Shown piece by piece: positions 1 through 32,859 of a stretch of DNA of 32,859 nucleotides. The DNA comes from Defluviitaleaceae bacterium (GTDB taxonomy: Bacteria > Bacillota > Clostridia > Lachnospirales > UBA5962): contig WRKF01000176.1 of the NCBI GenBank assembly GCA_009778165.1, forward strand, positions 1 through 32,859, written 5' to 3'. The number at the start of each line of letters is the position of its first letter. The first letter of the stretch is position 1. Both the position numbers and the translations under genes were made by a program. The notes under the pieces were generated by a model, which saw only the letters and a list, made by a program, of their open reading frames with translations, was not told the DNA's origin and ran no database searches.

Positions 1-50
1 TTTTAAATTAGCCCTTTAAATTCATACTAAAACTGCTGAATTTAGGAAGC

Positions 51-97
51 TATTCCACTTAATTTTATTTTAAAAAGGGCTAGAATTAAGTGGAATA
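51..97. repeat. Palindromic hairpin repeat, copy 1
   Basis: A perfect 14-bp inverted repeat (51-64 with 84-97) encloses a 19-nt loop. The loop, TTATTTTAAAAAGGGCTAG, is nearly the same as the loops of the hairpins at 6749-6799 and 16272-16321, so this is a member of a dispersed palindromic family and not only a local stem. No T-run follows the stem on either strand, so it is not a classical intrinsic terminator. The first 25 bases of the window, read on the minus strand, contain a similar TTTAAAGGGCTAATTT core and may be a further degenerate copy. Confidence 0.7.
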
Positions 98-99
98 AC

Positions 100-178
100 T
101 ATAGTATACTCGGTAATGAAACAAGCGAAAAATGTCCAAGTGAAATGCATCAACTTTTTTTGCTACACCCCAAAAAGT
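100..178 (+). repeat. Dispersed repeat, partial copy C
   Basis: The stretch around 113-140 (AATGAAACAAGCGAAAAATG followed by TCC) matches the end of the repeat at 17981-18155 and its inverted partner at 22055-22244. It is followed at 151-172 by CAACTTTTTTTGCTAC, the same CAAC-poly(T)-GCTA motif that ends the 18-kb element. It stops about 15 bp before the -35 box of the glmU promoter. It has no convincing coding potential; a 60-aa minus-strand frame here is composed of the repeat. Confidence 0.65.
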
Positions 179-192
179 AAAAAAATCCCATC

Positions 193-222
193 TTGACAAA
201 GAGGATAGGTTTGGTGTAAGAT
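193..222 (+). promoter_or_regulatory. Sigma-A type promoter of glmU operon
   Basis: TTGACA at 193-198 and TAAGAT at 217-222 are separated by 18 nt, a good vegetative promoter. It lies about 50 bp before the glmU start codon, with a strong ribosome site (AAAGGAGGG, 255-263) between. It is probably the main promoter for glmU-prs-pth-mfd. Confidence 0.75.
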
Positions 223-270
223 TTAGTTTGTTATATAGAAAAAACGGCAGTTCCAAAGGAGGGTGCAAAA

Positions 271-1656
271 ATGCATAATTTTGCTGGGGTAGTGTTGGCG
301 GCGGGCATTGGCAGCCGCATGAAATCTAAACTACCAAAAGTATTGCATAAAATATTTGATAAAACTATGTTGGAGTATTGTGCGAGAGCGTTGGAAAAAG
401 CAGGAGCAACCCATATTATTATCGTAACCGGCCACAAAGAGGATTTGGTAAAGCAAGAAATATCGAAATGGAAACTTTGTTGTGATGTGTCTACAGCTTA
501 TCAAGAAAACCAACGAGGGACGGGACATGCAGTAAAAATGGCTATGCCTCTGTTAAAACAAGGTAATGTTGTCGTTATGTGCGGAGATGGTCCCCTAATA
601 ACGGAGCACACACTAATTGAGTTGGTAAATGACCACGTAGCAAACGGCAGACAATGCACCCTTGTTTCTACAATTGTAGATAACCCCTTTGGTTACGGAC
701 GCATAATACGCAAAAGCAATGGAGAACTGACTAAAATAGTAGAAGAAAGAGACAGCACAAAAAAAGAAAAGCTAGTAAAGGAAGTGAACCCCAGTTTGTA
801 TTGTTTTAATGTAACTCATTTGGGGCAAGCATTGGAAAAAATAACGAATGACAATGCGGCAAGAGAATATTACATTACAGACACGATAGAAATTTTGTTG
901 AAAAATGGCGGAAAAGTAGATGCTAAACTATCCTTTACTCCCCAAGAGTTTTTGAGTGTTAATACAAGAATTGAACTGGCACATGTAACAAAAATAATGC
1001 AACAAAGGATAACCGAAAGCCACATGCTAAATGGCGTAACCATTGTAGACACTGCCACTACATATATAGGATCGAATGTGCAAATTGCTCAAGACACAAT
1101 AATATACCCAAACACAACAATAGAAGGCAATAGCAAAATTGGTTCTAACTGCAATATCGGGCCAAATTCTGTAGTAAAAAATGCGGAAATAGGAGATTGT
1201 ACCAACGTGATAAACTCTACTGTTACGGATTCTATAATTGGGGAAAACACGGATATTGGTCCTTACGCACATATTAGACCGGAATCTACCGTTGGGGACA
1301 ATGCACGGATCGGTAATTTTGTTGAGATCAAAAAAAGCACAATTGGCAACGATACGAAGGCCGCCCATCATAGCTATGTTGGTGATGCCATAGTAGGCAA
1401 CAACGTAAACTTGAGCTGTGGAATTATAACAGCAAACTATGATGGAAAAAACAAGCATATAACAACAATAGAGGATGGAGCCTTTGTAGGGTCTAATGTT
1501 AATTTGGTTGCACCTGTTACAATCTGTAAAAATGCTTATGTTGCGGCAGGCACAACTGTTACCCACAAAGTTCCGGAAAACGCTTTGGCTATAGGCCGAG
1601 CAAGACAAGAAATTAAAGAAGAATGGAAAACAAAGAACAATCTTGAAAAGAGTTAG
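271..1656 (+). CDS. glmU: Bifunctional GlmU: GlcNAc-1-P uridylyltransferase / GlcN-1-P acetyltransferase
   Basis: This cytoplasmic enzyme makes UDP-GlcNAc, the precursor of peptidoglycan and other surface polymers, by acetylating glucosamine-1-phosphate and then transferring UMP. The N-terminal nucleotidyltransferase domain (about 1-230) begins with the signature LAAGIGSRMKS (9-19) and has the metal-binding GDGPL near 105. From about 250 to 445 there are left-handed beta-helix hexapeptide repeats ending in the acetyltransferase active-site region (HHSYVGD, 365-371; the second His fits the catalytic base). The length of 461 aa is typical. The start is set by AAAGGAGGG 7 nt upstream. It is first in a plus-strand run with prs, pth and mfd, the usual Firmicute order. 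Confidence 0.97.
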   Translation: MHNFAGVVLAAGIGSRMKSKLPKVLHKIFDKTMLEYCARALEKAGATHIIIVTGHKEDLVKQEISKWKLCCDVSTAYQENQRGTGHAVKMAMPLLKQGNVVVMCGDGPLITEHTLIELVNDHVANGRQCTLVSTIVDNPFGYGRIIRKSNGELTKIVEERDSTKKEKLVKEVNPSLYCFNVTHLGQALEKITNDNAAREYYITDTIEILLKNGGKVDAKLSFTPQEFLSVNTRIELAHVTKIMQQRITESHMLNGVTIVDTATTYIGSNVQIAQDTIIYPNTTIEGNSKIGSNCNIGPNSVVKNAEIGDCTNVINSTVTDSIIGENTDIGPYAHIRPESTVGDNARIGNFVEIKKSTIGNDTKAAHHSYVGDAIVGNNVNLSCGIITANYDGKNKHITTIEDGAFVGSNVNLVAPVTICKNAYVAAGTTVTHKVPENALAIGRARQEIKEEWKTKNNLEKS

Positions 1657-1714
1657 ATTCAGCTGAGCTTTTGTGAGTTACCAAAAGCTAGATTTGCAAA
1701 GGAGAAAGGTACAC

Positions 1715-2716
1715 ATGGATATTGGAAAGATTAATGGGGAAATAAAATTGTTTACAGGTAATTCCAACAAAGATTTGGCAGGAAAAATAGCCTCTTGCCT
1801 AGATGAAATTGCCGCAACCAGTTCTGAAAGCTCGATAAAACAAAACATACAGTTAGGGAAAGCAGAAGTGGGGCGTTTTAAAGATGGTGAAATATCCTTG
1901 AAAATTTTTGAGCCTATTAGGGAATGTGATGTGTTTGTAATCCAATCTACATCTTATCCTGTAAACGAAAATATGATGGAACTGTTAATAATGATAGATG
2001 CACTGAAAAGGGCATCAGCCAAGCGTATTACAGCAGTACTCCCCTATTATGGCTATTCTCGCCAAGATAGAAAGGTTAGGGCTCGTGATCCAATCAGCGC
2101 CAAACTTGTAGCTAACATCATAGCGTCTGCCGGAGCGGATCGGGTTCTAACAATGGATTTGCACTCTGCTCAAATACAAGGTTTTTTCGACATACCCGTT
2201 GACAACCTTACGGCTATGCCAATTTTTTTCAATTACTATTCTAACAAATTCAAAGATAGGAGCGATACTATGGTTGTTTCTCCGGATATTGGTTCTGTTG
2301 CCCGCGGGCGTACCCTTGCCGAAAAGTTAAATATAAACTTAGCCATAGTAGACAAGCGTCGTTCAGAAATATTAGACGATGTGAGCGAGGTAGGGCATGT
2401 TATAGGTGATGTAAGTGGGAAAAAAGTTATAGTTATAGATGATGAGATAGATACGGGAGGTTCTATTGCAAATGCCGCCCAAACCCTTACAGAACACGGT
2501 GCAAAAGAAGTATATGTATGCTGTACTCACGGCAAATTTTCCGGGGATGCTGTGCAAAAAATAGAAAACTCCCCAATAAAAGAACTGCTATCTTTAGACA
2601 CAATACAACCCCGAAATCAATCTAACAAAATAAAAACACTTAGTGTAGACAAAATGTTTGCTGACGCAATCTTCCGTATTCATGAGGGAATCTCGGTTTC
2701 CTCGTTATTTAATTGA
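1715..2716 (+). CDS. prs: Ribose-phosphate pyrophosphokinase (PRPP synthase)
   Basis: The enzyme transfers pyrophosphate from ATP to ribose-5-phosphate, making PRPP for purine, pyrimidine, NAD, His and Trp synthesis. Visible motifs are the catalytic flexible loop YSRQDRKVRARDP (114-126), the metal-binding MDLHS (147-151), VVSPDIGSVARGR (187-199) and the PRPP loop VIDDEIDTGGS (240-250). I chose the ATG at 1715 (333 aa) because AAAGGAGAAAGG at 1698-1709 stands just upstream; a longer GTG-started frame from 1673 would add 14 residues unlike the family and bury the ribosome site. The protein is slightly longer than the usual 315 aa, with a few extra residues near 33-43. It lies 58 nt after glmU. 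Its product also feeds hpt, elsewhere in the window. Confidence 0.95.
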   Translation: MDIGKINGEIKLFTGNSNKDLAGKIASCLDEIAATSSESSIKQNIQLGKAEVGRFKDGEISLKIFEPIRECDVFVIQSTSYPVNENMMELLIMIDALKRASAKRITAVLPYYGYSRQDRKVRARDPISAKLVANIIASAGADRVLTMDLHSAQIQGFFDIPVDNLTAMPIFFNYYSNKFKDRSDTMVVSPDIGSVARGRTLAEKLNINLAIVDKRRSEILDDVSEVGHVIGDVSGKKVIVIDDEIDTGGSIANAAQTLTEHGAKEVYVCCTHGKFSGDAVQKIENSPIKELLSLDTIQPRNQSNKIKTLSVDKMFADAIFRIHEGISVSSLFN

Positions 2717-2717
2717 T

Positions 2718-3299
2718 ATGCATTATCTAATTGTGGGTTTAGGCAACCCAGGAAATGCCTACAACTGGACACGCCACAACATAGGTTTTGAAACGATAAA
2801 CAAGATGGCTTATGACAACAATATATCCTTAACGAAAACAAAGCATTGGGCTAATATCGGCACAGGCTTTATTGGTGGTGCAAAAGTGATATTGGCTAAG
2901 CCATATACGTATATGAATAAGAGTGGCGAAAGTATAGAGCCTTTGCTTAAATATTACAATATTCCTATAGAGAACCTGATAGTTATACATGACGAGATAG
3001 CCTTGGATGTGGGCCGCATACAAATAAAATATGGTGGAGGAGCCGGAGGACACAAAGGAGTGCTAGACGCAATTGATCACCTAAAAACCCAGGGGTTTTT
3101 GCGGGTGCGTATTGGCGTTGGGGCAAAGCCTCCGGGGTTTAGGCTTACAGAATATGTTCTTTCCCGCTTTTTTGTTCAAGAACACGATACAATTGTAGCG
3201 GCGGTAGGAAAGGCAGGAGAGGCTGTTAGCTCTATCTTGATTCATGGCAAAGACAAGGCTATGAATATACATAATCAGAAGGCAGTGGAGCAACAATGA
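2718..3299 (+). CDS. pth: Peptidyl-tRNA hydrolase
   Basis: Pth hydrolyses the ester bond of peptidyl-tRNAs released from stalled ribosomes, so that tRNA is recycled. The start at 2718 gives the canonical N terminus MHYLIVGLGNPG, then TRHNIGF with the catalytic His, HDEIALDVG with the catalytic Asp, and the GGGAGGHKGV glycine motif. The length of 193 aa is normal. A frame reaching back to 2658 would lie inside prs and add non-family residues. The ATG follows the prs stop codon by one nucleotide and no good ribosome site is visible, so translation is probably coupled to prs. The 3' end overlaps mfd by 4 nt (ATGA). Confidence 0.95.
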   Translation: MHYLIVGLGNPGNAYNWTRHNIGFETINKMAYDNNISLTKTKHWANIGTGFIGGAKVILAKPYTYMNKSGESIEPLLKYYNIPIENLIVIHDEIALDVGRIQIKYGGGAGGHKGVLDAIDHLKTQGFLRVRIGVGAKPPGFRLTEYVLSRFFVQEHDTIVAAVGKAGEAVSSILIHGKDKAMNIHNQKAVEQQ

Positions 3300-6200
3300 A
3301 CACAATAAACGAAGTTATCGAAATGGCTCAAAGTGAGAGTAGCACTCTTATAACAGGGCTTACAAACACTGCAAAGGCTCACATTGTTGCTAACATAGGA
3401 AAAACAAAACCTATTTTTATTATTACCCATTCAGAACTGCGAGCAAAGGAGTTGCAAGAGGATATTAGCTTTTTTGCGTCACAAGATGCAAAAATTTATC
3501 CGGCAAAAGATATTATATTTTTTAGTGCAGATGTACGGAGTATTACAATAACTGCGGAGCGGTTCAGCATTTTGCAAAGTCTGCTAAAAAAACAACCTTT
3601 GATTATTATTGCCACAGCAGATGCTCTCCTGGACAAACTAGCACCAAAAGAAGAGTTTGAAAAAGCTATCATGAAATTGGCAGTTGGGGATGTAAAGGAT
3701 ATTAACCAATTGGCAAAAAACCTTGCATATATGGGCTATGAACGCAGAGATCCAGTAGAATACGAGGGGCAATTTGCAATAAGGGGAGGGATTTTCGACC
3801 TATATTCTCCAACTTCTCAATGGGCATATCGGTTAGAATTTTTTGGAGATGAGTTAGACAGCATACGTACAATAGATACTGCGTCTCAAAAATCTATAGA
3901 AAAAATTGACGAAATAACGATTTTTCCTATGCGAGAGCTAGTTTATACAAATGAAACACTGAAAAAAGCTATCGCCAAAATGGAGAGAGAATATAGGAAA
4001 ACTCTGGACAATTTCCAAAAAAACAATAGTGCAGAAGAAGCCGACAGATTAAAAGAAAATGTAGGCGAAAGTCTGCAAAAGCTGATACATGCAAAGAGTT
4101 TGCCCGATATAGATAAGTTTTTTGCGTATTTTTATGAAGGAGAAAGCCTGCTATCCTACATTCCGGAGGATACGGTGCTTTATTTTGATGAACCGAATAA
4201 AATAAACGCTTGTATAAATACTGCTCTTGCAGAGTTTAGTGAAAGCAAGCAAAACCGTATTTTAAAGGGGCATATTTTGCCGGGTCAGGCAAATATGTTT
4301 TTTGATATAAACGATTTGCAGCATATATGGGGAAAGTTCACAAATGTGCTGTTAATGACGTTGCCCGGCACTCCTGCCGGCTTTGCTCCGAAAGCCTTGG
4401 CACAGTTGCGTACACGAGAAATAAGCCTTGCGAAAAATAATGTAGATTACCTTTGTCAAGAACTGGAGTTTTTTTGTGAGAAGAAGGTAGAGGTTAATAT
4501 ATTGACAAAAACCCCGGGCAAAGGACAGCGGCTAAAAGAGGAGTTAGACAAACGAGGGGTAAGAAGCCGATACAACGTATTGATCGGTAGCTTGACGCAG
4601 GGATTTGAATACTTAGACAATAAACTGGCATATATTTCTGAAAAAGAAGTGTTTTCAACAAGAAAAAAACGAAAAGGACGGCAAAAAGCTGTAAATATAG
4701 AAGACTTTACTGATTTGAAAGTGGGAGATTATATAGTGCATGACAACCATGGCATTGGCGTTTATAATGGGCTTGAAACAATATTAACAGATAATGTTTC
4801 TAAGGATTACCTGAAGCTGAGTTATGGTGGTGGTGGCAAGTTATATATTTCTATCACTCAAATGGACAGGATACAGAAATATATTGGCAATAGCTCCGTT
4901 TCTCTTAGTAGGTTGGGCGGGGTTTCTTGGGAAAAGGCAAAGGCGAGGGTAAAGGAAACCGTAAAAGTTTTAGCGGAAGATTTGGCTTTGCTTTATGCAC
5001 AAAGGAATATTGCTCAAGGGTTTGTTTACACAAAAGATACTGTGTGGCAAGCCGAGTTTGAGTCTACATTTCCTTTTCAAGAAACAGATGACCAACTTGT
5101 GGCTATAGAAGATGTGAAAAAGGACATGGAGTCTACAAAAATTATGGATCGCCTTGTTTGTGGAGATGTAGGTTTCGGAAAAACAGAGATAGCCTTGCGA
5201 GCCTCATTTAAAGCTGTTCAGGACAATAAACAGGTAGCTTTTCTTGTGCCTACTACTATTTTGGCACAGCAGCATTATATGACATTTTTGGAAAGAATGA
5301 AAAATTTCCCTATTAATATAGAACTGCTGAGTCGTTTTCGTTCAAAAAAAGAGCAGAGTCAGACTGTAAATCGCCTTGCAAATGGGCAAGTCGATATTGT
5401 AATAGGGACCCATCGGCTTCTTTCTAAAGACGTAGTTTTTAGCAACCTTGGTTTGGTTGTTGTAGACGAAGAGCAGCGGTTTGGGGTAACCCACAAAGAA
5501 AAGCTAAAAAAGCTAACAATAAATGTAGATGTGCTAACACTGACAGCAACACCAATACCCAGAACCCTGCACATGAGCCTTTCCGGAGTGCGGGATATTA
5601 GCTTGCTCCAAGAACCCCCAACTTCCAGAAAAAATATACAGACATTTGTATTGGAATATGATAAAGAGTTTGTTAAAACTGCCATAACAAGGGAGATGGC
5701 TAGGGGTGGGCAGATATATTACCTGCACAATAGGGTGAAAAACATTGCCACAACTGCAAAAACCCTGATGGAGATTGTGCCAAGCGCTCGTATTAGCTAT
5801 GCCCATGGACGAATGGGGGAAACAGCCCTTGAAAAGGTAATGATGGACTTTATTGGGGGAGAGATAGATGTGCTGGTATGCACAACTATAATAGAAACGG
5901 GGCTGGATATTCCCAATGTAAACACGATAATAATACAGGATGCGGATCATATGGGGCTTGCACAATTGTACCAGCTACGAGGACGAGTGGGCCGTAGCGA
6001 CAAAATAGCCTATTCTTATTTGATGTACAAAAAGGACAAGATACTGACCCAAGAATCTCAACACCGCTTGCAAACTATAAGGGATTTTACAGAGTTTGGT
6101 TCCGGTTTTAAAGTTGCGTTAAAGGATTTGGAGATACGAGGGGTTGGGAGTATGTTGGGTGCTCAACAGCATGGTCATATGGCTGCCATTGGATACGGTA

Positions 6201-6706
6201 TGTATACTAGGTTGTTAGAGGAGGCAGTAAAGGAGCTGAAGGGAGAAACGGTGCAGGAAGCCCCTGAAATATCTATAGATATAAAGATAAGTGCGTATAT
6301 ACCATCGGAGTATATACCTAGTGCCGAGCAAAAACTGGATATATACAAAAAGATATCTCATATAAAAAACCGAGAGGATTTTTGTCAGATACAAGACGAG
6401 ATAGAGGACCGATATGGTAATATGCCGAAACCGGTAGAGGGGTTGCTAAACATAGCTTTTTTGAAAGCTGTGGCGGCTCCTTTGGGGATAACGACGATAA
6501 GCCAAAAGGACGGCGGCAATCTGCTTGTAATGTTTTCACACACGGCAACAGTAGACCCAAACAAAATAGTGGATGCAGTGACTAAAAACGGGAATTTGCT
6601 GTTTACTTCGGGGGACACGCCCCATATAACATATAAGGTTGATAAGGAGTTAAAGCTAGGCGACGTAGTGGCGTTGCGTGAATTATTGGCAAGGCTTGGT
6701 GAGTAA
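3296..6706 (+). CDS. mfd: Transcription-repair coupling factor Mfd
   Basis: Mfd is a DNA translocase that pushes RNA polymerase off lesions and recruits UvrA to the transcribed strand. At 1136 aa it has the full architecture: UvrB-like N-terminal domains (about 1-330, with GQFAIRGGIFDLY near 160), an RNA-polymerase-interaction domain starting around KVGDYIVHDNHGIGVYNG (about 475), the superfamily-2 translocase with Walker A GDVGFGKTE (623-631) and DEEQ box (about 724-727), the RecG-like TRG region (YQLRGRVGRS), and a C-terminal TRCF domain. It overlaps pth by 4 nt, with GGAG shortly upstream. It is last in the plus-strand run and faces the chemoreceptor gene. Confidence 0.96.
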   Translation: MNTINEVIEMAQSESSTLITGLTNTAKAHIVANIGKTKPIFIITHSELRAKELQEDISFFASQDAKIYPAKDIIFFSADVRSITITAERFSILQSLLKKQPLIIIATADALLDKLAPKEEFEKAIMKLAVGDVKDINQLAKNLAYMGYERRDPVEYEGQFAIRGGIFDLYSPTSQWAYRLEFFGDELDSIRTIDTASQKSIEKIDEITIFPMRELVYTNETLKKAIAKMEREYRKTLDNFQKNNSAEEADRLKENVGESLQKLIHAKSLPDIDKFFAYFYEGESLLSYIPEDTVLYFDEPNKINACINTALAEFSESKQNRILKGHILPGQANMFFDINDLQHIWGKFTNVLLMTLPGTPAGFAPKALAQLRTREISLAKNNVDYLCQELEFFCEKKVEVNILTKTPGKGQRLKEELDKRGVRSRYNVLIGSLTQGFEYLDNKLAYISEKEVFSTRKKRKGRQKAVNIEDFTDLKVGDYIVHDNHGIGVYNGLETILTDNVSKDYLKLSYGGGGKLYISITQMDRIQKYIGNSSVSLSRLGGVSWEKAKARVKETVKVLAEDLALLYAQRNIAQGFVYTKDTVWQAEFESTFPFQETDDQLVAIEDVKKDMESTKIMDRLVCGDVGFGKTEIALRASFKAVQDNKQVAFLVPTTILAQQHYMTFLERMKNFPINIELLSRFRSKKEQSQTVNRLANGQVDIVIGTHRLLSKDVVFSNLGLVVVDEEQRFGVTHKEKLKKLTINVDVLTLTATPIPRTLHMSLSGVRDISLLQEPPTSRKNIQTFVLEYDKEFVKTAITREMARGGQIYYLHNRVKNIATTAKTLMEIVPSARISYAHGRMGETALEKVMMDFIGGEIDVLVCTTIIETGLDIPNVNTIIIQDADHMGLAQLYQLRGRVGRSDKIAYSYLMYKKDKILTQESQHRLQTIRDFTEFGSGFKVALKDLEIRGVGSMLGAQQHGHMAAIGYGMYTRLLEEAVKELKGETVQEAPEISIDIKISAYIPSEYIPSAEQKLDIYKKISHIKNREDFCQIQDEIEDRYGNMPKPVEGLLNIAFLKAVAAPLGITTISQKDGGNLLVMFSHTATVDPNKIVDAVTKNGNLLFTSGDTPHITYKVDKELKLGDVVALRELLARLGE

Positions 6707-6748
6707 TGGTTGTACATTTTTAATCATTTTCTTTCATTTTCAAAGTGA

Positions 6749-6799
6749 GCAATCCCGCTTAGTAATATTTTTAAAAAAGATTGTACTAAGCGGAATTGC
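6749..6799. repeat. Palindromic hairpin repeat, copy 2 (between convergent mfd and chemoreceptor genes)
   Basis: The arms GCAATCCCGCTTAGTA (6749-6764) and TACTAAGCGGAATTGC (6784-6799) pair over 16 bp with one mismatch around a 19-nt loop. The whole element is about 90% identical to the reverse complement of 16272-16321, loop included. It lies in the 108-bp gap between two convergent genes, where a bidirectional terminator would be expected, but no U-run follows the stem on either strand; the only T and A runs are inside the loop. Confidence 0.8.
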
Positions 6800-6814
6800 C
6801 ACACAGGATTTGTG

Positions 6815-9373
6815 CTATGTCCTCGGAATCCTTGGTTCTCTAAGTTGGAAAACAGACACAGCTTCGCGCATAATCTCTGTTTGTTGGCTTAGCTCTTGGC
6901 TTACTGTTGCAACTTCTTGAGAGGTGGAAGAGTTTGCCTCTACCACGTCTGATATTTCATTTACCCCACGATAAATTTGATCAACAGCTTCTGCTTGTTC
7001 CTGGGACATTTGTGCGATTTGTGATATAAGCTCCGAAACTTCTTTTACATGCTCTACAATCATCTCCAAGGATTGAGCTGTAGAGCGGGCTATTTTCATG
7101 CCTTCATCGACCATGTTCAAAGATGTTTCGATTTCTTCTTCTGTGCTTTGTGTAGCTTTTTGGCTTCTTGTTGCAAGGTTACGAACTTCTTCTGCCACCA
7201 CAGAAAACCCCCTGCCATGCTCTCCCGCTCTAGCAGCCTCTACAGAGGCGTTTAAAGCAAGCAAGTTAGTTTGGAAAGAAATATTATCAATCACCTTAAT
7301 AATATTTGAAATATTGGCAGAAGTGGATTTAATGCTTTCCATGGATGCCATCATCGCTTCCATACTGCGGCTGCCGGTGCTTGCTGAATCTGTAGATTGT
7401 TTTGCACGTTCATTGGCATTTAGTGCCATTTGGGCATTGCCTCTGGTCTTTTCGTTAACAGATTCCAAGTAAGCCTTTAACTCTTTTACTGTGTTTTCTT
7501 GCTTGCTTGTAACATCAGCTAAAACAGCCGCACTTTGTGATACGTGTCCGGTGTTTTCCTGCACAATATCAAAAGATTCCTGTACAGCTCTTATTGATGC
7601 ATTAAGGGATGTCAAAATGCTGGCTAGAGCCTCTTTTACAGGGCGATAAGATTCGATACGCATCCTGTCCACGGGTATAGTCAAATCCCCGCGTGAGATT
7701 GCTTCTAAGATTTCTGTTATTTCTGCTACATTTTCAGACAACTGCTCTCCTGCTTCGTTTACAGCTTTTTTCAACGTATCAAAAGCCCCTCTGTAGTCGC
7801 CTGATACAGGGGTTTCAAACTTACCTATCGCCATTTCTGCAAGGGCTACTTTTACCTCGGAGATAGGGTCGGACACAGCACCAAGCGAAAGATTTATATC
7901 ATCCAACAGCTTTGCCCACCCGCCTTTATATTTGCTCGAATTTGCCTTAACACCCAACTCGCCGTTTGCTACACGTTTAAAAAGATCCGCTATTTCTTGA
8001 TGGATTTGGTTCATGTCGTGTATTATTTCATTAAAGCGGACATTTATTGCAGCTTTTTCGCCGGGAAGCTGTTCAATTTTTGTTTCAAAATCCCCATCGC
8101 CTATAGATTCCAACACTTGGAATACTAAAAAGATGTCTGAGTTAAAACTATCTATTAGAGCGTTTGCTTGCTCGCAAAAGTCTTTAAATGCACCTTTATA
8201 TTTTGAAGAATCGAGCCTGTACATGATATTGCCTTCGTTGTTTACTTGGTGTTCGAGTTCTGTAAAATCATCCATAAGGGATTTAATTACATCGTCTAGC
8301 GCATACATGTCTTTTGTTAATTGGCCAATCTCGTCTATACCTAAATTGGCAGTATCTCTATTGATGTTTATTTTGCCATCGGCAATCTCTTTTGAAACAG
8401 TTACAAGGTGGTTAATAGGGCGAGTAACACGCATAAGCAGAACGAGTAGTATAACACCCATTGCGATTACTGCCAATACAGATACTATTACAGAAGTTAT
8501 CCCCACTGTGTTTATGTGCTGGAAAAACTCGCTAGAAGGTAAAACAGAGTATATGGTATGCGTTCCATATACGTAATAGCCGGCATAATACTCTACGCCG
8601 TCAAGTGTTAACCATTGCCTGTTTGTGCCGGCAACGCTAACATCAATGGGTGCAAAATTTTGACCTATCATGGCTGTGTTGGGGTGTGCAATGATTGTAC
8701 CAGCTTCTACAATAAACAAAAAACCGTTATTGCCAAACTGGAGTTGTTCTATTGTTCTTTGTACATCCAAAACAACCTCCAGCCTTTCTGTCACCTCTCC
8801 CGAAACACCGATCTGAACAAATCCGGGGGCATCAGTTCGGGCAACTCCTATATAAGAAAACAAAATACCCAAAGCCTCGTTTGGCATGGCTTCTTGTGCC
8901 AGTTCAAAAGTTGGATCTTGTAAAATTTGCAAAAAAGGTGCTGATTGTTCTCCGGAACCGTAGTAAAAACCAAAGAAACCGGGGATGTTTCCGTATTGCA
9001 AGATGCCTTGCCCATCTGCCACATGTACCTCATGCACACCAAGCAAGGCGGCGATTCCATCCATAACAGCTACTCCTGCGTTGCTTGTATCCAAAAGGTA
9101 TGGGTTTAACCTGATTATCTCAGCAAAAGCCCGTGCTAAAGCAATATTTTTAGCAGCTAAATCCTCAAAAACAATTTCGTTTATTTCTGCAGACAACTGA
9201 TAAGCAGACAAAATATTACTTATGGCAGCATCCATTTCGGTGTTAATCATTGTTGTGACTGTCTGCCTTGTAATTGTATAGCTTATGGCAGTTATAGCCA
9301 CAACAGCAACAACGAGTACAGCCATAACCGGTATCAAAATCCTGTTCCTTACTTTACTTTTAATCAGCTTCAT
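6815..9373 (-). CDS. Methyl-accepting chemotaxis protein (dCACHE-like sensor, multiple HAMP-like units)
   Basis: This transmembrane chemoreceptor signals to CheW/CheA. Segment 1 (about 12-32) and segment 2 (about 293-314) flank a 260-residue extracytoplasmic sensor that resembles a double-CACHE domain ([15 protein letters not shown] near 217). After the first HAMP (315-368) comes an unusually long chain of HAMP-like units, in which a motif recurs: SSKYKGAF (389-396), SSKYKGGW (479-486) and SGDYRGAF (524-531). The signalling domain has the conserved hairpin [20 protein letters not shown] (703-722). There is no C-terminal CheR-tether pentapeptide. It is last in the minus-strand operon, 5 nt after the methyltransferase, whose stop lies beside its ribosome site (AAAGGGAAG). 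The ligand cannot be told from sequence. Confidence 0.93.
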
Positions 9374-9378
9374 AATCT

Positions 9379-10122
9379 TTACTTCCCTTTCGCAATATTT
9401 TTTACTATGTATACCAATCTTTCGCTTGTGAGTTTTGGTGCGTTTTTTGTATACCCATCATATTTGCCTGTTACTGTAAGCCCTGCGGTTTTTGCAAAAC
9501 TTTCTATTTCTTGCTCTGTGTAAGCCCTTTGATAATGGATCTCTCCGTTACGGATATACATGCTGTTTTTCTGCTGTGTGAAAATTGTTAGGTTATATTC
9601 GTTTATCTTTGTGGATTTGTTGTAATAGTTTTCCCATATTATTGCACTGTTGGGTTCTGTTTGGGAAAATGTGTTTGTAGCTAGTATATTCTCAAATTTG
9701 TGTGTGCTATTTATATCGAAAATAAATACACCATTGGGGTTAAGATAGTTTTTAACTAAGCGAAATGTTTGCAAAAGCTCATCTTGCTCTAGTATGTAGT
9801 TGAGACAGTCGCAAGTGCATATGCAAGCATCTACTGTGCCATATAGCTCAAAGCTGCGTATGTCTTGATTAAGGAAAAGTACATTTTGCCCAAGGCTTTC
9901 TGCTTTTTCCCTTGCAACCATCAGCATGTCGGTCGATATATCCAAAGCTATCATTTCGTAGTGAGGAAATAGAGTGGTAAGATTGCCGGTTCCGCACCCT
10001 AAATCCAACACCAAACTTGCCTTGGGCATGTGAGCCTTTATTATGTTATCAATAAAGACCCCCCACTGAGCGTAATTTATATCCATATATCGGTCATAAA
10101 TTTGTGAAAAATGTTCATACAT
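9379..10122 (-). CDS. Class I SAM-dependent methyltransferase
   Basis: The protein (247 aa) has a Rossmann-fold methyltransferase core: motif I LDLGCGTG (39-46) for SAM binding, an acidic residue ending strand 2 (MIALDIS, D61), and a later FIFDINS motif typical of small-molecule or tRNA/protein methyltransferases related to YqeM/YcgJ. The substrate is unknown. It is not a CheR: it lacks the CheR N-terminal domain, so its place before the chemoreceptor gene does not by itself mean it methylates it. It follows ftsH after 15 nt. No strong ribosome site is visible, so it may depend on read-through from ftsH. Confidence 0.85.
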
Positions 10123-10137
10123 GATTTTAGCTAACTT

Positions 10138-12057
10138 TTAACTAATAGGAGTAACGATACCGCCTATTCCTGTGTCAAGTATGGTGCCTTTTGCACTGCG
10201 GTTTTTGTGAGGTAGTACCCCCTCGCTAAACAATTTCCTGAACTCATCGCCGGTTATTTTTTCTTTTTCCAGCAAAAGAGATGCACAGTCGTGGAGTACC
10301 TGCATATGGTCTATTAAAATACGTTTTGCTTCATCATAGGCATGGCTAACCAGGCGGTTTATTTCTTTGTCTATATTTGATGCAATTTCTTCGCCATAGT
10401 TGCGGCCTTGGTGTATATCCCTGCCCAAAAACACCTCTGCTTGATCCTCGCCAAACTGTATGGGGCCTAATAAGTTGCTCATACCATAACGTGTTACCAT
10501 TCCCCTGGCAATGGCTGTTACTCGCTCTATATCGTTGCTTGCACCGGTTGTTATGTCGTTGAGAACGAGCTCCTCTGCAGCACGCCCTCCCAACAGGGCT
10601 ACCATTTGCTGTTCCATATTAGTTTTGGAGATATAGCTTTTGTCCTCGCTGGGAAGGGGCATGGTGTATCCTCCGGCACGACCTGTGGGTATAATAGAAA
10701 CTAGATGAACTGCGTCTAAATCCTCTAGCATTTCAAACATTATCGCATGACCGGCTTCGTGGTAAGCTGTAATCTTTCGTTCTTTTGGAGATATAATACG
10801 GCTTTTTTTCTCTGTGCCAAGACCTACTGTTATAAAGGCTTTGCGCAAAGTTTCCATATCAATCTCCTTTTTGTTGAAACGAGCAGCGAGGAGTGCCGCT
10901 TCGTTTAGTAAGTTTTCCAGATCTGCCCCGGTAAAACCTGCCGTAGTTTGTGCAATAACACGCAAATCTACATCTTCAGCAAGTTTTTTGCCAACACAGT
11001 GTACCCGTAATATTTCCTCTCTACCTTTGACATCGGGGCGACCAACCACTACTTGTCTGTCGAAACGCCCGGGACGCAGAAGGGCAGGGTCTAAAATGTC
11101 GGGTCGGTTAGTTGCCGCTACAATAATAATGCCTTCGTTTACGCCAAAACCGTCCATTTCTACCAACAGCTGGTTAAGGGTTTGCTCACGCTCATCATGC
11201 CCACCGCCGAGTCCTGCGCCACGCCTGCGGCCAACAGCATCTATCTCATCTATGAAAACTATACAAGGAGAGTTCTTTTTTGCTTGTTCAAATAGATCCC
11301 GCACACGGCTTGCACCAACCCCAACAAACATCTCCACAAAGTCTGAACCGGACACGGAAAAGAAAGGTGCACCGGCTTCTCCCGCTACTGCTCTGGCAAG
11401 CAATGTTTTACCGGTGCCGGGAGGCCCCACCAAAAGTATCCCTTTCGGTATGCGCGCTCCTATCTCTGTATACTTTTTTGGGGCTTTCAGAAAGTCTACA
11501 AGTTCTTCCAAGTCGTTTTTTTCCTCATCCAAACCAGCCACATTTTTGAATGTATATTTTTTGTCGTTATCTACGGTAAGTTTGGCACGGCTTTTACCAA
11601 AGTTCATTATGCGGTTGCCGCCACCACCTCCCCCTCCTTGCATTTGTTGCATTACAACAACCATGAAGATTATTATGGCTATAATAATGATAATGGGAAT
11701 AAGAAACTGCAAAATAACACCGGTGTTTGGGGGCGGCATTGTAATGACAGTTATGTCGTGCTGGACGGCTGCATAGTTAAGCTGGTGATGAAGATCGGAC
11801 ATTAGTGTAACAGGTACAGTTTGAGCCGGTCTGCCGTCATTAAAAAGCACACGAATGTTGCCTAAACCCTGCACGTCTGCATTGGGAGTTATCTCCACTT
11901 GAGATACAAGCCCAAGGTTTAGGTCGTGCAAAAACTGGCTGTAAGTGTATACTTCTGTTGCACCCCCTTGGTTTAAGGAATTCGCTATTGTGGTTATTAA
12001 AATAAAAACCAAAAATACAATAAAAAATGTTGTTAGTGTGCCGGAACCTCTTTTCAA
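10138..12057 (-). CDS. ftsH: ATP-dependent zinc metalloprotease FtsH
   Basis: FtsH is a membrane-anchored hexameric AAA+ protease for quality control of membrane and regulatory proteins. The order is: membrane segment 1 (about 8-28), a short extracytoplasmic domain, membrane segment 2 (about 112-138), a glycine-rich linker (141-147), AAA+ domain with Walker A GPPGTGKT (211-218), Walker B FIDEID (268-273) and second region of homology (about 312-334), then the protease with HEAGH (433-437). I place the start at a TTG at 12057, because AGGAGG (12064-12069) sits 6 nt before it and overlaps the hpt stop codon; a frame open back to 12129 would run inside hpt. The length of 639 aa is typical. It is coupled to hpt, a common Firmicute linkage. 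Confidence 0.95.
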
Positions 12058-12067
12058 AACGCACCTC

Positions 12068-12580
12068 CTAATATGGTAATGTGCCAACATATGGCAAGTT
12101 TCTATATTTTCCGTTGTAGTCCAGGCCATAGCCCACTACAAAGTTGTTTGGTATGTCAAAACCGTTGTAGTCTATTTTTATGTGCTTAACTTTGTTTTTG
12201 TTGAGTAGCGCACAAACCTTTAAATCTTTTGGTTTTTTTGCCATTATGTGTTTGATTAAAAGGTCTATTGTAAGACCGGTGTCTATAATATCTTCTACTA
12301 ACAGAACATTAAGCCCTTCTATGTCCATGGCAATATCACCGGAAAACACAAGTTTTCCTGTACTTTCTTGCCCTTGATAACTACTGACTTTTATAAATTC
12401 GAGCTGGGTTGTTAAAGGGTCTAACTGACGAGCCAGATCTGCCATAAAAATTACGCCACCTCGCAATGCACATATTAAAACTAATTCTTGGCCGTTATAG
12501 TCGTCTTTTATTTGTTTACCAAGTTCTGCGACTCGTTTGAGTATTTGCTCTTCCGATAATAACACTTCGGGTAATATCAT
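12068..12580 (-). CDS. hpt: Hypoxanthine phosphoribosyltransferase
   Basis: Hpt salvages hypoxanthine or guanine to IMP or GMP using PRPP, the product of prs in the same window. The PRPP-binding signature [11 protein letters not shown] is clear, and [17 protein letters not shown] matches the first conserved loop. I chose the ATG at 12580 (170 aa): it overlaps the tilS stop as ATGA and has GGGAG (12589-12593) 8 nt upstream. An in-frame ATG at 12595 is possible but lies over that ribosome site. The tilS-hpt-ftsH order is conserved across Firmicutes. Confidence 0.93.
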
Positions 12581-13932
12581 TTTTGTTTCTCCCATATTTG
12601 TATGTAAATTTTATTTTTACAATTATCTTCTTCTGTGTAGTAATGGCCAAAAATCCATATTACGTTGTTGCCAACAGCGAGCAGTGGCATATCACGTTGG
12701 CTAATGGGGATTTTTTGGTTTATAAAATAGTTTTTCAACTTTTGGGTACCACTGTTTTTTATCAGTAAAATATCTTTTGGTTGTCTTGTTCGTAGGACAA
12801 GCCCTGACGCTATTTTATCACAATTAAATGATTTAGTACATGTGTTAATGTAGCCATTTTTTGTGATTTTTTTTAAGGTGCAACTAATGTAGAAATTTTT
12901 CTCTTTTATATAAAAAAAATCGTGCAAATTTACAGGATAGTATATTTTGGATATTGCAGGCAAACAATGGGAGTTGTCGTGCAAAATCAGTGTATTATAT
13001 GACTTTTCCGCTATAATTTTCATCGGGAGTGTAATTTTTTTGCCGGATGTTCTATTGGTCAATTTTATTATATCAAGTACATGATCGTAAGTAAAATTCT
13101 GTAAAATGTTACAAAAATGTGATATTGCAATGCGTACAACCCGTCTTTGCAGAGCGGGATGTAAAGATTTTAACGCAAGTATATCTATGTTAAGACAATG
13201 TTTTGATATGGCTATAGCACAATTGTCATAGGCTTGCTGTGCTGCTTGTTGCATATAATCATCTTCATTGGCTAGAATTTGGCTATTTACACTTATTGTA
13301 CTTAGCAGATTTTTGTTGATATCAACAAGATAAGGTAGCACTGTATGGCGTATTTTATTGCGGTTGTATTCTAAATTTGCATTTGTGCTGTCTGTCACAT
13401 ATTGTATATTGTTTTTTGTGCAATATTTTTCTATTTCTTTGCGGCTACAGTTTATTAGCGGACGGACAACATTGCCTCTTGTGGGGGGGATTCCGCGCAA
13501 ACCGCCAATACCGGCACCTCTAGTTAAGTTTAAAATTACAGTTTCTGCATTATCGTTTTTGTTGTGGGCAGTAGCGATTTTTGTTGCAGCGATTTTTTGT
13601 GCTAAATTTGTAAGGGCTTGGTAGCGTAGTTTGCGTCCAGCTTCCTCTATTGTTAGCTTGTTGTCTTTTGCGATTTTTTTTACATCACATGTATAAACAT
13701 AGAAGGGTACACCCAAATTTTTGCAAAAACTCTCTGCAAAGTGTTGGTCATCGTAGCTTTCGTTTCCTCGCAAGTTGTGGTTAACATGTAGTGCAGATAC
13801 AACAAAACCCAGTTTTTGTAAAATATGCAAAAGGCTACAAGAATCTGCTCCACCGGAAAGGGCAACTAGCACATGATCACCACTATTTATCATGGCATAT
13901 TTTTCTATTGTTTGAGCAGTTATTTTTTCCAT
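12577..13932 (-). CDS. tilS: tRNA(Ile)-lysidine synthetase
   Basis: TilS attaches lysine to C34 of the tRNA(Ile) CAU anticodon, so that it reads AUA; it is essential in most bacteria. The N-type ATP-pyrophosphatase loop SGGADS (26-31) is near the N terminus, followed by HVNHNLRG and the GGLRGIPP region typical of TilS. The C-terminal third is divergent but of the expected size (451 aa). The start has GGGGATAGG upstream. It begins 6 nt after parB and overlaps hpt by 4 nt, so it is in the same transcript. Confidence 0.94.
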   Translation of the reverse strand: MEKITAQTIEKYAMINSGDHVLVALSGGADSCSLLHILQKLGFVVSALHVNHNLRGNESYDDQHFAESFCKNLGVPFYVYTCDVKKIAKDNKLTIEEAGRKLRYQALTNLAQKIAATKIATAHNKNDNAETVILNLTRGAGIGGLRGIPPTRGNVVRPLINCSRKEIEKYCTKNNIQYVTDSTNANLEYNRNKIRHTVLPYLVDINKNLLSTISVNSQILANEDDYMQQAAQQAYDNCAIAISKHCLNIDILALKSLHPALQRRVVRIAISHFCNILQNFTYDHVLDIIKLTNRTSGKKITLPMKIIAEKSYNTLILHDNSHCLPAISKIYYPVNLHDFFYIKEKNFYISCTLKKITKNGYINTCTKSFNCDKIASGLVLRTRQPKDILLIKNSGTQKLKNYFINQKIPISQRDMPLLAVGNNVIWIFGHYYTEEDNCKNKIYIQIWEKQK

Positions 13933-13938
13933 AATTGC

Positions 13939-14778
13939 CTATCCCCGGATTATGCCTATAATACGAGATAATTCTTCCTTGGAGGAATACTCTATCTCTA
14001 TCTTACCTTTATCTTCTTTGCCTTTTATGTTTACATTTGCACCCAAATATTCTTTTAAATCAATTTCCGCATTGGTATAGATTTTGTTTTGTGTTTTTTT
14101 GGGGTTGGTTGACTGCTCTGATTGTTGTGTTTTGCTTACCAATGCTTCTATCTCTCTTATTCCGAGGTTTTGGGTTATTATTTTTTCGCAAATTTCTATT
14201 TGATGGTCAATTGGTAGACCAACGAGTTTTGCACCGTGGCTTGCACTCAATTCTCCGCTTATTATATGTTTTTGAACATCTTGATCCAAGTTTAGCAAAT
14301 TCATACGGGCAGATATGGTATTGCGGCTTTTGCCCACTTTTTTCCCTATTTCTTCTCTATTAAAAAAAAAGTATTCACCTAGCTGATGATAGCACATGGC
14401 TTCTTCTATTGGGTTAAGATCCTGCCTTTGTACATTCTCTATCAAAGCGACCTGTAGAGCCTCCATTTCGCTGTAGGTTTTTATTATACAAGGTATTGTT
14501 TTCAATTCAACAATATGGGCGGCACGATAACGGCGTTCACCCGCAATTATTGTATAAACTCCGTTGTTTTCGTTTACAACAATGGGTTGTACAATTCCAA
14601 ACTCTTGTATGGATTGGGCTAATTCTTCTAACGGCTCCTCGGGAAAACTTTTGCGTGGTTGCATTGGGTTTGGTTCAATCAAACTAATATCTATTTCCTG
14701 TAGTGGACTCGCTTCCATACTTTTTTCTATGGGTGTTTGTATTAGGGCTCCCAAACCCTTCCCTAACCCCTTTTTCAT
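13939..14778 (-). CDS. parB: Chromosome partitioning protein ParB (Spo0J family)
   Basis: ParB binds parS sites, spreads as a CTP-dependent clamp and works with ParA in origin segregation. The N terminus carries the ParA-stimulating peptide (KKGLGKGLGALI, 2-13). The CTP-binding and spreading motif GERRYRAA (80-87) is intact, the helix-turn-helix follows (KVGKSRNTISARMNLLNL), and a short C-terminal dimerisation domain ends the protein at 279 aa. The start has AAAGGGG upstream that overlaps the parA stop. No consensus parS palindrome (TGTTTCACGTGAAACA) was found in the window. Confidence 0.94.
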   Translation of the reverse strand: MKKGLGKGLGALIQTPIEKSMEASPLQEIDISLIEPNPMQPRKSFPEEPLEELAQSIQEFGIVQPIVVNENNGVYTIIAGERRYRAAHIVELKTIPCIIKTYSEMEALQVALIENVQRQDLNPIEEAMCYHQLGEYFFFNREEIGKKVGKSRNTISARMNLLNLDQDVQKHIISGELSASHGAKLVGLPIDHQIEICEKIITQNLGIREIEALVSKTQQSEQSTNPKKTQNKIYTNAEIDLKEYLGANVNIKGKEDKGKIEIEYSSKEELSRIIGIIRG

Positions 14779-14781
14779 ACT

Positions 14782-15546
14782 CTACCCCTTTCTCGCTATT
14801 ACTTCCTTGGCTAAATCTAAGTATGCCTGCGCCCCTTTGCTTTTTGGATCGTACTGTGTAATGGGCATACCATGGCTTGGGGCTTCGCTAAGGCGTATAT
14901 TTCTTGGTACAATGCTTCGGTAAACATTGTCTTCTATATGCTTTTTTACTTCTTCCACAACTTCCATTGAAAGGTTTGTGCGAGAGTCGTACATGGTGAA
15001 CACTATACCTTCTATTATTAGCTTTTTGTTTAAAGCCTTTTGTACCAGTTGTATTGTGTAAAGTAGTTGGCTTAACCCCTCTAATGCAAAATACTCACAT
15101 TGGATTGGCACAAGCACCGTATCTGCTGCTGTTAAAGCATTTATTGTCAGCATACTGAGAGAGGGTGGACAATCTATTATTATAAAATCGTACAAAAACT
15201 TTATATTTTTTATAATATTTTTTAGTAAATATTCCCGGTTTTCGTAATTAATAAGTTCTATTTCAGCCCCTGCCAAATTCACATTTGATGGCAGCAGTTT
15301 TAGGTTTGGTATGTTTGTTTTTACCTCTACATCTTCTATATAGCAACTGCCTAAAAGTAAATCATAAAATGTTTTTTGCAAATTCTCTTTATCTATACCA
15401 AAACCGCTGCTGGTGTTGCCCTGTGGATCGTTGTCGATTATTAGCACTTTCTTGCCTTCTTCTGCAAGGCAGGCAGCCAAATTAATGGCAGTGGTTGTTT
15501 TGCCTACACCGCCTTTTTGATTAGCAACAGCTATTACTCTGGGCAT
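14782..15546 (-). CDS. parA: Chromosome partitioning ATPase ParA (Soj family)
   Basis: This Walker-type ATPase acts with ParB in chromosome segregation and, in relatives, in control of DnaA. The deviant Walker A KGGVGKTT (11-18), with its signature first lysine, starts the protein; IDNDPQGN and IIDCPPSLS are the A' and B motifs. At 254 aa with no N-terminal DNA-binding extension it is the chromosomal Soj type and not a plasmid ParA. GGGAGGG lies upstream of the ATG. It is followed by parB after 3 nt. In Firmicutes parAB commonly sits near rsmG/mnmG; here it leads into tilS-hpt-ftsH. Confidence 0.95.
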
Positions 15547-15578
15547 TTTGTTTTCCCTCCCGGTTTATACTTTTTTGG

Positions 15579-16226
15579 TCATTCCTCGGATTCAGATTCA
15601 AAATCACTATAGGCAAAACTGCGTTCCTCTTGGTTGCGTCTTACCAGCTTCATATATAATTTATACTTAAAATGTTTTTTCTCGAAAAAACCTGCTTTCA
15701 TTTTATCAAACTGTTTAAAACCCAATTTTTTGTAGATGCTAATAGCAGCTTTGTTGCTATCTTTTACTGTAAGTCGAAACTCTTGATAAGGCAATTTGCT
15801 GTATACATGCTCCAACAAGCGTGTGGCGACACCTTTACCCCTTGCTTCTGTTATTGTTGCTACAGATTCTATATATGCGGTGGAATCATCGTAACTGATT
15901 GGAGTGTGAAATTCTTTTTCAATTAAAAAAAACACAAAATTGCCTTTGATGAATCCTAAATTAGCTATAATATCTTCTTTGTTTAGATGAATGGCTCGCA
16001 ATTTGTTGTTTGAACACGCCAAAATCCCCGCCACATTACCATCCATAAGAGCTACATAAAACACTTCTTTCACAAAAGAATTTTTGAAAATAAGTATTAG
16101 CTTTTCCTTATTTTTGGAAATTAAACGTAGCTCGTTGTAATAACCATCCACAAAAACAATAGCGACTTCTGTAGAAACATCTCGCTCTATTTCATCCATT
16201 CTTTTAACTTCCAACATACCATCCAC
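15579..16226 (-). CDS. GNAT family N-acetyltransferase
   Basis: The protein has a GNAT acetyl-CoA fold: motif A lies around VATITEARGKGVATRLLEHV, with R-G-K-G-V-A as the pyrophosphate loop, then motif B (DSNKAAISIYKKLGF). The first 100 residues are a poorly conserved second half, and the C terminus is acidic (ESESEE). The substrate is unknown. I prefer the GTG at 16226 (215 aa), 8 nt from AGGAGG at 16235-16240; a codon further upstream falls inside that ribosome site, and an ATG at 16217 is possible. It is the first gene of the run ending in the chemoreceptor and lies 32 nt before parA. Confidence 0.85.
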   Translation of the reverse strand: MDGMLEVKRMDEIERDVSTEVAIVFVDGYYNELRLISKNKEKLILIFKNSFVKEVFYVALMDGNVAGILACSNNKLRAIHLNKEDIIANLGFIKGNFVFFLIEKEFHTPISYDDSTAYIESVATITEARGKGVATRLLEHVYSKLPYQEFRLTVKDSNKAAISIYKKLGFKQFDKMKAGFFEKKHFKYKLYMKLVRRNQEERSFAYSDFESESEE

Positions 16227-16271
16227 TGACAACACCTCCTAACTTTTTTTGGTATATGACGATACAATACG

Positions 16272-16321
16272 GCAATTCCGCTTAGTACAGCCTTTTTTAA
16301 AATATTACTAAGCGAAATTGC
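16272..16321. repeat. Palindromic hairpin repeat, copy 3
   Basis: The arms GCAATTCCGCTTAGTA (16272-16287) and TACTAAGCGAAATTGC (16306-16321) pair around an 18-nt loop. Read on the minus strand it is nearly identical to 6749-6799 in arms and loop. It stands between the end of ispD-rnhA and the GNAT gene, both on the minus strand, about 30 bp upstream of the GNAT ribosome site. Confidence 0.8.
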
Positions 16322-16331
16322 TTCCTTAATT

Positions 16332-16379
16332 TAGCACTTTTGTTGTTTTTAAAAGGGACAACTCATCGGGAAAGTGCTA
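16332..16379. repeat. Second hairpin of a three-hairpin cluster
   Basis: The arms TAGCACTTT (16332-16340) and AAAGTGCTA (16371-16379) pair perfectly. The interior holds a shorter nested pair (GTTGT with ACAAC) and a TTTTTAAAAGGGAC core that resembles the loops of the family at 51-97 and 16272-16321. No T-run follows it on the minus strand. Confidence 0.55.
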
Positions 16380-16391
16380 TATAGTTACAGA

Positions 16392-16426
16392 TGCTTAACT
16401 TCAAAAAACAATTTTAAAGTTAAGCA
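16392..16426 (-). terminator. Hairpin just after ispD-rnhA (possible terminator)
   Basis: GCTTAACTT and AAGTTAAGC arms form a stem immediately downstream of the ispD-rnhA stop codon. A run of T lies in the loop and not after the stem on the minus strand, so termination is plausible from position but not certain. Confidence 0.45.
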
Positions 16427-16431
16427 ATTGT

Positions 16432-17604
16432 TTAAGCAATTATGTATACATCGTCTTCTTTGTTGGGATTTTTTACGGCTTCTTTTGCTAAATAGTCGCT
16501 ACGTTTGTTTTCTATGTTAGTGGAATGACCTTTTACCCACGTTAGCTTTATGTTATGTATTTCCAAAAGGGGCAAGAGTCTTTCCCATAAGTCTATGTTA
16601 AGAGCCGTTTTTTTGTTGGCACGTATCCAGTTATTTGCTTTCCAGGTAGTAACCCAACTTTTGTTTACAGCGTCCACAACGTACTTGCTATCACTGTAAA
16701 GCTCCACGTCACAAGGATTTTCTCCCAACTCTTTTAAAGCGTGTATTATTGCCATTATCTCCATGCGATTGTTTGTGGTATGGTTGAAGCCACGGCTTAT
16801 CTCTTTTCGTTTACCATTTCGCAAAATCACAGCTCCGTAGCCGCCCGGACCCGGGTTTCCGCTACAAGCACCATCTGTGTAAATTATCGCCGGAGAAGAC
16901 AAAAGTGTAGAGGTTGAGTGCTTAGCTTGCCAATCAAATAACATTTTTGCGTACTCTACATCTTCGGGGGTTGTTATTTTTATGTTGGTATGGTTGCCTT
17001 GTACCAAAAAAATGTCTTGACCCATAGCTTCCACAAGGCTTGCATCATCTGTTCCTATAAATCCGTTTTGTTTTGCAGTATTGTGGGCACTAACTAGCAA
17101 ACGTTTTGCGAAGCCTTGAGGGGTAAGCGCCATCCACACTTTGTTTCTATCTAAAGTTGTTACTTTTCCATTTTTGTGCTTTATTGTATCCCTAGCCGGT
17201 GCAGCCAAAATCGCTGCTTCGTGTTCTTTTGCGGCAAGGGCAACTTCTTCTATGTGGTTACGACTAACAAAGGGGCGCACTCCATCGTGAACCAAAACAA
17301 TATTACAATCATCTGACACCTCCCCTAAAGCCTTAAACACAGTGTCTTGACGAGTTTCCCCTCCAAAGGAAAGAGTAACTTTTGTGAGTTTATAGTCCTT
17401 TACCATCTTCAAAACAAAAGTATAATCTTCCTCATTTATACCTACCACAATTTCTTTTATAAATTCACATTCCTGAAACTTTTTGATAGTATGAACTAAA
17501 ATAGGTATATTAGCCAGGTGTATATATTGCTTTTTAACACTGGAACCCATGCGGACACCAACACCGGCTGCCGCAATAATTGCAGCACAGTAAAAGCTCT
17601 TCAT
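16432..17604 (-). CDS. ispD: Fused IspD (MEP cytidylyltransferase) and RNase HI
   Basis: One 390-aa chain joins two unrelated enzymes. Residues 1-225 are IspD, which makes CDP-methylerythritol from MEP and CTP in the non-mevalonate isoprenoid pathway: AAAGVGVRMG (11-20), KKQY (24-27), VHDGVRPF (105-112), GTDDASLVE (184-192) and NIKITTPED (207-215) are all present. After a short Ser/Thr linker (230-237), residues 240-375 are RNase HI, which cuts RNA in RNA-DNA hybrids; the catalytic set D244 (YTDGACSGNPGPGG), E282, D305 and D370 is complete, as is H360 (KGHST). Both halves therefore look active. No stop or frameshift interrupts the join. AAGGAG lies 10 nt before the ATG. This combination has no obvious metabolic logic. 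Confidence 0.93.
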   Translation of the reverse strand: MKSFYCAAIIAAAGVGVRMGSSVKKQYIHLANIPILVHTIKKFQECEFIKEIVVGINEEDYTFVLKMVKDYKLTKVTLSFGGETRQDTVFKALGEVSDDCNIVLVHDGVRPFVSRNHIEEVALAAKEHEAAILAAPARDTIKHKNGKVTTLDRNKVWMALTPQGFAKRLLVSAHNTAKQNGFIGTDDASLVEAMGQDIFLVQGNHTNIKITTPEDVEYAKMLFDWQAKHSTSTLLSSPAIIYTDGACSGNPGPGGYGAVILRNGKRKEISRGFNHTTNNRMEIMAIIHALKELGENPCDVELYSDSKYVVDAVNKSWVTTWKANNWIRANKKTALNIDLWERLLPLLEIHNIKLTWVKGHSTNIENKRSDYLAKEAVKNPNKEDDVYIIA

Positions 17605-17881
17605 AACTAAATTTCTCCTTATTTTTTAAAAACTCTCCTTAATTTTAAAAACTTTCAAACGATTTTTATATTTTTGTATGCTTTCGTATGCTGTATTAGT
17701 ATATTATATAATAAAATCAATCTCCACTAAAGCAGTTATTGATTGTTACTTGATTATTTTCGTTAAAAATTGTTATGGCAAACTTATTGCCAATCCCTGC
17801 TTTGAAAAAGCATTATAAATAAGCTCAAAATAAGCTCATAAAGAATTATAACACAATTATCTGATTTAGTAAAATTTATTG
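17605..17881. other. AT-rich intergenic stretch upstream of ispD-rnhA
   Basis: No gene is visible here. On the minus strand there is a TATAAT-like box (complement of 17703-17708) about 100 nt before the ispD-rnhA start, without a convincing -35, and two AAGGAG-like motifs before the ATG. A short GTATGC direct repeat lies near 17677-17694. The rest shows nothing I can interpret. Confidence 0.4.
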
Positions 17882-18192
17882 TTATGTGGGCGTAGCAAAA
17901 AAAGTTGACAGATCTGATTTTGAAATTTATGGATTAAGGGTGAAAATGGTGAAAAACCTTGGTTGAGCTTTTAGAAATTGCTGAAAATTGCTTTCGGAAA
18001 TATTATTCTAATGCGAACTTTGAAACTCTCTATGTCACCACCGATGTGTGACTCTATACGAAAATTTATATCGGAACAAATAGAAAAAATTCTATGATTA
18101 GAAAGATAATTCCATTATACAGCATGTTCGTTAATGAAACAAGCGGAAAATGTCCGATTGGGTACACCAACTTTTTTTTGCTATGCCCATAA
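17882..18192 (+). mobile_element. MITE-like non-coding repeat element with terminal inverted repeats
   Basis: The element is about 310 bp and non-coding. It starts with TTATGTGGGCGTAGCAAAAA (17882 on) and ends with the near reverse complement CTTTTTTTTGCTATGCCC (18171-18188, continuing ATAA), an imperfect terminal inverted repeat of about 25 bp. Its right part (17981-18155) is copied in inverted orientation at 22055-22244 and partly at 100-178. It has no transposase, so movement would need one supplied elsewhere. I see no clear target-site duplication, so the mobile nature is inferred from structure and copy number. Confidence 0.5.
17981..18155 (+). repeat. Long repeat copy A (inverted partner of 22055-22244)
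   Basis: This 175-bp stretch is roughly 90% identical to the reverse complement of 22055-22244. Shared landmarks are ATTATTCTAATGCGAAC, ATGTGTGACTCTATRCGAAA, GAACAAATAGAAAAAATTC and AATGAAACAAGCGGAAAATG. Copy A lacks the 12-bp tandem duplication (CTCTCTATGTCA) present in the other copy. The two copies bracket the M14 peptidase gene. Confidence 0.85.
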
Positions 18193-18206
18193 AAAGAAAG
18201 TACAAC

Positions 18207-18236
18207 TTTATATGGGGGCCGCAGCCCCCATATAAA
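18207..18236 (-). terminator. Terminator of the M14 peptidase gene
   Basis: A perfect 13-bp GC-centred stem (TTTATATGGGGGC with GCCCCCATATAAA) and a 4-nt loop lie 13 bp after the peptidase stop codon. On the minus strand a T-rich tract follows after a few bases, not immediately. It is the strongest simple hairpin in the window. Confidence 0.8.
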
Positions 18237-18249
18237 ACGCTATATTAAT

Positions 18250-21200
18250 TTAATCTGCGATGCCTGCTGCGTGCATAAACACCGCTGTAGCAAACATATT
18301 GTGGTAAACTTGTGTGTGTGCTCTGTTAAAAATATTGGTGCCAAACACAGTTACAGGCACACCGTTGTTGCTGTTACCCGTAAAAGCTACGGTGCGACCC
18401 GGTATATTGGCTTGATTCGCTTCCCCTTGCCACCATCCACCAAGGAATACATCGGTAAACTGCCCAGGGGCAATGGTTATAAGGGGGTTGGTGCCGGTGG
18501 GTATCTCGTAAAACCCTGTGGCAGCTATAAGATAGGCTGTGTTTGCCCTGTCAAAATAAGCTGTCATAAGGCTGTTTGACGAATATGTTGCGAGGAAAGT
18601 ACCCTCTCTGCTGGCTGTAATGTTGTTAAAACCACCACCACGACCATAGAACAGGTTGTCTAAAATGTTTTGTGCCAAAGTTTCTTGAGCAGTAGCTGCG
18701 GAGGTTTGTACGAAAATAGCAGGCATACCATAATCATTTACCGCATCCCAAATGCTCGGCCAGTTTTGGTTATGGCTTACTAAAACGTCAAATTGATTCA
18801 AGTTTAGCCCAGCCAGTTGATCGTTGCTAATAACCCAAGTATAGTCAAAGCCAAGATCTCGCATTATGAACTGTATTGGAGAAAACAATCCTTGACCGGC
18901 ACCGGCTCCACCGGCCAATATAACAAGCCGTGGTTGCACAAGTTGCTCCATAGAGAGCGGGCGACTGTGCAATCCTATAGCTTCTATAAAACGACCGTAC
19001 AAATGCTGGTCTGTAATGTAGCTACGGCTCACAACAAAATCACCGTTTCGGGCTGTGTTATAGTCTGCTGTAAGCATAAACACGGAGCTGCCATCTGCCA
19101 AAAGAGAGTTTACAAGCCTTGTGGCATCCTGGTTGTTGTTGCGGATCACTATGTATGGGGTTGTCCACGGCACCGGAGGTTCAGGAACAACTATTCCCTC
19201 AACTTGCCGTAACGCTCCCATACCGGGAACCCAAACAGGGAAAGCATCAAACCCGCGCAAGTCGGGGAAGTTCATCGTTATTTCTGCATACATAGATGTA
19301 AAGAAAGACGCATCATAGCCTACTTCTAGCATGTTGTTAACGAAGCCACGGTGTGCTTGACGCATATCTATCACAAAAGAATCTACCGGCACAACAACAC
19401 CGCCATGAGCAATTTGCATGTTTGCACGTTTAATATCTACATAATGTCGCTCCAAAAACGCCGCCATGGTGTACGCTTCCAATATATTACGTTGGTTTAT
19501 GGGGTCGGTTGGGATAACCCAGTAGTCCGGAAAGAAACTTTGCCCCGGGGTACGGTATCGACCAAGAACTGTTGCAGGGATCGTAAAAGGATTGGTGAAA
19601 AAATGGTCAACTAAATGAGCGTAGTCTGCGTTTGTTAGACCACGTCGCTTATATTCCAGTTTGTTAAGAAACAGCTCGTCAAAGTTTTCCAGGGCATGGT
19701 CAACAAATGCCCAACCCATGGCTATGTTTGCATCTAAACTGTCTTGGTTAGTGTGGGGAATCTCTAACGTAAAGCCCAGTATGCCAAACAGCATTATAAA
19801 AATGGGCATATACATAGGGCCTCCGTCGTCCCAGCCAAAAAGACCGTGTTCCGCAGGTACTACATAGCGGTAATAGGCACCGGAGATTGCTGCACGGCCC
19901 ATAGCGTGAGCAGCAGCAAGCATGTGGGGCTGTAACAAGTCGTATTCATAGTTTGGGTTGTGGGGACCGGTCGTAGGCTCAATCAAAAGGTGTGCCACAT
20001 GCCCATGGAACTCTAACATAGCCAAAGGACTCCAACGTAGCACGTCTTTTACAACCAAAATATTTTCTATTTGGGTTTGATAGGCGGCATCTCTGTTAAG
20101 GTCAAAACCATAAGCGTTTGCTCGTCGCATACCATAGTGTCCGTCCGGGTTGTTTGTTGGCACAAATATAAAGATAAAGTGTTCTAGCGCTTGAGCTACC
20201 GGGATAGTTACAGTTGTGGTGTCGTCTCTTGTCAAAAGCTCACCACGAGCAACCCCCACGTATTGTATCGCTTCCCAAAGAGGGTCGTCTAAAGATGCAG
20301 GAACAATCCAAGGAAAGCCCATTGCTGGGTCGGTAAGACCGAATGTTTGCTCTTGTGGAACGGTTTCAAAAACAAGGTAATTGCTGCGGATAAGTTGCTC
20401 TACCATAATAAGCTGGGCATCTACTCCTGTTACCTCGTCCGGATGAATGTTGTGGAAGTAGATTGGTAAGCGGTGGTGTACGCCACTTTCAACCTCTGCT
20501 CTTAGCTCAAGCAAATCTTCTAAACTGCCTGTCATGCGTGGGCGTGTACGTTCAAAATAATCTGCCACAGCTCCGGCGTTTGCAGCTATTACAACACTCC
20601 ATAGCTCGTTACCCCAATGGCTTTGTCCCAAGCTACTAACGTTTACATAGCGGTTGTTTATGGTGTTTCCTTCGCCTGCTTCTGTTTGCAACGCTCTTGC
20701 CCAAGTGTCAATCTCGTGCCAAAGGTGAAAGTCGTCGTATAGATTTAGGTGTATAGGCAAAGAGCCAACAAGTTGCCCACCCGCGTAAATGGCAAGATCG
20801 AAAACTCCCAAAACATGGCGCATAGCCAAGGGGAACCCTGCTTGTCCTTGGCCCCTATATCCCTCCCAGGGGATGTTAACGCCTGCCGGGTTGGCGGGCA
20901 AATATGGGGAGCGGAACTGGATTGTTGTTTCTAGCGTGTATGTGCCATCGCCGTTCGGAAATAGGTTATCGTTGATAAGGCTAATAAATGGATTGTCCGG
21001 GTTATTAAAATGCCCTGCAACTCCCACTGCAACCCCTTGCTCATTAAAGTTGTATGTATGCCCTGCCCATGCACTTAACGGCAATTCTCCAAAACTGTAA
21101 GAAATGTTGCCAAGGAAAGACTGGCCCGATAAATCCTGGGTATTGGCAATAAGTGTCCTTATTGTAAAACTTCTGCCATCCATTAAATTTGCTTGACGGC

Positions 21201-21678
21201 TGGTGGTATACCAGTGGCCACTTTCCCCTTGATACACCGTGTGGCCAAGACCAACTTGATCCCTGTAGCGTGCTTGGTGCTGACCGCCGTATAGCACCCG
21301 CACTCCCTCTATTGTAACATTACCGTAAGAGGCTTGACCGGGTGGGCTTGTGCTGCGGGTTGCTCCAAACAAATGGTACATACCTGCCGCCGCTTCCAGG
21401 GAAATAGCCGCTGCCAAGTTTCCCATGGCAAAGGCAGGGGAACTACGAGCTGCCAAAAACTCCTGTTCGGGGTCAAAATATGGGTTAAGATGTGAGTAAA
21501 AACCATCATCCATATATCCGGGGGCTGTAAAGCTATAGGGGTCTGCAAAGTGTCGCGTTGCCACCCCTTCTGAACCGTTTGTGCCTGCAAAGACTAGTGT
21601 GCCGGGTTGTGCAAACATTATCCCGACCAACACCCATGCAATACCCTTTGTTGCTTTTTTTAGAAAAAAGTTTTTCAT
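18250..21678 (-). CDS. Secreted M14-family zinc carboxypeptidase with C-terminal GATase-like domain
   Basis: A signal peptide is evident (basic start, hydrophobic 12-22, likely cut near VFAG about 29-32), so this 1142-aa protein is exported. After an N-terminal region of about 390 residues without recognised motifs comes an M14 metallopeptidase: zinc ligands H412 and E415 (IHPDE), NPDG (510-513), the substrate-binding ANAYGFDLNRD (520-530), the third zinc ligand in LEFHGH (H558) and the catalytic Glu in FTLEIPHT (E639). The last 250 residues (PRLVILAGGAGAGQG on) resemble a class-I glutamine-amidotransferase-like fold, as in some large secreted M14 proteins, with no obvious catalytic Cys. No sortase, S-layer or transmembrane anchor is seen. 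GAAAGGA precedes the ATG. The gene is alone, with its own promoter and terminator. Confidence 0.88.
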   Translation of the reverse strand: MKNFFLKKATKGIAWVLVGIMFAQPGTLVFAGTNGSEGVATRHFADPYSFTAPGYMDDGFYSHLNPYFDPEQEFLAARSSPAFAMGNLAAAISLEAAAGMYHLFGATRSTSPPGQASYGNVTIEGVRVLYGGQHQARYRDQVGLGHTVYQGESGHWYTTSRQANLMDGRSFTIRTLIANTQDLSGQSFLGNISYSFGELPLSAWAGHTYNFNEQGVAVGVAGHFNNPDNPFISLINDNLFPNGDGTYTLETTIQFRSPYLPANPAGVNIPWEGYRGQGQAGFPLAMRHVLGVFDLAIYAGGQLVGSLPIHLNLYDDFHLWHEIDTWARALQTEAGEGNTINNRYVNVSSLGQSHWGNELWSVVIAANAGAVADYFERTRPRMTGSLEDLLELRAEVESGVHHRLPIYFHNIHPDEVTGVDAQLIMVEQLIRSNYLVFETVPQEQTFGLTDPAMGFPWIVPASLDDPLWEAIQYVGVARGELLTRDDTTTVTIPVAQALEHFIFIFVPTNNPDGHYGMRRANAYGFDLNRDAAYQTQIENILVVKDVLRWSPLAMLEFHGHVAHLLIEPTTGPHNPNYEYDLLQPHMLAAAHAMGRAAISGAYYRYVVPAEHGLFGWDDGGPMYMPIFIMLFGILGFTLEIPHTNQDSLDANIAMGWAFVDHALENFDELFLNKLEYKRRGLTNADYAHLVDHFFTNPFTIPATVLGRYRTPGQSFFPDYWVIPTDPINQRNILEAYTMAAFLERHYVDIKRANMQIAHGGVVVPVDSFVIDMRQAHRGFVNNMLEVGYDASFFTSMYAEITMNFPDLRGFDAFPVWVPGMGALRQVEGIVVPEPPVPWTTPYIVIRNNNQDATRLVNSLLADGSSVFMLTADYNTARNGDFVVSRSYITDQHLYGRFIEAIGLHSRPLSMEQLVQPRLVILAGGAGAGQGLFSPIQFIMRDLGFDYTWVISNDQLAGLNLNQFDVLVSHNQNWPSIWDAVNDYGMPAIFVQTSAATAQETLAQNILDNLFYGRGGGFNNITASREGTFLATYSSNSLMTAYFDRANTAYLIAATGFYEIPTGTNPLITIAPGQFTDVFLGGWWQGEANQANIPGRTVAFTGNSNNGVPVTVFGTNIFNRAHTQVYHNMFATAVFMHAAGIAD

Positions 21679-21705
21679 ACCTGTTTCATCCTTTCAACTA
21701 TTGTG

Positions 21706-21732
21706 TGCCTTGATTTCCTTTATGCCAAGGCA
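21706..21732 (-). promoter_or_regulatory. 5'-UTR hairpin of the M14 gene
   Basis: TGCCTTG (21706-21712) and CAAGGCA (21726-21732) pair over 7 bp in the leader, about 30 nt before the peptidase start codon. The leader from the promoter is about 180 nt. The hairpin could affect ribosome access or RNA stability; I recognise no riboswitch class. Confidence 0.35.
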
Positions 21733-21863
21733 TCTCTCTTTTTGAGATCTGTTTCTCCTTCCTTTGTAGCTATTTTGCAGCAATCAAACAACATCAACAA
21801 TTATCAAAACCATCAAAACGCCTTGTTGACCCATGAGAAATTGCTACATATCACGTGTGTGTA

Positions 21864-21892
21864 AGTATAACCCGTTTTCTAAGGCTTGTCAA
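21864..21892 (-). promoter_or_regulatory. Sigma-A type promoter of the M14 peptidase gene
   Basis: Read on the minus strand, TTGACA (complement of 21887-21892) and TATACT (complement of 21864-21869) are separated by exactly 17 nt, a near-consensus promoter. It drives toward the peptidase ATG at 21678. The repeat-like sequence that ends copy B (GCAAAAAAA...GTTG, 21915-21940) lies directly upstream. Confidence 0.8.
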
Positions 21893-21910
21893 TTTAAATT
21901 TTTTTGAAGG

Positions 21911-22054
21911 ATACAGCAAAAAAACCAAAAAAGTTGATGAGCTATAGCAACCGCACTTTGAAACCACGAGTGCAGAGGGAAGCCGAACGCCAGAGGGCGT
22001 GAGACATTCTGACCAATAACAGTCGTGGATTGAAAAGACGTTTACTATACACCC
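21911..22054. other. Insert inside repeat copy B
   Basis: Relative to the element at 17882-18192, about 110 bp is inserted between the GTCC end of the shared repeat and the CAACTTTTTT terminal motif, which here appears as GCAAAAAAACCAAAAAAGTTG on the plus strand (21917-21937). The insert holds a short CGCC-AGAG-GGCG stem (21989-22000) and loosely inverted motifs TTTGAAACCACGAG (21957-21970) and GTCGTGGATTGAAA (22022-22035). No gene is supported. Confidence 0.4.
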
Positions 22055-22244
22055 GGACATTTTCCGCTTGTTTCATTAACGAGCATACTGTATAATGGGA
22101 TTATCTTTCTAATCATAGAATTTTTTCTATTTGTTCCAATATAAATTTTCGCATAGAGTCACACATCGGGGGTGACATAGAGAGTGACATAGAGAGTTTC
22201 ATAGTTCGCATTAGAATAATATTTTTAGAAGCAATTTTTATCAG
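22055..22244 (-). repeat. Long repeat copy B (inverted partner of 17981-18155)
   Basis: This 190-bp reverse-complement copy contains an extra 12-bp tandem duplication (GTGACATAGAGA-type units around 22173-22198) and a few other indels. The 90-aa minus-strand reading frame crossing it (22113-22385) is made of the repeat plus the adjacent hairpin and lacks a sensible start context, so it is not counted as a gene. Confidence 0.85.
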
Positions 22245-22250
22245 TTTCCA

Positions 22251-22331
22251 AGAAGAAAATCCCCCTTGTTTGACAAGCAGCTCCTTCACATACAAGCATT
22301 TTATCAAACCAGGGGGACATAATGATTGTCT
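22251..22331 (-). repeat. Duplicated terminator-like hairpin, copy 1
   Basis: About 80 bp here is repeated almost exactly at 22858-22937, in the same orientation. On the minus strand it folds into a long stem (CCCCCTGGTTTGATAA with TTGTCAAACAAGGGGG) followed by ATTTTCTTCTT, which fits a rho-independent terminator for the 103-aa gene that ends at 22369. Confidence 0.8.
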
Positions 22332-22368
22332 GGGTAAAACAGAACGTTCGCTTATTCCGCTTACCACC

Positions 22369-22680
22369 CTATAATTCAATACCATGTTTCATTAGTTCGC
22401 TGCCATGTTTTGATACTATAAGGCTGCGAACCATCTCGGCGTTGCGGTCATCCACTGCTTTCCTAGCCAGGTAAGACATAATTACTCTCAATGCGTTTAC
22501 TCTCTGCCGGTAAACTTCGTCGTCGTTTCTTTGCCCGTTTTTCATGTTTCTAAGTATTTCACGTACTTTGTCAGGGGCGTTTCTTACAGGGTCTCCGCCG
22601 CAAATATTTTTGGCAATTCTTTCTTCTGCCGAATTGTGAAGTGTAGCTAATCCTTTTCCTAGTGCATTAAAAAATCCCAT
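22369..22680 (-). CDS. Hypothetical 103-aa protein
   Basis: I do not recognise the family. The protein starts MGFFNALGKGLATLHNSAEE, is hydrophilic with a predicted mostly helical character, has a single Cys in ICGGDPVRNAPD, and contains no signal peptide or membrane segment. A good ribosome site (AAGGAG) lies 9 nt before the ATG and a hairpin terminator follows, so it looks like a real single-gene unit. It is bracketed by the two copies of the 80-bp direct repeat, which suggests that it arrived or was duplicated as a cassette. A link to the neighbouring toxin operon is possible but unproven. Confidence 0.6.
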   Translation of the reverse strand: MGFFNALGKGLATLHNSAEERIAKNICGGDPVRNAPDKVREILRNMKNGQRNDDEVYRQRVNALRVIMSYLARKAVDDRNAEMVRSLIVSKHGSELMKHGIEL

Positions 22681-22857
22681 TTGATTGGTCTCCTTTTATA
22701 CTATAATTTAAATTAATAAAATACTAACAACTTTGAAAGGTATTTGTTTTGATGCGAAATCAGCGACAATCCACCAACCTAAGACAAGCACACCCGCTCA
22801 CATTAAGATTGTTTTTCAACAATGCTTTTTTCTATTCTCATCGTTGTTCTGCGACTA

Positions 22858-22937
22858 AGAAGAAAATCCCCTTGGTCTGACAAGCAGCTCCTTCACATAC
22901 AAGCATTTTATCAAACCAGGGGGACATAAGATTGTCT
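22858..22937 (-). repeat. Duplicated terminator-like hairpin, copy 2
   Basis: This is the second copy of 22251-22331, about 95% identical with a one-base indel near each end. On the minus strand it follows the reading frame that ends at 22953, again the position expected for a terminator. The stem is CCCCTGGTTTGATAA with TTGTCAGACCAAGGGG, then ATTTTCTTCTT. Confidence 0.8.
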
Positions 22938-22952
22938 TAGCAAAAAAGAAAA

Positions 22953-23354
22953 TCAATCGTAATAACCTTTACGGTAAATTAGTACAGCCTCAACAATATC
23001 ACCGGGCGCATAAGCATCAACGCCCAGCAATTTTGATTCAACTGATTCAGGTGTCGAAAGGGCCTTTTCATCAATCTTAATTAAAGTTTCGAACAACCCC
23101 TTTTTTGTGTTGGGTAAGAGTTTGCTGTTATTTAAAAGTACCTCCCCTTCAAAAAATTCAACTGCTTGAACTATATTTTCTTCGTCGTAAAAAATATGGA
23201 AATCACCAAAGTCATCGGTGGTATTTTTAGAGAATTTAGTTTTTCTAAATTCTTTGTACGCACCGAGCTTTGTTCTAGCATTTTCCCGTGATTCCCCGAA
23301 GTGAATGCTGTCAAACCCTTCATATGTTGCAATATTATAAGATTTTTTCCGCGC
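22953..23354 (-). pseudogene. Start-less immunity-like protein remnant
   Basis: The recognisable protein runs from about KKSYNIATYEGFDSIHFG to the end (RKGYYD), about 130 residues. The pattern of SREN.R..LG.YKEF, then a TTDDFGDFHIFYDEEN strand pair, then VEFFEG is one I associate with hypothetical immunity-type proteins near polymorphic toxins; this is a weak family call. The frame is open back to a TTG at 23414, but the added residues are only the neighbouring AlbA_2 gene read out of frame. The one ATG at the natural position (23354-23356, overlapping the upstream TGA as TGATG) is off-frame by two bases next to a CGCG repeat. The gene therefore seems to have lost its start. Confidence 0.5.
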
Positions 23355-23355
23355 A

Positions 23356-23634
23356 TCACAAGTTCGCGCAGTCGGTTTGGTAGGCGCGGAAGTCAATGGT
23401 CGGCAATGGCGCAATCTTTTCTTTTATTTGTTTGATTATGATGTCGATGTCACGTTTAATATCTGCAAGCCCGACAATTTTTTTATCATCAGCCATGCCG
23501 AATATCAAACCACCGCCACGCTCGTTAGCGAACGCGCTGACAGACTTCAACCAGCTTTTCGGCTTCTTGATTTCAAGCAACTCTTTGAAATCGCAGTCGG
23601 TTAATTCGGCGAGTAATTTTTCTACGTTAGCCAT
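23356..23634 (-). pseudogene. Truncated AlbA_2 (Schlafen-type) DNA-binding domain protein
   Basis: The product (92 aa from the ATG at 23634, with GGAGG 7 nt upstream) matches the first half of AlbA_2/divergent AAA-4 proteins: CDFKELLEIKKPKSWLKSVS, then FANERGGGLIFGMADD and KIVGL. Full-length relatives continue for several hundred residues with nucleic-acid-binding and winged-helix parts; here the frame stops after ..IAPLPTIDFRAYQTDCANL. The stop falls exactly where the next remnant begins, so this looks like a deletion junction. A short stand-alone domain that still functions cannot be excluded, since start and ribosome site are good. Confidence 0.6.
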
Positions 23635-23677
23635 TGACAACCCTCCTCTCCGCACACTTGCTTTATGAGTAAATCAT

Positions 23678-23953
23678 TTAACAAGTGAACTTAATTTTAT
23701 TAACTTCACCCGATTTATACTCATCGCTTTTTCGGATTGCCTCGGCAAATGAATCAAACATTTTTTCCATTTGAGATTCATCTATTTTACCTGTGTCTGC
23801 AAGCTCATAGCACTGCAATTTTTCGTCATTAACCCAAACGAAAAATTCAACAGAACGGCTTGTATCACTAATGCTTGCTCTAAATTCCATTTTATCGAAA
23901 GTTGGAACTAATACCTTAACAAATTCTTTTGCGAGTTCATCGTTATTGCTCAT
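23678..23953 (-). CDS. YezG-like (DUF600) immunity protein
   Basis: This 91-aa acidic protein probably neutralises the nuclease encoded just before it. The pattern (short N-terminal helix, a WVNDEKLQCYEL-type strand segment, an acidic helix DESQMEKMFDSFAEAIRK, and a final KIKFTC strand) resembles the YezG/DUF600 immunity family, known partners of NS_2-type nuclease toxins such as Bacillus YeeF. The match is by eye and not by search. The start overlaps the toxin stop as ATGA, with GGGAGG 9 nt upstream, so the two are translated together. It is the last intact gene of the operon before the remnants. Confidence 0.65.
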   Translation of the reverse strand: MSNNDELAKEFVKVLVPTFDKMEFRASISDTSRSVEFFVWVNDEKLQCYELADTGKIDESQMEKMFDSFAEAIRKSDEYKSGEVNKIKFTC

Positions 23954-24789
23954 ACTGACGCACCTCCCGTGTTATCAATAACAACTTGCCGTCTATAATT
24001 TTTGCCATCGTCACCAGTATATGTAATAGTGACGGTAGTTTTCTCAAGATTTCCATTGGCATCATATTCTTCTTTTGTAGACGAAATTTCTCCGCCAGTT
24101 TCATCAAGAACATCTTGAGCTGTTTCAAGGTCGGACTCGCTACAAGTTTCTTTTAGCTTATCCATTAACGAGCCGTCTAAATCATTATCGAACGTATACA
24201 CCGTATCTTTCCCATCTATCGTTACAGTGGTAGTGATTTTTGATGGGCGGTCAGAATCGCCGTCGTATTCAATTTCTGTTTTGGTAGATACATCCTTTCC
24301 TTCTTCCATTGCTCTTTTTATGTCGTTCTCCATACGTTTATAATCACTTTGATTTATTCGGGAATCCATCGGGGTCAGATTTCCCAAACCTCCGTCACCG
24401 CCCATGTCGCGCCCTACAATATGTCCACCTTGGTCGCCGGGTTTACGGTCATCGCCGCCGACGGTCGTTTGAGCATCGGTATCACGAGTATTTTCAGGTG
24501 TTTTTTTAGGAACGGACTCGCAGCTAATAATCCGACCATTATCGTCAGTTTTATAAACATTTCCGTTAAGAGTATATTCTGTGTTGGGGAGCAGTTTACC
24601 ATTCTCATCAGTATATACTTTCCCGTTATCGTCAGCTTTTTCACTACGAATATCATTCGCGTATAAGCCTAACGGCTTATCATATTCGCTCATTGGTTTA
24701 TCGAAAGATTTCCCTTCCGACATTTTACCAAGCGGACTATCGGCAAATCGTTTAACAGTTGCTTCGACTACTTCCTTAAAACCTATCAT
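23950..24789 (-). CDS. DNA/RNA non-specific endonuclease toxin (Endonuclea_NS_2 type)
   Basis: The 279-aa protein carries a nuclease domain at about 100-200: GGDDRKPGDQGGHIVGRDMG (111-130) holds the likely catalytic His (H123), and GNLTPMDSRINQSDY (136-150) supplies the metal-binding Asn. This is the NS_2 subtype found at the C termini of LXG and other polymorphic toxins. The preceding TDENGKLLPNTEYTLNGNVY (60-79) is typical of the pre-toxin strand region. There is no LXG, WXG100, signal peptide, PAAR or Rhs part; the N terminus is only about 50 residues, so an export route is not encoded in the chain itself. It overlaps the ATPase gene and the immunity gene by 4 nt each. The tail beyond 205 may be a divergent extension. 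Confidence 0.8.
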   Translation of the reverse strand: MIGFKEVVEATVKRFADSPLGKMSEGKSFDKPMSEYDKPLGLYANDIRSEKADDNGKVYTDENGKLLPNTEYTLNGNVYKTDDNGRIISCESVPKKTPENTRDTDAQTTVGGDDRKPGDQGGHIVGRDMGGDGGLGNLTPMDSRINQSDYKRMENDIKRAMEEGKDVSTKTEIEYDGDSDRPSKITTTVTIDGKDTVYTFDNDLDGSLMDKLKETCSESDLETAQDVLDETGGEISSTKEEYDANGNLEKTTVTITYTGDDGKNYRRQVVIDNTGGASV

Positions 24790-27700
24790 AGATTCGCTCC
24801 CCCCTCTTTTATGTGGTCAACCCATTGTTTATAAAGGCGTTCGCGGGTTTCAGCTTCATCTTTGCCAACACTAAAGTCTTTCATAAAGCATTGGCTTATA
24901 GCCATTAAAACTTCGTTAGATGCGCCTATTGCGGATTGCTTGATAATTAACGCAAGTTTTTCAGATAACTCGCCATCGTCTACCGCCGTAGAAGCGTAAT
25001 TTTCAATACTGGCGCGGACATCCAATATATCTACGATTTGCCGTGATAATTTCCTAAAACTCCCGTCTTGCCATACTTCCAACGAACCCTCGCTTGAATA
25101 TTCCGCAAGCTGCTCTTCCACAAATTCACGGTTCCGGGAAGATAGGTTAAGCGCATCTATACTTTTCCTTATCTCGCTAATGTTAAAATCAAGCCGCTCT
25201 TGAACCCTGCCTTGAATCAGCATAAATATTATTTGCTTTTTTATGCCGGATATATCTGTGACAGATAAATGGTTGCTGCTTTCGTATGGCTTTACTTCGA
25301 TTTTGCATTTATTTACCTCTACCAAAACAGGCTCTACCCAATCGTTTTGGTAAACTGCCGCAACACCGCGCCCCAACTTAGAAAGTTCCTCTATCTGTTC
25401 TTTATTAAGGCTTGCGGAAAACCCAACAAGCTCACGGTCGCTTTGTTCAGGTAAGCGCATAATAATTTTTGTATTGGTATTGCGGATAACCGACATATCT
25501 AATAATCCGGGCGATTGGTCGGCTATTATGAACCCCTCCCCATAGGTTCTCATTTCCGCTATCGAATTTGCGAGCAATTCTACCGATTTCCCAAGTAAAT
25601 TTGAACTTTCGGAAGATTGCTCTGTTGATGTACGCTTTAAAAGGTTATGTGCTTCTTCAAGCACAGTAATATGTGACAACGGACTATCGATTTTCCCAGA
25701 AGTCATGCGGTATTCGTTCAACTTCATAACCAGCAAACCCATGATTAAGGATTTCGTTTCTGTTGACCCAACACGGCTTAAATCAACAATCACATTTTTG
25801 TCAAATAAATCCTCATCTGTTAAATCATCATTGCAAAAAATCAAACTGTTTAAGCCGTTAGTTAATGAATTTATGCGGGTGCATAACGCACCTGTGTAAT
25901 CGCCTTTGCTATCAGCAGAGTATTTGGATTCACTTATTACGTTTTCAATTTGCCAAAGTAAATCTTTGAAATTTGGGAATTTTTCACCTTTTGCGTTTTC
26001 GGATACAAGCAAATCCCATCCGGCTTCTACATATGCCCTTTCCATTGCATCTTTTAATATTGCGGGCATCGCCGCATACATTGGCCAACAAACATTAAAC
26101 AACTCGACAAGCCTATCCAAATGCTCCAGCACATGAATATCCGCCGGGAAACGGAAAGGGTTGATTTTAAGCAGCTTTGTTTTTTTAGGGTTTGTACCGT
26201 ATACGCACACATCGGGAAACTGACCGAATACATTCTTGTATTCGCCCTTTGCGGGTTCTATCACTAAAAACGGGATACGGTAAACCATCCTAAGCTGGTT
26301 TAATATTTCGTAAACGGTATTGCTCTTGCCAGCGCCTGTTGAGCCTGTGATAAAAGTGTGCATAGTAAGCGAGTCACGGTCAAGGCGCAAACCTGTTTTA
26401 GTTTTATTGCCCATGCTAAAAACATTGCCAAGCTCAAAATCCGGCTTATCTTCGCGGCGGCCATATTTCACGGCTTCCTTGCCAAAATCGGCGTGTTCAA
26501 TCACAGGAAAACCGCAAACCGATTTTCTTGGAAGCCCCATTTGTATTGCAAGTTCATTACCGCTTACAAGCGAGGAAGCAGTCACATGGATAGGCGATGC
26601 CTCAGAGCGGTACTCAAAAATTGGGTGAATGAAATTAGTTATATACTCACGAAGCAACGGGAGTTTCCTTTTGTCATTTTTCCCCCATAAATTTATAGCC
26701 GATGTTTCAACGCCGGACTTTTCGCCCTTCATTATCGCCCTATAGGTTCCCGCGGCCATTTCCGCTGTTTCCTGGTTGTCGGACAAAAAATAGGCGGCAC
26801 ATTCCCACATACCAAGGCTTTCACACTCGTCTATACGTTTTAATTGTAAATCAATTCGTTCAAGTGTGTTTAACAGTGGCTTGTTTTGCATCGTTAATTG
26901 CATATTACGACTCATGCCGGATGTTAACCCTCTCGTGTTTGTTGTTGATTCATTTGTGCTTTCATTAACGGAATCTGATTCCCCATAAGTTTCCGATTTA
27001 TTCTTTGTAAAATTCTCATTGGTAGTTGTTCCCGCCGTTTTTGAACTTATGGGCGTAGAGGCTAATGCAGAGGCTAATGCCGCAGTGGCGACACTTCCAA
27101 CAACGATACTTGCCCCACCTGTAAATGGGGCAAGGGCTAAACTTGCCGCACCAAGTGCCCCAGCCCCAAGACCTTTAGCAATCGAAGCAAACGCATTTTG
27201 TTTCGTTGTTGATTCGTTAACCGTGGTTCCCTTGGAATAGCTTGAACCTGTTTGTGTTGACGTATTCTTTGTGTGGGAAGTCCCACGGCTGGAGCCGCTT
27301 GAAAAAGCATCGGAAATACTTAGCGCCGTATTTGTCCCGTAGCTTAATTGCATAGTTGCAAACGGTGAAAGCTGTGTATAAATCATTTCGTATGCATGGC
27401 GCATTTCTGCCAACTGCTCAGTTGGTGCGCTTTTCGCTAATACAACGGCAGTGTACCGCTGCCCTTGCATAGCAAGAGCGAGTTTTTCAAGCCCTTGAAT
27501 AAACCGCTCATTGTCGGTAAATTCATCGTCTTTGTTTTTAGCGACACAGGAAACCGAGGCAATATTTTTTGATTCAATATTGCCAAGAAAAACCTCCGCA
27601 TCAGAGTTAAGCAAATCACCTGTTTTAACGCCAGGGAATTGACCGCGCAATGCGTTTTGCAAAGTATCTTTCAGTGATTTTGTTGTGCGTTTATCATCAA

Positions 27701-28088
27701 GGGAACGAACACCCATATAAAAGTCCGTTTGTTGCCCATTACTGTCAGCGATGATAAAAACACCACAATTAAGATGCTGAACAGAATTAAACACGGACGC
27801 AAATTTATATGTGGAATATTCGTCTTTCTGATAAACCATTTCGTTTATCTTGAAAAGGCGAATGTCATCAATATCTTTCAAACTATCATCTAAGGAAACG
27901 ACTTCCAATTCAGTCAACTTTGTTAGATAGTTTTTTAAAACAATGTCATCGACAAGCAAGCTCGCTTCCTCAAGCTGCCGCTGCAATTCGTTATAACCCG
28001 GCATATTGCTTTTAGGCATGGCAACCGAATCGGAGGAAGACATTTTCAATTCGTTTTTATTAGACGATGTGGCAAGGTTGTCATTCAT
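24786..28088 (-). CDS. HerA/FtsK-superfamily ATPase (DUF87-like) with hydrophobic insert
   Basis: This 1100-aa protein is a ring-type translocase by fold. The ATPase part (about 560-930) has Walker A GSTGAGKS (582-589), the HerA signature IEPAKGEYKNV (610-620), Walker B TVLEEAH (808-814) and the IIADQSP sensor strand (854-860). The N-terminal 60-250 region (LRGQFPG near 147) recurs in related DUF87 proteins. Unusual is residues 255-395: two long Ser/Thr/Asn-rich low-complexity tracts flank a glycine-alanine hydrophobic stretch (301-345, GLGAGALGAASLALAPFTGG), which could insert in a membrane. It overlaps the toxin start by 4 nt (ATGA), and AAGGAGGAG lies upstream. DNA pumping or protein export are both possible for the superfamily; the context favours a role with the toxin. 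Confidence 0.85.
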   Translation of the reverse strand: MNDNLATSSNKNELKMSSSDSVAMPKSNMPGYNELQRQLEEASLLVDDIVLKNYLTKLTELEVVSLDDSLKDIDDIRLFKINEMVYQKDEYSTYKFASVFNSVQHLNCGVFIIADSNGQQTDFYMGVRSLDDKRTTKSLKDTLQNALRGQFPGVKTGDLLNSDAEVFLGNIESKNIASVSCVAKNKDDEFTDNERFIQGLEKLALAMQGQRYTAVVLAKSAPTEQLAEMRHAYEMIYTQLSPFATMQLSYGTNTALSISDAFSSGSSRGTSHTKNTSTQTGSSYSKGTTVNESTTKQNAFASIAKGLGAGALGAASLALAPFTGGASIVVGSVATAALASALASTPISSKTAGTTTNENFTKNKSETYGESDSVNESTNESTTNTRGLTSGMSRNMQLTMQNKPLLNTLERIDLQLKRIDECESLGMWECAAYFLSDNQETAEMAAGTYRAIMKGEKSGVETSAINLWGKNDKRKLPLLREYITNFIHPIFEYRSEASPIHVTASSLVSGNELAIQMGLPRKSVCGFPVIEHADFGKEAVKYGRREDKPDFELGNVFSMGNKTKTGLRLDRDSLTMHTFITGSTGAGKSNTVYEILNQLRMVYRIPFLVIEPAKGEYKNVFGQFPDVCVYGTNPKKTKLLKINPFRFPADIHVLEHLDRLVELFNVCWPMYAAMPAILKDAMERAYVEAGWDLLVSENAKGEKFPNFKDLLWQIENVISESKYSADSKGDYTGALCTRINSLTNGLNSLIFCNDDLTDEDLFDKNVIVDLSRVGSTETKSLIMGLLVMKLNEYRMTSGKIDSPLSHITVLEEAHNLLKRTSTEQSSESSNLLGKSVELLANSIAEMRTYGEGFIIADQSPGLLDMSVIRNTNTKIIMRLPEQSDRELVGFSASLNKEQIEELSKLGRGVAAVYQNDWVEPVLVEVNKCKIEVKPYESSNHLSVTDISGIKKQIIFMLIQGRVQERLDFNISEIRKSIDALNLSSRNREFVEEQLAEYSSEGSLEVWQDGSFRKLSRQIVDILDVRASIENYASTAVDDGELSEKLALIIKQSAIGASNEVLMAISQCFMKDFSVGKDEAETRERLYKQWVDHIKEGGANL

Positions 28089-28092
28089 ACCA

Positions 28093-28665
28093 TCACTCCT
28101 CCTTTGTCGCTACCGTAACTACCGTGCCTACAACTACTGCACCCGCCGCCGCTCCGGCAATAACCGGCAAATTCGCGGCTACGGCTATCGTGCCGCCGAC
28201 AACTCCGCCCGCAACAGCGCCCGCCGCAATTTTAGTGCTACGGTATGATATAATTCTGCCGCTTTGCTCATCTTGCCATTTTTGCTCTTGATAGCTTTTT
28301 CCTGATTGGGGCGTAGTTTGTCTTTGCACAGGTCTGCTCGTCACAGTTGATTGCTGTGGTCGTGTCGTAACAGGGCGCAACTTCATAACCACTTTTTTCA
28401 GATGGTCTACTCTTTCGCGAGAAAAGTTCCCTACTACTTGAACCATCAGCTTGTTCATGTAGTCATCATCCCACGTGGAACTGTCATTGTTGATTTCGCG
28501 CCCATCATGCGCTTCATATAAACCAGCTACGCCTCTTGCGGTGTTGTCCATTTGATTGAACTCACTAAACGTAGGGTCAACAAGCATACTGTCTTTCATC
28601 ATAATGCGAATGCCTCTTACATCGCCTGCTGAGACTGCGCTTCTAAAAGTATCTGTAATTGCCAT
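28093..28665 (-). CDS. Small protein with C-terminal glycine-zipper membrane segment
   Basis: I know no function for this 190-aa protein. Residues 1-97 form a compact helical domain (SAGDVRGIRIMMKDSMLVDP and YMNKLMVQVVGNFSRERVDH are its conserved-looking stretches). A Thr/Gln/Pro-rich linker (98-143) follows, and then a double glycine-zipper hydrophobic region (145-187, GAVAGGVVGG and AGAAAGAVVVG) ends in TKEE. This would suit an inner-membrane insert or oligomeric pore. I use the ATG at 28665, because AAGGAGG sits 7 nt upstream; a frame open to 28701 would run into the GTPase gene. The gene lies between the large GTPase and the ATPase, with gaps of 13 and 4 nt. Confidence 0.75.
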   Translation of the reverse strand: MAITDTFRSAVSAGDVRGIRIMMKDSMLVDPTFSEFNQMDNTARGVAGLYEAHDGREINNDSSTWDDDYMNKLMVQVVGNFSRERVDHLKKVVMKLRPVTTRPQQSTVTSRPVQRQTTPQSGKSYQEQKWQDEQSGRIISYRSTKIAAGAVAGGVVGGTIAVAANLPVIAGAAAGAVVVGTVVTVATKEE

Positions 28666-28678
28666 AATGATAACCTCC

Positions 28679-30991
28679 TTAGATTTCAAGTATTGATTCA
28701 ACTTTTGACTTTATTTCTTCAAGCCATTTCAATTTGGGTTCTAATTCTTTGATACGCTCATCGGCTTTTTCTTTATCGGTAGCGTAGCTTTCAAGCACAT
28801 CGAGTTTTTCTTTAAGCACATTATCAAGGTGCTTAAACTCAAGGTTAAAGCGGTCCGCGATTCGTTTCGATTGTTGTATCGCGTATTTGCCGGCGGCTTC
28901 TCCGTTATCGTACAGGATTTGCTGTACGGGGCGGAAAAACTCTTGCGCCAACGCATCCCCGTAAATATATTTTACTGTTTTATACGTTGCACGGTAGTAG
29001 CCTTTTTCTTGTGACCACGTCCACGGTTTGTACCATTTTTTATCGGTGTTCGCAACCCACTCCTCACCGTCTTTGACTTCTTTTTCCTTTACCAACTTTT
29101 TGGTAGAAAAACCGCCATATGAAATACTGCCACCCATCAATTTTAGTGGGTCAATTTTTATACCAACAAGGTTTTCAGAGTCAACTTCTTCTGCCAATGA
29201 AGCAAGTTTTTTACGATAACCTTCAAGCAACACATCGCTTGTATTTATCAAATTATTTCTTATGAGTTCGTCTAACTCCACTTCAAAATCCGGCTCAAGT
29301 TTCTTTGCAAACTTTCCAAGACGTTCAACTTCGTCCTCAGCATCATGTAAATCCAGTTGTCGTCCGCGCAATTTGTCAATGCGCTTTGTTATGCGGCTTT
29401 GAAATTTTTGAATGATACCTTCAACGACTTCCTTAGAATCATCGTTGACCTTAACAACGGCATCATCAACAGCATTCTTGAATTTTTTCGCTTCTTCCGC
29501 ACTATCCATTTTTTTACGGATGTCGGCAATTTTCTTTACAAACTCTTCACTTTTTTCGCGGTTTTCAGCAAGTTCGCGTTTTAGTTTCTCAAAATTACCA
29601 AGTTCCTCAAGTTTATTCGTAAACGTATCTACGATATTTTTAATTTTTGCTGTTTTTGCGTATTTTTGCACATACTGACGGATTGCCGCTTCAATAGAAA
29701 CTATACCCGTGTGAATCAACGCCTCATGTTGGTTTTCGTTATCCCGCCCTTCATATGAAGAACGCACTTCATCAAGCTGCCCTTTTATTTCGCCGCGAAT
29801 GCTTGCGGGGAGCGGGGCGTATTCTTCAAAATATAGTCCATTAGCGGGACGATTTAACTTTTTTACCTTTACTTCGGTTTCGTCAATAGTATCATCATCA
29901 ACATCGGCACCGCTCATAATCATGCGAAGATTAAGCGCGGGCAAAGCCGCCGCCGGAAATAAGTTAGGATTGTCTACCCCGTGTGTTTTAAGATACGAGC
30001 GTACACGTTCCAAAGTTTGATTGGTATCGCCATCTTCTTTCTTGCGGTCATCAAGTTTATTAACTACAAAAATAAAACGGTCTTTTGATTGCTTGCCACT
30101 AACCGCCATGCTTTCGGCAACATCCTTCAAGAGAGCATTGTCGTCATCAGTACCAAATTCACCTGTCATTATGTAGAGGACAAGCGCTTTGGACGATTTT
30201 CCGAGAAGTTCACTCTGTACCTTCCTATGACGCAGGTCACGCGAGTTATTCGGACCGGGTGTATCAATTAAAACAAGTGAAACATCATCTGAAGATACAA
30301 AAGGAATATTCCCCGATATCTTAATGACATATACGTTGTCGTCAGCGTTAAGACGCTCCATAATCGGTAGAGATAAAACAGCATGCGCTTCCATCAAATG
30401 ATTTTCCTTGTCATAAGCCTCAGCTTGAAAAGGTATATTGTCGCTTGATATATCTTTTATGCGCGTAATAATAGCTGTGCAAGCCTCCATTTTTGAAGGC
30501 ATCAGTTTTGAACCTATCATTGCGTTAATAAGTGTAGATTTTCCGGCACTCATTGTTGCGACCACGCACACTTCAAAATCACTGCTCTTAGCGTGTTGGA
30601 ACGCACTTATTATTTGCTCGTGGCGAAGTTCCTCAAAAGGACCTTTTAGAATTTCATCAAAAACACCAGCAATGAGAGCCTCTTTATCTGAGGTTTCTTT
30701 TGCTCGTATACGTTCTTTAATTTCAGCATTGATTTCTCCCCGCCCATTAGCCTCTGTAAAAACACTTATTATATCCTCGTAATCGAGAAGCGTTCCATGA
30801 AACTCTATCTCGAAAGCGGTATCGTTGTATTCATCAACGAGCATACGCGGAAGTTCTTCAACCCATCCTTGTAAGCGGGAACCAACAGCACTCTTTTCGC
30901 CAATCGAACTGTTTTGTTTAAGTTTTTTTCCATCCACTATAATTTCCGTTTCGAGTTTATAGGGGTTGTACTTTATTGATACCTTTTTCAT
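28679..30991 (-). CDS. Dynamin-like GTPase, large
   Basis: The 770-aa protein has a dynamin-type G domain: G1 MSAGKST (147-153), switch-I Thr in CTAIIT (171-176), G3 DTPG (243-246) and G4 NKLD (311-314). An N-terminal module (KVSIKYNPYKLETEI and a FHGTLLDYEDI stretch) precedes it. Long charged helices at about 450-600 and 705-770 would form the stalk. Between them, an aromatic patch KKWYKPWTWSQEKGYY (651-666) may be the membrane-touching paddle. Bacterial dynamins reshape or tether membranes; several protect against phage. It overlaps the smaller GTPase gene by 4 nt and has GGAGG upstream. The tandem pair suggests a heteromeric complex, as in the Campylobacter DLP1/2 type. Confidence 0.87.
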   Translation of the reverse strand: MKKVSIKYNPYKLETEIIVDGKKLKQNSSIGEKSAVGSRLQGWVEELPRMLVDEYNDTAFEIEFHGTLLDYEDIISVFTEANGRGEINAEIKERIRAKETSDKEALIAGVFDEILKGPFEELRHEQIISAFQHAKSSDFEVCVVATMSAGKSTLINAMIGSKLMPSKMEACTAIITRIKDISSDNIPFQAEAYDKENHLMEAHAVLSLPIMERLNADDNVYVIKISGNIPFVSSDDVSLVLIDTPGPNNSRDLRHRKVQSELLGKSSKALVLYIMTGEFGTDDDNALLKDVAESMAVSGKQSKDRFIFVVNKLDDRKKEDGDTNQTLERVRSYLKTHGVDNPNLFPAAALPALNLRMIMSGADVDDDTIDETEVKVKKLNRPANGLYFEEYAPLPASIRGEIKGQLDEVRSSYEGRDNENQHEALIHTGIVSIEAAIRQYVQKYAKTAKIKNIVDTFTNKLEELGNFEKLKRELAENREKSEEFVKKIADIRKKMDSAEEAKKFKNAVDDAVVKVNDDSKEVVEGIIQKFQSRITKRIDKLRGRQLDLHDAEDEVERLGKFAKKLEPDFEVELDELIRNNLINTSDVLLEGYRKKLASLAEEVDSENLVGIKIDPLKLMGGSISYGGFSTKKLVKEKEVKDGEEWVANTDKKWYKPWTWSQEKGYYRATYKTVKYIYGDALAQEFFRPVQQILYDNGEAAGKYAIQQSKRIADRFNLEFKHLDNVLKEKLDVLESYATDKEKADERIKELEPKLKWLEEIKSKVESILEI

Positions 30992-32355
30992 GCGCTTATA
31001 CCTCCATACAGAATGTTTTCAAGACCAAATAGCCCGGATATGAAACTCATTTTAACCAACTCATCATGGTTTGGTTTTTTATCTGCAAGTGTCTCATGAT
31101 AATATATCGACAAGTCATATTCTGGCTTATTGAATTTTTTAATGTATAAGTCAAGTACATCTTGCTCGTCCTCGCTCAAATTTTCATTGCCTTGCTTCAT
31201 TTTTAACAACAATGAAAAATAGGCAGACATTGGGCAAATTATCGGGTTTTTGAAACCGATATTTTCTAAATCGGCTTTTACGCCGTTGATACTTGCAGAG
31301 ATTGAATCATCTATGCTTTTGAAGCAATCCAGTTTATTGAGAACAAATATAACTTTTTCATTCGGCACATTTTCAAAAATGTATTTCAAATATTTAATCT
31401 CATCATCTGTGCCAAGCAAAGTCGCGTTTATTACATAAATCAATTTATCATATTTTTCTTCGGCGATTGCCTTGCGAGCCACTTTACCGTGATTGCTGTT
31501 TAACGCGGAGTTTACCCCGGGCGTATCTATTAAGCAGATTCTTTTTTGTGGGTGCCCCGTTGCCCTAAAGAAGGAAGCAACACTTGAAACAGTTTCCCGC
31601 CCAACACCTAATAAATCATTGTGTGTTACATCTAGGTTGAGCTGCGATGCAATCAAATGAAGCCGGTTATCTTCAAATGGCTTATTGTAGATATAACAAA
31701 GGTTAGCTGTACAAGCCTCCTGCGATGTTCTCATTATGGGTTTACCTATCAAAGCATTTATAAGCGTTGACTTGCCTGCACTCATATTAGCTGTAACCAT
31801 TACGCGCATAACCGATTGTGATGTAAAATTATGGTTAATGCGAAATTGTGTAATAAATCGCTCTGCATCTGCAAATAATGGTGGAATCTCCGCATTACTA
31901 AAAAGAAGCACACACAGTTTGTTAAGTCTTTTTTGTTTTCGTTCGTTTAGATATTCCGCCACTATATCAAATGCCTTGCTTGTCGGGGCTATATCCATCA
32001 GGATAAGGGCGGTATCGCACAAAAGCATTGAACAGTACCCGCGCTTCCAAGGTTTCAAAAAATCACCAGTTATTGTTTTTATAGCGGCACCAAAAGCATC
32101 AGGAGTCAGTGGTAATGGTGCATTGTCCCCAATCAGCAAAGCGCGGTATTGCGACAATCTGGCTTCTGTATATTCCTTATCAACCGCACATGATTTTGTT
32201 AAATATTCAAGAGATGCAAAATAAACCAGCCGGGTTTTCAGCCTTCTTTTTAATAGCGGGTGATCGCAAAAATCAAGCGATGTTGCAAACCCGCTCATTT
32301 TTATATCGCACAATTGAGTGAAACAATCAACTAGACGGTTATACTCATTACTCAT
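30988..32355 (-). CDS. Dynamin-like GTPase, small
   Basis: This 455-aa protein shares the G motifs of its neighbour: NMSAGKSTLINALIGKP (190-206), CTAN switch region (215-218), DTPG (277-280) and NKLD (340-343). A helical N-terminal region of about 185 residues with no clear family stands before the G domain, and only about 90 residues follow G4, so the usual long C-terminal stalk is missing. It may therefore act as a regulator or partner of the larger GTPase. It overlaps the WYL gene by 8 nt and the large GTPase by 4 nt; GAGGGG precedes the ATG. Confidence 0.85.
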   Translation of the reverse strand: MSNEYNRLVDCFTQLCDIKMSGFATSLDFCDHPLLKRRLKTRLVYFASLEYLTKSCAVDKEYTEARLSQYRALLIGDNAPLPLTPDAFGAAIKTITGDFLKPWKRGYCSMLLCDTALILMDIAPTSKAFDIVAEYLNERKQKRLNKLCVLLFSNAEIPPLFADAERFITQFRINHNFTSQSVMRVMVTANMSAGKSTLINALIGKPIMRTSQEACTANLCYIYNKPFEDNRLHLIASQLNLDVTHNDLLGVGRETVSSVASFFRATGHPQKRICLIDTPGVNSALNSNHGKVARKAIAEEKYDKLIYVINATLLGTDDEIKYLKYIFENVPNEKVIFVLNKLDCFKSIDDSISASINGVKADLENIGFKNPIICPMSAYFSLLLKMKQGNENLSEDEQDVLDLYIKKFNKPEYDLSIYYHETLADKKPNHDELVKMSFISGLFGLENILYGGISA

Positions 32356-32859
32356 ACATTCCCCTCATTTTTTCCACTTCTTCCTTTACCTCTTGTACAA
32401 AATCCGCAGGGCTAATTACTTTCACCCAAGTCCCCTGGCTAAGCAGGAACATTTTTATCCCATCTCCATAGACCTCTGCTTCCAGCAGATATTTTTCCCG
32501 CTTGCGCTCAATAATCTTGGCAGTGGGCAGCTTGTCCAATATCGCCTGCACCGAAGGCCCGGTGTACCAGAACCGTATCTGCCGCAACTTGCCGTAAAAC
32601 ATGAACTGGCTGCGTTTGCGAAGCTCTCCTTCGTCGAAGTGCGGAACCAGTTTCACATCAAACCGCTTGCGGTGTTCCACTATGCCTGTTATCCTGTCCA
32701 GCCGAAAATATCGCGGCTCGTCGTATTGGTCGGGATAGTATGCGATCAAGTAAAAGTAATATTCCGAAAACATCAGCGAAATAGGCTGTATCCGTTTTTC
32801 TGACAGACTGCGGTCTTTTCGGTAGTAGTTGATGGAGATTTCCTTTTGGTTGGTAATTG
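32348..32859 (-). CDS. WYL-domain transcriptional regulator (partial, 3' end only)
   Basis: The frame is open to the window edge, so the N-terminal part is missing. What is seen matches a WYL domain: INYYRKDRSLSEKRIQPISL leads into MFSEYYFYLIAYYP, followed by EPRYFRLDRITGIVEHRKRF (the R-LDRI segment of the family) and a C-terminal WCX-like extension. Full-length relatives are about 300 aa with an N-terminal winged helix. WYL proteins are known ligand-sensing repressors, and several control phage-defence operons (for example BrxR and CapW). An internal ATG at 32773 is not the start. The gene is directly coupled to the GTPase gene, so the regulator is probably co-transcribed with what it controls. 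Confidence 0.8.
   Translation of the reverse strand, partial: ITNQKEISINYYRKDRSLSEKRIQPISLMFSEYYFYLIAYYPDQYDEPRYFRLDRITGIVEHRKRFDVKLVPHFDEGELRKRSQFMFYGKLRQIRFWYTGPSVQAILDKLPTAKIIERKREKYLLEAEVYGDGIKMFLLSQGTWVKVISPADFVQEVKEEVEKMRGMYE

Follow-up and report, generated by a model that had tools for sequence, protein, structure and literature searches.

The repeat unit of pneumococcus (RUP) is described as a non-coding, IS630-Spn1-related MITE of about 107–112 bp that is present in around a hundred copies and is thought to be mobilised by IS630-Spn1 (PMC2229807, PMC3049150). These sources also record TA at its ends, a duplication on insertion, base-pairing and an intergenic location (PMC2229807, PMC3049150). 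For the Correia elements (NEMIS) of Neisseria, one of these accounts gives a form of about 107 bp with TA at the termini and ends that form a 24-bp inverted repeat, and for the 127-bp ERIC/IRU of enterobacteria it gives TA termini together with a duplication (PMC2229807).

The hairpins analysed here belong to a family that, judged by these published descriptions, behaves like RUP, Correia/NEMIS and ERIC; we claim membership in none of them. The likeness to RUP extends over size, lack of coding, copy number, TA ends, duplication, base-pairing and placement, that to Correia over size, inverted ends and TA termini, and that to ERIC/IRU over TA termini and duplication. Unlike RUP, the family resides in a Lachnospirales-like host, its ends are separate hairpin modules that mix among subtypes, and no intact cognate insertion sequence was found. 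Each end holds its own inverted copy, which sets it apart from Correia, and it differs from ERIC/IRU in its host, presumably in sequence, and in the modular exchange of subtypes.

The hairpins are parts of a two-module element

The window, that is, the whole stretch of 32,859 nucleotides that was analysed, is the entire contig C176 and starts inside an element, the left half of which starts at base 2. A hairpin scan that allowed one mismatch ranked as the three longest stems exactly those singled out in the preliminary description, at 51–97 (arms of 17 bp), 16272–16321 (16 bp) and 6749–6799 (16 bp). The fold energy of 6743–6804 is −28.1 kcal/mol; relative to 200 shuffles, z is −9.5. As had been noticed, the loops are alike (ATATTTTTAAAAAAGATTG and ATATTTTAAAAAAGGCTG, with TTTTAAAAAGGGC within the first stem). 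The arms had also been called shared, which holds for 6749–6799 and 16272–16321 but not for 51–97, a hairpin of a different subtype, whose consensus arms differ at 3 of 15 positions, each time with compensation. The palindrome of about 50 bp that had been taken as the unit is indeed a hairpin, but it makes up only half of the element, a second hairpin adjoining it at 16269–16381. All three hairpins are parts of a non-autonomous element of 110–120 bp with the ends TATAGC...GCTATA (Table 1).

Table 1. Element copies and hairpin modules in the window
Feature	Coordinates	Strand	Basis
Subtype-B element, cut off at the contig start and lacking its left TATAGC end	2..101	+	nhmmer, R1, hairpin scan
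Right-hairpin-only copy with subtype-A arms, hairpin 6749–6799	6743..6801	+	hairpin scan, local profiles
Complete two-hairpin element, left end subtype D, right end subtype A	16269..16381	−	R1, 83.4 bits
Right hairpin module (subtype A) of element 16269..16381	16272..16321	−	hairpin scan
Left hairpin module (subtype D) of element 16269..16381, loop box GTTGTCCCTTTTAAAA	16329..16382	−	hairpin scan, sequence, fold

In the first copy, the right hairpin is that at 51–97, and TA directly follows the element; nhmmer aligns 2–101 to positions 14–113 of the model, and R1 aligns 5–103. The second copy sits between the stops of convergent genes for Mfd (3296–6706, +) and a methyl-accepting chemotaxis protein (6815–9373, −). 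The third, the subtype-D left end of which reads TATAGCACTTT...AAAGTGCT, lies between an ispD–RNase H gene (16432–17604, −) and a GNAT gene (15579–16235, −). These flanking genes were called from the list of open reading frames and Pfam. The 390-aa frame at 16432–17604 has Pfam matches to both IspD and RNase H and is an apparent gene fusion. No Rfam family matched the window above its gathering score.

The majority consensus of a 19-row alignment starts TATAGCAGTTCCGTATTT, finishes GCAATTCCGCTTAGTAATATTTAAAAAGGACTGTACTAAGCGGAATTGCTATA and spans about 112 positions, with conservation extending well past the hairpin. The unit is laid out as TA|TAGC-arm-box-arm′-linker(TGAATYAAGGAA)-arm-box′-arm′-GCTA|TA, so that each full element comprises two inverted hairpin modules, each with an outer arm, a loop box and a complementary arm. 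Right hairpins fall into three subtypes, A (GCAATTCCGCTTAGT), B (GCTATTCCACTTAAT) and D (GCAAATTAACTTTTC), and have the loop box AAGGACTG, AAAGGGCTA or GGGACAAC. Left ends follow the same plan, their box being TTGTCCTT, TAGCCCTTT or GTTGTCCC. Since the left and right boxes are inverted counterparts of each other, the asymmetric loop forms the inner portion of the terminal inverted repeat; the arms are the repeat's outer part plus an inverted copy of that part.

Some elements have ends of two subtypes, such as 16269–16381 in the window (D left, A right) and C146:8507–8613 (A left, D right), and end modules of differing subtypes are exchanged among elements. Single-hairpin copies bounded by TATRGC...GCYATA also exist, for example on contigs C155, C104, C79 and C103. 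TATAGC-like sequences mark both ends of 60 pieces, 52 of which span 71–155 bp and 8 of which span 48–59 bp, the size of a hairpin alone. At 48–155 bp from end to end the MITE is too short for a transposase gene and carries none. At L024:1426–1550 (C189), two single A hairpins follow each other in tandem and the spacer ATGAAAGGAATTTATA is repeated, which suggests local duplication.

Copy number and host range

A query of 60 bases taken from the copy at 6747–6806 returned 65 rows in its own genome, several of which are both strands of one place. With the sequence-only model R1, 147 rows at E ≤ 0.01 in this 2.67-Mb genome resolve into at least 131 distinct places on 73 contigs, a lower bound since 150 candidates were scored; subtype D was sampled only near other copies. 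The hairpins are thus dispersed, as had been proposed. In the 64 contig parts examined, local profiles delimited 126 separate pieces: 56 full elements, 27 right hairpins alone, 18 left parts, 17 right hairpins plus part of the rest, 5 at contig edges and 3 internal pieces. Subtype-B copies are nearly identical and have unrelated flanks.

The host is one uncultured gut-type bacterium, a Lachnospirales-like MAG. Mfd points to Defluviitaleaceae bacterium Nc150P1bin1 (58% identity) as the nearest named relative; isolates of this kind presumably derive from termite guts. R1 had no match in 38 further relatives, of which six belong to the same family, nor in 391 other genomes of the order, which were searched with stricter filters and a small number of candidates scored per genome; neither set includes a genome of the same genus. 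An exact pattern gave no match in a genome contig database from which the host's own genome is perhaps absent, the B-type sequence none in plasmids and the B pattern none in viral contigs. A single viral match, to a short A pattern, falls by eye within apparently coding sequence and lacks a hairpin; it was put down to chance, as were two weak partial matches (E 0.007 and 0.07) from an R1 scan of 26 of 80 Mfd loci. Literature on the host group (Defluviitaleaceae repeats, Lachnospiraceae MITEs) yielded no description of the family, which is weak evidence only.

Insertion at TA

Three copies are inserted in other copies: B inside A on contig C156, B inside D on C136 and D inside A on C119. Rejoined with a single TA, the flanks on C156 match another A copy at 94.8% over 58 nt, and those on C136 another copy at 90.7% over 43 nt, each match spanning the junction; the case on C119 was read by eye. 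In these three cases, all from the host genome, one TA at the empty site has become two TA around the insert. The duplication can also be written as the insertion, after TA, of an element with TA at its end; taken by themselves, the nested cases could also have arisen through other chemistry.

The ends are sharp. Across 58 elements with full flanks, the terminal 10 positions carry 1.06–2.0 bits on the left and 0.76–1.78 bits on the right, and the 10 flanking positions only 0.03–0.34 bit. The family thus has the features of a bacterial MITE, being a short (<200 bp) multicopy repeat with terminal inverted repeats, a target site duplication and no transposase gene, and the nested copies add insertion at TA, a feature of an IS630-mobilised MITE. 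Another TA-bounded mini-element family is apparently represented at L225:1340–1447 (C165) by an element of about 108 bp with the ends TATAGCAAAT...ATTTGCTATA.

A putative IS630-type mover

The hairpins are, very probably, the end modules of a MITE family whose movement depended on a DDE transposase acting in trans, with IS630 (Tc1/mariner-like) as the most likely type; terminal inverted repeats combined with TA duplication fit such an enzyme. Supplied in trans, the transposase would cut at the TATAGC ends and insert the element at TA. Given the position of the loop on the inner side of the terminal inverted repeat, the conserved box is probably contacted by the transposase, and the palindrome may be required in active source copies.

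PF13358 (DDE_3, the IS630 DDE domain) has three matches on two contigs of the host genome, C69 and C72, and a further decayed N-terminal IS630 scrap lies on C165. The IS630 on C69 is split into frames, and its ends (TATAGTCAAMCAACTTG) differ from those of the MITE, so it was rejected as a partner. The scrap at the start of C72 shares 69% identity over 58 residues with the transposase of an IS630 in a genome of the same family (G003). That insertion sequence is about 923 bp long, is read in two frames, has TA on both sides and ends in TATAGCCAACGACA / TATAGCTAACGACA, which match the MITE ends in TATAGC only. By eye, no hairpins are present at the ends of the G003 and C69 insertion sequences. 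Two further loci, L220 and L222, were rejected as the cognate insertion sequence since they have no matching inverted ends. The decayed IS630 pieces and the relative in G003 suggest that the right kind of transposase was once present in the lineage, the MITE's own partner being only putative. The suggestion that the hairpins serve a dedicated protein can thus be kept in so far as they are putative transposase substrates; the assembly yielded no such protein in intact form, with inverted repeats that match those of the MITE.

The decayed IS630 on C69 (L048, about 1132–1704) itself carries several small GC-rich palindromes (CCCGCCTGCCGGCGGGCAGGC), a repeat of another kind; the GC content of the window is 41%.

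Palindromic arms

In 66 distinct arm pairs, Watson–Crick pairs occupy 86.5% of positions; shuffling the partners lowers this to 66.8% (500 shuffles, maximum 70.5%), and a register shift of one lowers it to 32%. Between subtypes, the arms differ pairwise at 3, 7 and 7 of 15 positions, and every difference is compensated. Within the three subtypes, changes are mostly one-sided (61, 29 and 12, against 7, 3 and 3 both-sided changes that keep the pair). The both-sided changes compare with 2.5, 0.7 and 0.5 expected, in small numbers and among related copies that share changes. Poor pairing or a different first base excluded 12 of 104 right modules from the arm table, and another 7 of the remaining 92 were left out of the subtype count. 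Covariation in the stems, for which the preliminary description had asked, is weak within subtypes, and we make no claim of selection at each site. Because most changes within subtypes are one-sided, we read the inserted copies as decaying, the palindrome having been kept in source elements. Mutational correction of imperfect palindromes during replication could be an alternative source of the compensated arms.

It is possible, but unlikely, that the ends of this DDE-type MITE need palindromy as such. The sequence of the arms would then be free, self-complementarity and the loop box would be fixed, and a hairpin or cruciform would be read; subtypes would have arisen by compensated change and been exchanged as modules, and single hairpin modules would move by themselves. 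Transposases of the IS630 family are generally taken to act on ordinary double-stranded ends.

Genomic placement

With reading frames as a crude stand-in for genes, 10 of the 109 copies that have 500 known flanking bases to either side are centred inside a stop-to-stop frame of at least 120 codons, compared with 82% of 4,000 random positions in the same stretches; the family is spread through intergenic DNA. It is very improbable that the hairpins are terminators or attenuators retained for function at gene ends. RNA hairpins of this sequence are stable on folding, two window copies lie directly after gene ends and 91% of copies are outside long frames, as this reading would have it. Against it, the stems are not followed by a T-run, as had been seen, and terminator scans of two copies found no terminator-like site at 6749–6799 or 16272–16321. 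The 96 copies that could be placed lie between tandem (58), convergent (24) or divergent (14) frames, the rest of the 126 pieces being in a frame (10), without a frame on one side (5) or too close to an edge (15). In tandem settings, 26 copies run with the genes and 32 against, so there is no strand preference and both orientations occur, as described previously. Within subtypes, the arms of the copies change mostly on one side, as in copies that decay.

Sites for a chromosomal DNA- or RNA-binding protein, with BIME-like use and mobility merely historical, would account for a loop box and palindrome conserved across three subtypes; the presence of the family in 1 of 39 and 1 of 392 genomes searched, and its exact TA-bounded insertion within other copies, make this reading scarcely credible.

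Dispersed intergenic palindromes with asymmetry are also the mark of REP/REPIN sequences with RAYT, and the hairpins had earlier been labelled as possible REP-like elements. Single-stranded movement, with a Y1 (HUH) transposase recognising a hairpin and its asymmetric loop, as for REP/RAYT or IS200/IS605-derived hairpins, would suit the conserved loops and the hairpin-only copies but is highly unlikely, and the REP/RAYT identity was rejected: a search for a REP-associated tyrosine transposase-like gene (Y1_Tnp, PF01797) gave no match in the host genome, a 91.2% complete draft, although it matched 5 of 14 control genomes, and the elements have inverted ends with a duplicated TA on both sides.

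Other repeats in the window

A second dispersed repeat, distinct from the MITE, occurs at 18018–18156 and 22054–22192 on opposite strands (139 nt at 94%, or, if gaps are allowed, about 198 nt at 86%) and in part at 100–183; it carries ATTATACAG...ATGTCC, and one A copy (L020) has a related left stretch. The motif GTAGCAAAAAAAGTTGA at 150–170 and 17888–17908 occurs in both orientations and adjoins dispersed repeats, with a similar stretch in L035. A 73-nt direct repeat (22250–22322 and 22857–22929, 96% identity, 607 bases apart) has an inverted repeat in its first copy.

Implications

Puzzling hairpins are explained here as a mini-transposon family, and its three end subtypes, module exchange and nested insertions make it a well-resolved case. 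In 11 of 189 contigs a copy starts within 15 bases of the first base; the element thus breaks assemblies, a practical concern for genome projects. An intact IS630 with the ends TATAGCARTTCC or TATAGCACTTT would identify the mover, and if hairpin ends prove necessary for movement, there would be a structure-reading step within the IS630 transposase family.
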